Shown here: in pieces, positions 1 to 64,000 of the stretch
Layout of the letters: each line of letters begins with the position of its first letter
Position numbering within the stretch: the stretch's first letter is position 1
From: Bdellovibrionales bacterium
GTDB lineage: Bacteria > Bdellovibrionota > Bdellovibrionia > Bdellovibrionales > UBA1609
DNA length: 64,000 bases
Direction: 5' to 3'
NCBI GenBank assembly: GCA_027459485.1
Contig: DAIDIG010000007.1
Span: forward strand, 1 to 64,000
Position numbers and translations under genes: made by a program
The notes under the pieces: model-generated
Seen by the model: only the letters and a program-made list of their open reading frames with translations
Told to the model about the DNA's origin: nothing
The model's database searches: none

Positions 1-335
1 GAATTGCGTCTGGCAAGAGCCGGGGCGAAGGAATTCGTCCGCTCCGGCAAACCCGGGGGGTTGTAGCGGTTAGAGCGAACGATCCGCTGGTAACGGGACC
101 ACCTTGTTCCGGGTGCCGGGTCTATTACTTCTACTGTATCCGCCGCCCGATTGTCGCCTTTCGCGGAGCGAAAGGCGGGCTCCTTTCGCGGAGCGAAAGG
201 CGACGATCACGGCCGTCTCCCCATGGCCGGGCGTTCCTCCCTGTCGAATTGGGGGCCATTCCAGTTTTGAAATGAAAACACAAGAAGTGTCGAGGTTGCT
301 AACAGTGTCACCACCTTAGACACTTTTGAATCAAT
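1..335. mobile_element. possible non-coding end of an IS21-type insertion sequence
   Basis: No convincing coding sequence is present. The hexamer AGTGTC occurs at 286-291 and 304-309 and inverted (GACACT) at 319-324, just after a GGGGGCCATTCCAG stretch (251-264) and an A-rich segment. Clustered short repeats of this kind near a TG/CA terminus are typical of IS21-family ends, where they bind the transposase. The element would end near 335 and its genes would lie left of the window. The family assignment is from memory of such ends and is uncertain. The segment also carries the tandem palindromes listed separately. Confidence 0.35.
155..202. repeat. tandem palindromic repeat, two perfect hairpins
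   Basis: A 21-bp unit (157-177) recurs exactly at 182-202 after a 4-bp spacer. Each unit is a perfect hairpin with arms CCTTTCGC and GCGAAAGG around a GGA loop; the first copy extends to 10-bp arms from 155. It could be a REP-like element, a protein-binding site or a transcription barrier at the end of the putative insertion sequence. Confidence 0.8.
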
Positions 336-516
336 GTATTGGTTCGCTTTCATTTATTGCCTCTTTAGAAATAAGTTACTGCAAACCGTATACCCTGAGC
401 CATTTCTTGTCTTTTCGATGAGACTGCGTATATTCGCGAAACGGCGGCCTATGATCGCGATGATTCGATAGTCAACGCGCTATCGGCTCAATAGCTGTCC
501 CTTTTTAGGAGCAAGT
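336..516. other. intergenic region upstream of the first gene
   Basis: I see no gene here. A Shine-Dalgarno sequence (AGGAG, near 508-512) precedes the ATG at 517, so the promoter of the methyltransferase gene should lie in this stretch. I could not pick out a clear sigma-70 promoter. Confidence 0.5.
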
Positions 517-1143
517 ATGAGCAAAGCTGGTGATTTATTGGAGCAAAACCAAAGATGGAACGAACGATATCAACAAGACGGCTACTACTACGGCCGCGAC
601 GCAAATGATTTTTTGAAGTCGAAGGCCGCTTTGTTCACGCCGGGCAAGAAAGTGTTGTGCCTGGCCGAAGGCGAAGGTCGAAATGCCGTATTTATTGCAA
701 AACAGGGGTGTCAGGTCACCGCTGTTGATTTCTCGGCAGTCGGGCTTGAAAAATTGCAAAAACTCGCGGCAGAAAATTCGGTTACGATTGAAACGACGTG
801 TGCGAATCTCAGGCACTATGAAATGGGCCAGAACAAATGGGATATTATTGTGTCGGTTTGGTGTCATTTGCCGAGCGAGCTACGCCGTCTTGTGCATGCA
901 CGCGTGCCTGACGCCTTGAAGTCCAATGGTCATTTTTTGCTTGAAGCGTACACTCCCAATCAAATTGGCAAAAACACCGGCGGCCCCATAGAATTGGACA
1001 GGGTCATGACGGCGGCGGCACTAAAGGTCGAACTGTCGGGCTTAAAAATCATCGAGCTCCAAGAGACTGAAAGACAAATTTCTGAAGGAGTCGGTCACAA
1101 TGGCATGAGTTCGGTTGTTCAAATGCTGGCACAAAAGATTTAG
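517..1143 (+). CDS. class I SAM-dependent methyltransferase, TehB-like
   Basis: A 208-residue cytoplasmic protein with a Rossmann-type methyltransferase fold. The SAM-binding motif I is VLCLAEGEGRNAVFIA (about residues 46-61), followed by the acidic strand end VTAVDFS, and by DIIVSVWCHLP where family members have motif IV. This pattern is shared by TehB and thiopurine methyltransferase-like enzymes, which methylate small molecules or metalloids. The substrate cannot be read from the sequence. The ATG has a good ribosome binding site, and the next gene starts 6 bp downstream, so the two are probably co-transcribed. Confidence 0.85.
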   Translation: MSKAGDLLEQNQRWNERYQQDGYYYGRDANDFLKSKAALFTPGKKVLCLAEGEGRNAVFIAKQGCQVTAVDFSAVGLEKLQKLAAENSVTIETTCANLRHYEMGQNKWDIIVSVWCHLPSELRRLVHARVPDALKSNGHFLLEAYTPNQIGKNTGGPIELDRVMTAAALKVELSGLKIIELQETERQISEGVGHNGMSSVVQMLAQKI

Positions 1144-1149
1144 GCAGAG

Positions 1150-2310
1150 ATGATCAGACGACTTGGGTTCGCGATTCTTATTGTTTGGTGCGCGCGCGCA
1201 CCGGCCTACGTGCTGCAAATGCCGGCGAACTCGCGGCCTCGTTTTCGCATTGGGAGGTACCTCGGCGGAATCGCCCAAACGGCCTTATCTAATCTTTTTG
1301 CCGTACCCGAAGATCAGTTTGTAAACTGCGCTCGAGTTTTCGCGTTAGACGACGGCACAAAGTTGGCCGGGCTTTATTTTCCCGGCCCGCGGCCGAATGC
1401 GGAACCGCTTGTTATCATCAATTTTGGCCTCGTGGCCGACGATCGCGCCAACCCCGTACGCGATTTCATAAACTCGGTTATTAAACCCGATTTGATTCAC
1501 TCGAGTTTCTTAATAATCGGGAGCGCCACGAGCGCACAGTTTCTGTTGGTGAACGGCGAGATCAGCATCGGCGGCTATGATGAAGGGCGATTGATGGTTC
1601 AGTTGGTAAATGCGCTGGCCAAACAAGGTATCGCCTATTCGTCTCTGCATCTCATGGGGGTCAGCCTCGGCGGCAATGCCGTCTTGCAAGCGCTGATCGA
1701 AGATGCGCGGCTTGGCGGCGGCCGATTTTCGTCGGCGGTGATATTCAGCGGCGTCATCAACGAAGAGGAGTCGACGCAAACCGTGTTTACGACCTATGGC
1801 GCTCCTCTCAAAGGTTTGCCGTCTGGCGATCGTTTGTCGACCGGCGGCCGGATTATTTTAGATGCGGCCGTCGACCATTTTAATGACATTCTTCGCTTCA
1901 AAGGTGAAGACACTGTGCCCCCACCGTGGGAAAACTTGGGCCAGTACTTTTACAACGAATTTGAAACTCGCCGAGAAGACCTCACAATGAATCCGGTGTC
2001 GATGGCGTCATGGAACCCGATGGTTTCATTGTTATCGGTTGAAGACTACGTGCGGACCAGTTCGGCGATTGTCATGAATGACTTGGACGAAATTCGTGTT
2101 CCCGTGATTGTTGTTCATGCCGAGAACGACCCGATCATTCCGTACAGTCAATTCGAACGACTGCAAACGGCTGAGGTCAAAAATGCCAACGTCGGCACAT
2201 TGGGCACTCCCGTCGGCGGTCATTGGGGTTTTCTCTATATGTACGGCCCGAGGTGGGTAGAAGACATCCTCAATCGGTCCGTGCGGCGGGCGACCAAAAT
2301 AATAGATTGA
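1150..2310 (+). CDS. secreted alpha/beta-hydrolase fold protein
   Basis: A 386-residue protein with a hydrophobic N-terminus that looks like a signal peptide. The catalytic triad is visible: the nucleophile Ser172 in GVSLGG, Asp327 in HAENDPIIP and His358 in GGHWGF. Spacing and order fit the alpha/beta-hydrolase fold of esterases, lipases and YheT-type hydrolases. The substrate is unknown. It follows the methyltransferase gene by 6 bp, so the two probably share a transcript. Confidence 0.8.
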   Translation: MIRRLGFAILIVWCARAPAYVLQMPANSRPRFRIGRYLGGIAQTALSNLFAVPEDQFVNCARVFALDDGTKLAGLYFPGPRPNAEPLVIINFGLVADDRANPVRDFINSVIKPDLIHSSFLIIGSATSAQFLLVNGEISIGGYDEGRLMVQLVNALAKQGIAYSSLHLMGVSLGGNAVLQALIEDARLGGGRFSSAVIFSGVINEEESTQTVFTTYGAPLKGLPSGDRLSTGGRIILDAAVDHFNDILRFKGEDTVPPPWENLGQYFYNEFETRREDLTMNPVSMASWNPMVSLLSVEDYVRTSSAIVMNDLDEIRVPVIVVHAENDPIIPYSQFERLQTAEVKNANVGTLGTPVGGHWGFLYMYGPRWVEDILNRSVRRATKIID

Positions 2311-2361
2311 AAGAACTCATCAGCGAATTGAAATAATCCAAAACGGAGATAAAGTAGAGGC

Positions 2362-3618
2362 ATGGCCACGCTTCAAGACTTTATCCCTCAGTCTCTTGTC
2401 CCGATCGCGATCACTCTCGCGCTTTCGTTTCTCATCGGCTTCGAGCGTGAGGAGCGGCACCGAACCGACGCCTACAGTTTCGGGGGAGTGAGAACATTCC
2501 CTCTTATTGGTCTTTGCGGGTACATGGTCAGCAGCTTATCACCGGCCGATGCGATACCGCTCGGCCTCGGGTTTCTCGGCCTTTCGATTCTACTGTGGCT
2601 GTCGTATCAAAAAAAGATTCAGACCGTTGCATCGGCCGGTATGACATCCGAAGTCTCGGCGCTCTTCACTTATCTTCTCGGCGCCGTCGTCGCGCACGGC
2701 AATTATTGGCAGGCCGTCACGCTCACGGTCGTCGCGCTTTTACTGCTCGAGCTCAAAACGACTCTCGAACGGTTGGCCAAAAAAATTCCGCCTGATGAGA
2801 TTTTGACGTTCACTCGGTTTCTCTTGATGACGGCGGTCATATTACCGCTCATTCCGAATCGGGATTTCACCGATTTCGCGATCAACCCGTATCACGTCTG
2901 GCTGGTCGTCGTTGCGATCAGCGGTATTTCATATCTCGCGTACGTGCTCGATTTGCTGCTCGGACAATCGCTCGGCGTTATGATGTCGGCGGCCTTTGGC
3001 GGGCTTTACTCTTCGACCGTTACGACGGTCGCGCTCGCTCGCCGCTCGGGCGATGAAGCCAGCGCCAATAAACTCGCGGGTGCAATTCTGATCGCGTCGG
3101 GCCTCATGTATTTTCGCTTGCTTGTTCTTTTGACGATCTTCAATGCGGCTCTCGGCCGCGCGCTCGCGATCCCGTTTATTGTTTTGGGAGTGATCGGCAC
3201 AGCGGCCGGTTGGATGTGGGCCAAATGGCGTCCGTCGGGGAACGGGGCCCACCAGGCGATTGAACGGCAGAACCCTCTTGAGTTGAAATCGGCATTTCTG
3301 TTTGCGCTGCTGTTCGTCTTCATGGCCGTGTTGACGAAACTTGTATTGCTGCACGCGGGTCAACACGGGTTATATGTTCTTTCGTTTGTCACAGGCCTTA
3401 CCGATATTGATCCGTTTGTGATGAGTTTGTCGCAAAGTGCCGGCGCCGCTACGCCGCTTTTGCTCGCGGCGAAGAGCGTGGTCATCGCTTCGGCAAGCAA
3501 CGATTTGATCAAAGGGATTTACGCCTATGCGGCCGGTCGCGGATCGCTCCGCAAGCAAGCGCTCATCTTGCTTGTGGTTTTGGCTCTCGCCACGTTCGTA
3601 TCGCTGGCTTTTGTCTGA
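2362..3618 (+). CDS. MgtC/SapB family protein with DUF4010 domain
   Basis: A 418-residue integral membrane protein. The N-terminal third has the MgtC/SapB signature (LSFLIGFEREERHR, then GGVRTFPLIGLCGYM). The C-terminal part, rich in transmembrane segments, corresponds to DUF4010. Proteins of this architecture are widespread; true MgtC affects Mg2+ limitation and ATP synthase activity, but this long form has no established role. Start: ATG at 2362 after GGAGATAAAGTAGAGGC, so the ribosome binding site is weak. It converges with ppk2, leaving 15 bp between stops. Confidence 0.85.
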   Translation: MATLQDFIPQSLVPIAITLALSFLIGFEREERHRTDAYSFGGVRTFPLIGLCGYMVSSLSPADAIPLGLGFLGLSILLWLSYQKKIQTVASAGMTSEVSALFTYLLGAVVAHGNYWQAVTLTVVALLLLELKTTLERLAKKIPPDEILTFTRFLLMTAVILPLIPNRDFTDFAINPYHVWLVVVAISGISYLAYVLDLLLGQSLGVMMSAAFGGLYSSTVTTVALARRSGDEASANKLAGAILIASGLMYFRLLVLLTIFNAALGRALAIPFIVLGVIGTAAGWMWAKWRPSGNGAHQAIERQNPLELKSAFLFALLFVFMAVLTKLVLLHAGQHGLYVLSFVTGLTDIDPFVMSLSQSAGAATPLLLAAKSVVIASASNDLIKGIYAYAAGRGSLRKQALILLVVLALATFVSLAFV

Positions 3619-3633
3619 ACAAAACCGTGGCGT

Positions 3634-4521
3634 TTATTTAAGGGCCGCACGAGCGGCGGCGGCTTGCTTTTTCATCGCTGAATCGACGGGCGGATAATCA
3701 AGCTTAAGTGATGAAATCGTGTGCGTGATGATCTCCGCCACAAGAGTTCTTGCACCCCATTTAAAATCGGCCGGGATCACATACCATGGTGCCCACGCGG
3801 TGCTGGTCGCCGAGATGGCCTGTTCGTAGGCGTGGCGATATTCCTTCCAAAACCCGCGTTCGCGCAAATCCGATGCTGAAAACTTCCACAGCTTTTCGGT
3901 GTCATCGAGACGCGCCAGCAACCGGCGTTTTTGTTCATCCTTTGAGATGTGCAAAAAGAACTTCAGTATGACTGTGCCGTTTCGAGTGAGGTGCCTTTCG
4001 AAAGCGTTGATATCGTCGTAACGCGATTGCCAAAATTTCTCTTCGTTTTTGATTTTCAGATGTTGCTTTGCGATCCATTCAGGGTGAACTCGCACCGCCG
4101 CCACGTCTTCATAATACGAACGGTTGAATATGGCGATACGCCCCCGCTCGGGCGTCGCAGAACTGTACCGCCAAAGAAATGTGTGGCCGAGCTCTTGCGC
4201 GGAGGGTTGTTTGAAACCGTGAACTGAGCAACCTTGCGGGTTGACTCCCGACATTACGTGCTTGATCGTGCCGTCTTTGCCGGCGGCGTCCATCCCTTGC
4301 AGAATGATCAGTACGGCCCTTGCGTCGCTCGCATAGAGCAGCTCTTGCGCGGCCTCGAGTTCTTGCACATTTTTCTTGAGCAGTTTCTTAGCTTCATCTT
4401 TCAGTTCGTCTTCGGATTGTTCGAAGGCCGATTCGTGGCACCAGTTCGTCTCCACATTTTTCAAGTGAAGCTCGGTACCCGGATGAACGCGCAACTTTTT
4501 GATCGATTTATTGCCGAGCAT
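3634..4521 (-). CDS. ppk2: polyphosphate kinase 2 family protein (PPK2)
   Basis: A 295-residue soluble kinase that transfers phosphate between polyphosphate and nucleotides. The Walker A motif GMDAAGKDG is at residues 76-84, FNRSYYEDV follows near 131-139, and the lid-region motif DLRERGFWKEY is present. This is the single-domain form. PPK2 subclass (NDP versus NMP as acceptor) cannot be decided by eye. Its start overlaps the end of galE by 14 bp, so the two are translationally linked. Confidence 0.93.
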   Translation of the reverse strand: MLGNKSIKKLRVHPGTELHLKNVETNWCHESAFEQSEDELKDEAKKLLKKNVQELEAAQELLYASDARAVLIILQGMDAAGKDGTIKHVMSGVNPQGCSVHGFKQPSAQELGHTFLWRYSSATPERGRIAIFNRSYYEDVAAVRVHPEWIAKQHLKIKNEEKFWQSRYDDINAFERHLTRNGTVILKFFLHISKDEQKRRLLARLDDTEKLWKFSASDLRERGFWKEYRHAYEQAISATSTAWAPWYVIPADFKWGARTLVAEIITHTISSLKLDYPPVDSAMKKQAAAARAALK

Positions 4522-5494
4522 GAGGCGGCCCCCAGGCGTGCGCGGTCTTTACAATTGTCTCGAGAGTCGAGTGGAGTGGCTGCCACTTTAAAATTTCGTT
4601 GGCGCGTCGGGCGTCGGCGACAAGGCGAGGCGGATCACCCGGTCGTCGTTCACTGATCGCACGATGAACCGGGCGTCGAACGGCCTTTTCAACCGCTTGA
4701 ATGATTTCAAGAACAGAATAACCGTTACCTGTGCCAAGGTTAAACGCTTCGAACGCGGGCCGAGTATCCGTTAAAAGCCAGTCAAGGGCCTTCACATGCG
4801 CATCGGCCAAATCGGTCACGTGAATGTAGTCGCGTACACACGTGCCGTCGGGAGTGGGGTAATCGCCGCCAAAAACTTGCAGCGGTTGGCCCGCGTCGGT
4901 CGCCGCGAGCACGAGTGGGATCAGATGAGTTTCTGGTTCATGCCATTCGCCGATTTCACGATCGGGGTCGGCACCGGCGGCGTTGAAATAGCGTAGCGCC
5001 ACGCTTCGAAAGCCATTGGCCGTCGCCGCACGTAGAATTTGCTCGACCATCCACTTCGACTGGCCGTACGGGTTAACCGGCTGTTGTGGGATGTCTTCGT
5101 TTATAAAAGGCACATTCGGCACGCCATAGGTCGCGCAGGTCGACGAAAAAACGAGATTTCGCACTCCCGCCGCATTCATCGCCGAGAGCAGCGACAACGT
5201 ACCAGCCACGTTGTTTTCATAATACCGGAGCGGATCGCGCACGGATTCGCCGACATAGGCCAGCGCCGCAAAGTGAAGCACAGCCGAGGGTTTGAATTCT
5301 TTCAATACTGCCGTCAGCTTTTCGGTGTCGTGCAGGTCGCCTTCGATCAGTTCGCCCCATTTGACGAATTCACGATGGCCACGCGAAAGGTTATCGTAGA
5401 CGACTGGCGCCCAACCGGCCGCATGCAACATTTTACACGTATGGCTGCCGATATACCCAGCCCCGCCTGTCACCAATATATTAACGCGACTCAT
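4508..5494 (-). CDS. galE: UDP-glucose 4-epimerase
   Basis: A 328-residue short-chain dehydrogenase-type epimerase that interconverts UDP-glucose and UDP-galactose. The NAD-binding glycine motif GGAGYIGSH is at residues 10-18, the catalytic Thr119 sits in FSSTCATYG, and the YxxxK pair is Tyr143/Lys147 in NPYGQSK. Length matches GalE. It precedes ppk2 with a 14-bp overlap and is divergent from a glycosyltransferase-like gene, which suggests it supplies a UDP-sugar for surface glycans. UDP-GlcNAc 4-epimerase activity is also possible. Confidence 0.93.
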   Translation of the reverse strand: MSRVNILVTGGAGYIGSHTCKMLHAAGWAPVVYDNLSRGHREFVKWGELIEGDLHDTEKLTAVLKEFKPSAVLHFAALAYVGESVRDPLRYYENNVAGTLSLLSAMNAAGVRNLVFSSTCATYGVPNVPFINEDIPQQPVNPYGQSKWMVEQILRAATANGFRSVALRYFNAAGADPDREIGEWHEPETHLIPLVLAATDAGQPLQVFGGDYPTPDGTCVRDYIHVTDLADAHVKALDWLLTDTRPAFEAFNLGTGNGYSVLEIIQAVEKAVRRPVHRAISERRPGDPPRLVADARRANEILKWQPLHSTLETIVKTAHAWGPPHARQ

Positions 5495-5537
5495 ATTTAT
5501 CGTTCATACACCTTCTGGCACATTAGTGCCTAGAGAA

Positions 5538-6344
5538 ATGAAACAAGCGACAATTGTTTTACAAGCATACGGCACCGACACCATCATTCACCAGAACATG
5601 GTGTGTTTGTTGAGTTTGCTCCACCAGGCAGATCTCAACGCAATCGCGCGCGTGCTCGTTTACACCGATCGGGCCGATCAATTTCAGAAATTTTTCAATC
5701 ACGAATGGGCGCGGGCTCACGTGCAGTATGAAGACTTATCACCGGAACGGGTGAAGAGTTGGCGGGGGGCGATCAATTTTGTTCATCGCGTGAAGATCGA
5801 AATGCTTCGCGACGCCGTGATAAAAACCGGCGACTCGGTCGTATTTTATGTCGACGGCGACACGATTTTTATACGCGACCCTTCGCCGATGTTTGGGCAA
5901 ATCGACGCGCGTAACAGCGTGATGCATGAACTTGAAAATATCATTGATTTGGGCGGTGATCCGATTTCAAAAAAATTGACGCGTTTTCTGCAGAAGTCCT
6001 GGCGCCCGGATGACGAAGTCGGCCGTGGTCTCACCTCGGGGATCGCCATGTGGAATGCCGGTGTACTCGGGTTCTCCCAGCATTTTGCCCCGCATCTCGA
6101 CGAAGTCTTGTATCTTACCGAGAAATTATACACGGCCTACCCGAAACACGTCATGGAACAGCTGGCATTTTCGTATTGTCTGCGCGCGCATACCCGAATT
6201 CGAGATGCGCGAGACAGCATTTTGCATTATTGGCGCGAAAAAGATCTCTATAATGAGCGCATTCGGCAGTTTTTGAATGCTCATTCAACGGCCACTCAGG
6301 CCCTCGATCAAATGGCAAAGGCGTTCGAATTGCCCATGCGGTAA
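5538..6344 (+). CDS. putative GT-A fold glycosyltransferase
   Basis: A protein of about 268 residues. It shows a DxD-like metal/nucleotide-sugar motif in VVFYVDGDTIF, then the family-8-like segment MWNAGVLGF, an acidic EQLAFSY segment and a late HYW; this order is seen in GT-A glycosyltransferases. No membrane segment is visible. A GTG at 5526 is an alternative start giving four more residues; I prefer the ATG. Divergence from galE 43 bp away supports a role in sugar transfer. Donor and acceptor are unknown. Confidence 0.65.
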   Translation: MKQATIVLQAYGTDTIIHQNMVCLLSLLHQADLNAIARVLVYTDRADQFQKFFNHEWARAHVQYEDLSPERVKSWRGAINFVHRVKIEMLRDAVIKTGDSVVFYVDGDTIFIRDPSPMFGQIDARNSVMHELENIIDLGGDPISKKLTRFLQKSWRPDDEVGRGLTSGIAMWNAGVLGFSQHFAPHLDEVLYLTEKLYTAYPKHVMEQLAFSYCLRAHTRIRDARDSILHYWREKDLYNERIRQFLNAHSTATQALDQMAKAFELPMR

Positions 6345-6348
6345 TTCT

Positions 6349-9321
6349 TTACCACGTCGACGTCACACCGAAAGTTGCGAGAAAATCCATTTGCCCGGTG
6401 TCGCTCGGTTTGTATTCGAGAAGTGACAACCGAACCGGCAAACTGTTAGCCAAAAGCAACTCAAGCTCGACGCCGCCGCCGGTCTCACTGAACAACTGTA
6501 AATCGGTGGCGTGCGGGTCAGTGGCCCCTTGATAATCATTGTAAAAACCGAGAAGCGCGAAACGTCTCATACTGATCGGGAATACGGGGAAGTAAAATCC
6601 CCAGTCGATCGCCTGCTTGAGCTGGATGCTCTCGCGCCGAATATCGTAAAAATCAGCTTCTTCGAATGCGTTCGGGTCGGGCAAACGGTACACAATTGCC
6701 GCCGTTGAAATCGGGAACGGATCGACGAACTCCCGCAGTTCGGCAACCGGGATTTGACCATCCGTGAACGATTCTTGGTACTGTGCTGAAAGGTAAGTCT
6801 GATGCCAGAGATCCCAAAGCGCCGAGGCTTGCCCTGAGTATTCGGCGGCTTGCACGCTCCACGGAACATTATGAATCAGTTCATGATCAAGTTCTAATCC
6901 GTAGCGCAAATAATCGTCGTAGCCGAGCGGCTCGGTGACGCGCTTTTGTGTGACCCACTGAGTGAGGTCGGTGAATCGGCGTCTTGTGTTGATATCGGGG
7001 TAAGGATTATTGTCGTTTTCATAAACGAAATATTCTGACAATGTCGACGTCCATTCGGGCCGAACAAAAAACGGATAGATTACGCCCGCGGCTCCGAGCC
7101 ACGAATCGTAGCGGCTCGTCCCGTTAGATGTCCCGTACGTATTGCCGCCCCCGACATTCGACGACAGCGGAGAGTTGAGATAGAGATTTCGTGTGTATTG
7201 GGCGAGAGCCGTCCAGTTTAAGACGTGCTCACTATTTAAATAGTCAATTGTCGATTGGGCGTAATCATCGGTGCCGGCGGCCACTCCGATAGAAAGTTGT
7301 TGATTCAGCAGGGGATCAGAAAAATTCATCGTCGCCCCGCCAATTGTTACGTCCGAATTACCCGACGACACCGAATAAAGCATTGGGTCGAGACCTGCAA
7401 AACTCATGTCATGCCACGAGCTGTATTTCGTTTCTTTTTTGGGATCAAGCGGTGGCGGAGCGAACGTCGGCGCCGCCGTCGCTGTTTGCGTCGCCGTTGC
7501 GGACGTCGGCTGAGTCGTGGGTGCGGCCGCAGGTTCAGTTGGCGCTTTCGCAGTCCCCGCATTTGAGGCAAGCGAACTCGGTGGGTTCACCTGGGCCTGC
7601 TCGAATAAATTAAAGTTCGGGCTTTTCTCAAATGAGTATTTGTATTCGAAAGGGGCTTCTGAAGTTTCGCTGAGTGGGATGATTTTATAATTGTAGCCGG
7701 TGTCTGAGACTTCATCTACAAAAGCGGACTTATCGTTGATCAGTTCGGCATCAACGACGACGTCTGAGCTTGTCATGCGAGTGAACTGACCGTTTTGCCA
7801 CTTAAATAAAGATGCGCCTCGTTCGACAGGCGCTATAAAATACACGGCGCCCGACGCATCGACATCGACCGGGAAGCCCCAATAACCCACGTAGGAAAAA
7901 AGCGCCTGGTCACCCCGATATAAGACACGCTGACTTTTATCTTGCCGAAAATAATACGGTTGTAAGTCAGGGCCGAAGATTGCCGTTGATGCGGTGACGC
8001 CGATATTTTGCTTGTTCTTCCCATTCAGACTTCCGGACCAAAGCGAAAAGCGCAAAAATGAATTGTTGGCATCACCGTAAAGAATGTGATCGCCACTCAT
8101 ATCATAGATATACTTATCCTCGCTCGAACGGTCGAATGAATATCCATTAGAGAATAAACCCGCCTTGATATTTTCATTGTCGATTGGCGCCGACGAGGAC
8201 GCGGCAAGGCGACCTTTTGAATTGCGAAAAACGCGCCCCATCGGCAAATCGATTCGACGATTTTGCCATGTTTTCGATTTGATATTGTAGATATGAAGAA
8301 CAGGTAACGTTTCACCGTCCGTCGTCAAAAACCGAATGTCATCGCCGTCTTTCGTAAAATCTCCTTTGAAAACAGAGCGAAACAGAGTCGGGCTCGGATC
8401 CGACTTCTGTGTGCTGAAAAGTGGCTGCCAGGTCTTCAAAAAATCCGAAATCGCCGTCTCGTAGCCGAATCCGAATGTTTTATAAAACGCCTCGTCAACT
8501 TTGAGCGGATTTATAAAATTGAAGGCGTGCCAGCCATAATATTTATTGACCTGCGCGATGCCGAATTGTTCAGCGAGCGATGCTTCGAGATAACCGCCGA
8601 CCCAATACTTCTCTTGGGTGAACGGAAAATAAAGGTGGTTGTTCATAAGCCGGGTTGAATTCACCTTACCGGCTTTAGCAAGTGCCAACACCGTCGCACG
8701 CACTTCGCCGTTAAATAACCGGCCGCCGTTGCCGAATTGACTCTCATTGAGCACGGCGTTGCCTTCGAGTAGAAACGTCGGCAAGTACATGTTCGGGTAT
8801 TCCATGTAATCCAACATCGGTAACGGAAATTCACCCGAAAGCGACAACCCGGTGTTACCAAACATCTGTTTCATAAGTGCGGCGAGCTGTTTCTTTTGAT
8901 CCAGCTGATACAAGTGGCTTGTCTCGTGAGAAAGAAGCATGTCGAGCCATGAATCGGCTGTAAACGCGTTCGGGTTTTGCGCACCACCGGGAAAGAAGAT
9001 CGTATAAAGTCGCGGCAAGACGGTTGTCTCTCCGTTGGCAATCTGGTTACGATCTGAGGCGAGAATGAGAGTGGGATGTTCGTCGAAATGCCAGGCAAAA
9101 TCCTTTTCATAAATTCGACGAATTTTTTCATTGAAGAAAACCAAATCACGAATTAGCGGGCGATCGCTTGCGGGGTAAATAAATCGATAAAATCCGTCAT
9201 CGTAGACATAATAAGGTTCGTCATTATAGACGGTTAGCTTCGAAGACCCGCCTGCCGCTTGGGCATGAGCGTGTGGCGTCGGGAGTAGCAAAGATGCGAC
9301 AACAAGGATGAAAAAAGTCAT
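6349..9321 (-). CDS. secreted metalloprotease-like protein with C-terminal outer-membrane barrel
   Basis: A protein of about 990 residues. The start at 9321 is chosen because a clean signal peptide follows (hydrophobic core ending AHAQA); the frame stays open to 9411. A zinc motif HETSH (His132, His136) is followed by FLLEGNAVLNES with Glu187, the arrangement of gluzincin (peptidase MA-like) enzymes. Residues about 300-570 contain repeated short beta units suggestive of a propeller. A Pro/Ala/Thr-rich linker lies near 590-625, and the last ~350 residues look like beta strands, ending in Trp as outer-membrane barrels often do. The substrate is unknown. Confidence 0.65.
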   Translation of the reverse strand: MTFFILVVASLLLPTPHAHAQAAGGSSKLTVYNDEPYYVYDDGFYRFIYPASDRPLIRDLVFFNEKIRRIYEKDFAWHFDEHPTLILASDRNQIANGETTVLPRLYTIFFPGGAQNPNAFTADSWLDMLLSHETSHLYQLDQKKQLAALMKQMFGNTGLSLSGEFPLPMLDYMEYPNMYLPTFLLEGNAVLNESQFGNGGRLFNGEVRATVLALAKAGKVNSTRLMNNHLYFPFTQEKYWVGGYLEASLAEQFGIAQVNKYYGWHAFNFINPLKVDEAFYKTFGFGYETAISDFLKTWQPLFSTQKSDPSPTLFRSVFKGDFTKDGDDIRFLTTDGETLPVLHIYNIKSKTWQNRRIDLPMGRVFRNSKGRLAASSSAPIDNENIKAGLFSNGYSFDRSSEDKYIYDMSGDHILYGDANNSFLRFSLWSGSLNGKNKQNIGVTASTAIFGPDLQPYYFRQDKSQRVLYRGDQALFSYVGYWGFPVDVDASGAVYFIAPVERGASLFKWQNGQFTRMTSSDVVVDAELINDKSAFVDEVSDTGYNYKIIPLSETSEAPFEYKYSFEKSPNFNLFEQAQVNPPSSLASNAGTAKAPTEPAAAPTTQPTSATATQTATAAPTFAPPPLDPKKETKYSSWHDMSFAGLDPMLYSVSSGNSDVTIGGATMNFSDPLLNQQLSIGVAAGTDDYAQSTIDYLNSEHVLNWTALAQYTRNLYLNSPLSSNVGGGNTYGTSNGTSRYDSWLGAAGVIYPFFVRPEWTSTLSEYFVYENDNNPYPDINTRRRFTDLTQWVTQKRVTEPLGYDDYLRYGLELDHELIHNVPWSVQAAEYSGQASALWDLWHQTYLSAQYQESFTDGQIPVAELREFVDPFPISTAAIVYRLPDPNAFEEADFYDIRRESIQLKQAIDWGFYFPVFPISMRRFALLGFYNDYQGATDPHATDLQLFSETGGGVELELLLANSLPVRLSLLEYKPSDTGQMDFLATFGVTSTW

Positions 9322-9422
9322 ACGTTCATGATGGGTGAAGGGGCCTAACTGGTCAAAAGATTTGAAAAAATGGCATTTTAGGTGTAAAGAAATTAGACAG
9401 TTACCAAGCATCAGGAGGTTTC

Positions 9423-9869
9423 GTGCTTAATCCCCAACAAAATGAAGTCCGTGATCTTACGCGAATCAGCAATAAAATTGAATTGATCGCGGATACCGAA
9501 GACGATCTTCTACTCATTGATCGAATTGATAACATCTTGAATTTAGCTGAAGATCAGTTCCCGATATTTACTCTGGCTAAGAACAAGGCTCGTTTTTTGC
9601 GTATGCTGACCTGGTACAAACAAAAAGAAGCCTGGTTGGATGTAGCCCCTTTGTCTGGCGTCAGTAAGCTATTCAAGCAGCAGACTAAAGAATTAGAAGG
9701 CATTCGCGCCAATAAGCTCGACTATGAAATGGAACTCGAAACTGGCACATTGACCCCGAGCCAGCGCTCATACCGTCGGGATGAGCTTAAAATGTGCAAA
9801 GTCCAAGAAAAAATGGCCGTGCACTTGATCGCCAAAATGCAGGTTAAGATCAAGTCGGGACGCCGTTAA
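9423..9869 (+). CDS. hypothetical helical protein
   Basis: A 148-residue cytoplasmic protein that I do not recognise. It starts with GTG behind a textbook ribosome binding site (AGGAGG, 9413-9418). It is charged, predicted mostly helical, with no Cys pair, no signal and no membrane segment. It diverges from the metalloprotease-like gene, and the Fis-type regulator gene follows 170 bp downstream. The strong ribosome binding site suggests abundant production. Confidence 0.75.
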   Translation: MLNPQQNEVRDLTRISNKIELIADTEDDLLLIDRIDNILNLAEDQFPIFTLAKNKARFLRMLTWYKQKEAWLDVAPLSGVSKLFKQQTKELEGIRANKLDYEMELETGTLTPSQRSYRRDELKMCKVQEKMAVHLIAKMQVKIKSGRR

Positions 9870-10041
9870 AAATTACGTTGTTTCAAAAGGTTACGTCCGT
9901 CCACCCCAAAAACGGCAATTTTTGCCTAATGATCTCGTTATGATCCGCCGATAACTATTTGTAAGCCAATAATTGGTTTGTTTTAAGACAAATCGGAACC
10001 AAGGCGCCGGCGTATCGCGCGGCTCTGGAAGGGGGATCAAT

Positions 10042-10488
10042 ATGGGACGTAAAGTGATAATCGTAAGCGACGATAACGATTTCGTCGTGCAGGCGAAGTC
10101 TTTTTGCGAGGGCAAAGGCGGCTGGGTGAAGGTTATGTCACCGTCGGAGTGGGCCGAACAATCGGGACGATCGGGATTCACCTGGACGGCAATGGGTGAA
10201 GTTCCACCTTTAGTTTCGGGTTCACAAACTAATGAAGGCGCTAAGATTTTGCAGTTTCCACAAGGCGGTGGCGGCACAAGCAGCCACACTCATGTTGTCG
10301 GTGGCAAAGTTCAGACAATTTATCAGATGGAAAGTGTGGCCATTCAAAGCGCCATTGAAAAATATCGCGGCAATTTGACCGAAGCGGCAAAAGCTCTCGG
10401 TATCGGCCGAGCGACACTCTACAGAAAAGTAAAACTCTACAATATCGATCCGACCCAAGCCCGTCGGCACAACAAAAAAGCGGCCTAA
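10042..10488 (+). CDS. Fis-family helix-turn-helix DNA-binding protein
   Basis: A 148-residue protein. The ATG at 10042 follows GGAAGGGGGATCAAT and is preferred over the upstream in-frame start at 9973. The C-terminal region (residues ~98-135, AIEKYRGNLTEAAKALGIGRATLYRKVK) is a Fis-type helix-turn-helix (HTH_8), as at the end of NtrC-family activators. The N-terminal ~45 residues (KVIIVSDDNDF) resemble the start of a receiver domain, but the rest of that domain is absent. No AAA+ domain is present, so it may act as a small nucleoid or regulatory protein. Confidence 0.8.
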   Translation: MGRKVIIVSDDNDFVVQAKSFCEGKGGWVKVMSPSEWAEQSGRSGFTWTAMGEVPPLVSGSQTNEGAKILQFPQGGGGTSSHTHVVGGKVQTIYQMESVAIQSAIEKYRGNLTEAAKALGIGRATLYRKVKLYNIDPTQARRHNKKAA

Positions 10489-10503
10489 TTTCTATTGTTC
10501 AAG

Positions 10504-10534
10504 AGTCCTCATCGGGTAACGGTGGGGACTTTTT
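10504..10534 (+). terminator. Rho-independent terminator after the Fis-type gene
   Basis: GTCCTCATC (10505-10513) pairs with GGTGGGGAC (10521-10529) across a 7-nt loop, using two G-U pairs, and is followed by TTTTT. It sits 16 bp after the stop codon. Confidence 0.8.
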
Positions 10535-11546
10535 ATATTCCGCCTTCGCAGACGGCGGTGCGGGCATCGTATTTATCGGCCAAGGCATCTTGACCGGAGT
10601 TGCGCAAACGGGCCGCCGCATTTTCGAATTCAGTCAGACTGTCTTTCTTCTTATCTAATTTGCAGGCGATATTGTAGTGAACCAAGGCCTCATTGTATTT
10701 CTGAATCTCAAATAGCGACTTGGCGAGACTCAGTTGCGAGCGAACTGATTTCGCATCAAGGTGAACGGCTTGGGTTAAATACCTCACGGCGGCTGGATAA
10801 TTTTTTTGGCTAAAATAGAATTCACCGGTAGCGTATTGGGCAAATTCGGAGTGCTTAAATTGCCGTGCGGTCTCGATGAAAACGCGTTCTGCTGCTTGCA
10901 ATTTGTCGCTATTTAGATAGGCCTGTGCCAGATAAATTCGGTTATCGGGTAAACTGTGAGCAGCAGTAATTGCTGACTGGCAAGTTTTGATCGCTTGGTT
11001 GAGAAAACCGTCATTTGAAAAGAGCTTGCACTGGAGCGAAAGTAGATCCCCTCGCGGGCCGAATTGTTGAACCATCTGCGCGAGCAGCGTGCGGGTTTCG
11101 TAATCTTGTTTGCCCTTCTGAAAAATATCAAGCAGGGCGTCATAACTCGGTCTATGCTCAGGAGCAAGGCGGATGGACATGCGCAAATTCTCGACAGCCT
11201 TATCGGTCTTGCCCGCCTGTTGGTACGCAACACCGAGCAAGTAATGGGGGCGAAAATGGTCGGGATCTCGGGAGACCAATTGTTCGAGCATGCGGATTTG
11301 GTTGGCTGAATCGCCGGTCTTTTCGTAAGCGCCGGCTAAGTTCATCATGGCTTCGTTTGATATTTCATTTGAGTAGGGGGCAAGTACGTTGATCGCTTTT
11401 TTGTACGATTTTTGAGCGATCAACTTGAGGCCATACTGTTCGCGGGCCCGAAGCGAAGCAAATTGGGCGGCTTCTGCTCGCAATGAGACACAGCTTAAAA
11501 TCAGGACTAAAATCGAGAGCTTTCTTAGGTGCCAAGCGCTTCGCAT
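10533..11546 (-). CDS. secreted tetratricopeptide-repeat protein
   Basis: A 337-residue protein with an N-terminal signal peptide (hydrophobic stretch then SLRAEAA). The remainder is a series of TPR-type helix pairs, for example HYLLGVAYQQAGKTDKAVENL and YATGEFYFSQKNYPAAVRYL. TPR arrays mediate protein-protein contacts; the periplasmic location is inferred from the signal. The partner is unknown. It converges with the Fis-type gene, and its own promoter lies in the ~70 bp shared with the divergent gene at 11620. Confidence 0.8.
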   Translation of the reverse strand: MRSAWHLRKLSILVLILSCVSLRAEAAQFASLRAREQYGLKLIAQKSYKKAINVLAPYSNEISNEAMMNLAGAYEKTGDSANQIRMLEQLVSRDPDHFRPHYLLGVAYQQAGKTDKAVENLRMSIRLAPEHRPSYDALLDIFQKGKQDYETRTLLAQMVQQFGPRGDLLSLQCKLFSNDGFLNQAIKTCQSAITAAHSLPDNRIYLAQAYLNSDKLQAAERVFIETARQFKHSEFAQYATGEFYFSQKNYPAAVRYLTQAVHLDAKSVRSQLSLAKSLFEIQKYNEALVHYNIACKLDKKKDSLTEFENAAARLRNSGQDALADKYDARTAVCEGGI

Positions 11547-11619
11547 GGGCCTCCTCGCGTCTCAATTCTAGAAATTTGTTTCAAGAAGCGCAACGGAGAT
11601 TCCGATAAATAATCAAGTT

Positions 11620-12294
11620 ATGGCCGATCAAGATTCTAAAAACGACACAGATGGTAAAGTGGTGGAATTTCCGCTTCATCGGGCGAGAAAGCCGGGCGAA
11701 GTTGCGCCGAAAAAAGACGGCGAATCGGCCGAGCCCAAAACGCCCGAACAGAAGCGGCGCGCATTGGTAGTCTCGCTATTATCAGCTTTCGTCGTGGCGA
11801 TGTTTTTCTCGCACCATTCAGGCAGGGGCCGATCACCTCAATCAATTGATACGCGGCCCGACTTAGCCTCTGATATCAAGACAGCCGAACATCTGAATGA
11901 GACATCATTGCGCGAGCCGGCAAGCGGTGGGCACATCCCCACGGCTCTCGACGACTTACGATTTGGCACTTTGAAAAACCGCTACGTGATCAAATGCCGA
12001 TTTACTGAAAACTGTAGCTCGGCGGACGCACTGAAATCTGTCGCTTTCAATGCGGGCGCCAATGGCAAAGCGGTCGTGATCGGTGACTCCGAGCAGTTTT
12101 TAAAGAAATACGGCGAACTGTTTCGCGTTCCATTCGATGATGTACAGGGCAGCCATTTTCATGATGCCAATCACTCGTATGAAGTATTCATGCTCTTACG
12201 CAATGCTCAGGTCGTTGCGCGGGTGAATTTTACCTACTTTCACGACGGCACTCTCGAATCTATCAACATCGAACACGTCAAAAACGACGATTGA
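11620..12294 (+). CDS. bitopic membrane protein, first gene of rhomboid operon
   Basis: A 224-residue protein that I do not recognise. The N-terminal ~45 residues are charged and Lys/Glu/Pro rich, a single membrane segment follows (about 48-64, ALVVSLLSAFVVAMFF), then a ~160-residue domain with two Cys (KCRFTENC). The topology suggests a cytoplasmic tail and an external domain. It is followed 9 bp later by the RDD protein gene and then by a rhomboid protease gene, so it is a candidate partner or substrate of that protease. This is inference. Confidence 0.7.
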   Translation: MADQDSKNDTDGKVVEFPLHRARKPGEVAPKKDGESAEPKTPEQKRRALVVSLLSAFVVAMFFSHHSGRGRSPQSIDTRPDLASDIKTAEHLNETSLREPASGGHIPTALDDLRFGTLKNRYVIKCRFTENCSSADALKSVAFNAGANGKAVVIGDSEQFLKKYGELFRVPFDDVQGSHFHDANHSYEVFMLLRNAQVVARVNFTYFHDGTLESINIEHVKNDD

Positions 12295-12303
12295 TGTCTG
12301 ACT

Positions 12304-14298
12304 ATGGTGATTCGCGATGAGGACAGTTCGCCGACCCCGCCCAAAGATAAGACGAATCTGAACCCGAGCTTCGACCATTCGGTTGCCCAGCCGCTCGATC
12401 GCCTCGCCGCCAGCGTTATCGATTATGCGATCGTATTGTTGCCGGTCATATATTTGGTTCTTGCACCTTTTCAGCGCGCTCTTAAAGTATCGGCCATTTT
12501 TGACTCGGCGGTCGCGAGCAGTTGGGAGGTCCCCCTCATCACGGCCTTCGCCGCGTTTGTCGTTATTTTCATGATTTTTCTCTACCAGTGTCTCATGGTG
12601 TGGCGCTACGGAGCGACGGTCGGTAAACTTTTGCTGGGTTTGCGAGTTCGCTCGTTGTGGGGGCCTGTTAAGCCGAGCTTCGGTCAATCCGCTCTTCGAT
12701 CCTTTTTTTGGATTTTCGATGTCTCTTGTATCGGCATGCCATTGCTCGCCATACTCGGTGACGAGTTTCGTCGCCCACTTCACGATCGTGTTGCCGACAC
12801 CCTGGTCGTAAACATCAAAAGCGCAACGGCCACTGCGCCGAGCCGCAATTTTCGCGAAGTGGCGCTCGTGCGCGGCGTATTTTGGGGTATGGCCGGCATA
12901 TTGGCTCTGGTTTTGATTTCGCTGGGGTTTTCAATATTTCGTCACTACGGCAGCCAAGATGCCCTTATCGCACAGCTCGAATCTCAAAACATTTTGTGCT
13001 CGCAAGTCTCGGATGCGCAGTCCGAATGGCCCGACGAAAATGGACATCCTCCGAGCCGGTTGAGTGTCGCGATGGCACTTTATTCGGCGGGAGTGGTCGA
13101 CCCACATTGCCTGCAAGCCGAAGTTGAAAATTTGCGCTTTTCATCAAGTGAGGCGCCGCTGCTTAACTTGGCGAAGTCGTTCGTTTATGCTGACACTCCC
13201 GAACTCTCCGATCAATATCTCGCGCGGGTCTGCGCACTGGCGCCGAAAACATTGGAATGCGCGATGAGCCACTGGATCGACCGCGTGACCGGCGGCGACT
13301 GGAACAAGGTAAAAGACGATCTCGCAAGCTTGAGCAAGACGAAAAAAATCTACCCCTACATATGGGCTGTGCGCGAGTCGATGGAACACAACAATTACTC
13401 GCTCGCGCTCAAATACTTGAACAAGTTGCCGGATGTACAAGCGCTGAGTGATTTTTCAACTCCGCTGCGTGTGAAGTTGTTATGGGCACTGGGGCGCGCG
13501 ACCGAATCTCGGGGCGCGGCCGCGGCGGCTTATTCATCGCTCAACGACGATGCGCGCTTCGAAGTGGCCGGCTTTATGTGCTACGAAAATATTTGGTCGT
13601 CGTGCGATCAGCTCAAGAGCCGGTCTTGCCAAACGTTTTTACAAATCACATCTCAATCAAGCGAATCGCTCGCCTCAAATTCGGCTTCGCTCGCCTATTT
13701 GCGAGCGTACGAATGCAAGAAAAACCCGCACGGCGCAGGAGCCGTCGATTACGCAGGGCTTTACGACACTCCGTTGAGCGACGATGTTAAAGTGCTTGTG
13801 CGGGCGATGAGTGAGCCGGGGGCGCATGCGCTGCAGGCCGTGCGGAGAGATCAGACACTCGCTGCCGAGGTGGTGGCCGAAGCCACTCGACGTTGGATCA
13901 ATCGCATATCTGGAGCATCGGAGCTCGAACGTGCTCAAAAAATGTGGCAAGAAGAAATTAAATCGCGGCACCTTTCGCTCGCGTGGCGAAAAGTCGGTGT
14001 CGCGCTTTTCAATAAATACTACCAATTCCACGATTACGCGATGAGCGCACGCGTGGGGAGTGAGTTGTTATCAACCGGTTCGGCGTACAATCGGCACCTG
14101 CTGCCGTTACAAATCATTTCGCTCGATCGATCTCATCAAATCGGGCCAGCGCGTGCGGAACTCGCCGTCTATTTGGCGAAATATCCATCTCCCCTTTTTG
14201 CGGGCGATTCTCGCCAGCCGGCGAGCGTCGATAAGTTTGCCGAGGTTGCCAGAGAGCTCATAAGTCTGAGGTCCGGCGGGGCGCGAGGCGGCCGATGA
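12304..14298 (+). CDS. RDD-domain membrane protein with long helical-repeat tail
   Basis: A 664-residue protein. Residues ~30-190 form an RDD domain: LDRLAASVIDYAIVLLP, then GATVGKLLLGLRV and the terminal RPLHDRVADTLVV. A further membrane segment at ~205-225 leads to ~440 residues of helical, TPR- or Sel1-like sequence with several Cys. RDD proteins are often called transporters, but many have no proven role; the large tail is unusual. Its last codons overlap the rhomboid start (ATGA), so the two are translationally coupled. Confidence 0.75.
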   Translation: MVIRDEDSSPTPPKDKTNLNPSFDHSVAQPLDRLAASVIDYAIVLLPVIYLVLAPFQRALKVSAIFDSAVASSWEVPLITAFAAFVVIFMIFLYQCLMVWRYGATVGKLLLGLRVRSLWGPVKPSFGQSALRSFFWIFDVSCIGMPLLAILGDEFRRPLHDRVADTLVVNIKSATATAPSRNFREVALVRGVFWGMAGILALVLISLGFSIFRHYGSQDALIAQLESQNILCSQVSDAQSEWPDENGHPPSRLSVAMALYSAGVVDPHCLQAEVENLRFSSSEAPLLNLAKSFVYADTPELSDQYLARVCALAPKTLECAMSHWIDRVTGGDWNKVKDDLASLSKTKKIYPYIWAVRESMEHNNYSLALKYLNKLPDVQALSDFSTPLRVKLLWALGRATESRGAAAAAYSSLNDDARFEVAGFMCYENIWSSCDQLKSRSCQTFLQITSQSSESLASNSASLAYLRAYECKKNPHGAGAVDYAGLYDTPLSDDVKVLVRAMSEPGAHALQAVRRDQTLAAEVVAEATRRWINRISGASELERAQKMWQEEIKSRHLSLAWRKVGVALFNKYYQFHDYAMSARVGSELLSTGSAYNRHLLPLQIISLDRSHQIGPARAELAVYLAKYPSPLFAGDSRQPASVDKFAEVARELISLRSGGARGGR

Positions 14299-15290
14299 TT
14301 TTTCCGATACTGAGCGGATTTCAATCTATTTTTCGAGCTCCCGTGACGTGGTGTTTGTTCTTTTTAAATTTTGCCGTGTTCGTTTTGACATTCACGCAGG
14401 CGAAGCAATCGCAAGTGGCACTCGATAATTATTTGCGTGACTCGACCTTCAGCGAAACCCAGGGGCTCGTGTTCGCTCGCTACGTACAAAAACACAAAGA
14501 CCGCTATCTCGCCAGTGTTGTCCAGCTCGCGAATCAATCGGTTCAACCGTCAGGGCTCGATCGCCGCGATTTGATGGGCGGCATCGCTTTGCGCGACAAT
14601 GAATTCATCAATCACTCCGACAACCTGTCAGATAACATCGGTGACCCGGTCGCCTTTAACTGGTGGCGCAATCAACTTGCGAGATTCAAAACAGTCCGTG
14701 ACTCCGACCCGAGTTATGAGCTCGGTGTCACCACGCAAAATTGCGATCTCGAACATTGGATCACCTATCAGTTTGCCCATAGCGGTATTGCGCACTTTAC
14801 GGGCAACATGCTTTTTTTTCTGATTTTCGCTTGTAGTCTTGAATCTGTGATCGGCGGTCTCGGGGTATTGGCGCTGTATTTGTTATGTGGCATTGCGGCC
14901 GCCATTTTCTTCACGGCCATGAATGACACGTCGGCCATTCCCCTGATCGGTGCGAGCGGTGCGATCAGCGGATTGGTTGCGTTTTTTTGTGTTTTGTTTT
15001 GGCGTCGGGGTGTTCGCTACGTTTACTTTTTGTTCATCCCCAAAAAGGGATACACCGGCCTTGTATATTTACCGGCGTGGATCACCATGGTGCTCTGGTT
15101 ATTGTCGGATTTAGCCGGGCTCTGGTCGACTCCACCTGAACTTGGGGGCATTGCGTACTCGGCTCATCTCGGCGGCGAGCTTTGCGGCGCTCTTGCGGCG
15201 CTCATCTTCATTGCCATCCGCAAGTACCGCGGGCTGCCGATTCTATCGGAGCGGTACTCGTTTGAGGCGGCGTCGACCACTTCGACTTAA
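14295..15290 (+). CDS. rhomboid family intramembrane serine protease
   Basis: A 331-residue polytopic membrane protease. The first membrane segment is followed by a ~115-residue hydrophilic loop. The rhomboid core then shows HSGIAHFTGNMLFF (Asn171 of the oxyanion hole), the nucleophile Ser221 in GASGAISG, and the catalytic His291 in SAHLGGELCG. Rhomboids cut single-pass membrane proteins within the membrane. It overlaps the upstream RDD gene by 4 bp. The long first loop is larger than in GlpG-type enzymes. Confidence 0.9.
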   Translation: MIFPILSGFQSIFRAPVTWCLFFLNFAVFVLTFTQAKQSQVALDNYLRDSTFSETQGLVFARYVQKHKDRYLASVVQLANQSVQPSGLDRRDLMGGIALRDNEFINHSDNLSDNIGDPVAFNWWRNQLARFKTVRDSDPSYELGVTTQNCDLEHWITYQFAHSGIAHFTGNMLFFLIFACSLESVIGGLGVLALYLLCGIAAAIFFTAMNDTSAIPLIGASGAISGLVAFFCVLFWRRGVRYVYFLFIPKKGYTGLVYLPAWITMVLWLLSDLAGLWSTPPELGGIAYSAHLGGELCGALAALIFIAIRKYRGLPILSERYSFEAASTTST

Positions 15291-15295
15291 CACGC

Positions 15296-18289
15296 CTATT
15301 TCGGAGCAAAACCGCGTCGAATCGTATTTTCGGTCACCACCCGCGCATCCATGTACTGGATAAGATATTCGGGGCCACCGGCCTTGCTGCCAAGTCCTGA
15401 CATTTTGAATCCACCAAACGGATGCCGCCCGACGAGTGAGCCGGTGATACCGCGGTTGATGTAGAGATTGCCGCACTGAAACTCCGCCCGCACTTTCGCA
15501 ATGTTGGCAGGTGAGCGCGAATAAAGCCCGCCGGTGAGTGCGAAGGCCGTGCCATTGGCAATATCGATCGCGTCGTCGAGATCGCGCGCTTTGATGACCG
15601 CGAGCACGGGGCCGAAAATTTCTTCTTGAGCTAAATCAGAGTTGGCATCGACATCCGCGAAAATGTGCGGTCCGATGAAATGGCCTCCAGTTGGCGCATC
15701 ACCTTGGTAAACAAGCCGAGCGTGAAGCGGATCATTCGAAAATTTCTCGATCACCCGACGAATGCGCGACGCGGCCTCTTCGTCGACAATCGGCCCCATA
15801 TACGCGTGCGGATCAGCGGCATCTCTGACGTAGATACTTTTGGCCGCCTCAACTAAACGATGCACGAATCGATCGTAATTTTCTTCTAGAACGATCGCCC
15901 GACTGCAAGCTGAACATTTCTGGCCTTGAAATCCGAATGCGGAATACAAGACCCCGACAACTGCCTCGTCAAGGTCGGCGTCGGAGTCGACGATAATCGC
16001 GTTTTTGCCGCCCATTTCGATAATCGCGCGTTTCACGAACTTTTGGCCGGGATGCACAACGGCGGCTTGTTTAACAATTTCAAGGCCGACCGTGCGCGAA
16101 CCGGTAAAGCTAATCGTGCGAATAGCGGGGTGAGACACAAGATACGCGCCGATGTCTTCGCCAAGACCCGGCAAAAATGAAACCACACCCTTCGGGCAAC
16201 CGGCTTCTAGTAAGTGGCGCATAAGTCGCGCGGCAATGAGCGAACTTTGCTCGGCGGGTTTCATGATGCATGTATTGCCGGTCACAATCGAGGCCACGAC
16301 CGTGCCGCAAAGAATCGCGAGCGGAAAGTTCCACGGAGCCAGTACAAGAGTGGGGCCGCGCGGAACATGCTCGAGACGGCTGTCTTCGCCTAAAACAAAA
16401 CTCATTCGGGTTCCGGCGCTGAGCCGTTCGGCCTCACGGGCGTAATATTCGCAAAAATCGATGGCTTCGCACACATCGCCGTCGGCTTCTGACCAAGTTT
16501 TACCGACTTCTAAAACTTCAAGAGCTATCAGCGAAAAACGCTCGCGCCGAAAGATTTCGGCGAGATTTCGTAAAACTCGTGCCCGTTCATTCGCCGCAGT
16601 CGAGCGCCACGACGAAAAATGTTTAACCGCAACTTCAACCGCGAGGTCGGCTTCTTCGCTGCCGGCCAATTCGATGACTCCGACAGTTTCATTGAGCGAT
16701 GACGGATTTTCGCGTTTCAAAGTCGCAACAGATTTGGGTGAAATCTCTTTGCCTTCTATGATTGGGCGCGCGATTCGTTTGGGAGATTGAGCTCGGGTCA
16801 TTGTCAGCGCTTCGTCCATTTGCTGGCGATTTTTTGCGATCGTCCAATCGAGCATCGGTTCGTTGTAAAAGCGGCCGGGGTCGCGCTCTGGCTTATCTTT
16901 CGAAACCACCATAATGTCGGCCGGGTTTTGCAATAATTTTTGGGATGAAGCGTTTTCGGCAAATTTAGAACGCAAGAACGACTCGTTTGATGTGTTTTCG
17001 AGAAGGCGTCTTACGAGATACGCCATGCCGGGGATCAACTCTCCGATTGTTGCATATTCGCGAACCCGGTAGCCTTCTTTGACCAGCGTTTTTTTTATCG
17101 GATCGGCCATCCCGTACAACATTTGGATTTCAAATGCGCGAGAATCGACGCCCAACCGCTTGGCCATGACGATCGTCGAAGCCATCGATCGCACATTGTG
17201 CGTGCCCGCGGCTAGGCGCACCCATTTGTGATTCGTCAGCATGCGCTCGGCACAACGCTCGTAATTGTGGTCGCTTTCGTGCTTATTTGTAAATACGGGG
17301 ATCGGCCAATCGGCCTGGTCGCTCCATAAGACCTCTTGATCCCAATACGCGCCCTTCACGAGGCGAATTGTTATGGGAGTGCCACGCCGTTTAGCGAATG
17401 CGATCAAATTTTCGGTGTCGGCGAGGGCTGAGCGCAGATACGCCTGTACGACGATGCCGAAATGCGGGTACGAACGGAATTCGTCCTCGAGAAGCAATTC
17501 TTGAAACACTTGAAGGGTCATGTCTTTGAAGCGAAACTGCTCCATGTCGACATTGACGAATACGCCGCGTTCGCGCGCGAGCGAAAATATGGGGCGCAGT
17601 CGCTCTTTCAAAATGCCCACCGAGTCATCCCAAGCTTTTTCTGAAACTTGCGAATAAAGCGCGGTGAGTTTGACCGAAATATTCACTTTCGGGATCGCCC
17701 CTTGATCATCCGTGTCGATTTGGGGGTTTGTCCTCCAAGTTTCGGCGTCTCGACATAGTTTTTGGATGAGATCCATGTAGCGCGTTTGATATTCGAGAGC
17801 TTCTTTTTCAGACAAAGTCGCTTCGCCGAGAAGGTCGGCGGTGAAGCAGAGAGAATTCTCGCGCGCCTTTCTGAGAAGCGGCAGCGCCGCATCGGGGTTT
17901 TCGCCTGTGATGAACATCTTCGCCATCTGCGTGACATTTTTTCGAATCGCGCCAGCCATCAAGCCAGGGGCGAGTGAACCCACACCCAAACCAAAACTCA
18001 AAATTCCGGCGTCGGCGCCGAGGTCGGCGAAATATTCTTTCAGATGGCGGGCGACTTCCGAGCTCGACGTCAGGTACGGCAGCACATCCACGAAACGAAA
18101 CATGCGCGTCTTGAACTGTTCATTTTTCATGCTCCAGTCCATGATTCGGCCGTACCACCAGTCTTTATTGAAGATTGATGACGAATCGTTTTCGATCATT
18201 TGAAAAATACGTTCACCAACTTGTAGAACTTCGGCTTCAAAATCGCGGGTGTTTACGGCGGGGGCGGCTGTTTCAATTTCGTTGTTCAT
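15296..18289 (-). CDS. putA: bifunctional proline dehydrogenase / L-glutamate-gamma-semialdehyde dehydrogenase
   Basis: A 997-residue enzyme that oxidises proline to glutamate in two steps. The N-terminal half is the FAD-binding proline dehydrogenase barrel (VSVKLTALYSQ, VNVDMEQFRF, IRLVKGAYWD, LAAGTHN). The C-terminal half is the NAD-dependent aldehyde dehydrogenase (FTGSRTVG, catalytic Glu in IEMGGKNA, catalytic Cys in GQKCSACSR). There is no N-terminal ribbon-helix-helix, so unlike E. coli PutA it should not repress its own gene. The start overlaps the upstream gene by 17 bp. Confidence 0.95.
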   Translation of the reverse strand: MNNEIETAAPAVNTRDFEAEVLQVGERIFQMIENDSSSIFNKDWWYGRIMDWSMKNEQFKTRMFRFVDVLPYLTSSSEVARHLKEYFADLGADAGILSFGLGVGSLAPGLMAGAIRKNVTQMAKMFITGENPDAALPLLRKARENSLCFTADLLGEATLSEKEALEYQTRYMDLIQKLCRDAETWRTNPQIDTDDQGAIPKVNISVKLTALYSQVSEKAWDDSVGILKERLRPIFSLARERGVFVNVDMEQFRFKDMTLQVFQELLLEDEFRSYPHFGIVVQAYLRSALADTENLIAFAKRRGTPITIRLVKGAYWDQEVLWSDQADWPIPVFTNKHESDHNYERCAERMLTNHKWVRLAAGTHNVRSMASTIVMAKRLGVDSRAFEIQMLYGMADPIKKTLVKEGYRVREYATIGELIPGMAYLVRRLLENTSNESFLRSKFAENASSQKLLQNPADIMVVSKDKPERDPGRFYNEPMLDWTIAKNRQQMDEALTMTRAQSPKRIARPIIEGKEISPKSVATLKRENPSSLNETVGVIELAGSEEADLAVEVAVKHFSSWRSTAANERARVLRNLAEIFRRERFSLIALEVLEVGKTWSEADGDVCEAIDFCEYYAREAERLSAGTRMSFVLGEDSRLEHVPRGPTLVLAPWNFPLAILCGTVVASIVTGNTCIMKPAEQSSLIAARLMRHLLEAGCPKGVVSFLPGLGEDIGAYLVSHPAIRTISFTGSRTVGLEIVKQAAVVHPGQKFVKRAIIEMGGKNAIIVDSDADLDEAVVGVLYSAFGFQGQKCSACSRAIVLEENYDRFVHRLVEAAKSIYVRDAADPHAYMGPIVDEEAASRIRRVIEKFSNDPLHARLVYQGDAPTGGHFIGPHIFADVDANSDLAQEEIFGPVLAVIKARDLDDAIDIANGTAFALTGGLYSRSPANIAKVRAEFQCGNLYINRGITGSLVGRHPFGGFKMSGLGSKAGGPEYLIQYMDARVVTENTIRRGFAPK

Positions 18290-19364
18290 AGCCCACGTTT
18301 TCTAGGAGCGACACCACCTCGTCAATATGATTTTGTGGCACGACGGCGAGCATGCTTTTGTGATTGGCGAGTGAAGCTTCGATACTGTTGGCGATTGCGG
18401 CGCTTTTGCCGCGAATGAAGCTGACTCCGAGTGGGAAGACGCGTTGATACCAGGGCGTTAACTTTAAGTTGGGTGCGGTCAGGCTATAGCGCATGGCGAA
18501 TCGGTATGTCGAGGCGGCGGTTATTAGCCACTCGGCGCCCAACGTTAGGTCTTGCGGCACGTGGCCTGATATTCCGACAAATAAAGCCGTCAGTCCCCAA
18601 GTTACCGTTGACCCGATAGAATCGAGGTGTTCCCAACCACTGGGCGAATAATTCGCGTCGAGCACCACTGTTTTCTCAGATCCATCGGCGCCATGTCCGG
18701 CTATCGGATTCTTAGCTTGGCTGTACATTTTTAGTACACCGGGGTCATCCAGCTGGCTGTAGCTGCCGTAAAAGCGCGAAATGATACGTCGGGCAAGCCG
18801 CTGGGCCAGTCGAAATTTCTTCGGCTGCGTTCGATCCTTTGATTTTCGGCGCCATCGTCGCAACACTCTTTCGCGAATGATCGAGCCTAATGCGGAGCCG
18901 TAGCCTGTTAGGCCGACTTGTTCAAAATGGCCCATCAGAGAAGTAAGGGACTGATCGGCGGCTTCGGCGTCATCGGCCTGGCGCCCGGGCGTCATAACAA
19001 CAAGAAATTTTGTCTTCCCATCAACGACTTTGCTTAGCACATGAACCCGGTAATAAGTCGTGGCCTTCTGCAGCGCACTTTGAAGCTCACGATTCGAAGC
19101 TGGGTCAAATCGAGTGTCTGATTTCAAATCACTCTGCAAAAGTTCATAGCAAGTAGGGGAGGCGTTGCTCGACTGCTCGTTGGGCGTTGACGATTCGCTC
19201 GGTTGAGCTGCCGCTTCGCTTACATGGGCCGCCAACGGCGAAATTGATGGCTCGATTGCGAATGCGTCAGGTTGAATAGTTGTTTCGGCGTGCGCTGGGC
19301 TTTGCGGTAGCAGCGACAATGTTGCGATTGCGAAAATAGCGAAAGCAAGTCTAAGGGTTCTCAT
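18273..19364 (-). CDS. secreted hypothetical protein upstream of putA
   Basis: A protein of about 363 residues that I do not recognise. The start at 19364 is chosen because it begins a clear signal peptide (ending SPAHAE); the frame extends to 19514 without one. A Ser/Pro-rich linker (residues ~40-70) precedes the folded part. The C-terminus (MLAVVPQNHIDEVVSLLENVGY) loosely recalls TraB/GumN proteins, which I regard as weak evidence. The reverse-strand gene ends inside the start of putA (17-bp overlap), so the two are probably one transcript. Confidence 0.65.
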   Translation of the reverse strand: MRTLRLAFAIFAIATLSLLPQSPAHAETTIQPDAFAIEPSISPLAAHVSEAAAQPSESSTPNEQSSNASPTCYELLQSDLKSDTRFDPASNRELQSALQKATTYYRVHVLSKVVDGKTKFLVVMTPGRQADDAEAADQSLTSLMGHFEQVGLTGYGSALGSIIRERVLRRWRRKSKDRTQPKKFRLAQRLARRIISRFYGSYSQLDDPGVLKMYSQAKNPIAGHGADGSEKTVVLDANYSPSGWEHLDSIGSTVTWGLTALFVGISGHVPQDLTLGAEWLITAASTYRFAMRYSLTAPNLKLTPWYQRVFPLGVSFIRGKSAAIANSIEASLANHKSMLAVVPQNHIDEVVSLLENVGYEQRN

Positions 19365-19537
19365 CGTGCAAAAATATAGCAGACCGGCTGGCCACCCGCT
19401 ACTGACATAAATTGTAAGTAATCCTGAAAAATCTTCCGGCTTTGCTTTGCATTTTTGGAGCATGAAGCGGTGACGTGATTCGTCACCGTAGTTGAAAAAT
19501 CTCCGTGTCGACATGGGTTCATTGAATCTCGCTCAAA

Positions 19538-20101
19538 TTACAGTGACAGAGCCCCCAGAACGGATGAGGTCAAACGGGCGACGTCGTGGATTTTTTCGAC
19601 GGAAACCCCAAGTTTTTTGAGCGCCTCAACGTGCGAGGTCACGCATTGCTCACAACCGTTGGCGATAGACACCGCGAGCGCCAATATCTCAAATCGTTCA
19701 CGTCCCATTTTGGGTTGTGCCAGCGATTGCATGCGGAGTTTCGCGGCCCCGTAAGTTTCGTCCGCTGTCGAATCGGCGTTTCGTAAAAATCGCCGAAACT
19801 TATAATATGAATTGAGCATAGTCATGATGGCGGGTATTTCGGTCGCCTCGCGAATGATCTCAGCGGCAGTCTCCAGATCGGCCATGCCGGCCGGCGCACC
19901 GACGTTCAGACGCACAAGTTCGACGCCGACCTCTTTGAATCGCGAATGACCGCGCAACACAGAAAGGCATAGCAACAGTAAAGAGTAATCCGCGCCGGCC
20001 AAGGTGGAGTCCTCAGCCAGCCGTTTCATATTCATCTTTAGATCTCGCGCAATCGACGTCTCCCGCCCTTCAAAAAGCGCTTCGATAAATTGCGTGTCCA
20101 T
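19538..20101 (-). CDS. ahpD: alkyl hydroperoxidase D family protein
   Basis: A 187-residue carboxymuconolactone-decarboxylase-fold protein. The AhpD site is complete: Glu138, Cys150, Cys153 and His157 (CEQCVTSH), with the same E-11-CxxC-3-H spacing I recall for mycobacterial AhpD. In that system AhpD reduces AhpC. The ATG at 20101 follows AAAGGAG and is preferred over the in-frame start at 20179. It lies 74 bp downstream of ahpC in the same direction and is almost certainly its partner. Confidence 0.88.
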   Translation of the reverse strand: MDTQFIEALFEGRETSIARDLKMNMKRLAEDSTLAGADYSLLLLCLSVLRGHSRFKEVGVELVRLNVGAPAGMADLETAAEIIREATEIPAIMTMLNSYYKFRRFLRNADSTADETYGAAKLRMQSLAQPKMGRERFEILALAVSIANGCEQCVTSHVEALKKLGVSVEKIHDVARLTSSVLGALSL

Positions 20102-20121
20102 GCGATCGTTCTCCTTTGTTA

Positions 20122-20137
20122 GGCCTTGTTCAAGGCC
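20122..20137 (-). other. inverted repeat between ahpC and ahpD
   Basis: GGCCTTG and CAAGGCC form a perfect 7-bp stem with a 2-nt centre, just upstream of the ahpD ribosome binding site. There is no T-run, so it is not a standard terminator. It may stabilise the ahpC message or lower ahpD translation. Confidence 0.55.
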
Positions 20138-20175
20138 GCAGCAAGTCAGCCCTGCTACGGGCCCTGACCGTGAAC

Positions 20176-20721
20176 TCACGGATTAAGAGTCGCTTCGCCT
20201 TTTTGCCAGTTACAGGGGCAAAGTTCATCTGTCTGCAGAGCATCGAGAGTGCGCAGAACTTCTTTGATGTTGCGACCGACGTTCAGATCGTTGACGCTGA
20301 CCCAGCGAATGATTGCGTCGGGGTCGACAATAAACGTCGCGCGCAAAGGTACCTTTTCTGTCGGGTGTAAAATGCCGAGCGCTTCGCTGAGATCTTTCTT
20401 GTTGTCGGCAAGCATCGGGAACTTGAGGTCTTTTAAATCTTCATGATGCTGTCGCCATGCGAGGTGAACGAATTGCGAATCGGTGCTGGCCCCGAGAATT
20501 TGTGCTTCGCGATCGCGAAATTCCGGCAGAGCCCGGTTGAATTCGGCGATTTCGGTCGGGCAAACGAATGTGAAATCCATCGGCCAAAAAAACACCACCG
20601 TCCATTTACCTTTCAGGTCGGAGTTTGAAACCTCTTTGAATTCGCGGCCTTTTTCGAGGCTGACGACCGAGTTGAGTTTAAATTCGGGGAACTTCTCTCC
20701 AACCGACATAATTCGAGCCAT
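20176..20721 (-). CDS. ahpC: peroxiredoxin, AhpC type
   Basis: A 181-residue 2-Cys peroxiredoxin that reduces hydrogen peroxide and organic hydroperoxides. The peroxidatic Cys54 lies in FTFVCPTEIAEF. The C-terminal ELCPCNWQKG carries two cysteines (168 and 170), the CxC form I recall from mycobacterial AhpC, which is recycled by AhpD rather than AhpF. An AGGAGG ribosome binding site precedes the ATG. It is divergent from oxyR and followed by ahpD. Confidence 0.94.
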   Translation of the reverse strand: MARIMSVGEKFPEFKLNSVVSLEKGREFKEVSNSDLKGKWTVVFFWPMDFTFVCPTEIAEFNRALPEFRDREAQILGASTDSQFVHLAWRQHHEDLKDLKFPMLADNKKDLSEALGILHPTEKVPLRATFIVDPDAIIRWVSVNDLNVGRNIKEVLRTLDALQTDELCPCNWQKGEATLNP

Positions 20722-20796
20722 AATAAATCCTCCTGTTTGTTTCTTAAGAATAGCGGTTAATAGAATATAAATAAAATGGATAATATTGATTAAAAT

Positions 20797-20811
20797 ATAG
20801 TTATTAACTAT
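20797..20811. promoter_or_regulatory. predicted OxyR operator
   Basis: ATAG-N7-CTAT, the core OxyR recognition pattern, forms a nearly perfect 15-bp palindrome. It ends 10 bp before the oxyR start codon and 76 bp upstream of ahpC. The position fits autoregulation of oxyR and activation of ahpC. A second half-operator in the classical tetrameric spacing is not evident. Confidence 0.65.
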
Positions 20812-20821
20812 AATCAGGACG

Positions 20822-21802
20822 ATGACGCTGACTCAACTAGAATACATAATAGCCGTATCCGAATTGCGCAGTTTTTATCGCGCGGCTGAAAAGTGCCATG
20901 TCACCCAACCTACCTTAAGCCAGCAGATTAAAAAGCTTGAAGACATTTTCGGCGCCAAAATATTCGATCGATCGAGAAAGCCCGTGGAGCTGACCCCAGC
21001 CGGCGTAACTCTGGTGACGCAGGCTCGACGCGTGCTGGCTGAAGCCGCGACAATGAGGCGCATTATCGACGAAGGGGCGACCCCGACGTTGAGCGGAGAC
21101 GTCCGCCTGGCGATTATCCCCACACTCGCGCCGTTTTTATTGCCGCGCTTGGTGCGCACGTTGCGCGACATCCACCCGGCTCTCACATTACATATCGAAG
21201 AGGTTCAAACTGAAACGATCGTCGAGAGGGTATTGAGTGGCGCACTTGATCTCGGCATCATGGCCACACCCTACGATGAGCCCAAGCTGAGCGAGCAACC
21301 AGTTTTTTATGAACCAATTTATCTTTACTACTCGCCGGGGCACCCGATCGGCGCAAAAAATCGTGTGCAGGCAAGCGAGCTGAATCGAAATGAGGTGCAT
21401 GTTTTGGCCGATGGGCACTGTTTTCGCGATCAAGCGTTAAAACTTTGCCGCGCGCGCGACCGCCAATCGCGCAAGACTCTATCCGGTCAGCGGGATCATA
21501 ATTCGCTGGATTTTGCCGGAGGCAGTTTACACACGCTCAAAGCATTGGTGGATATTGTGGGCGGCTACACGTTACTCCCTTGGTTTGCCTGCCATGAGTT
21601 TCTCGATACTAAGGACAAGGGGCGCGTTCGGCCGTTTCATTCGCCGGAGCCAGCGCGAGAAGTCAGTATCGTGACCCGCGCGCATGATTTAAAGGCTCGA
21701 CCCACGGCCGCTGTTGCCGAGGCGATTCAGCGATCGCTGCCAAAAGATCTTCTCGAGTTTCAAAACAAAAAGAAAACCGTGTTGCCCATACTGCGACCCT
21801 AG
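20822..21802 (+). CDS. oxyR: hydrogen peroxide-sensing LysR-type regulator OxyR
   Basis: A 326-residue LysR-family regulator. The N-terminal winged helix (LEYIIAVSELRSFYRAAEKCHVTQPTLSQQ, first 35 residues) binds DNA. The redox pair is Cys200 and Cys209 in GHCFRDQALKLC, with the same spacing as Cys199/Cys208 of E. coli OxyR, so it should form the activating disulphide. It is divergent from the ahpC-ahpD genes, its expected targets. A palindromic OxyR-type site lies in the shared promoter region. Confidence 0.93.
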   Translation: MTLTQLEYIIAVSELRSFYRAAEKCHVTQPTLSQQIKKLEDIFGAKIFDRSRKPVELTPAGVTLVTQARRVLAEAATMRRIIDEGATPTLSGDVRLAIIPTLAPFLLPRLVRTLRDIHPALTLHIEEVQTETIVERVLSGALDLGIMATPYDEPKLSEQPVFYEPIYLYYSPGHPIGAKNRVQASELNRNEVHVLADGHCFRDQALKLCRARDRQSRKTLSGQRDHNSLDFAGGSLHTLKALVDIVGGYTLLPWFACHEFLDTKDKGRVRPFHSPEPAREVSIVTRAHDLKARPTAAVAEAIQRSLPKDLLEFQNKKKTVLPILRP

Positions 21803-21838
21803 GTTAGGCTTGTCGTACAACAGTAATGCGGAGGACTC

Positions 21839-22582
21839 ATGACAACGAATCGAAATGTACATTTTGGGGTAGCCTTTTTTCTTGGAGCTTTGGCAGTGAC
21901 GCTGACCGGCTGCACGAAGGCGGATCTAAGCAGCAAGAAGAGCAAGTATAGTTATGCGATCGGTGTGCAGATCGGAAAAAACTTGAAACAGCAGAACATT
22001 GATCTTGACCCAAAGGCATTCGCTGCTGGCGTCGAAGATATGTACGCGGGTGAAAAGCCACGCCTGAGCGACGACGAGAGAATGGCGGCGCTTCGCGAAA
22101 TGACTCAAGGTCTGCAAATGAAGCAGGCGGCCAAGGCACAAGAGAACGAAAAAACTGGAGAAGCATTCTTGGCGCAAAATAAGTCTAAACCGGGGTGGAA
22201 GGTGACCAGCTCAGGATTGCAATATCACATGGTGCGTGACGGATCAGGTAAACAGCCCACAGCCAACGACAATGTCGAGGTGAATTACGAGGGCAAGCTG
22301 ATCAACGGTAAAGTGTTCGATAGCTCATACGAGCGTCATCAGCCGGCGACGTTTCCAGTGAATGCCGTGATTCCAGGCTGGCGCGAAGCCTTGCAATTGA
22401 TGAAGCCAGGTTCGAAATACGAACTCGCTATCCCGCCGCAACTCGCTTATGGCCCTCAAGGCAGTTCCGTCATACCTGGCAATTCTGTGTTGTTGTTTAC
22501 TGTTGAGCTTTTAAAAGTATTGCCGGGTTCGGGCGCTTCGGCCCAGGCTGGCCATCACGCGAAGAAGCATAAACATAAATAA
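21839..22582 (+). CDS. FKBP-type peptidyl-prolyl isomerase lipoprotein (Mip/FkpA-like)
   Basis: A 247-residue protein with a lipoprotein signal (LTGC, Cys25). An FKBP N-terminal dimerisation domain (YSYAIGVQIGKNLKQQ) is followed by the catalytic FKBP domain from about residue 130 (VEVNYEGKLINGKVFDSS, VIPGWREALQLMKPGS, IPPQLAYG). The C-terminus is His/Lys-rich (HHAKKHKHK), which may bind metal. Periplasmic Mip/FkpA proteins assist folding of envelope proteins. It follows oxyR by 36 bp but has its own ribosome binding site. Confidence 0.92.
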   Translation: MTTNRNVHFGVAFFLGALAVTLTGCTKADLSSKKSKYSYAIGVQIGKNLKQQNIDLDPKAFAAGVEDMYAGEKPRLSDDERMAALREMTQGLQMKQAAKAQENEKTGEAFLAQNKSKPGWKVTSSGLQYHMVRDGSGKQPTANDNVEVNYEGKLINGKVFDSSYERHQPATFPVNAVIPGWREALQLMKPGSKYELAIPPQLAYGPQGSSVIPGNSVLLFTVELLKVLPGSGASAQAGHHAKKHKHK

Positions 22583-22612
22583 ATCACCAAGCGTAAAATG
22601 CGATTGCGCTTT

Positions 22613-23611
22613 TTACGAAAGTTTTAAATCCACCACGACTGGGTAATGATCGGATGGCAATTGGCCGCGCTCTTCAAGCGAGCGTGGCCATTGGGCGCGG
22701 TGGCCCAATTCATTTTTGAAATAGTGAACCGACGCCGATGCAACCCTACCTGCCAAGGCGGGTGAGACAAAAATATAATCGAGCTGTAAAAATGTCTGCT
22801 GGCCAAGGGGGTTGATTTGGACTTGTGTGAATCGTTCTTCGTGAGGCACCCCTAAAATATCAAGAGCTTCGGCAAGATCGGTTTGTTCGTGGAGCTGCAC
22901 GAATTCCGGTTCTGTATTGTTCTTAGAAGCGATGCCGTTGAAATCACCGCTCACCACGACGGGTACGGTCGCCGGTAATTCGCGGCGAACTTCATTGTAG
23001 AGTTCGATCAGCGTTCTCGTTTCGGCCCGACGGCGCAATTTGCCTTCCGGGTCTATCCCGTCTGGGTCGAGCTTCGACTTTAAATGGGAGAGCAGTATCA
23101 CTAAACGCGGTGAATTTTCGCCGGGCCTGAAGAGCCGCAATTCGGCGACATCCCGCGAGAAATAATGGGATTTGCCCCCGGCCGCTGTTTGCGTCTCATG
23201 CGGATAAAGAAAATGCAGCGGACGGTCGCGATGGCTGAGTAAGATGACTTTGTCCTCGAGATCGCGGCGGACTAAGTACCCCACGTCGATACCTCGATGT
23301 GAATTGCCTTCTTTTAAATACGCCGCGTAGCGCGAGCTTAAAAAATGTTGATTGAAGTTCTCGAGCGACTCGACGCCGCCGACTTCATTCAGCATCAAGA
23401 TGTCGGGCGCCATGTCTTCAATCACTCTGGCAAGCTGCCAGACTTTTGCTAATGGCTTATTCGGGGTGGTTGAACTTGAAAACTTTTGCCATTCCGATTG
23501 GGTCACTTTCGAGAGGTCTTGCCCCTGGTACAAATCGAGGAATAAAAAAAGATTCTCGACGTTGAACTGGACGAGGCGTAATCTTTGTTCGCTGTTTGAA
23601 ATATCTGACAC
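22613..23611 (-). CDS. endonuclease/exonuclease/phosphatase family protein
   Basis: A 332-residue protein of the EEP (DNase I-like) superfamily. Visible motifs: VQFNVENLF at the N-terminus (metal-binding Asn), MLNEVGGVESL (catalytic Glu), VVVSGDFNGIA (GDFN) and the terminal LPSDHYPVVVDL (SDH). Superfamily members cleave phosphodiesters in DNA, phospholipids or inositol phosphates; the substrate here is unknown. There is no signal peptide. The start is GTG, only 11 bp from the start assigned to the divergent aminopeptidase gene. Confidence 0.85.
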   Translation of the reverse strand: MSDISNSEQRLRLVQFNVENLFLFLDLYQGQDLSKVTQSEWQKFSSSTTPNKPLAKVWQLARVIEDMAPDILMLNEVGGVESLENFNQHFLSSRYAAYLKEGNSHRGIDVGYLVRRDLEDKVILLSHRDRPLHFLYPHETQTAAGGKSHYFSRDVAELRLFRPGENSPRLVILLSHLKSKLDPDGIDPEGKLRRRAETRTLIELYNEVRRELPATVPVVVSGDFNGIASKNNTEPEFVQLHEQTDLAEALDILGVPHEERFTQVQINPLGQQTFLQLDYIFVSPALAGRVASASVHYFKNELGHRAQWPRSLEERGQLPSDHYPVVVDLKLS

Positions 23612-23622
23612 AAGGTCATTCT

Positions 23623-25125
23623 ATGTTGCAATTGAGTTTGGAGCAAACAACCCGTCGAGCTCTTGAAAACCCGCTTCTCAGGACGCGCTGGAACGTGGCT
23701 GGCAGCTCGACGAAACGCGGTCACCAAATTGTTATTTCGGGTTCTGACAAAATGAAGAACCGAGATGACGGGCAAGCCCTGTGTGTGTCCCGTGCCGCTT
23801 TTGAGCGGGCCGACGGAAGTGAAACTCGCGGCCACGACAAACGTCTTCTTATCTCCGACTACGCCCGCGTGCGTGACATGACGGGTTCATTCTGGCGTTC
23901 GCACAAACCCACCGGTTCGGTACATGTTCACCTTGTTGAGTTGAGCGATGAAGAAATTCTCGGTGCCCTGGTCGGAATCGGCCTTGCCGCCTACGCGTTT
24001 CGCAATTTCGTGCGCGAGCGCGATGAGAAAGATGCCCAAGTTCAACTTTCGATTTCAAAAGACAAGGGGCCTATCGAACGTGAGCTGATCGATACGGCGC
24101 AAGCGATCGCGACCGGCATGAATCTCGCGCGGCATATCGCGAATTTGCCGGCCGCTGTAGCCAACCCCGACGCCTTAGCAAAGTTTTTTAAAAAATATTT
24201 CGGAGCGCGCCCAGGTGTCTCAGTCGATGTTTGGGGAGTGGACCGTTTGCAAAAGGAAAAAATGGGTTTGCTTCTCGCGGTGGGGCAGGGCTCTCAATGG
24301 GGTTCGCGTCTTGTCCATTTACGCTACCGGCCCGGTGGTAAAGGCTCGTCTCGTCGGCGCGCAAGCGAAACGCGCCCCTTGGCGTTTGTTGGCAAAGGTG
24401 TGACGTTCGACACCGGCGGTTTGGATATCAAACCGGCGTCAGGGATGCGGCTAATGAAAAAGGATGTCTCGGGCGCGGCTATTGTCGCGGGCCTGTGCGA
24501 TTTTGTATCGCGGGCGCGATTGAATACTCCCTGCGACTTTTACTTACCGCTCGCTGAAAATTCCGTTTCAGACCGCGCTATGCGGCCGGGTGACGTATTT
24601 CTTTCACGCGCCGGTCATTACGTCGAAATCGACAATACCGACGCCGAAGGGCGTCTAGTCATGGCCGATGCCTTTGACGTGGCATTGACCCAGTCGAAAG
24701 CGGATGCTCCCGAAGCTTTGGTCGACGTTTCAACTTTAACGGGTGCCATGCGCGTGGCGGTGGGGCTCGATGTCGCCGGTTTCTTTTCAAACGATGACGA
24801 GTTGGCGGCAGAGGCCGAACAGGCCGCGCAAAAAATGGGCGAATTGGCTTGGCGCATGCCGCTTGTTAAAAAATACGAGAAGTTTTTGAGTTCACAATTC
24901 GCTGATTTTAAAAATTCGTCAGATAGCGGATTCGGCGGCGCCATTACGGCGGCGTTATTTTTGCAAAAATTCATTCGAGCCAAAGACCCGCGAGCCGAGC
25001 GCGAAATCCCGTGGCTGCATTTCGACGTCATGGCATGGAACAACTCAGGCGATGGCGCAATGGCTGAAGGTTCAAACGCACAGACGCTGCAAATTCTTAT
25101 CGGGATGTTGTTGCGTAGAGCTTGA
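23623..25125 (+). CDS. pepA: M17 family leucyl aminopeptidase
   Basis: A cytosolic metallo-aminopeptidase of about 500 residues. The C-terminal catalytic domain has GKGVTFDTGGLDIKP (Lys and Asp metal ligands) and the family signature NTDAEGRL (residues 338-345). The ATG at 23623 has AAGG 8-12 bp upstream; an in-frame start at 23596 also exists but would overlap the divergent gene. The N-terminal domain is less conserved than the core. The 3' end overlaps the convergent SleB-like gene by 29 bp. Confidence 0.9.
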   Translation: MLQLSLEQTTRRALENPLLRTRWNVAGSSTKRGHQIVISGSDKMKNRDDGQALCVSRAAFERADGSETRGHDKRLLISDYARVRDMTGSFWRSHKPTGSVHVHLVELSDEEILGALVGIGLAAYAFRNFVRERDEKDAQVQLSISKDKGPIERELIDTAQAIATGMNLARHIANLPAAVANPDALAKFFKKYFGARPGVSVDVWGVDRLQKEKMGLLLAVGQGSQWGSRLVHLRYRPGGKGSSRRRASETRPLAFVGKGVTFDTGGLDIKPASGMRLMKKDVSGAAIVAGLCDFVSRARLNTPCDFYLPLAENSVSDRAMRPGDVFLSRAGHYVEIDNTDAEGRLVMADAFDVALTQSKADAPEALVDVSTLTGAMRVAVGLDVAGFFSNDDELAAEAEQAAQKMGELAWRMPLVKKYEKFLSSQFADFKNSSDSGFGGAITAALFLQKFIRAKDPRAEREIPWLHFDVMAWNNSGDGAMAEGSNAQTLQILIGMLLRRA

Positions 25126-26701
25126 GGCAACTGCCGACCCAGTGACGGGGAAATGGCAGGTGCCTTTTGCCTTTCAAATACCGCGGTTTCATTTGATTCG
25201 GCTCGGACATCGGAGAATAATACGCCGTCGCGTTTCGAATCTCCGGTAACAGCCTGAGTTCCTTTCTGAATTCGTTTGGTTTGAGAATGGCTTCGCTGGC
25301 AACTGCTACGGCGTCGTCCCATGCAATTCGGTGCTTTTCATCTTTTGTGTCAACGCACACGATTTTTTTGAATTGTGAGTCGCTCGGCTTCCAGACGTTG
25401 AACTGATTTTTTTTCGTTAAAACGCCGGCCAAATCGGCATGACCTGGGTTGCAAAATTGTTTGCTCGCTGTGCTGCATCCGGGCAACCGATTCATAATAA
25501 CGGCGGCGATCGCGTAATAGTAGCGCTTGTCTGAATCAGCTGTCTGTATGTATTGTTTTGTATAACGATCTCTAAAATATTTCGGCGATTCGCAACCGCG
25601 CATTTCGCCATAGAGAGTCCGTGCCAACATGTCGATGTTCGCCAAATCCTGAGCGGTCGTGCGAGTACGCATCGACACCGGGTGATAGGCTGTGCGCATA
25701 TAATGGTCCACACGGCCTTGCCAAATGCGTAGGGCTGTTTTTTCCAAATGATAAGGGTTTAGTGATTCTTCGCATCGATTGCGGGCGACCAACACCTGAA
25801 TGGGTTGGGTATCTTTTAGTTTCAGGTCACGTTCCATGTTGCTGAAAAACTGACCGAGAAGCGATCTCCCCTCCGTACAGCAACTGATTTTCGCTTCGGT
25901 TTGCTTGTCCTCGTCGCTGAAGATTCTCATTTTTTTTGCGTCGAAGGGGCGGGCGCCGAGGCCGGCTGAATCCACGTAGGCCCATACGGCTTCGGCTTTA
26001 TCGCCGTGCAGATATTTTTCGATGGCACTTTTCTTATTGGGCACGAGATCCACTTTGTAATAAAGCTCGCCGCCTTTGCCGTTTAGGGCGGATTTTGAGA
26101 TCCCCGCATTCCACACTGCATCGGTTACAAACATGCGCATCGGCTGACCGTGCAAGGTGACTTCAGAATTACCGTTTTTTAGGTATTGAACATTTAAGAA
26201 ATGAGAACGTCCATCTGCGGACAGGGTCTGGCATGTGTCATATGAGTGATGCTTTTTGCAGGGATCGCTAATCGAAAAAGTTGGGATGGTATGCACGCGA
26301 TAACGGCTGACAAACGCTTCAACCGGCTCGTCCGTATGATTGGTACCGCGTCCATTGAGCGAAACCCAAGAAAATTCTTCATCAGAGACGCTGACCATTG
26401 GATGAGCAATATCACCAAGAGCATTGACCGCACGTATCCAAGGGTAAGATGGCAGTGAGGTCGGTCGAGTGAAACGATTTGGGGAGCAAGGGACGACGCT
26501 GTCTTCGAGAATGTAACCGCTAAACTGATACTGCCGCACGGCAAAGTCGGTTCGCGGGTTCGGATTGATCGTATCCACTCGCACATTATGTTTGAGGCGG
26601 CACCACTCGCGTACATGTGTGGGCTCGCTGCCCCCTGCGCTTGGGATAAAAAGCAGGCCGCCGATTGCAATAAGCACTGGTGCGATAAAACGAAATTTCA
26701 T
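25097..26701 (-). CDS. secreted protein with SleB-like cell wall hydrolase domain
   Basis: A protein of about 534 residues with a signal peptide; the start at 26701 (MKFRFIAPVLIAIGG) is preferred over 26731. The C-terminal ~170 residues match the SleB/Hydrolase_2 pattern: LARTLYGEMRG with a likely catalytic Glu, then YAIAAVIMNRL, QFNVWK and AWDDAVAVASEAI. SleB-type enzymes are lytic transglycosylases acting on peptidoglycan. The N-terminal ~350 residues are unrecognised. Its start lies 10 bp after the stop of the upstream gene at 26712-28118. Confidence 0.65.
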   Translation of the reverse strand: MKFRFIAPVLIAIGGLLFIPSAGGSEPTHVREWCRLKHNVRVDTINPNPRTDFAVRQYQFSGYILEDSVVPCSPNRFTRPTSLPSYPWIRAVNALGDIAHPMVSVSDEEFSWVSLNGRGTNHTDEPVEAFVSRYRVHTIPTFSISDPCKKHHSYDTCQTLSADGRSHFLNVQYLKNGNSEVTLHGQPMRMFVTDAVWNAGISKSALNGKGGELYYKVDLVPNKKSAIEKYLHGDKAEAVWAYVDSAGLGARPFDAKKMRIFSDEDKQTEAKISCCTEGRSLLGQFFSNMERDLKLKDTQPIQVLVARNRCEESLNPYHLEKTALRIWQGRVDHYMRTAYHPVSMRTRTTAQDLANIDMLARTLYGEMRGCESPKYFRDRYTKQYIQTADSDKRYYYAIAAVIMNRLPGCSTASKQFCNPGHADLAGVLTKKNQFNVWKPSDSQFKKIVCVDTKDEKHRIAWDDAVAVASEAILKPNEFRKELRLLPEIRNATAYYSPMSEPNQMKPRYLKGKRHLPFPRHWVGSCLKLYATTSR

Positions 26702-26711
26702 CTTAAGTGAC

Positions 26712-28118
26712 TTATCGGTCAGAATAGCCAAAAAGTTTGCGTTTTTTTATAAGGTCCCGGACCACGGTCGGGACGAGCTCTTCCCACTTCGGGTTGCCGG
26801 CGGAGAGAAGTTTACGAACGGCCTCGGAACTCAGACTTGTATCGACGTCGTCGCAATTTTGCATGTCGGCCATTAGCCGATTCTCGACCAAATACCGGTA
26901 CAATGGCAAAACCCCAGGCTCCGGTTTGAAAGTGGCGGCCGTTGTGCACGACTGGTCAGTTTTATACGGATAAACATACATGCGAGTCTTGTCGTCAAAC
27001 AGGTGCCCGAACGCCCCGAGCATCCCGCCTGGGTATTTTTCATAAAACTTCTTATCGAAGAGACCGTTCAGCGTGACGGCGCCAATCACCAAACAAATAT
27101 AGTTGTCGGTGAGATGGCGCAGCTCTAGACGAAGCTGGGCGAACAGCGAAAAATTCGATATCAATACGTGATGACCGAGTGCCGATAACGTATCCACGCG
27201 GTCGAGAAAATCTTTTTTGTCGACCTCATCGCCAGTCTGCAGTTGCGACATGGCGAGCTCCATCATGACCGTGACATCGCTGCGCTTAACTTGAAAATCG
27301 CGCTCCGCCTGGCGCAATCCGTTTTCTAGGATTTTTTCGTTGGTCAAAGTGACTGGTCGAAATGTTCCGCGCTGAACGAGCACCGGTCTTTTGTATAGCG
27401 CGTCGGCGATCGAGAGGACTTCACCCTTTGGGCTAAAAAGTGCCATTCTAGTAAGATCCTGCCGGACGAGTTCGAGACACATCAATCGGCTGTCAATGTG
27501 CTCCACATCGGGCCCGCTGAAGCGAATGAAGTTCACTTCAATTCGATCATTCGTCAGATTGTCGAGTAGTGACTTCACCAATTCCGGTCCGCCGTGCTCG
27601 ATGTGACGGCGGGCGGCGAACACGAGGTTCACCCCTAAAATGCCGAGCGCGTCTTGCTGTTGTAGCCGCAATCGATCGCGCATGCGCACGTGTAAGACGA
27701 TGTCATTCGTCGGGCCGCCGGGGCGTTGTTGAAAACGAATCCCCATCCAGCCGTGGCAGCTCGGTATTTCTTCATGTGAAGACGTTGCGACGGTATTGGC
27801 AAAGACAAAAAAACAGGTCGAGGCCCTGCGCTCCGGCAATCGTTCTTCGAGCAAAGCGTATTCGTGCGAGAGCATTTTTAAAAGCCGCTCTTCGCTGACG
27901 AACCGGCTGCCTTTGCCGTAGATTGAATCGCTGAACGATTTGTCGTAGGCCGACATTGATTTGGCGATAGTTTGCGAGGCGAGTCCGGCTTGAAAAAAAT
28001 GTCGTGCAACTTCTTGCCCTGCGCCGATTTCGGCGAAGGTGCCGTAAAAGTTATTCGACTTGTTGATCTCGAGCGCTTTGTTGCGAGTCGTCTGAGATAC
28101 GGACTGTGAATCGGCCAT
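26712..28118 (-). CDS. conserved cytoplasmic protein of unknown function
   Basis: A 468-residue soluble protein. I recognise the family by its N-terminus (NNFYGTFAEIGAGQEVARHFF, then KSMSAYDKSFSDSIYG), which is strikingly conserved in many bacteria including Bacteroidetes. Automated pipelines sometimes label it TonB-dependent receptor or nicotinate-nucleotide adenylyltransferase; I see no barrel, signal peptide or nucleotidyltransferase motif here, so neither name is supported. It lies directly upstream of the SleB-like gene and downstream of fadD on the same strand, probably in one operon. Confidence 0.7.
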   Translation of the reverse strand: MADSQSVSQTTRNKALEINKSNNFYGTFAEIGAGQEVARHFFQAGLASQTIAKSMSAYDKSFSDSIYGKGSRFVSEERLLKMLSHEYALLEERLPERRASTCFFVFANTVATSSHEEIPSCHGWMGIRFQQRPGGPTNDIVLHVRMRDRLRLQQQDALGILGVNLVFAARRHIEHGGPELVKSLLDNLTNDRIEVNFIRFSGPDVEHIDSRLMCLELVRQDLTRMALFSPKGEVLSIADALYKRPVLVQRGTFRPVTLTNEKILENGLRQAERDFQVKRSDVTVMMELAMSQLQTGDEVDKKDFLDRVDTLSALGHHVLISNFSLFAQLRLELRHLTDNYICLVIGAVTLNGLFDKKFYEKYPGGMLGAFGHLFDDKTRMYVYPYKTDQSCTTAATFKPEPGVLPLYRYLVENRLMADMQNCDDVDTSLSSEAVRKLLSAGNPKWEELVPTVVRDLIKKRKLFGYSDR

Positions 28119-28129
28119 GTTTTCTGCCT

Positions 28130-29797
28130 TTAGGTTTCGCGCAAAGCTCGCCGCAAAATTTTACCGACGTTCGTCTTCGGCAATTCGCTACGAAACTCAA
28201 CGTATTTTGGGACTTTATAAGCGACCATGTTTTTACGACAGTAGTCGATGATTTCCGTCTCCGTCACCGGGCTCTTTTTCACAACGAAAATCTTCACGAC
28301 TTCGCCTGATCGTTCGTCGGGTACGCCGACGGCCGCGACTTCTCCGATGGCCTCCATCGATGCGACCACATCTTCGATCTCGTTTGGGTAGACATTGAAA
28401 CCCGAGACTAAAATCATGTCCTTTTTTCGATCGACGATTTTAAAAAATCCATCCGAGTCCATAACCGCGATGTCACCGGTCCGCAGCCAGCCGTCGGGCA
28501 TGAGAATTTTCGCTGTTTCATCGGGGCGATTCCAATACCCTTGCATCACTTGCGGGCCGCTTGCGCACAGTTCGCCTGGTTGCCCGAGCGCTACGGTGGC
28601 GCCGTTGTCGTCAACGAGCTTCACGTCGGTCGACGGGACGGGCAGTCCAATCGTGCCCGTTCGGTGCGAGCCATCTACCGGGCTGCACGAAATAACTGGC
28701 GCCGCTTCGGTCAGGCCGTAACCTTCGATGATCGGCGTACCCGTCAGTTTTTCCCACCTGTCCGCGACCGAATTTTGGAGTGCCATCCCGCCCGCGACCG
28801 AAATTTTAAGCGATGAAAAGTCCATCGATTTGAATTTGGGGTGGTTCATCAGCGCGTTGTAAAGTGTATTCACTCCGGTCATAACCGTGTAGTGCTCTTT
28901 GCGCAGCGTTTTGACAAAGCCAGGTATGTCGCGCGGGTTTGTGATTAAGAGATTTGTGGCGCCTCGACGCATGAATGACAGACAATTTACTGTCAGCGAA
29001 AAAATGTGATAGAGGGGCAGCGCCGTCACCACGGTTTCTTCTCCGAGTTTCAATAGGGGAGCCATCCATTCGCCAACCTGGAGCATATTGGCGATCATAT
29101 TCTTGTGTGTGAGCATCGCGCCTTTAGCGACTCCCGTGGTGCCGCCGGTGTACTGCAGAAAGGCCAGATCGTCAGGGGTGAGTGTCGGGTCGGCGAGATC
29201 GTTGAGAGCCCCTTCGTCCAGCGCTTCGAAAAAACTGACGGAGTTCGGTATGTCAAACGGCGGGACCATCTTTTTAACATGTTTCGCGACCGTGTTGACG
29301 ATCAGACTTTTCGGAAAGCCGAGCAGATCGCCGACTTCCGTGACCACCACCAAGTCGATATCCGTGTCTGGCAATACGTCTTGCAGATTGTGGGCGAAGT
29401 TGGCGAGAATCACGATGGCCTTCGCACCCGAGTCGCGAAACTGGTGTTTCATTTCGCGAGCTGTGTAGAGCGGGTTCGTATTGACGATGACAAGCCCCGC
29501 TTGCAGCGCGCCGAACAGCACGATCGGATATTGCAAGACGTTCGGCATTTGAATGGCTATGCGATCGCCCTTTTTCAGACCGCGGTTTTGCAAAAATGCG
29601 GCGAAATCGCGCGACATCTCGGCGAGCTCGTCATAGGTGAGAGTGCTCCCCATGCACTTAAAAGCGGCGAGTTTTGCGTAGCGCTCAGTTGTTTCTTGAA
29701 ATAAGTCAACGATGGAGTTGTAACGACTCGTGTCGATCGTTTCGGGCACGCCCTTTGGATAATGCTTTAACCAAGGTTTTTCCGCCGGTTTATCCAT
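28130..29797 (-). CDS. fadD: long-chain fatty acid--CoA ligase
   Basis: A 555-residue adenylate-forming enzyme that activates fatty acids to acyl-CoA. The AMP-binding signature is [18 protein letters not shown] (about 215-232), followed by [11 protein letters not shown], the hinge motif [25 protein letters not shown], and the catalytic Lys in [11 protein letters not shown] at the C-terminus. Length and motif order match FadD. It is the first gene of a probable operon with the two genes at 26712-28118 and 25097-26701 (11-bp gaps). Confidence 0.93.
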
Positions 29798-29916
29798 CGA
29801 TGACTCCCTTCAGCCTTTAAAACGATATATGACGCCCGTGATTATGAATAGCACTGCCGCGCTGAGTTCTTCATAATGTTTGAACAGTTTTGAACAATCT
29901 CCCGAAGGAGGGAATT

Positions 29917-30495
29917 ATGACCGTAAAATCAAAGGCTGCGTTTGCTATGGCCGTTTGTATAGGTCTGATCGGGTGCGCTCATGACAAAAATAAAGCGGAA
30001 AAAATCGACACCAGTTTGAAATACGCTGAGCCGATTACCGGCAACGAAAAAGTCGGAGTTAAAAACGGCGACCTGGTCGTGCAAAAAAAGGTATTGATGA
30101 GTGAGCAATTGCGCGATTTGCAAAACAAAGTTTACAGTCTGCAAGACCGCGTTTACGGCAATCGCGATTACGGTTCTGAAGGCCTGTGGGGAGCATTAAG
30201 AAAATGTCGCGCCAAACTGGTCAGCCCGGCCATGGGCGGCGATGGTCACTTGATGTGGACGGAGCCGCGCGATCTCGTTGTCCACTCCGATAAAGACTAC
30301 ACGATCGGTCTTGACGACCAAAATCGCATCGTCGGTCTGACGACCGAATATTTAAAAGATCGCATCACGCGCTTTGAACAATACAAATCGATTTTGGATA
30401 AGCGCGAAGACCAACTTCAAACCAAACTTGATGTTTGCGACACCGAACTCGCAGCCGCTAAATGGAAGCGTAAAAATAAAACAGCGTCGAATTAG
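29917..30495 (+). CDS. hypothetical lipoprotein
   Basis: A protein of about 192 residues with a lipoprotein signal (LIGC, Cys20). The ATG at 29917 follows GAAGGAGGG, so the in-frame start at 29890 is not used. The mature part is charged and helical, with a likely coiled coil at 60-85 and again at ~145-180. I do not recognise it. It is probably an inner- or outer-membrane anchored structural protein. It is divergent from fadD. Confidence 0.75.
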   Translation: MTVKSKAAFAMAVCIGLIGCAHDKNKAEKIDTSLKYAEPITGNEKVGVKNGDLVVQKKVLMSEQLRDLQNKVYSLQDRVYGNRDYGSEGLWGALRKCRAKLVSPAMGGDGHLMWTEPRDLVVHSDKDYTIGLDDQNRIVGLTTEYLKDRITRFEQYKSILDKREDQLQTKLDVCDTELAAAKWKRKNKTASN

Positions 30496-30501
30496 TAACG
30501 T

Positions 30502-31269
30502 TTAATGCGTGGGCGATGCCGGTCTAAGCGTCGCCTGGCCCGCAACTTTAGCCGCGGCTTCGGCTGCGGCTTTTTCGTCGCCCAAATAATAGTGCCGTAG
30601 GGGCTTCATTTTGTCGTTGAGTTCGTAAACGAGCGGGATGCCGGTCGGGATGTTCAACTCGCTGATCGCGTCGTCTGAAATTCCGTCGAGATGTTTAATC
30701 AAAGCGCGCAGAGAATTGCCGTGAGCGACGATCAAGACACGTTGTTTTTTCTTAATGGTCGGTACAATTTTCGTCTTCCAGTACGGCAACACGCGGGCTT
30801 GGCAGGATTTGAGCGATTCGGTATCGGGCAGTTCCGTTTTCTTGAGCGCACTGTAGCGGCGGTCATGGCACGGATGGCGCGGGTCCGACCGTTTTAATTT
30901 TTCGGGGGGAGTGTCGTAACTGCGACGCCATATAAAAACCTGATCTTCGCCGAACTTCGCCGCTGTTTCGGATTTGTTAAGGCCTTGTAAAGCTCCGTAA
31001 TGGCGCTCGTTGAGTTGCCACGCGCGCGTCACCGGTAGCCACATTTGGTCGGTTTCGTCGAGCACATACCACATCGTGCGAATCGCTCGCTTCAAAACCG
31101 ACGTAAAAACACAATCGAATTCGTACCCGGCTTCTTTTATTAATCTGGCCGCCGATTTGGCTTCTTCGACCCCTTTGGGCGAGAGGTCGACGTCTGTCCA
31201 ACCGGTGAATCTGTTTTCTTGATTCCATGTGCTTTCGCCGTGACGAACCAGAACGAGCTTGTGCTTCAT
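30502..31269 (-). CDS. gpmA: 2,3-bisphosphoglycerate-dependent phosphoglycerate mutase
   Basis: A 255-residue glycolytic enzyme interconverting 3- and 2-phosphoglycerate. The phosphohistidine motif [12 protein letters not shown] is at the N-terminus, followed by [13 protein letters not shown], the catalytic Glu in [13 protein letters not shown], and the second catalytic His in [13 protein letters not shown]. Length is as expected. AGGAG precedes the ATG. The C-terminus is Ala-rich. It converges with the lipoprotein gene, with 6 bp between stops. Confidence 0.96.
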
Positions 31270-31318
31270 AATGACTCCTGTTAATTCAATATAGTTATAT
31301 AGTTAAGGCGGAGGTCAA

Positions 31319-31885
31319 ATGGAACTTAAAAGATGGGAACTCATTTCCGTACTGGGTCTAATTTTAGCGGGTGTCGCCTCGCGATTTCTACCTCACGCTG
31401 TCAACTTCACGCCGATCTTGGGGCTCGCGATTTTCGTCGGTCACATGAGCCGGCGCAATCCGTTACTGGTCGCGTTTATGGTTGTACTGCTTGTGGTCAG
31501 CGATCTCGCCATCGGTTTCTATGACGGGATTTCTCTGGTTTATCTTTCTTACGCTTTGGCATTTGGCTTCGGTTATTTGATTCGCCGACGTGGTAAGAAA
31601 ATCGGTGCTGCGCCGATTTTGGTGTCGGGGCTTTCAACGGCCATACTGTTTTTCTTTTTCAGCAATTTGGGCGTGTGGCTCTGGAGCGGCATGTACGAAA
31701 AGTCATTGACTGGGATTGTCCAGTGCTACGCTTTGGCGCTGCCGTTCTTCCCGAACGTTGTGATCTCAACTCTCGCGACTGTCGCTTTGACCTTCGGCGT
31801 GTTTGCGGCGACGGAACGTTTGGCTGCCCGTAGCGATCGTGGCGGCGAGGGCGTTCTTCAAGAAGTCACCGGGCAAAAACGGTAA
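31319..31885 (+). CDS. DUF6580 family membrane protein
   Basis: A 188-residue membrane protein with five or six transmembrane segments. The sequence FLPHAVNFTPILGLAIFVGH and later VVSDLAIGFYDGISLVYLSYALAF is the pattern of DUF6580, a family that resembles the S-components of ECF vitamin transporters. The substrate is unknown. A good ribosome binding site (GGAGG) precedes the ATG. Its last 40 codons lie over the 3' end of bioY on the opposite strand. Confidence 0.8.
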   Translation: MELKRWELISVLGLILAGVASRFLPHAVNFTPILGLAIFVGHMSRRNPLLVAFMVVLLVVSDLAIGFYDGISLVYLSYALAFGFGYLIRRRGKKIGAAPILVSGLSTAILFFFFSNLGVWLWSGMYEKSLTGIVQCYALALPFFPNVVISTLATVALTFGVFAATERLAARSDRGGEGVLQEVTGQKR

Positions 31886-32407
31886 AACTCCCATCGTCAT
31901 AAGAGCCCCGAGTGTCGGGCCATGCGCGCCGGATTTCGTTAGTCCAAATGTTGGCTCGAGGTAAAGCGCGAGCACGGCGACTCCGAATGTGAAAGTGATC
32001 ACACTGCCGCAAGCGGCGGCGAAGAATGCGCCAAGCCATGAGGCGCGCGCACCGCGATCGGCCAGTTCGCCAATCACCAAGGCGCCAAGCGACATGCCAA
32101 ATAAATACCCGACTGTCGGGCCGAGCTCGAGGCCAGCCGTACCCGCCGAAAAAACCGGCGCGCCCAAACCCCCGATGAGCAAATAAGCCGTCATTACGGC
32201 TAGCGATCGATTGCGGCCGAAAAGAAGCGCCATCAGTGCGACGCCGAACGTTTGCCCGGTGATCGGCACGGGCGTCCACGGCAGCGGGATCGTGAGCTGC
32301 GCAAGAAGCGCGACAAACATCACGCCGACCGCCCAAAGAAGAAGTTCAGTGGCGAGGGATTTCGTGTGGATTTCGGAATTCTTTTTGCTTAGGACGTGAG
32401 TGTTCAT
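31766..32407 (-). CDS. bioY: biotin transporter BioY
   Basis: About 213 residues, the S-component of an ECF biotin transporter. Family features: LTIPLPWTPVPITGQTFGVALMALLFG, then YLLIGGLGAPVFS, the GPTVGYLFG motif and the terminal LPFLPGDFLKNALAA. The ATG at 32407 follows GGGAGA; the frame is open upstream to 32476 but that start lacks support. No ECF ATPase genes are adjacent, so BioY may work alone or with distant partners. The 3' end overlaps the DUF6580 gene by 120 bp. Confidence 0.9.
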   Translation of the reverse strand: MNTHVLSKKNSEIHTKSLATELLLWAVGVMFVALLAQLTIPLPWTPVPITGQTFGVALMALLFGRNRSLAVMTAYLLIGGLGAPVFSAGTAGLELGPTVGYLFGMSLGALVIGELADRGARASWLGAFFAAACGSVITFTFGVAVLALYLEPTFGLTKSGAHGPTLGALMTMGVLPFLPGDFLKNALAATIATGSQTFRRRKHAEGQSDSRES

Positions 32408-32427
32408 GGCTCTCCCAAATCGGTTGG

Positions 32428-32450
32428 TTCTGATCAATATTCTGATCAAT
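32428..32450. promoter_or_regulatory. direct repeat upstream of bioY, possible operator
   Basis: TTCTGATCAAT occurs at 32428-32438 and again at 32440-32450, a 12-bp period, each copy holding the palindrome TGATCA. It lies 20-43 bp upstream of the bioY start. It does not match the BirA operator, so the regulator is unknown. Confidence 0.4.
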
Positions 32451-32543
32451 GAATGCCTGTTGAATGCCTGGCTCATATGAATACCAGATCGGATTGCTCA
32501 CGGCAATTGCGTCGCCGGACTGGCGCCTGCCTTGGCAGACTGC

Positions 32544-33428
32544 CTAGCCATCACGCAGCCTATGATGCGCGTGGCACAAAAGCCGCAGGTTTTTCTCTGT
32601 CGCGGGGCCGCCCAAACAAACCGGGTGGATGTGATCGATTTGAAGAAGATGTCGTGAATCGCAGCGCCTGCCCGTCGTTGGGTCGGCGTAAGTGCATTGG
32701 CCCTGATCACGCTGCCAAATCTGCCGTTTGAGGCGTGACGGGATATGTCGGGGATTGCTCGATGGCCCTCTGATGTGTGGGCCTTTTATAGGTGCCGCAA
32801 ATTTCGCCTCCGCCGAATGCTTCGCCATTGGATCCAATTTCTTCAGCATATATTCACACATGTCATCAATCAGATCGGCATACGCCATTTTTGGATTTTT
32901 GTGCGCGCGCAGATTTTTAAGTCGATCAAGCTTCTCGAGTGTCACCTGCTTTAATCTCACATGAAGCAGCGCTTCGTCACCGGCGGTGGCTTTAACGACT
33001 TCACGTTTAGGCGGGAGTGCCCTCACGCCAAACTCGCGGACGAGAATTTTTTCAGTTTCGCGCTTCGAGCAATTTTCAATTTTCTCAAGCACTGATTTTT
33101 GCTCCGGCACATCGATTTTTTCTCTGGAGAAGAAGCTCTGCGCCATAGAAAGATTCGTCAAATTCAGTTCACCCGAATTTAATTTCTCTTTTATTTCGGG
33201 CAAAACCCGCGCCATCTTCACAGCCGAAATCCTACGGTAGGCGCACGACTCCGAATAGCCGAGCGCTTTCACGGCATACTCAAACAGCGAGCTATAACCC
33301 ATCTTGAGATGCAGATTCGCATCCTGAATTTTCTGCAAGTTTTCAATCACAAGACCGGTGAGCCGCCGCTCTTCTTTGACGAGTTTTAAGGTTTCATCGT
33401 GAAGGGAATCGTGGAGCGTACAATTCAT
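32544..33428 (-). CDS. HNH endonuclease family protein
   Basis: About 294 residues. The N-terminal ~170 residues are helical (LHLKMGYSSLFEYAVKALGYSESCAYRRISA resembles a DNA-binding helical bundle). The C-terminal HNH domain includes RDQGQCTYADPTTGRRC, the catalytic LLQIDHIHP, then N and H in EKNLRLLCHAHHRLR. I recall this two-part architecture as recurrent in Bdellovibrio-type genomes; its biological role is unclear. The ATG at 33428 has AAAGGA upstream, so the start at 33464 is less likely. Confidence 0.85.
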   Translation of the reverse strand: MNCTLHDSLHDETLKLVKEERRLTGLVIENLQKIQDANLHLKMGYSSLFEYAVKALGYSESCAYRRISAVKMARVLPEIKEKLNSGELNLTNLSMAQSFFSREKIDVPEQKSVLEKIENCSKRETEKILVREFGVRALPPKREVVKATAGDEALLHVRLKQVTLEKLDRLKNLRAHKNPKMAYADLIDDMCEYMLKKLDPMAKHSAEAKFAAPIKGPHIRGPSSNPRHIPSRLKRQIWQRDQGQCTYADPTTGRRCDSRHLLQIDHIHPVCLGGPATEKNLRLLCHAHHRLRDG

Positions 33429-34002
33429 TTTAATCCTTTCTTTTGGCTTTTTTCTCGCGCGCAAATTCTTTTACCATTGCTTTTAAATTTTGAGTTTTCG
33501 CTCGATTGGTTGCGTCGAAGAAAAATTAATCCGGACACTCGTGAACGTATTTGAAACGAACAGTTCAACCGTTAGCCGAGACATTTTCGATTGCTGGTAC
33601 AGCGATGTGCACCTCCACCCGGACGTGTAACCTGCGGGCATTTAGATAGAAAAAATCGTGTCAATAAATATTATTTGTTTCTGCCAGCTTTTCTGGAGAC
33701 GAAGCTCTGCGGCAAAGCTTGTTCGCGGTTGGCGCATTTGCAAATTCAAACTGTCTATGCAATTTGCATCCGTCAATGGCGCGCGAAACGACTGTCTAAA
33801 AACTTTGCGTCTCAAAATGAGATTGCCGAGCGAGTTTGGCGATTTGAGCGCCCCATCTCGAATTGGACCGCGCACGCTGGATGGCCGCTTTTTGGCACTG
33901 GGTTTGCTTTACATTTCTGTAGGACTCAATTTAGCCGCTGGTCCTTTGTGCCGATAAGTTCTGATGAAACGCCGGCAAAGCGGCGATACGAAGGGGGAAT
34001 CA
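33429..34002. other. 574-bp region with no convincing gene
   Basis: Open frames here, including one at 33591-34079, lack protein-like composition and ribosome binding sites. The region is AT-richer than its surroundings. It may hold promoters for the two divergent genes and degraded sequence. I see no RNA gene. Confidence 0.5.
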
Positions 34003-35586
34003 ATGACAAAGCTCATTTCAACCAAGCCGATCACTTTTCGCGTGATCGCGCCACTCGCTTTGGGATTGATTTTGTTTAGCGGAGTGAATGGGTGGGGACA
34101 GAGTGATAGGCAAACAGTTACACCACCGCCAGGTTATATATTGATAAAACTGCCAGGTCGGTCGGCCGCCGGGAAAGACGAACAGAAGCAGCCGGATGCG
34201 ACTTCCACCGAAGCAAATTCTCTAGATTCTGTTCAGGAGTGCACCGCCACACAGAAGGATGTAACGGCACTAAAGCGTACAAACAAAGCTTTGCAAAAAT
34301 TTGATGACGACGCTCAAACTGATGCTAGTAAGACGAGTAACCCAGCAGAGTTAGCCACAATAAATAAGTGTGTGGGATTCGTGCATAGAAGCGCCAATCA
34401 GGTCACAGCTAAAATCAACACCATGAATAAAAGCCTGTCTAAAGAAATTTGTGCCTACCAGATGAGCTCTTGGATAAACCCCGTTGGCGCAGCAGGCTCT
34501 GCAAAACATATGGCCGATCTCTCGACAGATTTCAGTACGCAAGCCGGGGATCTCGGTACCGATTTCACCAAAGCCTTTGGTGCCAAGAAGAATCCCGAGG
34601 CTAAATCGCGAAGCACGGGACAACCAGAGCAGAAAGGATTTAAACTTTGTGATGTGAATTGCACCGATTCAGATTTGCACACAGATTGCATGAATATAGC
34701 AAAAAACTATTCCGACGAAATATTTCAGATGACGCTTGCAGCTTATACCGAACAGTACGGCGCCCAAAAAACCTGGAACGACGTCAGAGTCGGCATGGGT
34801 CTCGCCGCGGTTGGCGGAGTTGTCGCGATCGTCAAAGGCATTCAGCATCACAACGACGCGAACAGGCGCGCTAAAGTAGCAAACGCATACAACAACGGGA
34901 TTCTCACCAACGCCGATGGCACGACGACTGACTGTACGACGGCGCAGAATTATCTAACCGAAGCGTGTCAACCCGTGCTCATGCACTATTGCACAGAGAC
35001 GCAACACGCCGGCGGCACGGGCTGTCAGACGTTTCAATCCAGCTATTGTGCGCTTTCGACTTCGAATGCCAGCTATTGCTTAGCGGGGGCCGCGGCAACG
35101 TACTGCCAAAGCTACAGCGGCAGCAGTCCGGCCTGTCAGTGGATGGCCACTCGCCCCGCTTCGTGTCAAGCGAACCCGTACGATCAAAGTTGTTTAACGT
35201 CACTATCCAATAGCCAACTTGCGACCCAATGTTCGTCTTATCCAAACGATCCGCTTTGCCAGGCTTTCACTCAAGGTAAAGTTGTGAACCAGGCCGGATC
35301 GACAAATATTGCTGCCAACCCGTTAACCAATACGACGATCATACCTTCCACTTCTAATGCGGCTGTCGGGGGTTTCAATCAACTGATCGATACCGGCAGC
35401 ACCTCGAGCGCAAGCACGGCGCCGACGGATTCTTCGAGTTCGGCATCTACTGGCACAGGTTCCACCACCAACAGCGGCGGCTTGACCGTTCGCGCGCAAG
35501 TACGAGGCCAACCGGTTGCCAACATGTGGGCGGCGAATTCGGGCACTACCGTCGCCGTTCTGTGTGGTTCTGCAGGGTGCCGTTAG
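34003..35586 (+). CDS. secreted cysteine-rich hypothetical protein
   Basis: A protein of about 527 residues that I do not recognise. The ATG at 34003 follows AAGGGGGAATCA and starts a signal peptide (hydrophobic core then VNGWGQ). About 20 cysteines are present, most within residues ~210-435, where short Cys-containing units (ACQ, YCT, GCQ, YCA, YCL) recur every 8-20 residues. This suggests a disulphide-stabilised extracellular domain. A membrane-like segment lies near 270-290. A Ser/Thr/Gly linker (residues 465-495) precedes the C-terminal ~30 residues. Confidence 0.7.
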   Translation: MTKLISTKPITFRVIAPLALGLILFSGVNGWGQSDRQTVTPPPGYILIKLPGRSAAGKDEQKQPDATSTEANSLDSVQECTATQKDVTALKRTNKALQKFDDDAQTDASKTSNPAELATINKCVGFVHRSANQVTAKINTMNKSLSKEICAYQMSSWINPVGAAGSAKHMADLSTDFSTQAGDLGTDFTKAFGAKKNPEAKSRSTGQPEQKGFKLCDVNCTDSDLHTDCMNIAKNYSDEIFQMTLAAYTEQYGAQKTWNDVRVGMGLAAVGGVVAIVKGIQHHNDANRRAKVANAYNNGILTNADGTTTDCTTAQNYLTEACQPVLMHYCTETQHAGGTGCQTFQSSYCALSTSNASYCLAGAAATYCQSYSGSSPACQWMATRPASCQANPYDQSCLTSLSNSQLATQCSSYPNDPLCQAFTQGKVVNQAGSTNIAANPLTNTTIIPSTSNAAVGGFNQLIDTGSTSSASTAPTDSSSSASTGTGSTTNSGGLTVRAQVRGQPVANMWAANSGTTVAVLCGSAGCR

Positions 35587-35605
35587 TTGAACAGGAGGCT
35601 CTACT

Positions 35606-35744
35606 GTGGCCAAAAAGCGAATTGTCGCCGACAACTTCCCCAATTTGCCGGGCAATGTGCCTATCACACAGAAAATGCTTTACGGCGTTCGAAATGAATT
35701 GTCGTCCAAATTTATGTGCGGATTGAACGCCAGGTGCGCGAACC
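35606..35744 (+). pseudogene. probable 5' remnant of a small-protein gene
   Basis: A GTG behind a strong AGGAGG ribosome binding site (35592-35597) opens a frame whose first ~40 residues look like real protein (KKRIVADNFPNLPG, then TQKMLYGVRNELSSKF). The composition then turns to Cys/Arg-rich nonsense as the frame enters the 3' end of the convergent Omp85 gene. I recall small Bdellovibrio proteins with a similar NVPxTQKMLYxVRDEL start followed by a long coiled coil, which is missing here. It was probably truncated by a deletion; the exact 3' limit is uncertain. Confidence 0.5.
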
Positions 35745-38558
35745 TTAAAACGTCCCGATGTAGAGCTGCCAGGCATCGGGGCCTTCACCCGGCTGCTGGT
35801 TGATTTTGCGGCCGTAATCAAGACTCAAGGGGCCGACTGGCGTGTTGATCCGAAGGCCAACACCTGCGCTTTGGCGAAACGGATCATGAAAGGTTTGGCC
35901 GGCGATATCCACTTCGCCGCCGTCGTAAAAAATCACGCCTCCGAATGCATCGTGAATCGGGTAGCGCAGTTCTGATCGCACGAGAAAATAATCGCTTGAA
36001 TCGGGTATAATGTACACTTGTTGAGTTGGGTCGACCGGGAATTCGACGCCATTGGGGTCACGATCGTTGCCGATACCACTGTAGCCTTCAAGAGTGTCGT
36101 AACCGCCGAGAAAGAACGCGTAGCTGAGCGGGATCCCGCTACCCGGGATGTCGTTGATATTTTTTTCGTAGCCACCGCGCACTTCGTTCGACCAAACCCA
36201 CTTGGACGAGCCAAAAAGCGGAATGTAATGCGCGAATGTCATTTCACTGCGATAAAAATTCACTTTCGCGGAACTCCCCATGCCGGGGTCGGCATAAAGT
36301 CCGTCGATGCGAAACAAGTTGCCTCGCGTGGGTAAAAATCGGTTATCGGTGTAATCCATATCGAGAATCGGCCCGGCGTACGCAATGCGAACGCTGTTGT
36401 CGAGCGTGCGCGTACCGAAACTCGGTACGTTGTAAATCGACTCGCCGCTGAGGCCCCAGCCAATCCAAGTGAACTTCGTATGTGAACTGAGATCGCGCTC
36501 CGCCGAAAATGACATCGAATCCGTCGCGAGAAGTTGTGTGTTGCTGATGTCGAGAAAGTATTCGGAATGGCCGACATCGACGCGACCAAGCCATTTTGAA
36601 TTAAATAAAAAAGGTTCCTTATACGCAAGGTCGATTTCGTATTCGAGCCAGTTCGGATTGTTGATATTCGATTCGACGACGCTGTAGACACTCGCCGCGC
36701 GCCCCGTCCCGCCAATGTTGTTGTACGAAACGCCGCCGCGGCCACGAGCGGTCAAGCCGTTTTTGTTTGTCATACCCGCGCCGATTTGAAAAAGCCCGGG
36801 GTTTCGTTCGGTCACGGCCACAATTAACGTTCGTTGTGAAATATTGGTGCCGGCCTCGAGCATGCGAATATTCACATCCGAGAACAAATTCGTCTCTTCG
36901 ATCAAGCGGCGGTTTTCTTCGAGAAGTTCAGGTGTCAACAAATCGCCGGGTTCGATCGTCATCCGCCGTCTGATGACGTAGGTCTTTGTGAACGTGTTAC
37001 CTTCGATCTCGATCGCTTTGACGTAAATCTTCGGGCCCTCGTAAATCTGAAAATGCACAGTGGCCGAAAGCCCGTCGGGGGAGTAATCGACGATGTTTTC
37101 GTTTTCGTTAAGCAGGCGCATCTCGAGATATCCATTGTCGTGGTAAAACGATTTCAAGCGTTCAATGCTCTCTTCGAGATGATTGAGATGCAACGGGGCA
37201 TCCGGGTGGATGGAGAGCTGGCCCGTCAACTGGGCTGGGGTATAATCGTGCACTCCTTCAAAATCAATCTTAGATAATTCGGTCAGCGGGCCTTCATCAA
37301 GTGAAACGATGACGGTGACAGCATCTTTTTTGTCGCTATAAACAGCGCGGCTCGATTGAACCTTGGCCCGCAGATAGCCTTGGTTGTTGAGTTCGGTAAT
37401 CAAATTTTTGTAGCCGTTTTCGAGATCCTTTTTTACATAGAAATTCCGTCTTACGGTATTCGAGCTATGCTGCCGAATGAACGACGAATAATAAAAAGCC
37501 GGTCGTGATATGCGCCCGCGGATTTCAATATTTCGTATCTGCACGCGCTGGCCTTCGTCGATGTCGATCAAAAGTCGCTTGATCATTTCGGTTTTCAGCA
37601 CCTTTTCTTTCAATGCAACTTGAACGTTCGGGTAGCCCCTCGAAATAAAATTACTTCGAATCGAATTCACGATATCGAGCCCCGGGTCGCGGCTGCCGCG
37701 AGTGAAATTATTTAAATCGAGATCGCGCAGAACGTCCCGGTCTGTTAATCTCTTCGCATTGTGTATAAAAAACTGATCGTCACTGCGGGCGAATTGCGGG
37801 CTTGAAATGAATAGTTGATAGCGGTACGGGTCGCTTATTTCATAATTGAGGACGGCCTGGGTGTGCGCATCGTTGTAGGTGACATCTTTTTGCGAAAGCA
37901 CCGCATTGATATACCGATGATCTTTCAAATATTCATTTGCGTCACCTTCGATCGCTAAGACCGTGTCTTCAGAAAAAGGTGAGTTCTCGTGGTGTTTTAT
38001 AATCTTCTCTAGTTTGACACTGAGGGCAGGGTTAATGGATAGAAATCGCACGCTTGTGATGATACAGGGCGGGCGTTCTCGAACACTGACCAGGAGCCGG
38101 ACCTCGGTTGACGAGATATTTTGAAAATCAAAACCCACTATGGCGTTGAAATATCCGCGACGGCCGTATAGTTCTTTAACCCGTTCGGCCGCGTCTTGCA
38201 GCTGAGTGATGTCGAACCGCGCCCCCAACTTGAGCCGCATGGCCTGGCGTATATCGCCGTCTGAAATCGCGTGATTGCCCCCGATTTTTATATCGCCGAT
38301 GCGCTTCAAAATAACCGCCTCGATGGCGTAGGCGCCGTTGTCTTTCACGACTGACACGGATTGATAGGTATTCAACATCATTAATTCGCGAATCGCTTCA
38401 TCCAAGTCTGCTAGGCTCGGCGAACCCGATCTTAGTGATGGAATTTTCTCTTCAACCAAGGTGCGATCCGCGGGGATGACGTTGTTAAAAAGCACGCGCG
38501 CCTGGGCTGAACAGGCGAGAAGCGTGATCGCCGAGCTTAGCAGCAGAAGGAGTTTCAC
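35745..38558 (-). CDS. tamA: Omp85-family outer membrane assembly protein (TamA-like, about seven POTRA units)
   Basis: A 937-residue protein. After a signal peptide, residues ~22-585 form about seven POTRA-like units (starts near 22, 87, 165, 244, 340, 426 and 512; for example IGDIKIGGNHAIS and VKAIEIEGNTFT). A 16-strand-type barrel follows from ~590 (FQIGAGMTNKNGLTARGRGG) to a C-terminal Phe. TamA has three POTRA domains and BamA five, so this is enlarged. The 4-bp overlap with tamB supports a TamA role. The signal contains LLAC, which could also be a lipidation site. Confidence 0.85.
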   Translation of the reverse strand: MKLLLLLSSAITLLACSAQARVLFNNVIPADRTLVEEKIPSLRSGSPSLADLDEAIRELMMLNTYQSVSVVKDNGAYAIEAVILKRIGDIKIGGNHAISDGDIRQAMRLKLGARFDITQLQDAAERVKELYGRRGYFNAIVGFDFQNISSTEVRLLVSVRERPPCIITSVRFLSINPALSVKLEKIIKHHENSPFSEDTVLAIEGDANEYLKDHRYINAVLSQKDVTYNDAHTQAVLNYEISDPYRYQLFISSPQFARSDDQFFIHNAKRLTDRDVLRDLDLNNFTRGSRDPGLDIVNSIRSNFISRGYPNVQVALKEKVLKTEMIKRLLIDIDEGQRVQIRNIEIRGRISRPAFYYSSFIRQHSSNTVRRNFYVKKDLENGYKNLITELNNQGYLRAKVQSSRAVYSDKKDAVTVIVSLDEGPLTELSKIDFEGVHDYTPAQLTGQLSIHPDAPLHLNHLEESIERLKSFYHDNGYLEMRLLNENENIVDYSPDGLSATVHFQIYEGPKIYVKAIEIEGNTFTKTYVIRRRMTIEPGDLLTPELLEENRRLIEETNLFSDVNIRMLEAGTNISQRTLIVAVTERNPGLFQIGAGMTNKNGLTARGRGGVSYNNIGGTGRAASVYSVVESNINNPNWLEYEIDLAYKEPFLFNSKWLGRVDVGHSEYFLDISNTQLLATDSMSFSAERDLSSHTKFTWIGWGLSGESIYNVPSFGTRTLDNSVRIAYAGPILDMDYTDNRFLPTRGNLFRIDGLYADPGMGSSAKVNFYRSEMTFAHYIPLFGSSKWVWSNEVRGGYEKNINDIPGSGIPLSYAFFLGGYDTLEGYSGIGNDRDPNGVEFPVDPTQQVYIIPDSSDYFLVRSELRYPIHDAFGGVIFYDGGEVDIAGQTFHDPFRQSAGVGLRINTPVGPLSLDYGRKINQQPGEGPDAWQLYIGTF

Positions 38559-41500
38559 TTAAACTCCTTCTTGTACTGAAGATCGAGACCGAAAATATCG
38601 TTGTTTTCTTGCTCGATGAGTGAGTCCGTTGTGCCGGTCGTGTATTGGCGGCCCTCCCAACTGCCGAGAACGGAAACGTTGTGATTTAAGAGATATTCGG
38701 CGGAAAAATCGTTCACGGTCGTTTGCCCGATTTCGCGGCTCGCGGTCGTGCCGAACCGCGGGGTCCACTGCTTTCGAAGCGTGATTGTCGGCTTTGTCGT
38801 TTGATCGACCGAATCGTAAGACGACGACACGTCGAACTGAAGACCGAGCTTTTTCTCAAATTTTTTGCTGATGCCGAGCGACTGCGAAAGCATCGCACTG
38901 CCAAATTGGGCACCCGAGTTGGCCATTTGGGCATTCGGATCTGTGACGTTGATTTGCTGCTGAACGAAGTCTTCTGGAGTTTCGCTGATAAACCCCAAAG
39001 TCAGAAGTGAAATGAGGTCAGTTTGCGTCAGCGGCGGTTGACTGTGCAAAATGATTTTGGGGTTATTGGCCTTACCCTGCACCGTCAGGTCGACATCGAA
39101 ATCGCGCGTTTCGGAGTTTTTCAGATACGCTGTGAGCTTGGTTGTACCGCGGACGTCGAGTACCGGATTATCCGGCGGGGCTTGCTTGTATGTTGCGCTG
39201 GCGCTCGAAAGGTCGAATGTGTTACTGCGAAAGTCGACTTTACCGCCCTTTGCGACTAACACTTTGCCGTCGAGCAGAGGCGCCTGCGGGTCGCCGTTAA
39301 TGTGGAGTTGCCCGGTAATGGACGATTCGATTTCCATTTGGCTGATTTGCAAATCAATTGGGACGTCTTTCGGCACATCCACGTTGAGAGCGAGGGCGAT
39401 CGGCATAAATCTACGAGCACTCAAAAATTTAGGCAAATAAACGCTGGGTTTTACATCACGAACGGTTTTACCGCTTGCGGTTTGCTTAGGTTCGATGTGA
39501 CCCGAATCGACGATAAAATTCGCACCTATTGTGTACGGGAAGGTATTGCCCTTCACGTAAAAATCGCCGCCGCCGCGAATGTGAAAGCCGTCCGGCACGT
39601 TAAAACGCGCGTCTTTGATATTGCCCTTGATGTCGACTGGTACAATTGTGCCGCTGGCGCTGCTTGTAACGGACATATGACCGCTCGCCGTCAGTAAACC
39701 GCTGGCGAGGCGCCCTTTGACCGAGTTTACCGAAATTTTATTTTTGTTAAAGCTGATGTCGGCCGACATTCGCTCGAACGCATGCGGAAAACCTTTGAGT
39801 TTTATAAGTCCGTCTTCGAGCCCGAACGCGCCGGAAAAAAGCGGTTCTTCGACGGTGCCTGCGATAAGAAACGAAAATTTACCACGGCCGCGCAGATCAT
39901 CGAGAAACGGCGTGAACAGACTGAGTAGAGCCATATTGATGTTACCATCTAAGCTCATGGCGAGTTCACCCGGTCGCGAACTTGATGATTTCAATCTGGC
40001 ATAGCCTTGATCGTTACCCGTGATCTCAAAATTATGAGTTTCAAGAATGCCGTTATTTGCGATCAATACCATTTTCTTCAGAGCGCGCATTTCGGTTTGG
40101 CCGTTTTGAACGTCTAATTTCGTGATCTCAAGCCGGCCGGTGAATTGCTTCCAATCTTTATTCGGAAAACTCAAATCGGCATTCCCCGACAGTGCTGTTT
40201 GAAACATACCCAGTCGGGTGGAGTCAGAAAAGCCCGCCAGAGCTTCAGCAAAATCCCAATCCGAAATTTGAAATTGCAGGCGACTCGAGCCGTCGGGGCC
40301 GCGCTGCGCGTGCCAATTGCCGGTTAAGGTAGAGCCTAAAAAATCTCCGCCGGCGTCGATTTCGTTTGGGTCCATCATGAAATGAAAATGAGAGTCGTCG
40401 GCCGGTTGATCGCCGACGGTGGTTTGAGTGAGCGTGCCCTGAGCATCGACGGTCGGGTCCTTGATCGGCCCCGTGAAATGAGATTGTAACGAGACATTGC
40501 CTGTCATGTTGAGCTTTAACTTAGCGAAAGCGTCGGATTGCTCAAGTGCAAATCCGGTCCCTTTCGCTAGGAGATCGACTTGGCCCTGCGGGCTCATGTG
40601 TCCGTTCAGCGTGAGTGTCCCGGTGCCTTTTACGAGGTTGACATTGCGGGTTTGAACCTGCCCATTGCGTGAGCCGACGTCAAAAGTGAGTTGATCGAAT
40701 GATTCATCTTGAATCGACCCGCGAAATAAATTTGAAACGAGATCGTATGAAAGTTCATTGACCTTAAGCGGGCCCCAAAGCTCAAGATTGGCCGTACCGG
40801 TACCTGAAACTTTGAGTGGCAGAGTCACTTTGCGCGATAGCGCGCCCGTAATGTCCGCCGAGTCGAGAAAAGGAACTGACGCGTGCATCTTTACTTGATT
40901 GTGCTTCAAATCAATTGCCAAGCTACCTAAATAACGCGAACGATTCAGTTCACCTGAAATGTGGTCGAAAAACAACTTGCCGGATCGATAACGCATTTCA
41001 AACCGGGCGCGGCCGACCTTGTAATCGTACAGCCACATATTGTCGCCATGAGCGATGAGGTCAATTGTCGCGGCATTCAAATCACCTTGCGTTGTACCTT
41101 TGACGGCGATGACGCCTTCGGGTTTTAGCCCGGCCAAATCGGCGATGTCGCTGAATTGCAGCCGATCCGATGAGTAATCGATTTTGAAACCGTTTTGAAA
41201 CGAAATCGTGCCGCTCGAATCGCCTGCGCTCGCTTGACCCTTAATTGCCCCAAGCAAGAGATGGGATTTATAAGTTACTCCCGCAGGAGTCACCGTCACG
41301 CTACCTTGCACGGCCGATTCATTGACGCGCACGATTTCATGCGCCCCCTTTTTTATCGAATCATTGACGCGAAAATTTCGGCCGGTCACACTGCCGGTGC
41401 AGGTCAAGGCAAATGGAGCCTTGAGATGCCCCGTGCATGGCAAATCAGCGCTGAGGCCGATGTAAACAGGAATCGTGCGAAGACCGAGCGCTTGAAACAG

Positions 41501-42670
41501 CCCTTGCAGATCGAAGCGGTCACTTTTCAAGTTGAGCTTAAAGTCATTGTTCGCATTAAACGCAAGTTCGGCGTTTGGGATATTCACGTACCCGAAAGTG
41601 CCAGTCATTCGCGACTTCCTGATGACAATATGATTCTGATCGAGTTGGCCGCCGAACTTTGCGTCGCCAATAGTAAACTGATTGATGCCAAAAGCTTTGG
41701 TTTGCAAAGTGAATTGAGCTTGGATTTTTTCGCCGGCCCGGGTGTTGGGGGTACGTGGCGGTACAAAACTGAAATCCCCGTCAAATTTGGCGTTACCTCT
41801 TAAGCGCGGCACGCCACGAACGGTCAATACCTCGCCAAGTACGCGGGTCACGTCATCCAGATTTACGTCCGAGCGGACTTCGCCATGAACCTTTTTAATT
41901 TTACCGGCGATGACGTTGCCTTCTATCGCGCCCGCAAGGGTGAGAAACGATTTGTTTCTTGATAACTGAATATTTGAAAAATAGATGCCGTCTTCGTCGA
42001 ATAAAAAATTAGTCGCAAGATCGGCCCGATAAATAGCCGGGTCGCCGATTTTTTGAATCTGTATGTCGCGCGAATTCAAATCGCCTCGAATTGAGCGGTA
42101 CCGGCTTTCGAGTAACAAATTGATCGAGCCAATCTGTAAGAGAACGGATGGGTTTTCGAATTTCGCCTTAATCGTGACGTTTTTAAGTTCAATGGCCGAG
42201 ATCGGCCAAGAGCCGATTCGATCGAACGACAAAGCTGGCGTGCCCCGAGAGCGCCCTTGTTTGTGCGGCTGCGTGAGCGGGCGAGTCAAGCGCTCGGCCA
42301 CGCGCAAATCGAATTCAGCATTCGCGATAGTGACTCTGTTAAAATGAATCTGCCCGGCAAGAAGATCGAATAAACTGAGGCGGAGTTCGACTTCACCAAC
42401 TGTGGTCGGCGTCATGTAGTCGGTTAGATTTCTTTGTGGTAATAGCCGCACGTTTTTCAATGTCAAGCCGATCGGGAAAAGTCGGAGCTCCAAACTCTCC
42501 GGCCAAATCCGAACGGGTGAACGCGTTTCGCTCAACTGCTCCACTTCGACGAGCAGCCATTGTTCAATGCGAGGCAGATGGTAGTTGTAAAAAAAGCCGA
42601 GCATGAAAAATAGCCCCGCACATGCAAGCGAGAATTTAATCGTGCGGCTGTGACGGCGCATCCAGTTCAT
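38555..42670 (-). CDS. tamB: translocation and assembly module protein TamB
   Basis: A 1371-residue AsmA-like envelope protein. One N-terminal membrane anchor (residues ~14-30) is followed by a very long beta-rich region with hydrophobic groove-type repeats, and the C-terminal DUF490/TamB domain (about 1000-1371, ending in strand-rich sequence with DLQYKKEFK). TamB-type proteins bridge the periplasm and are linked to outer-membrane protein assembly and phospholipid transport. It overlaps the upstream helical-repeat gene and the downstream Omp85 gene by 4 bp each, so all three are translationally coupled. Confidence 0.9.
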   Translation of the reverse strand: MNWMRRHSRTIKFSLACAGLFFMLGFFYNYHLPRIEQWLLVEVEQLSETRSPVRIWPESLELRLFPIGLTLKNVRLLPQRNLTDYMTPTTVGEVELRLSLFDLLAGQIHFNRVTIANAEFDLRVAERLTRPLTQPHKQGRSRGTPALSFDRIGSWPISAIELKNVTIKAKFENPSVLLQIGSINLLLESRYRSIRGDLNSRDIQIQKIGDPAIYRADLATNFLFDEDGIYFSNIQLSRNKSFLTLAGAIEGNVIAGKIKKVHGEVRSDVNLDDVTRVLGEVLTVRGVPRLRGNAKFDGDFSFVPPRTPNTRAGEKIQAQFTLQTKAFGINQFTIGDAKFGGQLDQNHIVIRKSRMTGTFGYVNIPNAELAFNANNDFKLNLKSDRFDLQGLFQALGLRTIPVYIGLSADLPCTGHLKAPFALTCTGSVTGRNFRVNDSIKKGAHEIVRVNESAVQGSVTVTPAGVTYKSHLLLGAIKGQASAGDSSGTISFQNGFKIDYSSDRLQFSDIADLAGLKPEGVIAVKGTTQGDLNAATIDLIAHGDNMWLYDYKVGRARFEMRYRSGKLFFDHISGELNRSRYLGSLAIDLKHNQVKMHASVPFLDSADITGALSRKVTLPLKVSGTGTANLELWGPLKVNELSYDLVSNLFRGSIQDESFDQLTFDVGSRNGQVQTRNVNLVKGTGTLTLNGHMSPQGQVDLLAKGTGFALEQSDAFAKLKLNMTGNVSLQSHFTGPIKDPTVDAQGTLTQTTVGDQPADDSHFHFMMDPNEIDAGGDFLGSTLTGNWHAQRGPDGSSRLQFQISDWDFAEALAGFSDSTRLGMFQTALSGNADLSFPNKDWKQFTGRLEITKLDVQNGQTEMRALKKMVLIANNGILETHNFEITGNDQGYARLKSSSSRPGELAMSLDGNINMALLSLFTPFLDDLRGRGKFSFLIAGTVEEPLFSGAFGLEDGLIKLKGFPHAFERMSADISFNKNKISVNSVKGRLASGLLTASGHMSVTSSASGTIVPVDIKGNIKDARFNVPDGFHIRGGGDFYVKGNTFPYTIGANFIVDSGHIEPKQTASGKTVRDVKPSVYLPKFLSARRFMPIALALNVDVPKDVPIDLQISQMEIESSITGQLHINGDPQAPLLDGKVLVAKGGKVDFRSNTFDLSSASATYKQAPPDNPVLDVRGTTKLTAYLKNSETRDFDVDLTVQGKANNPKIILHSQPPLTQTDLISLLTLGFISETPEDFVQQQINVTDPNAQMANSGAQFGSAMLSQSLGISKKFEKKLGLQFDVSSSYDSVDQTTKPTITLRKQWTPRFGTTASREIGQTTVNDFSAEYLLNHNVSVLGSWEGRQYTTGTTDSLIEQENNDIFGLDLQYKKEFK

Positions 42671-43737
42671 GCGGAGCCTCGACCGAGCAGCCGGCGCTGC
42701 AAAGCCTGGGCTGAGCGATAAGACGGGCGTACATTCAATATACTTTGCACGAGTTCCGCCGCCGCGGCCTTTTGGCCGAGCCCTTCAAGCGCCAGGGCGC
42801 GCGCGTATGTGGCGCCGAAGGTCGTTTCAGGATCATCCTTGTATTTGCTCTCGATCGTGATGACGGCATCCAGCGTTTCAACGAATCGGCGAGATTTCAG
42901 TAGACACTCCACGATGAGCCAGTCGGTTGCGACGTTGCGTTCTGCGGATTGCAGCGCTTCAATGGCGGGATTGTACAGCTCCAGCATGTAAAGAGCGACG
43001 GCGATCATGTACGGCATTTTAGAATTTTTATTTTCAGCATATTTTTTTACCGCCGCAAGCAGGCCATCGGCGATCGCTGAAAGTGCTTTCAGTTCTATGG
43101 CCGTGAGCTGAAGTTCCGACTTCTCAAAGCCAGTTTCAAAAGGGGTTAAACCGGCTCGACGTGCAATGACCGCTTCGGCCCAGCGCGACTGCAAATTTTC
43201 TTTTTGCCGCAATAGATCCGAGTCGTCGGGGTAGGCGAACAGCATTTGATCGAGTAAAGCTTGCTCTTCGTCGATCATTCTATTGACCCGCAAGTAATCG
43301 AGTTTTGCGAGCTGTTGTTTGTAGTGCTCGTGAGCCTCTTGACGGATTTGATCGGCCGTCGCCTTCTTGAGGCGAACGAACGATGGTTCGCGTTCTTCCC
43401 ACGCGGTGAAATAGGGTATCGGCGACGATTCTTCAGCCGACGCATTCGCCTCTAGTAGATGTTTAAGAAACTCAGATCGCGGTTGAAATCCACTTTGCTC
43501 GAGGATGTGGCAAAGCGGATAAAATGGAATTCTTCTTTTCTCAGTGAACCAAAGTTGATAGAGCTCCATGGCATATTTGGCGAATCCCGCGTTGACAATA
43601 AAAGCGAGAAACGTCTCTCTTTGTTTTAAGCCAGGAGACTCGATTCGTAAACGATGCAATAGGTTATCAGCGACCCGGTCAGAATTCCCTTCATCCAGCA
43701 GCAAATCTCGAATTGTGCGTTCGAAGGTTTCCGACAA
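42667..43737 (-). CDS. helical-repeat (TPR-like) protein upstream of tamB
   Basis: A 356-residue soluble, almost all-helical protein with no signal peptide. Late segments such as AYARALALEGLGQKAAAAELVQSIL look like TPR units. The start codon is TTG with GAGG just upstream, read 6 bp after the efp stop. Its last codons overlap the tamB start (ATGA). I do not recognise a specific family. Cytoplasmic location next to a membrane-anchored TamB suggests an adaptor role, which is inference. Confidence 0.7.
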   Translation of the reverse strand: MSETFERTIRDLLLDEGNSDRVADNLLHRLRIESPGLKQRETFLAFIVNAGFAKYAMELYQLWFTEKRRIPFYPLCHILEQSGFQPRSEFLKHLLEANASAEESSPIPYFTAWEEREPSFVRLKKATADQIRQEAHEHYKQQLAKLDYLRVNRMIDEEQALLDQMLFAYPDDSDLLRQKENLQSRWAEAVIARRAGLTPFETGFEKSELQLTAIELKALSAIADGLLAAVKKYAENKNSKMPYMIAVALYMLELYNPAIEALQSAERNVATDWLIVECLLKSRRFVETLDAVITIESKYKDDPETTFGATYARALALEGLGQKAAAAELVQSILNVRPSYRSAQALQRRLLGRGSA

Positions 43738-43743
43738 AAGTCC

Positions 43744-44310
43744 TCACTTGATGTTGACGCGCTCTTTGTATTCGCCGGTACGAGTGTCGATCTTGAGCAA
43801 ATCCCCGACGTTCGTATGAAGCGGTACCTGGACGACAAGGCCGGTTTCAAGAGTCGCCGGTTTGAATGTACCTGTCACGGTGTTGCCTTTGAAGCCCGGT
43901 TCGGTATGGGTCACGCGCAAATTCACGGTGATGGGCAAATCCACGCCTACCGCTCGGTCATTAAAAAAGCATACTTTCACTTTCATGTTGTCCAACAGAT
44001 ATTTGGAGGCATCACCGAGCACATCCTCGCTAAGCATCACCTGATTGTAATCCGAAGGATCCATGAAATTATAGCCGCTTTCATCTTTGTAGAGAAAGTC
44101 CATATCTTTGAAAACGATATCAGGAACGCCGAACTTCTCGCCCGATTTGAACGTGCGTTCGAGATTTTGCCCCGTCAGCAAATTTCGCAGTTTGGTACGC
44201 GTAAATTGATTACCTTTGCCAGGCTTAACATGCTGAAAATCGACGATCGTATAGGGTTCATTATCAATGAGTAAATGCAGGCCTTTTCGAAAATCACTGG
44301 TTTCGTGCAT
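43744..44310 (-). CDS. efp: translation elongation factor P
   Basis: A 188-residue three-domain protein that rescues ribosomes stalled at proline stretches. The KOW-like N-terminal domain carries Lys32 in VKPGKGNQF, equivalent to the beta-lysylated Lys34 of E. coli EF-P. The C-terminal signature (RVTHTEPGFKGNT and VQVPLHTNVGDLLKIDTRTGEY) is intact. Modification by an EpmAB-like system is likely, but its genes are not in this window. It sits between two helical-repeat protein genes in the tamB operon. Confidence 0.96.
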   Translation of the reverse strand: MHETSDFRKGLHLLIDNEPYTIVDFQHVKPGKGNQFTRTKLRNLLTGQNLERTFKSGEKFGVPDIVFKDMDFLYKDESGYNFMDPSDYNQVMLSEDVLGDASKYLLDNMKVKVCFFNDRAVGVDLPITVNLRVTHTEPGFKGNTVTGTFKPATLETGLVVQVPLHTNVGDLLKIDTRTGEYKERVNIK

Positions 44311-44322
44311 ACAAAATTTCCC

Positions 44323-45180
44323 TTATTTTTGAATCTCGTTGTCTTTGGTCTTTCGTTTAATCCGGGTGAGCAATTCTTGCAAGAACTCAATTTTTTCGGT
44401 GTGAACTTGCTCCTCGCGACTGGTCACTTTCTCGACCGTCGCCGCCTGCGGGCGCGGCTGTGGCACTTGATCGAGCTGCCTATTATGAAGCAGGCGAAGG
44501 CGCTTCACAATTTCAGGATCAGGCCCCAACAATCTCTCAGCCTCTTGTAAAGTCTCAATGGCTCTGTCGGCGTCATTTCGCACAATATAGGCGTCGGCCA
44601 AACTGAGAACACGATCGAGAAATTTTTGCTTCTTCGGCCCCGCGGTTTGCGTCGCGTGTTCGATCGATCCATCGCTTGAACCGGAAAAATCGAGCTCAAA
44701 ATCCGACCAAGATTGAACGGCCTCCTTCAGAGGCTTCATCGCAAAGACATCATCCTCGTATTCGTCAGCCGTAAGAGACTCGAGACGTTTCACGGCATTT
44801 TGCGCCTTCTCATTGTCGGGACTTAAAAAAAGCAACATTTTATAGGCCTTAAGCGCATCTTTCGGCAACTTTAGTTTCAGGTAACACTCGGCCAGGATCT
44901 GATGCGCAAGCACATTTTCAGGAGCAAGTTCGGCGGCCTTTTTTAATTCGCGAGCCGCATCTTTGTTGAGACCCAGATCGTAAAGTATTCGCCCTAACGC
45001 AACGCGACCGCCGGCAAATTGTGGGTTGTGGCCGACACCCGCCTCCGCTACCTCGCGGGCTTCTTTGAGCATGCCCATTTTTCGATAGGCCTCGGCTAGC
45101 GGCGCAAAGATGCGCGATTTCGGATCCGCCTCGTATAATTGCTGATATCGTTCAACAAATTCAGCGTTTATTTCATCCAT
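44323..45180 (-). CDS. tetratricopeptide-repeat protein
   Basis: A 285-residue soluble protein with at least four TPR units in the first 150 residues (RIFAPLAEAYRKMGMLKEA, GRVALGRILYDLGLNKDA, AHQILAECYLKLKLPKDA) and another at ~190-215. A charged C-terminal helix ends the protein. There is no signal peptide. It is the first gene of the reverse operon leading to efp, tamB and the Omp85 gene, 12 bp before efp, and it diverges from ruvC. Confidence 0.85.
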   Translation of the reverse strand: MDEINAEFVERYQQLYEADPKSRIFAPLAEAYRKMGMLKEAREVAEAGVGHNPQFAGGRVALGRILYDLGLNKDAARELKKAAELAPENVLAHQILAECYLKLKLPKDALKAYKMLLFLSPDNEKAQNAVKRLESLTADEYEDDVFAMKPLKEAVQSWSDFELDFSGSSDGSIEHATQTAGPKKQKFLDRVLSLADAYIVRNDADRAIETLQEAERLLGPDPEIVKRLRLLHNRQLDQVPQPRPQAATVEKVTSREEQVHTEKIEFLQELLTRIKRKTKDNEIQK

Positions 45181-45228
45181 CAGATGTCATGTTTGCATTT
45201 GTTGTATTCATTTTCAATAGAGTGTTAA

Positions 45229-45762
45229 ATGGGCGAGATGGTGATTTTGGGGGTGGATCCAGGCTCAAGGTATGCAGGTTGGGGGGTGATTTCCCAGCCT
45301 GGTGCGAATTCGAATACGGGTGAACCTGTATATTTGGGCCATGGCGTGCTCATATTGGGTGAAACTGACCCGCTCCCACAACGATTGGGTCGCCTTTTGG
45401 CTGCTTTTCGCGACATAGTTGAGCAGTATCGGCCTGAATGTTTGGCGGTGGAGCAAGTTTTTATGGCAAAAAATGCCGATAGTGCATTCAAACTCGGCCA
45501 CGCGCGAGGGGTCATTCTCGCCATAGCGGGCTCGTTTGGCTTGCCGGTTTTCGAATACGCCACTCGCCATGTCAAGAAAGCACTGACGGGGAACGGGGCC
45601 GCCAGCAAGGAACAAATCCAATGGGTCATTGAGCAGTTGTTCTCTTTACGCACCGAAAGTTTAGACGCCACGGATGCGCTGGCCTTGGCCGTTTGTCACG
45701 CGCGTGAAGTTGAAACGGCCCGAATTTTAAATTCGGCAAAACTCAGGGAGCAGATGAGATGA
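45229..45762 (+). CDS. ruvC: Holliday junction resolvase RuvC
   Basis: A 177-residue endonuclease that cuts four-way DNA junctions. The four acidic residues are Asp10 (LGVDPG), Glu75 (LAVEQVF), Asp146 and Asp149 (LDATDALALAVCH). Length matches the family. Its stop overlaps the ruvA start (ATGA), and ruvB follows, making a complete ruvCAB operon divergent from the TPR gene. Confidence 0.97.
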   Translation: MGEMVILGVDPGSRYAGWGVISQPGANSNTGEPVYLGHGVLILGETDPLPQRLGRLLAAFRDIVEQYRPECLAVEQVFMAKNADSAFKLGHARGVILAIAGSFGLPVFEYATRHVKKALTGNGAASKEQIQWVIEQLFSLRTESLDATDALALAVCHAREVETARILNSAKLREQMR

Positions 45763-46331
45763 TAGCGCGCCTTAAAGGCCAAGTGGTTCCAAACAGTGAT
45801 GAATCCGTGATTGTTGACGTCAACGGCGTCGGTTACGAAGTCTTCGTTTCTGAACACACGCGAATTGCGAGTTTAGACTCCGCCAGCGTGAATTTTTGGG
45901 TTCACACGCATGTTCGCGAAGATTCGTTTCAACTGTTCGGTTTCGCCTCTCGCGCTGAAAAGGATTTATTTATGTCGTTGAATAAAGTGAGCGGGATCGG
46001 CCCCAAAGTGGCGATGAAAATTATTTCGGGAGCGCCGCTCACTTCGATTGTCCAAATGATCGACGACGGTGACGTGCGTGGTCTTTCGAAATTGCCGAAA
46101 GTCGGCAAAAAAACGGCTGAGCAGATTGTTTTAGAGCTCAAAGGTAAGCTCGTACTTGAAAGCGAAGGTTCGCGGCCGATCGGGTTTTCATCTCGGGCCG
46201 ATATTGTTTCGGCGCTGATAAATTTGGGTTTTCGCCTGACGGACGTTGAAAAAGCCGTCGATCAAATGGACCCGTCGACTAATTTTGCCGACGGCGTGAG
46301 GCTCGGGCTCGCGACTCTCAGCAACTGCTAA
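45759..46331 (+). CDS. ruvA: Holliday junction branch migration protein RuvA
   Basis: A 190-residue junction-binding subunit. The OB-fold N-terminus ([22 protein letters not shown]) is followed by the paired helix-hairpin-helix motifs ([14 protein letters not shown] and [17 protein letters not shown]) and a short C-terminal domain III that contacts RuvB. It overlaps ruvC by 4 bp and lies 11 bp before ruvB. Confidence 0.97.
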
Positions 46332-46342
46332 ATGGAGAGAAT

Positions 46343-47359
46343 ATGGATGTACAACAAGACTCGCAACGGATCGTACACGGCGAAAAAAAAGACGGCGATC
46401 TTCAACTTGATTTGAGTTTGCGGCCGAAAAGTTTTTCGGAATTCCCAGGGCAAGATAAAGTGAAGGAGAAATTACTCGTGTTCGTGCAGGCCGCCAAAGC
46501 CCGTGGCGAGCCGCTCGATCATGCGCTTTTTTGCGGCCCGCCGGGGCTGGGCAAAACGACGTTGGCGCACATTGTGGCCCACCACCTCGACGTCGAATTG
46601 AAAATTACATCGGGCCCTGCCCTCAATAGAAAGGGCGATTTGGCTGCCATTTTGACGAGCCTTCGCCCCAATGCCGTCTTGTTCATCGATGAGATCCATC
46701 GCCTTTCTAAAGACATCGAAGAATATCTTTACAGTGCGATGGAAGATTTCGCCCTCGATCTTGTGACGGGCGAAGGGCTTGGCGCACGCACGATGCGCTT
46801 TCAGCTCGCTCCGTTCACCTTGATCGGGGCCACGACACGAGCCGGATTGCTCAAAGCTCCGTTTCGCGATCGGTTCGGGATATTAGAACGGCTGAACTTT
46901 TATGATCGAAAATCGTTGGTGTCGATTTTAGACCGATCGGCGCGCCTACTTAAAGTATCGCTTAACACCGAAGGCGCGGAAGAGATTGCCCGGCGCAGTC
47001 GTGGTACGCCACGCATCGCCAACCGTTTGCTCCGACGGGTTCGCGATTACGCAGAAGTTCGCGGTAACGGCACCATTACCCCGGATCTCGCCCGCACGTC
47101 TCTTGATGAGCTTGAGGTTGATCGTTTGGGCCTTGATCAAATGGATCGAAAGATTCTTTGGCTTATCAAAGAAAAGTTTGATGGTGGCCCTGTCGGCATT
47201 GAAACATTGTCTTCGGCGCTCAGTGAAGAACCTGACACGATCGAAGAGGTTTACGAGCCGTATCTGATTCAAGAGGGGCTTTTGCAAAAAACCCCGCGTG
47301 GCCGAGTGATCACGCGTTTGGCAATTGAACATCTCGCGACGCTTACGGTGAGTTCGTAA
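46343..47359 (+). CDS. ruvB: Holliday junction branch migration helicase RuvB
   Basis: A 338-residue AAA+ motor. Walker A is GPPGLGKTT, Walker B is FIDEIHRL, sensor I is [10 protein letters not shown], and the arginine-finger/lid region has FRDRFG and a winged-helix C-terminus ([17 protein letters not shown]). It uses ATP to drive branch migration with RuvA. The last 17 bp overlap the convergent hypothetical gene. Confidence 0.98.
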
Positions 47360-48110
47360 ACCGAATATAAGCGGCGTGCTCGCCGAGCATCTGTTCGACA
47401 TAGGGGCGCAGGCGCGAGTCGACCGTTGTCTTTTTGAGGGTTTTGGTCGTTCGCACTTTCAGAAGGCCCAACTCATGCCTCAGCACTTCATGGCGGCCCG
47501 TCCAAGGGCCTTTTTGTAGAAAGTAGTAGAGCCGGTAATGCGTTAGCCCCATCGTGCGAATGAAGGCGCGCGATCGAGGGTCGAGCACAAAGCGCAGCTT
47601 CACTTTCCACTTGGTTGGGTCCACCCGTTGCGAAAAGATAAGCGAGGCAAACACGAGCTTGTATTGGGTTTCTTGATTTCGTACATACGGAAGGAGGTCG
47701 TTCGCTACGGCGATCACCACAAATGCTTGCACGGCTTCATGAATGACATCTGCAGCGGGGCTAGCGGATGCATACCCAATTCGTTCGTCGTCGGCCAGTG
47801 CCTGCTCAAGATAGACCCATTTCGAGAGTTGGATGGAAAGGCGGTCGGAGCGAAGCAACTCCGCCTTGATCAAGTCGTAAAAATTCGCGAGCCGCGCCGG
47901 CTCCACTTTTTTCGAGCCGAGCGGTAAAATTTCGAAGGCGTGCTTTTCGAAAATTTCTTCTAGCGGCCGCTCGATCGACATGTCGAATGACGTAAAATGG
48001 GTGAGAGTCTCGGCGCAGTCGTAATGTTCGAATGGAGTTTCAGTTACCGCCAGAACACTGATGCCAAAGAAAAATACAATGAATAATGATAATAAAGGCA
48101 GCGTGCGCAC
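47343..48110 (-). CDS. secreted hypothetical protein
   Basis: A 255-residue protein with an N-terminal signal peptide ([18 protein letters not shown]). The mature part is mixed helical, rich in Arg and aromatic residues, with one Cys. No family is recognised and no catalytic motif is obvious. It converges on ruvB (17-bp overlap) and is preceded by a small lipoprotein gene on the same strand, 22 bp away. Confidence 0.65.
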
Positions 48111-48132
48111 GATTTCGCTATATCATGGATTA

Positions 48133-48414
48133 TCAGTACGGGTAGTTGCATTCGTAAGATGTCAGCGAATAAAAATCTCGCTGACCCACCTGTTCACATT
48201 GCTTAAAATAAAAAGGAACTTTTGGGCCTTTTTTATCTTGCGGTAAAGGTTCATCGACCGGAAAGCTATCGACAACATAGGCTGCCGGATTGGTCCGCGG
48301 TCCGCCGGGGTAATCCGAATCCATGTATTGATTGCCAGAGGCGCATCCGCAAAGAAATGCCGCCAAACCTGCCGCCGTCATGATGAAAAACAAACAGTGT
48401 CGAATTCTCATCAT
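48133..48414 (-). CDS. small lipoprotein
   Basis: About 93 residues. The start is chosen at the ATG pair (48414/48411) that begins a lipoprotein signal ending LCGC (Cys24). The mature part of ~70 residues is Pro/Tyr rich and ends YECNYPY. No family is recognised. It is probably co-transcribed with the secreted protein gene downstream. Confidence 0.65.
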   Translation of the reverse strand: MMRIRHCLFFIMTAAGLAAFLCGCASGNQYMDSDYPGGPRTNPAAYVVDSFPVDEPLPQDKKGPKVPFYFKQCEQVGQRDFYSLTSYECNYPY

Positions 48415-48581
48415 TACACGTATCGGAACGAGACACTTGAAAGTTAAGTGCGTAGACGGTATCACACACCTGTTGCTTTTGGGCGACAGCCGAAACTGGA
48501 CTGTTGAAATCTAATTACGGTAAAACGGGTTTTGAACGCTCCCGGGGATTGGCATCGAAATTGTATAGGTTAATAAGTTAA

Positions 48582-49484
48582 ATGTTTCTTCAACGAACCA
48601 TACGTCGACGAGCCGAGGTGAAGGGGATCGGGTTACATACCGGCCAACCGACTCGACTGACTTTTTGTCCAGCCCCCGTGAACACGGGCGTTTATTTTGT
48701 GCGGACTGATTTGCCGGGACGCCCGGCTCTAGCGGCGAAAGCCAATCACGTCCGCGCGACCCAATTGGCCACGACTCTTGGCGGCGATTACTTTTCAGTT
48801 TCAACTGTTGAGCATTGTCTTTCGACGTTAGCGGCGTTTCGCATCGATAATTTGATTATTGAGCTGGATGGACCTGAAATCCCGATCGGCGACGGCAGCG
48901 CTAAAATTTTTCTCGACGCTCTCGTCAATGCGGGGATGACCGAACAAGAACAGCCGCGAAAGTACATTTACATCAATCAGAACATTTATTTCGGCGACGA
49001 CAGCAAGTACGCCTACGTTGCGCCCTATAACGGTTTGAGAATTTCGTCGACGATTGAATTCCCTCATCCGAAAATCGGCCGGCAAACTCTGGATATCGAT
49101 ATCAATGAACAATCCTTCGGTCGCGATATTGCTCCTGCCCGCACCTTTGGGTTTTTGCGCGAAGTTGAAGCAATGCGCGCCAAAGGTCTAGCCCGAGGCG
49201 GCAGCATGGCGAACGCGATTGTTCTCGACTCCGAGGCGATTTTGAATCCTGAAGGATTGCGGTTTCATGACGAGTTTGTGCGTCACAAAGTACTGGATGC
49301 GCTCGGCGACCTAGTCACGCTGGGGCTTCCGCTAATGGGGCATGTCGTACTTTATAAGGCGGGTCATGACCTGATGAACCGTCTCGTAACGAAAATTCTG
49401 AATTCGACGGATCATTTCCGTGTCATTGAATTGGGAGCAGACCTCCCTGACAATCCGCTTGAAGACCAATATCTTTGGGCATAG
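48582..49484 (+). CDS. lpxC: UDP-3-O-acyl-N-acetylglucosamine deacetylase
   Basis: A 300-residue zinc enzyme for the committed step of lipid A synthesis. Zinc ligands are His78 (VSTVEHCLSTL), His235 and Asp239 (HDEFVRHKVLDALGD); the catalytic His262 is in YKAGHDL. Length matches the family. The start overlaps nothing upstream. Its presence shows that the organism makes lipid A-based LPS. Confidence 0.97.
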   Translation: MFLQRTIRRRAEVKGIGLHTGQPTRLTFCPAPVNTGVYFVRTDLPGRPALAAKANHVRATQLATTLGGDYFSVSTVEHCLSTLAAFRIDNLIIELDGPEIPIGDGSAKIFLDALVNAGMTEQEQPRKYIYINQNIYFGDDSKYAYVAPYNGLRISSTIEFPHPKIGRQTLDIDINEQSFGRDIAPARTFGFLREVEAMRAKGLARGGSMANAIVLDSEAILNPEGLRFHDEFVRHKVLDALGDLVTLGLPLMGHVVLYKAGHDLMNRLVTKILNSTDHFRVIELGADLPDNPLEDQYLWA

Positions 49485-49558
49485 TATCTCCCCCTGCAAA
49501 GTAACCGAACATCATGCTTAAAGCAGGCTTTTTGCCGGCGCATGAAAGGGGAGCAATT

Positions 49559-50665
49559 ATGATTATCGGCGTACCGAGAGAGATTAAAATTGGCGAAAAT
49601 CGCGTGGGTCTTACCGACGCGTCCGTGCGACAACTGGTGCTCGAAGGGCATACAGTCTATGTCGAAAAGGATGCGGGCGTCGGCAGCCACATTTCGAATG
49701 AATCCTATGAAAAGGTGGGCGCGAAAATCTTGCCGACCGCCAAAGACGTCTGGGGTGAAGCGCAGATGATCGTGAAGGTGAAAGAGCCTCTACCCGAAGA
49801 ATATGATCTCATGCGCGACGGCCTTATTCTTTATACATATTTGCATTTGGCGCCGGAGCCGAAGCTGACCAAAGCTCTCTGCGATAAAAAAGTAAAAGCG
49901 ATTGCCTACGAAACCATTCAGTTACCGGATGGCAGCTTGCCACTTCTCACGCCGATGAGCGAAGTCGCCGGCAGAATGGCCACGCAAATCGGCGCGACGT
50001 ATTTGCAAAAAGATCGCGGCGGAATGGGCGTCCTTCTTGGCGGAGTCACCGGTGTTGAGCGCGCGCACGTCACCATTTTGGGTGGGGGTGTTGTCGGTAT
50101 CAACTCGGCGAAAATGGCGATCGGGCTCGGCGCCGACGTAACGATACTCGACGTGAACCATAAGCGGCTCGAGTATCTAGACGATGTCTTTCAGGGGCGA
50201 ATCCATACGCTTTATTCGAATACGCACAACATTGAGCAATCGGTATTTCGCTCGCATCTCGTCATTGGCGGGGTTTTGATCACCGGTCATCGCGCGCCGA
50301 AACTTGTAACTAAAGAAATGGTCTCGCGCATGATGAAGGGCTCCGTCATAGTGGATGTGGCCGTCGATCAAGGCGGTTGTATCGAGACCTGCCGACCGAC
50401 ATCGCACTTGCAACCAACGTATGAAGTGGATGGCGTGATTCATTACGCCGTACCGAATATGCCCGGAGCTGTGGCGAGAACGTCGACGTACGCACTTAAT
50501 AATGCGACTTACAAATATTGTTCGATGCTTGCTCGTTATGGCGTCGAAGAAGCCGTGAAAAAAGACCATGCGCTGTATCTCGGTCTCAACGTGTACAATG
50601 GTTATGTCGCCTATGAGCCAGTTGCACGAGATCTCGGCATGGAGTATCGGCCGTTTAAAGTATAG
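49559..50665 (+). CDS. ald: alanine dehydrogenase
   Basis: About 368 residues, NAD-dependent reversible deamination of alanine to pyruvate and ammonia. The N-terminus IIGVPREIKIGENRVGLT, the substrate-binding region GLILYTYLHLAPE and the NAD motif VTILGGGVVGINSAKMA are all present, as is VAVDQGGCIET. The ATG at 49559 follows GGGGAG, so the in-frame ATG at 49514 is not used. Confidence 0.96.
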   Translation: MIIGVPREIKIGENRVGLTDASVRQLVLEGHTVYVEKDAGVGSHISNESYEKVGAKILPTAKDVWGEAQMIVKVKEPLPEEYDLMRDGLILYTYLHLAPEPKLTKALCDKKVKAIAYETIQLPDGSLPLLTPMSEVAGRMATQIGATYLQKDRGGMGVLLGGVTGVERAHVTILGGGVVGINSAKMAIGLGADVTILDVNHKRLEYLDDVFQGRIHTLYSNTHNIEQSVFRSHLVIGGVLITGHRAPKLVTKEMVSRMMKGSVIVDVAVDQGGCIETCRPTSHLQPTYEVDGVIHYAVPNMPGAVARTSTYALNNATYKYCSMLARYGVEEAVKKDHALYLGLNVYNGYVAYEPVARDLGMEYRPFKV

Positions 50666-50717
50666 ACCATCGTTCCGTACTCAAAATGAGACGATTCTTA
50701 CCTGTTGAATGGCATGG

Positions 50718-50743
50718 CCCTTGCTCCTTTTAGGGAGCAAGGG
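50718..50743 (+). promoter_or_regulatory. hairpin enclosing the ribosome binding site of the downstream gene
   Basis: CCCTTGCTCC (50718-50727) pairs perfectly with GGAGCAAGGG (50734-50743) over a 6-nt loop. The best Shine-Dalgarno sequence (AAGGGGG, 50739-50745) lies in the 3' arm, 6 nt before the GTG at 50752. No T-run follows, so it is not a typical terminator. It could limit translation initiation. Confidence 0.7.
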
Positions 50744-50751
50744 GGTGTGCT

Positions 50752-52152
50752 GTGTTTAATCACCTAGGTAAACCGATTCGTCTGTTGAAATTAATTGCGG
50801 CGTCAGCCATTTCGACAGTTCTACTTGTCTCATTTCAAAACTGCAGCAGCGGATTCTCAGTCTCAGCTCAACTTAATTCATCGAGTAGTTCGAACGGCGG
50901 CAACGGAAACGGCGGCAATGGAGGTTCGGGTTCGGACCAAATGCGCCAGTGGCCCGACACGACGTCCGGCATTCACATTTTTCACGACCAAGTGAATCTC
51001 GCGAACTTTTCTCAGGCTCAGATTCAGTTCATTGCCACTCATTACGCAGGTGTACAGAAGATATCCGCAAACGATGCTGCCACGATTCGAAAAATTAATC
51101 CGAATTTTTTAGTTCTTCATTATCGATTGGGTCTCGGTCTCGGCTATCAACTGCCGTCATCTAACTGTACTCCGAATGGACACGACATCCAAATCCTAGT
51201 CGGTAACAACTGGGTCCCCGAGTGGCCGGGTGACAGCATTGTCCAACCGCAATGGCTTTTTGGCTTTAATGGTTCGCCTAGGGTCTACAGTTGCACGAAC
51301 GGTTGGTACATTATGAATATTGCAAACCCGAGTTATGAAACGTGGTGGCTCGGCCAAGTTCGATCCCAACTCGCGGCGAATAATGACGACGGAATTTTTA
51401 TGGATAGCTTCAGCATCCCGAATTTTTTTGGTTCTTCAAACTTCTCGCCGAATTTGCCAACTGTAGATACCTCGTTCGAGGACAATTGGGCCATGATGAT
51501 GAAAAACTGGCTGATTTTTCTCAAAGCACATTTGCCTGGAGTCTACCTTGTGCCGAATGTTGGCTCGTGGATAACCGGACGCGACCACACCGATATTGTC
51601 GTCCCAGCGGACGGTATGATGGTTGAACAGTTCGCCCTGCCGAATGAATCTGGAACTTACGCCGAAAGCGATTGGCAGCTCGAGATGAACCGTATTTTAA
51701 TGGCTGTAGCACGCAATCAGGCGATCATCGGGCAAACCTACGTGTCGTCTGAAAAAAACAGAATGTTCGCAGTCGGCAGCTACCTGCTCATAAAAGGCAC
51801 GCGAACATATTTGAGCGTCAATAATACAATGGGGCCGGAATGGTACCCCGAATACGATATTCCTATTGGTGCTGCGACCGAGAGCGCCGGGGGTTCCATT
51901 CAAGATCTTTTTGATGCAACGGTCGGCGTTTATCGGCGCAATTTCTCTAACGGGTTTGTGCTGGTGAATCCAAGTGCTACTTCGATTAATGTCCCGCTCG
52001 GCGGCATTTATTATTTGGCACAGACAACGCCCGACGGAGTTCTCACGGTCAATTCAAGCGGGCAAGAGGCCGGCACAATCAGTTATGCGATGGTGAACTC
52101 GGTGACCTTAAGCGACCACTCGGCGGCGGTCCTTTTTAATTCGCACCCTTAG
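50752..52152 (+). CDS. lipoprotein with glycoside-hydrolase-like (GHL15-type) domain
   Basis: A 466-residue protein starting with GTG. The lipobox-like SFQNC places Cys31 as the lipidation site; FQNC is a form I associate with Bdellovibrio lipoproteins. A Ser/Gly/Asn linker follows. From ~residue 65 the sequence resembles hypothetical glycosyl hydrolases of TIM-barrel type: IHIFHDQVNLANFSQAQIQF, LVLHYRLG, NNDDGIFMDSF (possible catalytic Asp) and a late barrel strand DGMMVEQF. The substrate is unknown. An unusual hairpin covers its ribosome binding site. Confidence 0.7.
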   Translation: MFNHLGKPIRLLKLIAASAISTVLLVSFQNCSSGFSVSAQLNSSSSSNGGNGNGGNGGSGSDQMRQWPDTTSGIHIFHDQVNLANFSQAQIQFIATHYAGVQKISANDAATIRKINPNFLVLHYRLGLGLGYQLPSSNCTPNGHDIQILVGNNWVPEWPGDSIVQPQWLFGFNGSPRVYSCTNGWYIMNIANPSYETWWLGQVRSQLAANNDDGIFMDSFSIPNFFGSSNFSPNLPTVDTSFEDNWAMMMKNWLIFLKAHLPGVYLVPNVGSWITGRDHTDIVVPADGMMVEQFALPNESGTYAESDWQLEMNRILMAVARNQAIIGQTYVSSEKNRMFAVGSYLLIKGTRTYLSVNNTMGPEWYPEYDIPIGAATESAGGSIQDLFDATVGVYRRNFSNGFVLVNPSATSINVPLGGIYYLAQTTPDGVLTVNSSGQEAGTISYAMVNSVTLSDHSAAVLFNSHP

Positions 52153-52167
52153 ATTTGAGCCGCGCAC

Positions 52168-52914
52168 TTAAAGCTGAAGACCGATGTTCCCCCAAATTTC
52201 AGTTCGTACGCAGGGCACACCGTTCGCCCGAAGTCGCGCGACAACCTCGGGGTGTGGATGCCCATATTTAGCTTTACGAGCTGACGCGATCGCGATTTTG
52301 AGCGACGGCAAACGGCGGAGCAGCGTTTCACTCGTGCTGGTACGGCTGCCGTGGTGACCGGCGACTAAAATCTGAACCGGCGGCAGGTTCAGCAGGCGCT
52401 TTGACCAAACGGTTTCGGCATCAGCGGTGCTGTCACCCGGTATAAGAATGGCGCGATCGGGCCCATAGATTACAAACACCCGACTGAATTCATTGTGCCC
52501 CCTAAATTTGCGATTGATTCGGGGAGTGATCTCGACAACTTTCACTTCGTTTGTGGCGAGGTCTGCATGGCATCGCCGAACACTCGCGACCAGCCGCTTT
52601 TTTCTTTGGTTCATCGGATCGAGTGGCGGAGCGGCATCGCACAAGTGCGGCAGGTGCCTTGAGCCCCACGGCAAAAATTTAATGTGATCCATGTCGCTGT
52701 GAGAGAGATAAACGCGATTGATTTTGTTGCGGCAGAATCGCAAAACGGGAGGCAGCCACCGTTCGCCTCCCATATCAAAATGCAGGCACGTACTGTTGGT
52801 GACAACCGTGACCCATTGGCCTTGGCCGATATCCCAGACGACCGCGAACGGATGAATCTCGGGCGCGATCGGCGACGAAATGGCAATCAATATGGCCGCT
52901 ACGAGTTTGCGCAT
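52168..52914 (-). CDS. ComEC/Rec2 metallo-beta-lactamase domain protein (split ComEC)
   Basis: About 248 residues. The start at 52914 begins a signal-like hydrophobic segment (LVAAILIAISS). It shows the ComEC C-terminal pattern: VWDIGQGQWVTVV, the metal motif HSDMDH, ILIPGDSTADAETVW, VAGHHGSRTSTSETLL, and YGHPHPEVVARLRANG. In other bacteria this domain is fused to the ComEC channel and is thought to process incoming DNA. It overlaps the membrane-domain gene upstream by 16 bp. A membrane anchor and periplasmic position are likely. Confidence 0.8.
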   Translation of the reverse strand: MRKLVAAILIAISSPIAPEIHPFAVVWDIGQGQWVTVVTNSTCLHFDMGGERWLPPVLRFCRNKINRVYLSHSDMDHIKFLPWGSRHLPHLCDAAPPLDPMNQRKKRLVASVRRCHADLATNEVKVVEITPRINRKFRGHNEFSRVFVIYGPDRAILIPGDSTADAETVWSKRLLNLPPVQILVAGHHGSRTSTSETLLRRLPSLKIAIASARKAKYGHPHPEVVARLRANGVPCVRTEIWGNIGLQL

Positions 52915-53783
52915 GCGAAAACCTCGTAGCGGCGGGCGCGGCGGGTAAACCAAAGCCCGAATGCCAGCGTCGCGATCAGGTAGAGCCAAAGAAATATAAG
53001 CGAAGGGTGCGCCGTCGCATCAGCGGGGCCAAACGCTCGGTTCAGAGTGCGAATAAAATATTCGTATGCCCACCAAAGCGGGTCGATAAGTCGGTGAAGA
53101 ACGGGAAATATAAAGACGGCAAAACAGGGCGGGATCAACACGGCAATAAGTACCGGTCGAGCCAGCCATTCAACGATTGCGGCTGGAGACTGAACATTCC
53201 AAAAAAAGATCGGATACAGCATCAGCAAGAATAACCAGGGTCGCCACCGGCCAAACGCCACACATCGGGCGCATGTGGCTGCGATCCACCCGATTAAAAA
53301 ACCAATCGACGCGCCAAATTGGGGGAAGACGATGATCGTCAGAATACCAGCGGCCGTTGATGAGTAAATCGGTGGCCACCCCCACTTTTCACTCCAGGCC
53401 GTTTTTTGCACGAATAGCTGAAGGCATGTGCGAACGATGGCCGGACACAACTGTGTAGCCAATGAATATTGAATGAGCATGATCGGCATAATGATAGAGC
53501 CAAGAATCGATCGTCGATTGAAATAAAGCGCGAGTAAAATTTCGAGCCAGACGATCTGTAATGATGAAACCATGATCAGGCGAACGTCGGAATTGTTTCG
53601 CTTGCGAGATTTGGCCGATTCGCCGCACACGACTATTTTATAATACATTTCCGTCGAGCCGACTGACTCAAACCGTTCGGCGCAAACTCGATGGGACACA
53701 GTTGAAAATTTTGATAAAAAATTGTGCAGGTAGGTGTTTGAAAAAAACAAAATTATGGCGAGTACCAGCGTGTATTTCCACAT
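52899..53783 (-). CDS. ComEC/Rec2 membrane (competence) domain protein (split ComEC)
   Basis: A 294-residue polytopic membrane protein. It resembles the ComEC competence domain: MVSSLQIVWLEILLALYF aligns with the usual HLxxISGxH segment (His and Gly lost), LCPAIVRTCLQLF with PSxxRAxxM, FPQFGASIGFLIGWIAA with the PxxxxSxGFxLS segment, and SPAAIVEWLARPV with the terminal motif. The N-terminal OB-like domain is reduced to ~70 residues. With the adjacent metallo-beta-lactamase gene it makes a two-piece ComEC for DNA uptake. Confidence 0.65.
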   Translation of the reverse strand: MWKYTLVLAIILFFSNTYLHNFLSKFSTVSHRVCAERFESVGSTEMYYKIVVCGESAKSRKRNNSDVRLIMVSSLQIVWLEILLALYFNRRSILGSIIMPIMLIQYSLATQLCPAIVRTCLQLFVQKTAWSEKWGWPPIYSSTAAGILTIIVFPQFGASIGFLIGWIAATCARCVAFGRWRPWLFLLMLYPIFFWNVQSPAAIVEWLARPVLIAVLIPPCFAVFIFPVLHRLIDPLWWAYEYFIRTLNRAFGPADATAHPSLIFLWLYLIATLAFGLWFTRRARRYEVFACANS

Positions 53784-54074
53784 AACCGAAGCGGAATAAG
53801 CATTTTCCTTGCCAAATCCATCTACTGTTAAACTTGACAGGAAATTTCATTTTTTCCGAGAATGTCCGAATTTCGGGCAGGCACTATTTAAGAAAGTGAA
53901 TTTGGTAAATCTTACACAGTCGACAATTTTACAAATATACGTGTAATATCAAATACTTAATAGTGCGCATAAATTACGCAATTCGTTCTAACCTTTGCCC
54001 GACAATAGGTCCATGGTCGAGTCGGACAATTACTCCACAAAACCTGTGGATAACTTTTGCGGAGAACGAATGAA
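53784..54074. other. AT-rich intergenic region with a DnaA box
   Basis: No gene is visible. The region is AT-rich and carries one perfect DnaA box (TGTGGATAA, 54045-54053) and a short inverted repeat CCGAA-T-TTCGG (53866-53876). It holds the promoters of the divergent ComEC and TPR-lipoprotein genes. Confidence 0.5.
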
Positions 54075-54698
54075 TTGGTTAACCTTTTACTTATGGGGAC
54101 GCTGAGATTTTTGATTGGGTTTAGTATCGGGCTTGCGATGCTTTCAAGTTGTGCACAGAAGCCTGCCCAACAGTCGGATGATTTGACGAAGATGTATTTT
54201 CGCAATCAGCGTCGTGAGCAGCTGGCGGAACGAAATAGCTTTCAAAGCGTATTGAAGAATGCCCGCCGTGTGGAGCACGCACGAGTGATGCGAGAGTACC
54301 CACTACCGAACCCGTTGACTGAAGAATCGTTGTACACACGCGTGATCAGCGCTTATCAATTGCGCGAATTAGGCGCGCTCGATTATTACGTCGGGCAATT
54401 TGTATATCGCTACCCGCAAAGCGTCTTTGCTGACAGTGCTCTTTATTTGCGCGGCGAAATGTCGTTGATAATGGGGATGACTCCTGAAGCGTTACGGGAT
54501 TTCGAACGAATCATAGCGCAATATCCAACCGGCAAAAAATATGTTGCGGCACTTTACGGCAAAGCGGTTTGTTACCGCAATTTGCAGTTATACAATTACG
54601 CCGAACAGGTGCTCCGGCAGTTGAAAAAGGAATTTCCCGGTAGCCCTGAGGTAATGAGAGCTAGTTTAGAAGAAAAGATGATAGCGGCTGCGCATTAG
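54075..54698 (+). CDS. TPR lipoprotein, BamD/YbgF-like
   Basis: About 207 residues. A TTG at 54075 with GGAG upstream, or an ATG at 54093, starts a lipoprotein signal ending LSSC (Cys26 from the TTG). TPR-type repeats follow (YYVGQFVYRYPQSVFADSALYLRGEM, ALRDFERIIAQYPTGKKYVAALY, YAEQVLRQLKKEFPGSPE), the pattern of outer-membrane lipoprotein BamD and of YbgF. It is short for BamD (~245 residues). The LysM gene follows 30 bp later. Confidence 0.75.
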   Translation: MVNLLLMGTLRFLIGFSIGLAMLSSCAQKPAQQSDDLTKMYFRNQRREQLAERNSFQSVLKNARRVEHARVMREYPLPNPLTEESLYTRVISAYQLRELGALDYYVGQFVYRYPQSVFADSALYLRGEMSLIMGMTPEALRDFERIIAQYPTGKKYVAALYGKAVCYRNLQLYNYAEQVLRQLKKEFPGSPEVMRASLEEKMIAAAH

Positions 54699-54728
54699 TG
54701 CGGCTGTAGCGACAGAACGCCAACAAGG

Positions 54729-56651
54729 ATGTCGAGCGTTAAATTGATTCGCCGAAAGATCAGTTTTTATTTTCTTGGATGTTTATGCTTCGTCTTGACT
54801 GGAGCGATGTCCCTCCATGCATGGGCGGACGATCCAGCCGCGAGCAGCTCTGCGAATTACGACAAGCAAAATGCGCAAGACGATTCCGAGCTAGATCAAG
54901 AGCTCAATCAAGACGATTCGATGATCCCGACCATGCCGAAGGACGCATCTTCGGCGCCCGAAGCTTCCAGCCCTTCGGCTACGTCTTCAGCGCCGGAACC
55001 GGTGACGACATCAGCACCGGATGCTTCAGAACCGCCACCATCGACAACCGCCCCGGCGCCACCAGCAACCGCTCCCTCGCCGGTCGCTCCAAACTCGACT
55101 CTAGAAACACAAGCACCTCCGAGCGCACCAGCGGCCGAGCCGGCGGCGGCAGATGCAAAAGCGCAACCGCCGGAGTCGACGCCATCAGATCAGCCGACGC
55201 AGCTGGAGCCAGCTAATGCACCACCGCCCGAGCAATCGGTAGAATCACCACAACAACCGGACACCGAGTCGCCGTCTGATAATTCATCTGCGCCAGCAGC
55301 CACCCCAGAGGTGACGACGCAACAAGAGCAGCCGTCGGCGGCAAGCGGCGATGAACCGAATCTCCAATACGAAGCCAAATTGCACGACATTTATTTACAT
55401 TACAATAGCCAGCGTACACCCGACGACAAATGGAAGGACATCAGTGGCAAAGAATCTGCTGAGCAATATGAAATTCGTCGGGGCGATAATCTATGGAATA
55501 TCAGTAAAACATTTTTTGGTGACGGCAACTACTGGCCGAAGGTTTGGTCGCTGAACGGTGCAATTACAAATCCGCACGATATCAACCCAAAAGACACAAT
55601 TAAATTCGTCGAAGGTGACGAAGAAAATCCACCTGATATTTCAATTAGTGATAACGGGTCCGCGAATGAAGATCAGAGTGGACAAACGAGCGAAAATCCC
55701 GAGCAGCCGGAGCTGCCGCCACCGTCGGTCGTAAGCCGACCGGTGGTGAAGCATTTGCCGCCGAGTCTGCCTGAATGGCAGGATCTCACTCAGCTCGGGC
55801 ATTACGATGAGCTCGGCATGGAATTTGTTAAACGAAAAATTTTAGAAATCAAAGATCAAATTCCGCTCGTCAGTTATATTGCTGAAGCACCGCCGGATTC
55901 ACATGGGCGTATTGCTGAAATTGAAACGGGCAACCGGATCGCATCATCTTATCAATATGTGTATGTGCGAATGAAGCCAGGCGAAGGGCAAGTGGGTGAA
56001 ACGCTTCTTGCCGTAGCCAACCGGGGTCGCGTCCAAAGCGTGGACCCGGCAATTAAAGGTTTTCTCGGTTACGCCGTCGACATTTTGGGCGAAGTCCAAT
56101 TGATTGAACAGGTCCGTAGTAAAAATGAACAAAAGCTTGGGCCGATGTTTCGGGCGCTTGTCTTGCGAATTGTGAATCCGGTTTCGGTTGGCGCGGATCT
56201 TGTGCAAGGCCATATCGAAAATGTTTTAATGAGTGAGGCGGGTCCTCGTAGTTCAGTCGTCGCTCAAATTGTCGGTGGATCTTTTTTTAATAAGCGGCAA
56301 GTCTACGGCAACGAATCGGTCGCGTATCTGAATCGCGGAGAGAATGACGGCCTCAAAGTCGGGGACATTTTGCCGATCCGAGCCAATCGTTCGGTCCGTA
56401 ATTCCAACACGCAAGTGCTTGAAGACGTGAGGCCGATCGGTTGGTTGCGAGTGGTGAAGACCACGCCGCATTTCGCAACGGCGCTTGTGGTGCGAGCTTG
56501 GTCTGACGTTCTGACCGGCGATCTCACGGGCTACGGACCACTCGTCAGTAAAGACATCAGCGAAAATGCCGCGGCCGGTACAACCGGCGCGAATCAAACG
56601 AGCAAGCAAGACGCCGACAGTTCGGATTTAAATCCGGACGACTTACAATAA
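54729..56651 (+). CDS. secreted LysM-domain protein
   Basis: A 640-residue protein with an N-terminal signal peptide (ending LHAWAD). Residues ~30-215 are Pro/Ala/Ser/Gln/Glu rich and probably unstructured, able to span the periplasm. A LysM peptidoglycan-binding domain lies at ~246-298 (YEIRRGDNLWNISKTFFG, then YWPKVWSLN). Residues ~340-610 form a mixed domain that I do not recognise. This is an architecture I recall in Bdellovibrio-type genomes. It is probably co-transcribed with the TPR lipoprotein gene. Confidence 0.8.
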   Translation: MSSVKLIRRKISFYFLGCLCFVLTGAMSLHAWADDPAASSSANYDKQNAQDDSELDQELNQDDSMIPTMPKDASSAPEASSPSATSSAPEPVTTSAPDASEPPPSTTAPAPPATAPSPVAPNSTLETQAPPSAPAAEPAAADAKAQPPESTPSDQPTQLEPANAPPPEQSVESPQQPDTESPSDNSSAPAATPEVTTQQEQPSAASGDEPNLQYEAKLHDIYLHYNSQRTPDDKWKDISGKESAEQYEIRRGDNLWNISKTFFGDGNYWPKVWSLNGAITNPHDINPKDTIKFVEGDEENPPDISISDNGSANEDQSGQTSENPEQPELPPPSVVSRPVVKHLPPSLPEWQDLTQLGHYDELGMEFVKRKILEIKDQIPLVSYIAEAPPDSHGRIAEIETGNRIASSYQYVYVRMKPGEGQVGETLLAVANRGRVQSVDPAIKGFLGYAVDILGEVQLIEQVRSKNEQKLGPMFRALVLRIVNPVSVGADLVQGHIENVLMSEAGPRSSVVAQIVGGSFFNKRQVYGNESVAYLNRGENDGLKVGDILPIRANRSVRNSNTQVLEDVRPIGWLRVVKTTPHFATALVVRAWSDVLTGDLTGYGPLVSKDISENAAAGTTGANQTSKQDADSSDLNPDDLQ

Positions 56652-56694
56652 GCGGACTTTTCCGGACGCAAAAAATCTCGGTGTGAAATAAAAA

Positions 56695-57558
56695 ATGTTT
56701 TATTGTTGGGCGCGTTTTTTGCACTCTTTTATTTGCATGATTGAGTTATTTTCCGATCATGAAAAGAAATGGTGCGAACAAACGAAAGTCAAAATTACAT
56801 TTCCAGGTGCGGCGGACTACCCGCACTTCTTTGAAAAAATGACGGTTCGTCCACATTTTCTGACGTATTGGGGTGAGCCGGTTTGGAACCGGCAATTTTG
56901 CATTTCAATAGTGGGTAGTCGTAATCCGTCATCGCAATCATTGCGTTGGATGGAATCGGAGCTTTCTGCATTTTTTTCGATCCGAAATCTGGTCATCGTA
57001 AGCGGGGGCGCCCGTGGCGTTGATATGAAAGCGCATCAACTGGCACTGTTACATAGACGTCCAACCGTCGTATTTGTACCTGCGGGGCTTATGAATCTTT
57101 ATCCATCTAGCTTGACGGAATGGGTGGACCCTATCATAGAAGGCGGCGGCGCGGTCATTAGTCAGTTCGCGCCGAATAGCCGAATGCGACGCGATTTCTT
57201 TCATGCGCGTAATCGGCTCATTGCCGGGGTTTCGGGGCTGACCTTTGTCGTCGAATGCAAAAGGCGCAGTGGTACTCTTAAAACCGCGATGTTCGCTCGC
57301 GGTCTTGACAAGACGCTTGCTGTTTTGCCGACGTTCCCCACCGATCCCGGGTTGGGTGGCCTTGATCTTATCCACGACGGGGCATTCCCCATTCGCGATG
57401 CCAATGATCTCTTAGTTTTGGCGAACTCGGTGGAATTGATACAGGCCGAAACTCAAAAACAAAAAATTTGTCATCCACACGGCGATCCCGACGGGCAACT
57501 GGCCATTGCGCGCGAAACTTTCGAAGCCAACCTGCAAAGTCCAATAAACGACGACTGA
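56695..57558 (+). CDS. dprA: DNA-processing protein DprA
   Basis: A 287-residue Rossmann-fold protein that loads RecA on incoming single-stranded DNA. The DprA motifs are clear: SIVGSRNPS, IVSGGARGVDMKAHQLAL, VVFVPAGLMNLYP, GGAVISQFAP, and RDFFHARNRLIAGVSGLTFVVE. The usual N-terminal SAM and C-terminal winged-helix domains are lacking, so this is a minimal form. The start may instead be the ATG at 56737. The last 147 bp overlap the convergent permease gene. With the split comEC it suggests natural transformation. Confidence 0.9.
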   Translation: MFYCWARFLHSFICMIELFSDHEKKWCEQTKVKITFPGAADYPHFFEKMTVRPHFLTYWGEPVWNRQFCISIVGSRNPSSQSLRWMESELSAFFSIRNLVIVSGGARGVDMKAHQLALLHRRPTVVFVPAGLMNLYPSSLTEWVDPIIEGGGAVISQFAPNSRMRRDFFHARNRLIAGVSGLTFVVECKRRSGTLKTAMFARGLDKTLAVLPTFPTDPGLGGLDLIHDGAFPIRDANDLLVLANSVELIQAETQKQKICHPHGDPDGQLAIARETFEANLQSPINDD

Positions 57559-58521
57559 CGCTATACAAATGACCATGCCGCCGCTTCGAGATGTTCGTCG
57601 ATTCGTAACCGTACCCAACCCCATACCGACCAGCGCAAGGATCAAGCATGTGGCGGAGAGCGCCCAGCGGCGGTTCCACTCGAGCAGGTAATCGAGCGCG
57701 TCCTCTTTCGAATTTTGGTGCTTTATTGCGTTGTAAAGCTCTTGCATGTTCATTTGTTCGGGGCCGATTTTTTCTTTTTTCACTTTGTTTGGATCGAACA
57801 GATTGATGTCATAAGTGGAAAAATCGATTTTCGTGTAAAAAGCTTTTGAAGATTTATGAACGTTGCCATCGGTGAGCTGCAAATAAGCCGCCTGTCCGGA
57901 GCTTGTGGCGTGAGTAATCATTCTCCCTTCTTTTGCAATGATGGTGACCGGCGCTTTCGGGTCGCGTTCGTCGTAAATAAAAACATCGTGCAGCAAGTTA
58001 TTCGCCGAATCGACGTGGTTGGCGTAAATGACGAGATCGAACGCTCCTTCGGCGAAGACGCCGTCGCGAATTGTGATTGTCGGGCGAGTTTCGGCTAGTT
58101 GCGTAAGAAGAGTGTTCATCTGCCTGTTGCCCCACGGGGCCAAGCGAAACGACACTTGCAACGATATGATCGAAACAAATACGCCGACAACGAGGGCTGG
58201 TATCAGCAAATGCCAAGTACTTAAGCCTAGCGCCTTCATGGCTACAATTTCTGAATCGCCGCTCAGTCGACCGTAGGTTAAAAGCACGGCGAATAGCAAG
58301 GCGATCGGCAAAAGAATCGGCAAAAAGCCGAGCGTTACATAGGCCACCATTTGAAGAATTATCGAGAGTTTTGCTCCATGTACGATGACGTACTCGCTCA
58401 GTTGAAATGACTGAAACATACAAAGAACGAGTACAAATATGGTAAGCCCGATCAGAAATACCGGGAGCAATTCGAAGGCGATATATTTCATCGCCAGGAG
58501 GCCGCGTTTCAAATCTTGCAA
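57412..58521 (-). CDS. LptF/LptG family permease
   Basis: A 369-residue YjgP/YjgQ-type membrane protein, part of the transporter that extracts LPS from the inner membrane with LptB. Three N-terminal membrane helices surround GDSEIVAMKALGLS; a beta-jellyroll periplasmic domain follows (~130-270), then three C-terminal helices ending WMTNFLFLSFGLYQF. TTG at 58521 with AAAGGG upstream is the likely start; ATG at 58491 is an alternative. LptF versus LptG cannot be settled here. Confidence 0.88.
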   Translation of the reverse strand: MQDLKRGLLAMKYIAFELLPVFLIGLTIFVLVLCMFQSFQLSEYVIVHGAKLSIILQMVAYVTLGFLPILLPIALLFAVLLTYGRLSGDSEIVAMKALGLSTWHLLIPALVVGVFVSIISLQVSFRLAPWGNRQMNTLLTQLAETRPTITIRDGVFAEGAFDLVIYANHVDSANNLLHDVFIYDERDPKAPVTIIAKEGRMITHATSSGQAAYLQLTDGNVHKSSKAFYTKIDFSTYDINLFDPNKVKKEKIGPEQMNMQELYNAIKHQNSKEDALDYLLEWNRRWALSATCLILALVGMGLGTVTNRRTSRSGGMVICIASVVVYWTLQVGFESFARNGQLPVGIAVWMTNFLFLSFGLYQFHRVRQN

Positions 58522-58581
58522 TTCTGGCCCTTTCGCCGGCGTCGGGTTGACGTTTTCAAAAGAAAAATAACAAAATGATAA

Positions 58582-59760
58582 ATGCTAAGAGTATTTTTAG
58601 TCATAGATGATTATAACGAATTGATCTATTTGCAATCACTCCTAAAAAAGCTGGGACTCGACGTAGAGGGCGTTCAAAATCAAAAAAAATACGCCGACAT
58701 GAGTCTGGGTTTCAATCCACACATTCTCATCACCTCGGCCAAAGGTAAGAAGGTCGATGGGCTACAATTGACTCAAAGTTTGTACCGCAAACGCGGTTTG
58801 CCAAAAGTCATAGCGCTTAAGTCGAACGATTATGCTATCAATGTCGACGATTATCGCGATTCCGGTGTCGATGAAATTTTAGACAGTCCTGTGAGCCCGC
58901 GCAAATTAATTCTTTCAATTGCCAATCTGGGCGGCATCGACGAAACGGCGCTTCTCGAGAAGTATTCGAAGATCAAAGGGCAGGAGGCTAATGCGGCGGA
59001 CGACCAAAGCTACATAGCGTCCTACGATGAAAATGGGCAGCCGGTGGAGTCCGTTCAAAAGGTCAAGCAGTCAATCGAGACGATTACACGAATCCCTGGC
59101 TTTCCGCTCAACGCGTCTGATGACTTGACCGAGTCGGGGCACGGATTATCGAACGAGTCTGGCGGCGAAAACCCGAGGTTTCCGCTGCGGCAGGGTGCCA
59201 GCGTGGGAGAAGCTGAGTCGGCTGGTGCAACGTCTGGTGCGAGCCAGAATGCGAGCGGTAGTACTTTCGTGGGCAGCGACGCTCAAGGAAGTGTGGCAAC
59301 GGGGCATGTTTCGGGTCAATCGTCCGCATCGGGAGACGGTTCGTTTTCTTCAGCAGCCAATCAAACGCCAAACAATAACACATTCGTGGGCGGCGATTCG
59401 GCGGATTCTCGCGGGTCAGGTGCCCGGCCGGGTGGCGCAAGTGGGCAGGACGGTTCCGCAGCCAGTGCCGCTGGGATGAAGGCAAACCCGGGTGGATCGC
59501 TTGTTACTGGTGAAATGCCGACTGAAGTTAAAACAGCCGCGCAACGATCACAGAGGCCTGAAAAAACTGAACGTGAAAAAAAATATGACTTGTGGGCGAC
59601 AAATAAGGTCGGCCCGCTGCCGCCGAAACATTTCGTGCGCGACCGCATTCTGGATTTCAATAAAAAAATTCGACGTAATAATGTCATTGAGGATATTGAC
59701 CAAATTGAAGACGAACGAAAAAACTTCGTGAAAGCGCTATTTCGCCGTACCAAACCTTAG
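58582..59760 (+). CDS. protein with degenerate receiver domain and low-complexity linker
   Basis: A 392-residue cytoplasmic protein. The N-terminal ~125 residues follow the response-regulator fold (FLVIDDYNELIYLQSLL, HILITSAKGKKVDG, VDEILDSPVSPRKL), but the phospho-acceptor Asp is replaced at ITS and the conserved Lys before Pro is Ser. It should therefore not be phosphorylated. Residues ~200-310 are Ser/Gly/Ala/Asn low complexity. The C-terminal ~60 residues are charged (KKYDLWATNKVGPLPPKHF). The role is unknown. It is divergent from the LPS permease gene. Confidence 0.7.
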   Translation: MLRVFLVIDDYNELIYLQSLLKKLGLDVEGVQNQKKYADMSLGFNPHILITSAKGKKVDGLQLTQSLYRKRGLPKVIALKSNDYAINVDDYRDSGVDEILDSPVSPRKLILSIANLGGIDETALLEKYSKIKGQEANAADDQSYIASYDENGQPVESVQKVKQSIETITRIPGFPLNASDDLTESGHGLSNESGGENPRFPLRQGASVGEAESAGATSGASQNASGSTFVGSDAQGSVATGHVSGQSSASGDGSFSSAANQTPNNNTFVGGDSADSRGSGARPGGASGQDGSAASAAGMKANPGGSLVTGEMPTEVKTAAQRSQRPEKTEREKKYDLWATNKVGPLPPKHFVRDRILDFNKKIRRNNVIEDIDQIEDERKNFVKALFRRTKP

Positions 59761-59797
59761 ATTTCGTTCGATTCGACTTGGCTAACTACGGCACCTG

Positions 59798-60412
59798 TTA
59801 GAAGAACCCATGAATGAAGCGAAAAGGGACCTTCTTGCAGTATTCCCGATATTCGGGGTCGCTTTTCAGGATTTGTTCTTCTCGATTAGCTCTCGCAAAC
59901 TGAATGAAGCACTCACATAGAAAGATCGCTAGATTTCGAGAATTCGGATTTGCGACTATAAAACCAAAAAAGAATATCAGTTCAGAAATATACATCGGGT
60001 GGCGAATCAACATGTAGAGGCCGCCATACTGTATTCCGCGGTCGGCCGCGATGACTGCAAAACTGCGCCCTATTGACATGATCGAAAGTCCCACCAGTGT
60101 CATTCCCACGAGTTGCATGGCCGCCCCAATCGCGACAGTGTCGCCGTGTGGCGTTGCGCGCAGCAATAGCGGAAGAGCGGTGCCAAGAGTTCCGAGCAGC
60201 CAATCAATAATCGAATTTGTCTCGGATTTCGCCGGTCGCCGCCAAAGATACAGACTGAGAAAAAGCGTATTGATCGTAAGCAAACCCAGACTTTTCGGAG
60301 TTCGTGTCACTGCAAATTGCATACAGCTTTCAAACGCCATGATCGAGAACAGGACAACAAGACCCAGGTTAATTATCCACTTAAAAAAAGGACGGGCGAT
60401 GTTTGTAACCAT
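59798..60412 (-). CDS. isoprenylcysteine carboxyl methyltransferase-like membrane protein
   Basis: A 204-residue membrane protein with four or five helices. The C-terminus carries the ICMT/PEMT pattern: GGLYMLIRHPMYISE (RHPxY), then the acidic ANREEQILKSDPEYREYCKKVPFRF. Bacterial members methylate various small or lipid substrates; few are characterised. It starts 9 bp after the upstream response-regulator fusion gene on the same strand, so the two are probably co-transcribed. Confidence 0.85.
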   Translation of the reverse strand: MVTNIARPFFKWIINLGLVVLFSIMAFESCMQFAVTRTPKSLGLLTINTLFLSLYLWRRPAKSETNSIIDWLLGTLGTALPLLLRATPHGDTVAIGAAMQLVGMTLVGLSIMSIGRSFAVIAADRGIQYGGLYMLIRHPMYISELIFFFGFIVANPNSRNLAIFLCECFIQFARANREEQILKSDPEYREYCKKVPFRFIHGFF

Positions 60413-60421
60413 ACTTGCCTG

Positions 60422-62350
60422 TTAGCCGGTTTTGCGACCCAAAATTTTCGTCACCACTATCGAGAGCTCGTCGGTGAACTTATTTTTCTTTTTGCCGTAG
60501 ATCTGTTTGATATAGGTCATTTCCTTTTTGGCATCGGTGAATTCGGGGTCGATTGAACAGGCGCGCTTGAATGACTGGTAAGAATTCTGGATCTGCCCAA
60601 TGAGTTCAAAATACATACCTTTGACAAAAAAGTAGTGAGCACTGTGGCGATCTTCGTGCGGTATGGTCTGCAATACGTCGCGAACTTTATTGGAGAGTTC
60701 AGTTCGGTCGGCGCGATGGCGTTTTTCTTTGATCAATGCCCACAAATAATACAATCCAACATCGGATCGGCGGCCGTGCATTTTGAGCACCTTACCTAGT
60801 GCTTTTCGTGCATCGTGAAATTGCGATGATCTCAGGAGTCGCATGCCCTCTTCGAATTTCGTCTCGGCTTGGAGTATTTCTTCAGCATGACCGTGCTCAA
60901 GTGCTTTTGTGTACATCTGCCTTCTAGTGTCATCACTCAATGTCGAATGAGCTTCAGTAATTCGCGCGAAAATTTCCTGATTGAGTTGTCGCAAATCAGC
61001 GGGAGCGGACGGTGGCAACCGATCGGGATGGAGAATTTTTGCAAGTTCGCGATAATTACGGTTGATATCCGAGAACTTTGCGAGCTTGTTCGTGGCTAAA
61101 ATTTCGAAATGATCCTGATCTTGCATGTCTTGCCAGATGCGTGTGAGTCGTGTGCGAATTGCACCGAGCGGCTCGCTTTCAATGGCCTTGGGTTCGAATC
61201 GCAGTATGCGCTGAACCAAGAAAAAGTGGACGGCCCGAAGCAAATCGTTTTCACGATTGGCGCGACCGGCACAAATGTCGTCGATCGTTCGCGGCCACGC
61301 TAATGTTAAATCGAAGTCCGCGAACACGCGGGCCGCCGGCAGATGAATGACAATGCCTGCCTGACTGTAATTGGCGCCGGGGGTCAGAGGGCTTGCCAGG
61401 TACTGGCGGTAAAATGTTTTGAGCCATTCCGTTGTGACTTTTGAACAGACCCAATCACTTAACAGTTGCGTAAATTTTAACCCGTCGATGTGAATGTCTG
61501 AGTCGCAAATTTCGGTTTTAAATCGAATTTCGACTGGTGTGTCTTGTATGGTTTTGGATAGCCGGATCACCATTTGCTCGCGACGGACAATTCCGATTGA
61601 GTGTGGCGAGACGAACGATTCGTCGACAAGGCGGTCGCCGATTCGCTTGCCCGTATTCTCTGACAAAATTTGATCGACTTCTTCAGGCGAAGAGAACCCC
61701 ATTTCAACGAGAAGCAAGCCGAAGTATGATTCTGTATCGGCATATTGGACATCGATAATTCGGCGCTTGCTAAAAGTAACAGCAGCCTCGAGTTTATCGG
61801 GATAGGCGACGTGCAAGGTGCCCGAGATGTTAGTATCCATAAGCAGAGAGTAGATCCACGGTAAGTCAAAACCATGCACCGTGGGGGTGAGCCGAATCGC
61901 GTCGATTTTTTCGGCGGCCGAATATTGATTGCGTTGCATAAGCTGAAATAGCGGGTGTATTTCGGCTTCGAGCACGGGCGCGAAGGCGTCATCGAACGTT
62001 TGAATGAGTTTACTCAATTCGAACGGCTTATTGAAAAATTCCCTTGCTTTAGTTTTAATAATGGCATCCCGTGCGTAGGATTTGTCGCGAAAAATTCCGC
62101 TTGTGAGCACGATTTCGATTCGCGGGTGACTCGCGCGAACTTCAGTCGCAAAGTCCACACCGTTTTTACGGGGTAGCATGCAGTCGATTACCATTCCGTG
62201 ACATTCTTCAAGTCGGAGAGTTTGCTCGGCGGCCGCCGGCGACGCGACGAGCTTTGGGTTGAATCCTGAGCGCTTTAAGCCCTCTTCAATGGCTCGGCCA
62301 AGCGATTCGTCGTCTTCTACCACAAGGATTCGAATATCAGACTTTTTCAC
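60422..62350 (-). CDS. response regulator with DUF4388, J domain and TPR region
   Basis: A 642-residue multi-domain protein. An intact receiver (residues ~6-125; acidic pair EDDE, phospho-acceptor Asp in MVIDCMLPRKNG, Lys in FFNKPFE) is followed by a DUF4388-like module (~172-270, SGTLHVAYPDKLEAAVTFSKRRIID). A J-like domain lies near 430-490 (NYRELAKILHPDRLPP, with the diagnostic HPD), then TPR-like helices (~500-615). Receiver-DUF4388 fusions occur in delta-proteobacteria-like lineages; joining a J domain implies phosphorylation-linked recruitment of DnaK. The start is GTG. Confidence 0.85.
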   Translation of the reverse strand: MKKSDIRILVVEDDESLGRAIEEGLKRSGFNPKLVASPAAAEQTLRLEECHGMVIDCMLPRKNGVDFATEVRASHPRIEIVLTSGIFRDKSYARDAIIKTKAREFFNKPFELSKLIQTFDDAFAPVLEAEIHPLFQLMQRNQYSAAEKIDAIRLTPTVHGFDLPWIYSLLMDTNISGTLHVAYPDKLEAAVTFSKRRIIDVQYADTESYFGLLLVEMGFSSPEEVDQILSENTGKRIGDRLVDESFVSPHSIGIVRREQMVIRLSKTIQDTPVEIRFKTEICDSDIHIDGLKFTQLLSDWVCSKVTTEWLKTFYRQYLASPLTPGANYSQAGIVIHLPAARVFADFDLTLAWPRTIDDICAGRANRENDLLRAVHFFLVQRILRFEPKAIESEPLGAIRTRLTRIWQDMQDQDHFEILATNKLAKFSDINRNYRELAKILHPDRLPPSAPADLRQLNQEIFARITEAHSTLSDDTRRQMYTKALEHGHAEEILQAETKFEEGMRLLRSSQFHDARKALGKVLKMHGRRSDVGLYYLWALIKEKRHRADRTELSNKVRDVLQTIPHEDRHSAHYFFVKGMYFELIGQIQNSYQSFKRACSIDPEFTDAKKEMTYIKQIYGKKKNKFTDELSIVVTKILGRKTG

Positions 62351-62426
62351 CTTTATACGATCGGCAATTTCGGCTAGAATATTGAAGAAAATGCGAATTT
62401 TTGCACGACTTTAGCGGAGGTAAAAA

Positions 62427-62747
62427 ATGGCGGCTCAAGCCGTAACAGATCAGAGCTTCGACGGTGATGTCTTGAAATCGAACACCCCAGTCCTTCTCGA
62501 CTTTTGGGCGGAATGGTGCGGCCCTTGCCGAGCACTAGGCCCTAAGCTTGAAGAGATTGCGAAAGAGCTGGGTAACCAGATACGGGTACTTAAAATAAAC
62601 ATTGATGAGAACCCAGCCACTCCGTCTAAATTTGGAATTCGAAGTATTCCCACAATGATACTGTTCAAAGGCGGCCAACCGGTCGATCAACTGCTTGGTA
62701 ATTTACCGAAAGAACATATTATCGAGATGCTGCGCAAGCACATTTGA
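62427..62747 (+). CDS. trxA: thioredoxin
   Basis: A 106-residue protein disulphide reductase. The active site is WAEWCGPCR with Cys31 and Cys34, and the cis-Pro loop is RSIPTMILFKGG. Length and fold match TrxA, and there is no signal peptide, so it is cytoplasmic. A strong ribosome binding site (GCGGAGG) precedes the ATG. It is divergent from the response-regulator fusion gene. Confidence 0.97.
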   Translation: MAAQAVTDQSFDGDVLKSNTPVLLDFWAEWCGPCRALGPKLEEIAKELGNQIRVLKINIDENPATPSKFGIRSIPTMILFKGGQPVDQLLGNLPKEHIIEMLRKHI

Positions 62748-62765
62748 CGGATTCTGTCATGATCG

Positions 62766-62782
62766 GCCCTGCAAGGGCTTTT
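62766..62782 (+). terminator. weak Rho-independent terminator after trxA
   Basis: GCCCT and AGGGC form a 5-bp stem with a GCA loop, followed by TTTT, 19 bp after the trxA stop. Confidence 0.5.
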
Positions 62783-62882
62783 GCTGGTTTGGTGAGAAGT
62801 GAATAGTAGTCCTGGTTTGAGATAAGCCCTCGATCAATTAGGCGGTTGAAAGCGCGGGGCGCCAAAAGGCGAGAGCGCGATT

Positions 62883-63995
62883 CTAGAACAAAAACTTTCG
62901 ATACGCGACCGACGAGATGATGCCAAGACAAGCCATGGCAGTGATCATCATCGAGCCGCCGTATGAAAGGAGAGGTAGGGGGACACCCACAATCGGCAGT
63001 AAGCCGATCACCATGCATATGTTGACCATCACGTGCCAAAATAAAATCGATACGGCGCCTACTCCAACCAAAACGCCGAATCGGTCGCGGGCTTGAGCCG
63101 CTATTCGCGTGCACATAAACAGTAAAAATATAAACAGGCCGGCCGTTGTCATGCTGCCGATAAATCCGTGTTCTTCGCTGAGAACCGAAAAAATAAAATC
63201 GGTGTGTCGCTCAGGCAGAAACTCCATTTGCGACTGTGTACCGCGGCGGAAGCCTTTGCCGAATATCCGACCGCTACCCACGGCGATGCGCGATTGTAAG
63301 CTGTTGTAGCCGGCGCCACGCGGGTCTTTGCTTGGCGACAAGAAAGTCAGCACTCGCGACTTTTGATAAGGCTTCAACCCAAATGTCCATATCAGAGGTA
63401 TGGCCACCATCCCGACGACAAGAAAGAAAGCCAAAATCGAAGTCCGAACTTTCACAAAAAGAACCATGGTTACAAAAACCGCCATGAGCATAAGGCCCGT
63501 GCCGAGATCAGGCTGCTTAATTGTCAACGCCGTCGGGACGAGCGTGATGATCGTCGGCAAAATGAGATCCAAAAAACCCATGCCCTCGGGTTTCGTTTGT
63601 TTAGATAGAATTTTGGCTAAAATAAAAACAAGTACCAGCTTCATCGTTTCGGATGGTTGGTAGCGAAAAAAACCAAGTTCCAGCCAACGTCGCGCGCCAA
63701 GCGAACTGCGCCCCATGACCAGCACTAAGCCGAGAGCCATCAGATTCAAAATGTAAAACAGGTACGCCGATCGATTGAAAAACCGATAATCGATAAGTGT
63801 CGTGCCAAAAAAAACGAGCCACCCCATAATGAGATAAACCACCTGCAGCCAAAACAATCGCGTTTGTGAAAGTGAAGCCGTCAACCCATGAGTCGCGCTA
63901 TAAAGCGTGATGAGCCCGATGATGTTGAGCGAGAAAATGACGGTGATGAAATTCCAATCCAGACGACGAAAGAACGTCCGCTCTTCAACCTGCAT
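62883..63995 (-). CDS. rodA: rod shape-determining peptidoglycan polymerase RodA
   Basis: A 370-residue SEDS-family membrane protein that polymerises glycan strands with a class B PBP during elongation. Family segments include YQPSETMKLVLVFILAKIL, KQPDLGTGLMLMAVF, PSKDPRGAGYNSLQSRIAVGSG, LPERHTDFIFSVLSEEHGFIG and the terminal LPLLSYGGSMM. Ten membrane helices are apparent. The start (63995) is 5 bp from the window edge; the upstream neighbour is outside the window and could be a PBP2 gene, as is common. Confidence 0.95.
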   Translation of the reverse strand: MQVEERTFFRRLDWNFITVIFSLNIIGLITLYSATHGLTASLSQTRLFWLQVVYLIMGWLVFFGTTLIDYRFFNRSAYLFYILNLMALGLVLVMGRSSLGARRWLELGFFRYQPSETMKLVLVFILAKILSKQTKPEGMGFLDLILPTIITLVPTALTIKQPDLGTGLMLMAVFVTMVLFVKVRTSILAFFLVVGMVAIPLIWTFGLKPYQKSRVLTFLSPSKDPRGAGYNSLQSRIAVGSGRIFGKGFRRGTQSQMEFLPERHTDFIFSVLSEEHGFIGSMTTAGLFIFLLFMCTRIAAQARDRFGVLVGVGAVSILFWHVMVNICMVIGLLPIVGVPLPLLSYGGSMMITAMACLGIISSVAYRKFLF

Positions 63996-64000
63996 ATCAG

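Follow-up and report, generated by a model that had tools for sequence, protein, structure and literature searches.

The window analysed here, the whole 64,000-nucleotide stretch of contig DAIDIG010000007.1 from a Bdellovibrionales bacterium, carries a three-gene operon that probably (at roughly 0.6) encodes a periplasm-facing inner-membrane protease module: a rhomboid protease (P3), an RDD protein as its partner (P2) and a bitopic protein as client or further partner (P1), with R-x-x-A-S serving as a docking motif. The occurrence of this five-residue tag in two of the three proteins points to an undescribed protease module. The parts of this reading differ in strength: it is very likely that P2 and P3 work together, reasonably likely that P1 acts with them, and doubtful that P3 actually cuts P1. 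From the evidence below we infer a physical complex in which P2 would be the adaptor, P1 a client and the motif a docking site. The features concerned are as follows.

9973..10488, + strand: Fis-type HTH (HTH_8) gene, an upstream neighbour kept in 46/67 loci
11620..12294, + strand: P1, a 224 aa bitopic inner-membrane protein, predicted N-in with a periplasmic C-terminal alpha/beta domain (ORF, hydropathy)
12304..14298, + strand: P2, 664 aa, an RDD domain and a predicted periplasmic Cys-rich/TPR-like tail with C-terminal R637QPAS (ORF, Pfam, AlphaFold2)
14295..15290, + strand: P3, a 331 aa six-TM rhomboid protease with Ser221/His291 and a long, predicted periplasmic loop 1 (ORF, Pfam, hydropathy)
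14295..14298, + strand: ATGA stop-start overlap of P2 and P3, identical in 55/63 loci

The three ORFs are co-directional, and the tight packing described in the sequence-only reading, a 9-bp gap between P1 and P2 followed by a 4-bp overlap between P2 and P3, is as measured on the ORFs. Its account of the composition was likewise borne out by ORF, Pfam and hydropathy analysis, with one TM helix in P1, an RDD domain and a helical TPR-like tail in P2, and an intact rhomboid in P3. By the positive-inside rule, three parts would face the periplasm: the C-terminal domain of P1, the tail of P2 (including its conserved cysteines) and the active site of P3.

By every available sequence test P3 is a rhomboid. 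The Pfam Rhomboid domain covers residues 152-306 (E 2.3e-23), the PF01694 profile scores 83.4 bits against a cut-off of 22.6, and hydropathy gives six TMs with ~120 residues between TM1 and TM2. The expected catalytic pattern is present (GxS in TM4, His in TM6, HxxxN at 167/171 in TM2), and all 52 P3 sequences compared keep Ser221, His291, His167 and Asn171. The trio has no match in PADLOC (anti-phage defence), its sole PHROGs match being an uncharacterized PHROG aligned to the rhomboid core, and a single P3 sequence searched against the genome contigs gave no match. A literature search on rhomboids and Bdellovibrio returned only a table entry, the rhomboid-like protein Bd2426, which we do not equate with P3; the main text of a Tn-seq paper mentions neither rhomboid nor RDD.

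P2 combines an RDD domain (Pfam, residues 27-164, E 1.1e-17; 65 bits against the PF06271 cut-off of 24.1) with a long C-terminal tail. Hydropathy gives four hydrophobic segments at about 31-56, 76-94, 134-152 and 191-209, and R33, D40, G107, C232, C269 and C310 are invariant in 45 sequences. The AlphaFold2 model of the tail is all-helical (mean pLDDT 88.7), and the P2 family profile matches solved TPR superhelix proteins in the PDB at E 5.5e-21, while the window's P2 on its own has no Pfam TPR match. In Bdellovibrio, P2 is only ~405-415 aa long and most of the TPR-like tail is missing, so not all members of the family have a TPR adaptor arm.

The pairing of RDD and rhomboid genes is not confined to this operon. 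Across 35 genomes of the phylum, containing 72 RDD and 65 rhomboid genes, 14 pairs lie closer than 2.5 kb, as compared with 0.33 expected if gene positions are taken as random, and all are on the same strand. Nine of the 14 lie outside the order, although these come from related families and hence are not nine independent events. Gene order varies: the RDD gene comes first at five loci, while the rhomboid gene comes first at three others and in second copies at three loci of order members, and the paired genes usually overlap by 4-20 bases. At one further locus (L214, positions 611-2200) a single 529-aa chain contains Rhomboid (92-244), TPR_2 (263-292, a weak match at E 0.0026) and RDD (391-517), so that a single chain there unites parts that the window encodes separately. 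Such recurrent pairing, together with the natural fusion, strongly ties P2 to P3. A literature search for RDD together with rhomboid, with subscription journals mostly outside its reach, found nothing relevant.

P2 might instead be the client: an RDD transporter of the Na+/H+ antiporter kind, with the co-translated rhomboid setting its level, by analogy with YqgP and MgtE. An RDD protein of Halobacillus has been reported as an antiporter (PMC5996927), the RDD Arg/Asp residues are kept in P2 (R33 and D40 invariant, D161 in 85% and D165 in 74%), and the transporter MgtE is cleaved by YqgP (PMC7231995). However, the Rhomboid-TPR-RDD fusion and the repeated gene overlap suggest subunits rather than an enzyme and its victim, and the large periplasmic tail suits a binding role; we consider it unlikely that P2 is itself the client.

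The trio itself is conserved throughout the order, to a degree that chance would not give. Among 79 relatives searched, some of which are incomplete MAGs such that some absences are assembly gaps, P2 was matched in 63 by a single-sequence query and P1 in 69 by a profile. When the trio was rebuilt by iterated profiles in 54 fetched loci, P1 was found in 50, P2 in 54 and P3 in 51, most gaps being contig ends. P2 and P3 are adjacent on the same strand in essentially every P2-bearing genome with intact contigs, and their spacing is exactly -4 bp in 55/63 loci. P1 and P2 are immediate neighbours with the same orientation in nearly all loci, the exceptions being two with a divergent P1, one with P1 displaced, and at least one genome with P1 on another contig. 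In a phylum-wide sample, 53 genomes of the order have P1 and 138 genomes from elsewhere in the phylum lack it (one marginal match carries three stops); in those 138, P2 with its tail was not found and only the RDD domain matched. The trio is also carried by Bdellovibrio bacteriovorus strain kdesi. The gene-order comparison proposed beforehand thus found the trio kept order-wide, Bdellovibrio bacteriovorus included, and together with the recurrence of RDD-rhomboid pairs, even as a fusion, it favours the suggestion that the three genes form one system.

It could be argued that the trio has no functional link and is merely co-inherited within an ancient syntenic block, given that the Fis-type HTH gene upstream and a convergent putA downstream (47/67 loci) are conserved neighbours too. 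For P1, then, adjacency by itself says little. Set against this are the highly conserved 4-bp P2/P3 overlap, the RDD-rhomboid pairs seen in other families, some with the order reversed and one fused, and the R-x-x-A-S motif common to P1 and P2. Co-divergence is also stronger within the trio than with putA: correlations between identity matrices are 0.66-0.76 among P1, P2 and P3 and 0.27-0.46 between these and the adjacent PutA, a descriptive comparison of pairwise identities. For P2 and P3 the unlinked reading is largely contradicted, and for the trio as a whole we hold it to be improbable.

The neighbourhood contains two genes which, like the R-x-x-A-S motif common to P1 and P2, did not figure in the sequence-only reading: the Fis-type HTH gene and an ancestral PDZ-containing S41 peptidase gene. 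The HTH gene is a possible regulator, by association only. In 31/67 loci the S41 gene separates the HTH gene from the trio and shares their strand, and its product keeps Ser-His, Ser and Glu at invariant positions that resemble a tricorn-type tetrad. The window's genome lacks a close orthologue (best E 4.8e-11, versus <1e-60 for orthologues). The S41/PDZ gene suggests that many members have a further protease step in the periplasm, but it is dispensable.

P1 is the least familiar of the three proteins. It has a single TM at 48-66 by hydropathy, an N-terminal V-V-x-F-P motif, invariant R71 and Y122 (38 sequences), and a C-terminal domain at ~122-219 modelled with high pLDDT. No family was found in Pfam, PHROGs or PADLOC, and the best NCBIfam match is far under its cut-off. 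A fold search against the PDB returned nothing at E<=0.001 (the best match, at 0.036, was to spurious thioesterases), and the fold is accordingly left unassigned. Its best conserved positions form R-x-x-A-S just outside the membrane, often with a second copy ~25-30 residues further on; in the window these are R71SPQS, a variant, and R98EPAS, both juxtamembrane. The same motif recurs towards the C-terminus of P2, where the last 70 residues are nearly unalignable except for R-x-[P/I/L]-A-S (R637, A640, S641). When all gapped three-residue patterns in the P1 juxtamembrane segment and the P2 C-terminal tail were counted against shuffles, R..AS ranked first in both, with 47/51 P1 sequences (shuffle mean 2.4) and 41/49 P2 sequences (shuffle mean 2.0). 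Among 15 neighbourhood families it is enriched only in P1 (93% versus 8% expected) and P2 (84% versus 19%).

Alternatively, P1 could be the physiological substrate of P3, cut at or near the TM or between A and S of a GIAS-like R-x-x-A-S, freeing the periplasmic domain. The known rhomboid consensus is a small residue with a hydrophobic residue two positions further on, and R-G-[IVL]-A-S-[VI] resembles it; P1 is moreover bitopic and co-encoded, and its motif is strongly conserved. However, the TM end and the first motif are mostly 8-26 residues apart, a long way for a typical rhomboid cut, and an identical motif stands at the P2 C-terminus ~430 residues from any TM. In addition, eight genomes keep P1 and its motif while lacking P2 and P3. 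Because P1 and its motif persist in those eight genomes, P1 would seem not to be merely a rhomboid substrate. That P1 is retained on its own and that its motif stands well away from the membrane both speak against the motif as a simple rhomboid site, and we find it doubtful that P1 is the physiological substrate. Of the two roles for which the earlier reading took co-encoded proteins as natural candidates, that of substrate is weakened for P1 by this survival, and that of adaptor suits P2 better than P1.

The reader of the motif probably lies outside the trio, as P1 keeps the motif without P2 and P3, and Bdellovibrio P2 keeps it despite the loss of most of the TPR-like part. Several candidates were considered and rejected. 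The TPR tail is missing for the most part in Bdellovibrio, where the motif is kept; the dedicated P3 is absent where P1 keeps the motif; and the S41/PDZ peptidase is absent from the window's genus. A signal-peptidase site at the same A-S junction is too distant from the TM helix.

A sorting system like that of rhombosortase, with R-x-x-A-S as the sorting tag, might also account for a motif common to two proteins, and the NCBIfam model that comes nearest to the P3 core is indeed rhombosortase TIGR03902 (30.5 bits), ahead of GlpG (NF008155 / TIGR04239; 12.1 bits against a cut-off of 335). That score is, however, far under the TIGR03902 cut-off of 84, the motif is kept where P3 is absent, and neither P1 nor P2 ends in a GlyGly-CTERM tripartite signal (motif, TM, basic cluster), the TM of P1 being N-terminal and P2 ending in a soluble tail. 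We regard sorting as very improbable.

Returning to the protease module, the proposed arrangement is as follows. P3 would be an active rhomboid protease in the inner membrane, its activity being predicted from sequence, and the RDD helices of P2 would sit beside it in the bilayer as a dedicated partner, recruiting, gating or stabilizing P3 within an RDD-rhomboid complex. The Cys-rich/TPR-like tail of P2 could recruit and position clients or regulate access in the periplasm. P1 would be co-expressed, and its periplasmic part handled by P2 and P3 as client, regulated partner or substrate, although P1 presumably also works without them. Against this arrangement stand the eight genomes with P1 but neither P2 nor P3, and a 99%-complete genome that has P2 and P3 with no detectable P1. 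The R-x-x-A-S of P1 and that of the P2 C-terminus may both be read by one common site.

To our knowledge, functions are unknown for most bacterial rhomboids and nearly all RDD proteins. The recurrent RDD-rhomboid pair and its natural fusion offer a testable role for RDD and a candidate regulatory subunit for a group of rhomboids. The trio is near-universal in the order and present in the tractable predator B. bacteriovorus, such that substrates could be found by deletion and proteomics, and the motif common to P1 and P2 predicts a specific receptor that can be fished for. More tentatively, the RDD proteins of the phylum might be dedicated rhomboid subunits, forming a holoenzyme that is at times one polypeptide, with R-x-x-A-S a new periplasmic recognition motif addressing the protease system and its clients in the Bdellovibrio order.

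Among known systems, the rhomboid YqgP/GluP (with FtsH and MgtE) offers one parallel, and TPRs are present in YqgP. In B. subtilis, YqgP is a rhomboid protease that also serves as an adaptor for FtsH, with recruitment through extramembrane domains (PMC7231995). The likeness lies in the combination of an active rhomboid with adaptor function and recruiting domains, activity in P3 being predicted; the difference is that the extra domains of YqgP are within the rhomboid itself, whereas in the trio a separate RDD protein bears the TPR-like tail, loop 1 of P3 runs to ~120 residues, and no FtsH gene was found beside the three genes. The rhombosortase/GlyGly-CTERM system resembles the trio in that its model comes nearest to the P3 core and differs in the sub-threshold score, the missing GlyGly-CTERM signals and the gene context. 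In P. aeruginosa, the TPR protein LbcA activates the periplasmic S41 protease CtpA (PMC11021448). LbcA is among the P2 fold matches (weakly, E 3e-3), and as in the trio a TPR superhelix stands beside a protease, with an S41/PDZ peptidase gene adjoining the trio in many loci; LbcA, however, is a lipoprotein of the outer membrane, the protease in the trio belongs to the rhomboids, and the window's genome has no S41 orthologue. Neither YqgP nor LbcA-CtpA includes an RDD protein. Finally, P2 shares its domain and conserved Arg/Asp residues with the RDD family (PF06271), including the Halobacillus antiporter, transport by P2 itself being putative; it differs from that family in its long periplasmic Cys-rich/TPR tail and in a gene that overlaps that of a rhomboid.

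The following genes lie beside the trio of P1 (single-TM protein), P2 (RDD protein with a TPR-like tail) and P3 (rhomboid protease), with counts from the 67 trio loci compared for neighbours:

Window 9423-9869 (+), 148-aa protein, farther upstream of the trio, kept in 37 loci
Window 9973-10488 (+), Fis-type HTH (HTH_8) protein, upstream of the trio, kept in 46 loci
Window 15296-18289 (-), putA, convergent with the rhomboid gene, a neighbour in 47 loci
Trio locus L182, 6924-8129 (+), PDZ-containing S41 peptidase, the same gene occurring at 30 other trio loci

The HTH_8 protein is a candidate regulator. The 148-aa protein has no Pfam match. The adjacency of putA is conserved, yet a functional connection is not obvious. 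Where present (31/67), the peptidase gene sits between the HTH gene and P1, and its product keeps the SH...S..E positions invariant and is without the usual CTP lysine motif. It is absent from the window genome and was lost in the window's genus.

Most P1 proteins carry a short cytoplasmic N-[VI]-[VI]-x-F-P motif close to the N-terminus, in the window as follows:

Window 11620-11690, P1 N-terminal motif in the form VVEFP

At two loci (L195 and L196), in reduced genomes of ~1.2-1.3 Mb, P1 stands alone, has R-[GS]-[LV]-A-S in three copies, and adjoins aconitase-like and nucleoside phosphorylase-like genes (named from sequence appearance).

Rhomboid and RDD proteins also occur in other arrangements:

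Locus L213, 3919-5619 (-), 566-aa protein with a rhomboid match, window's own genome, contig C6
Locus L209, 5325-6998 (+), 557-aa RDD protein with a long non-TPR tail, directly 3' of a rhomboid gene
Locus L214, 611-2200 (-), 529-aa protein in which rhomboid, TPR_2 and RDD are naturally fused into one chain, different family of the same phylum

The 566-aa protein, perhaps a pseudoprotease, has a large soluble N-terminal part; its C-terminal region matches rhomboid weakly (E 1.4e-5) and has no obvious GxSG. The tail of the 557-aa protein is an additional tail type. In a further RDD-rhomboid operon type (L216, L218, L220, L221 and L222), possibly a regulated-proteolysis circuit, two further proteins are encoded ahead of the pair: one of 221-462 aa (no Pfam match in the L216 copy tested), and a small one of ~93-111 aa, which in L216 weakly matches Sigma70_r4_2.
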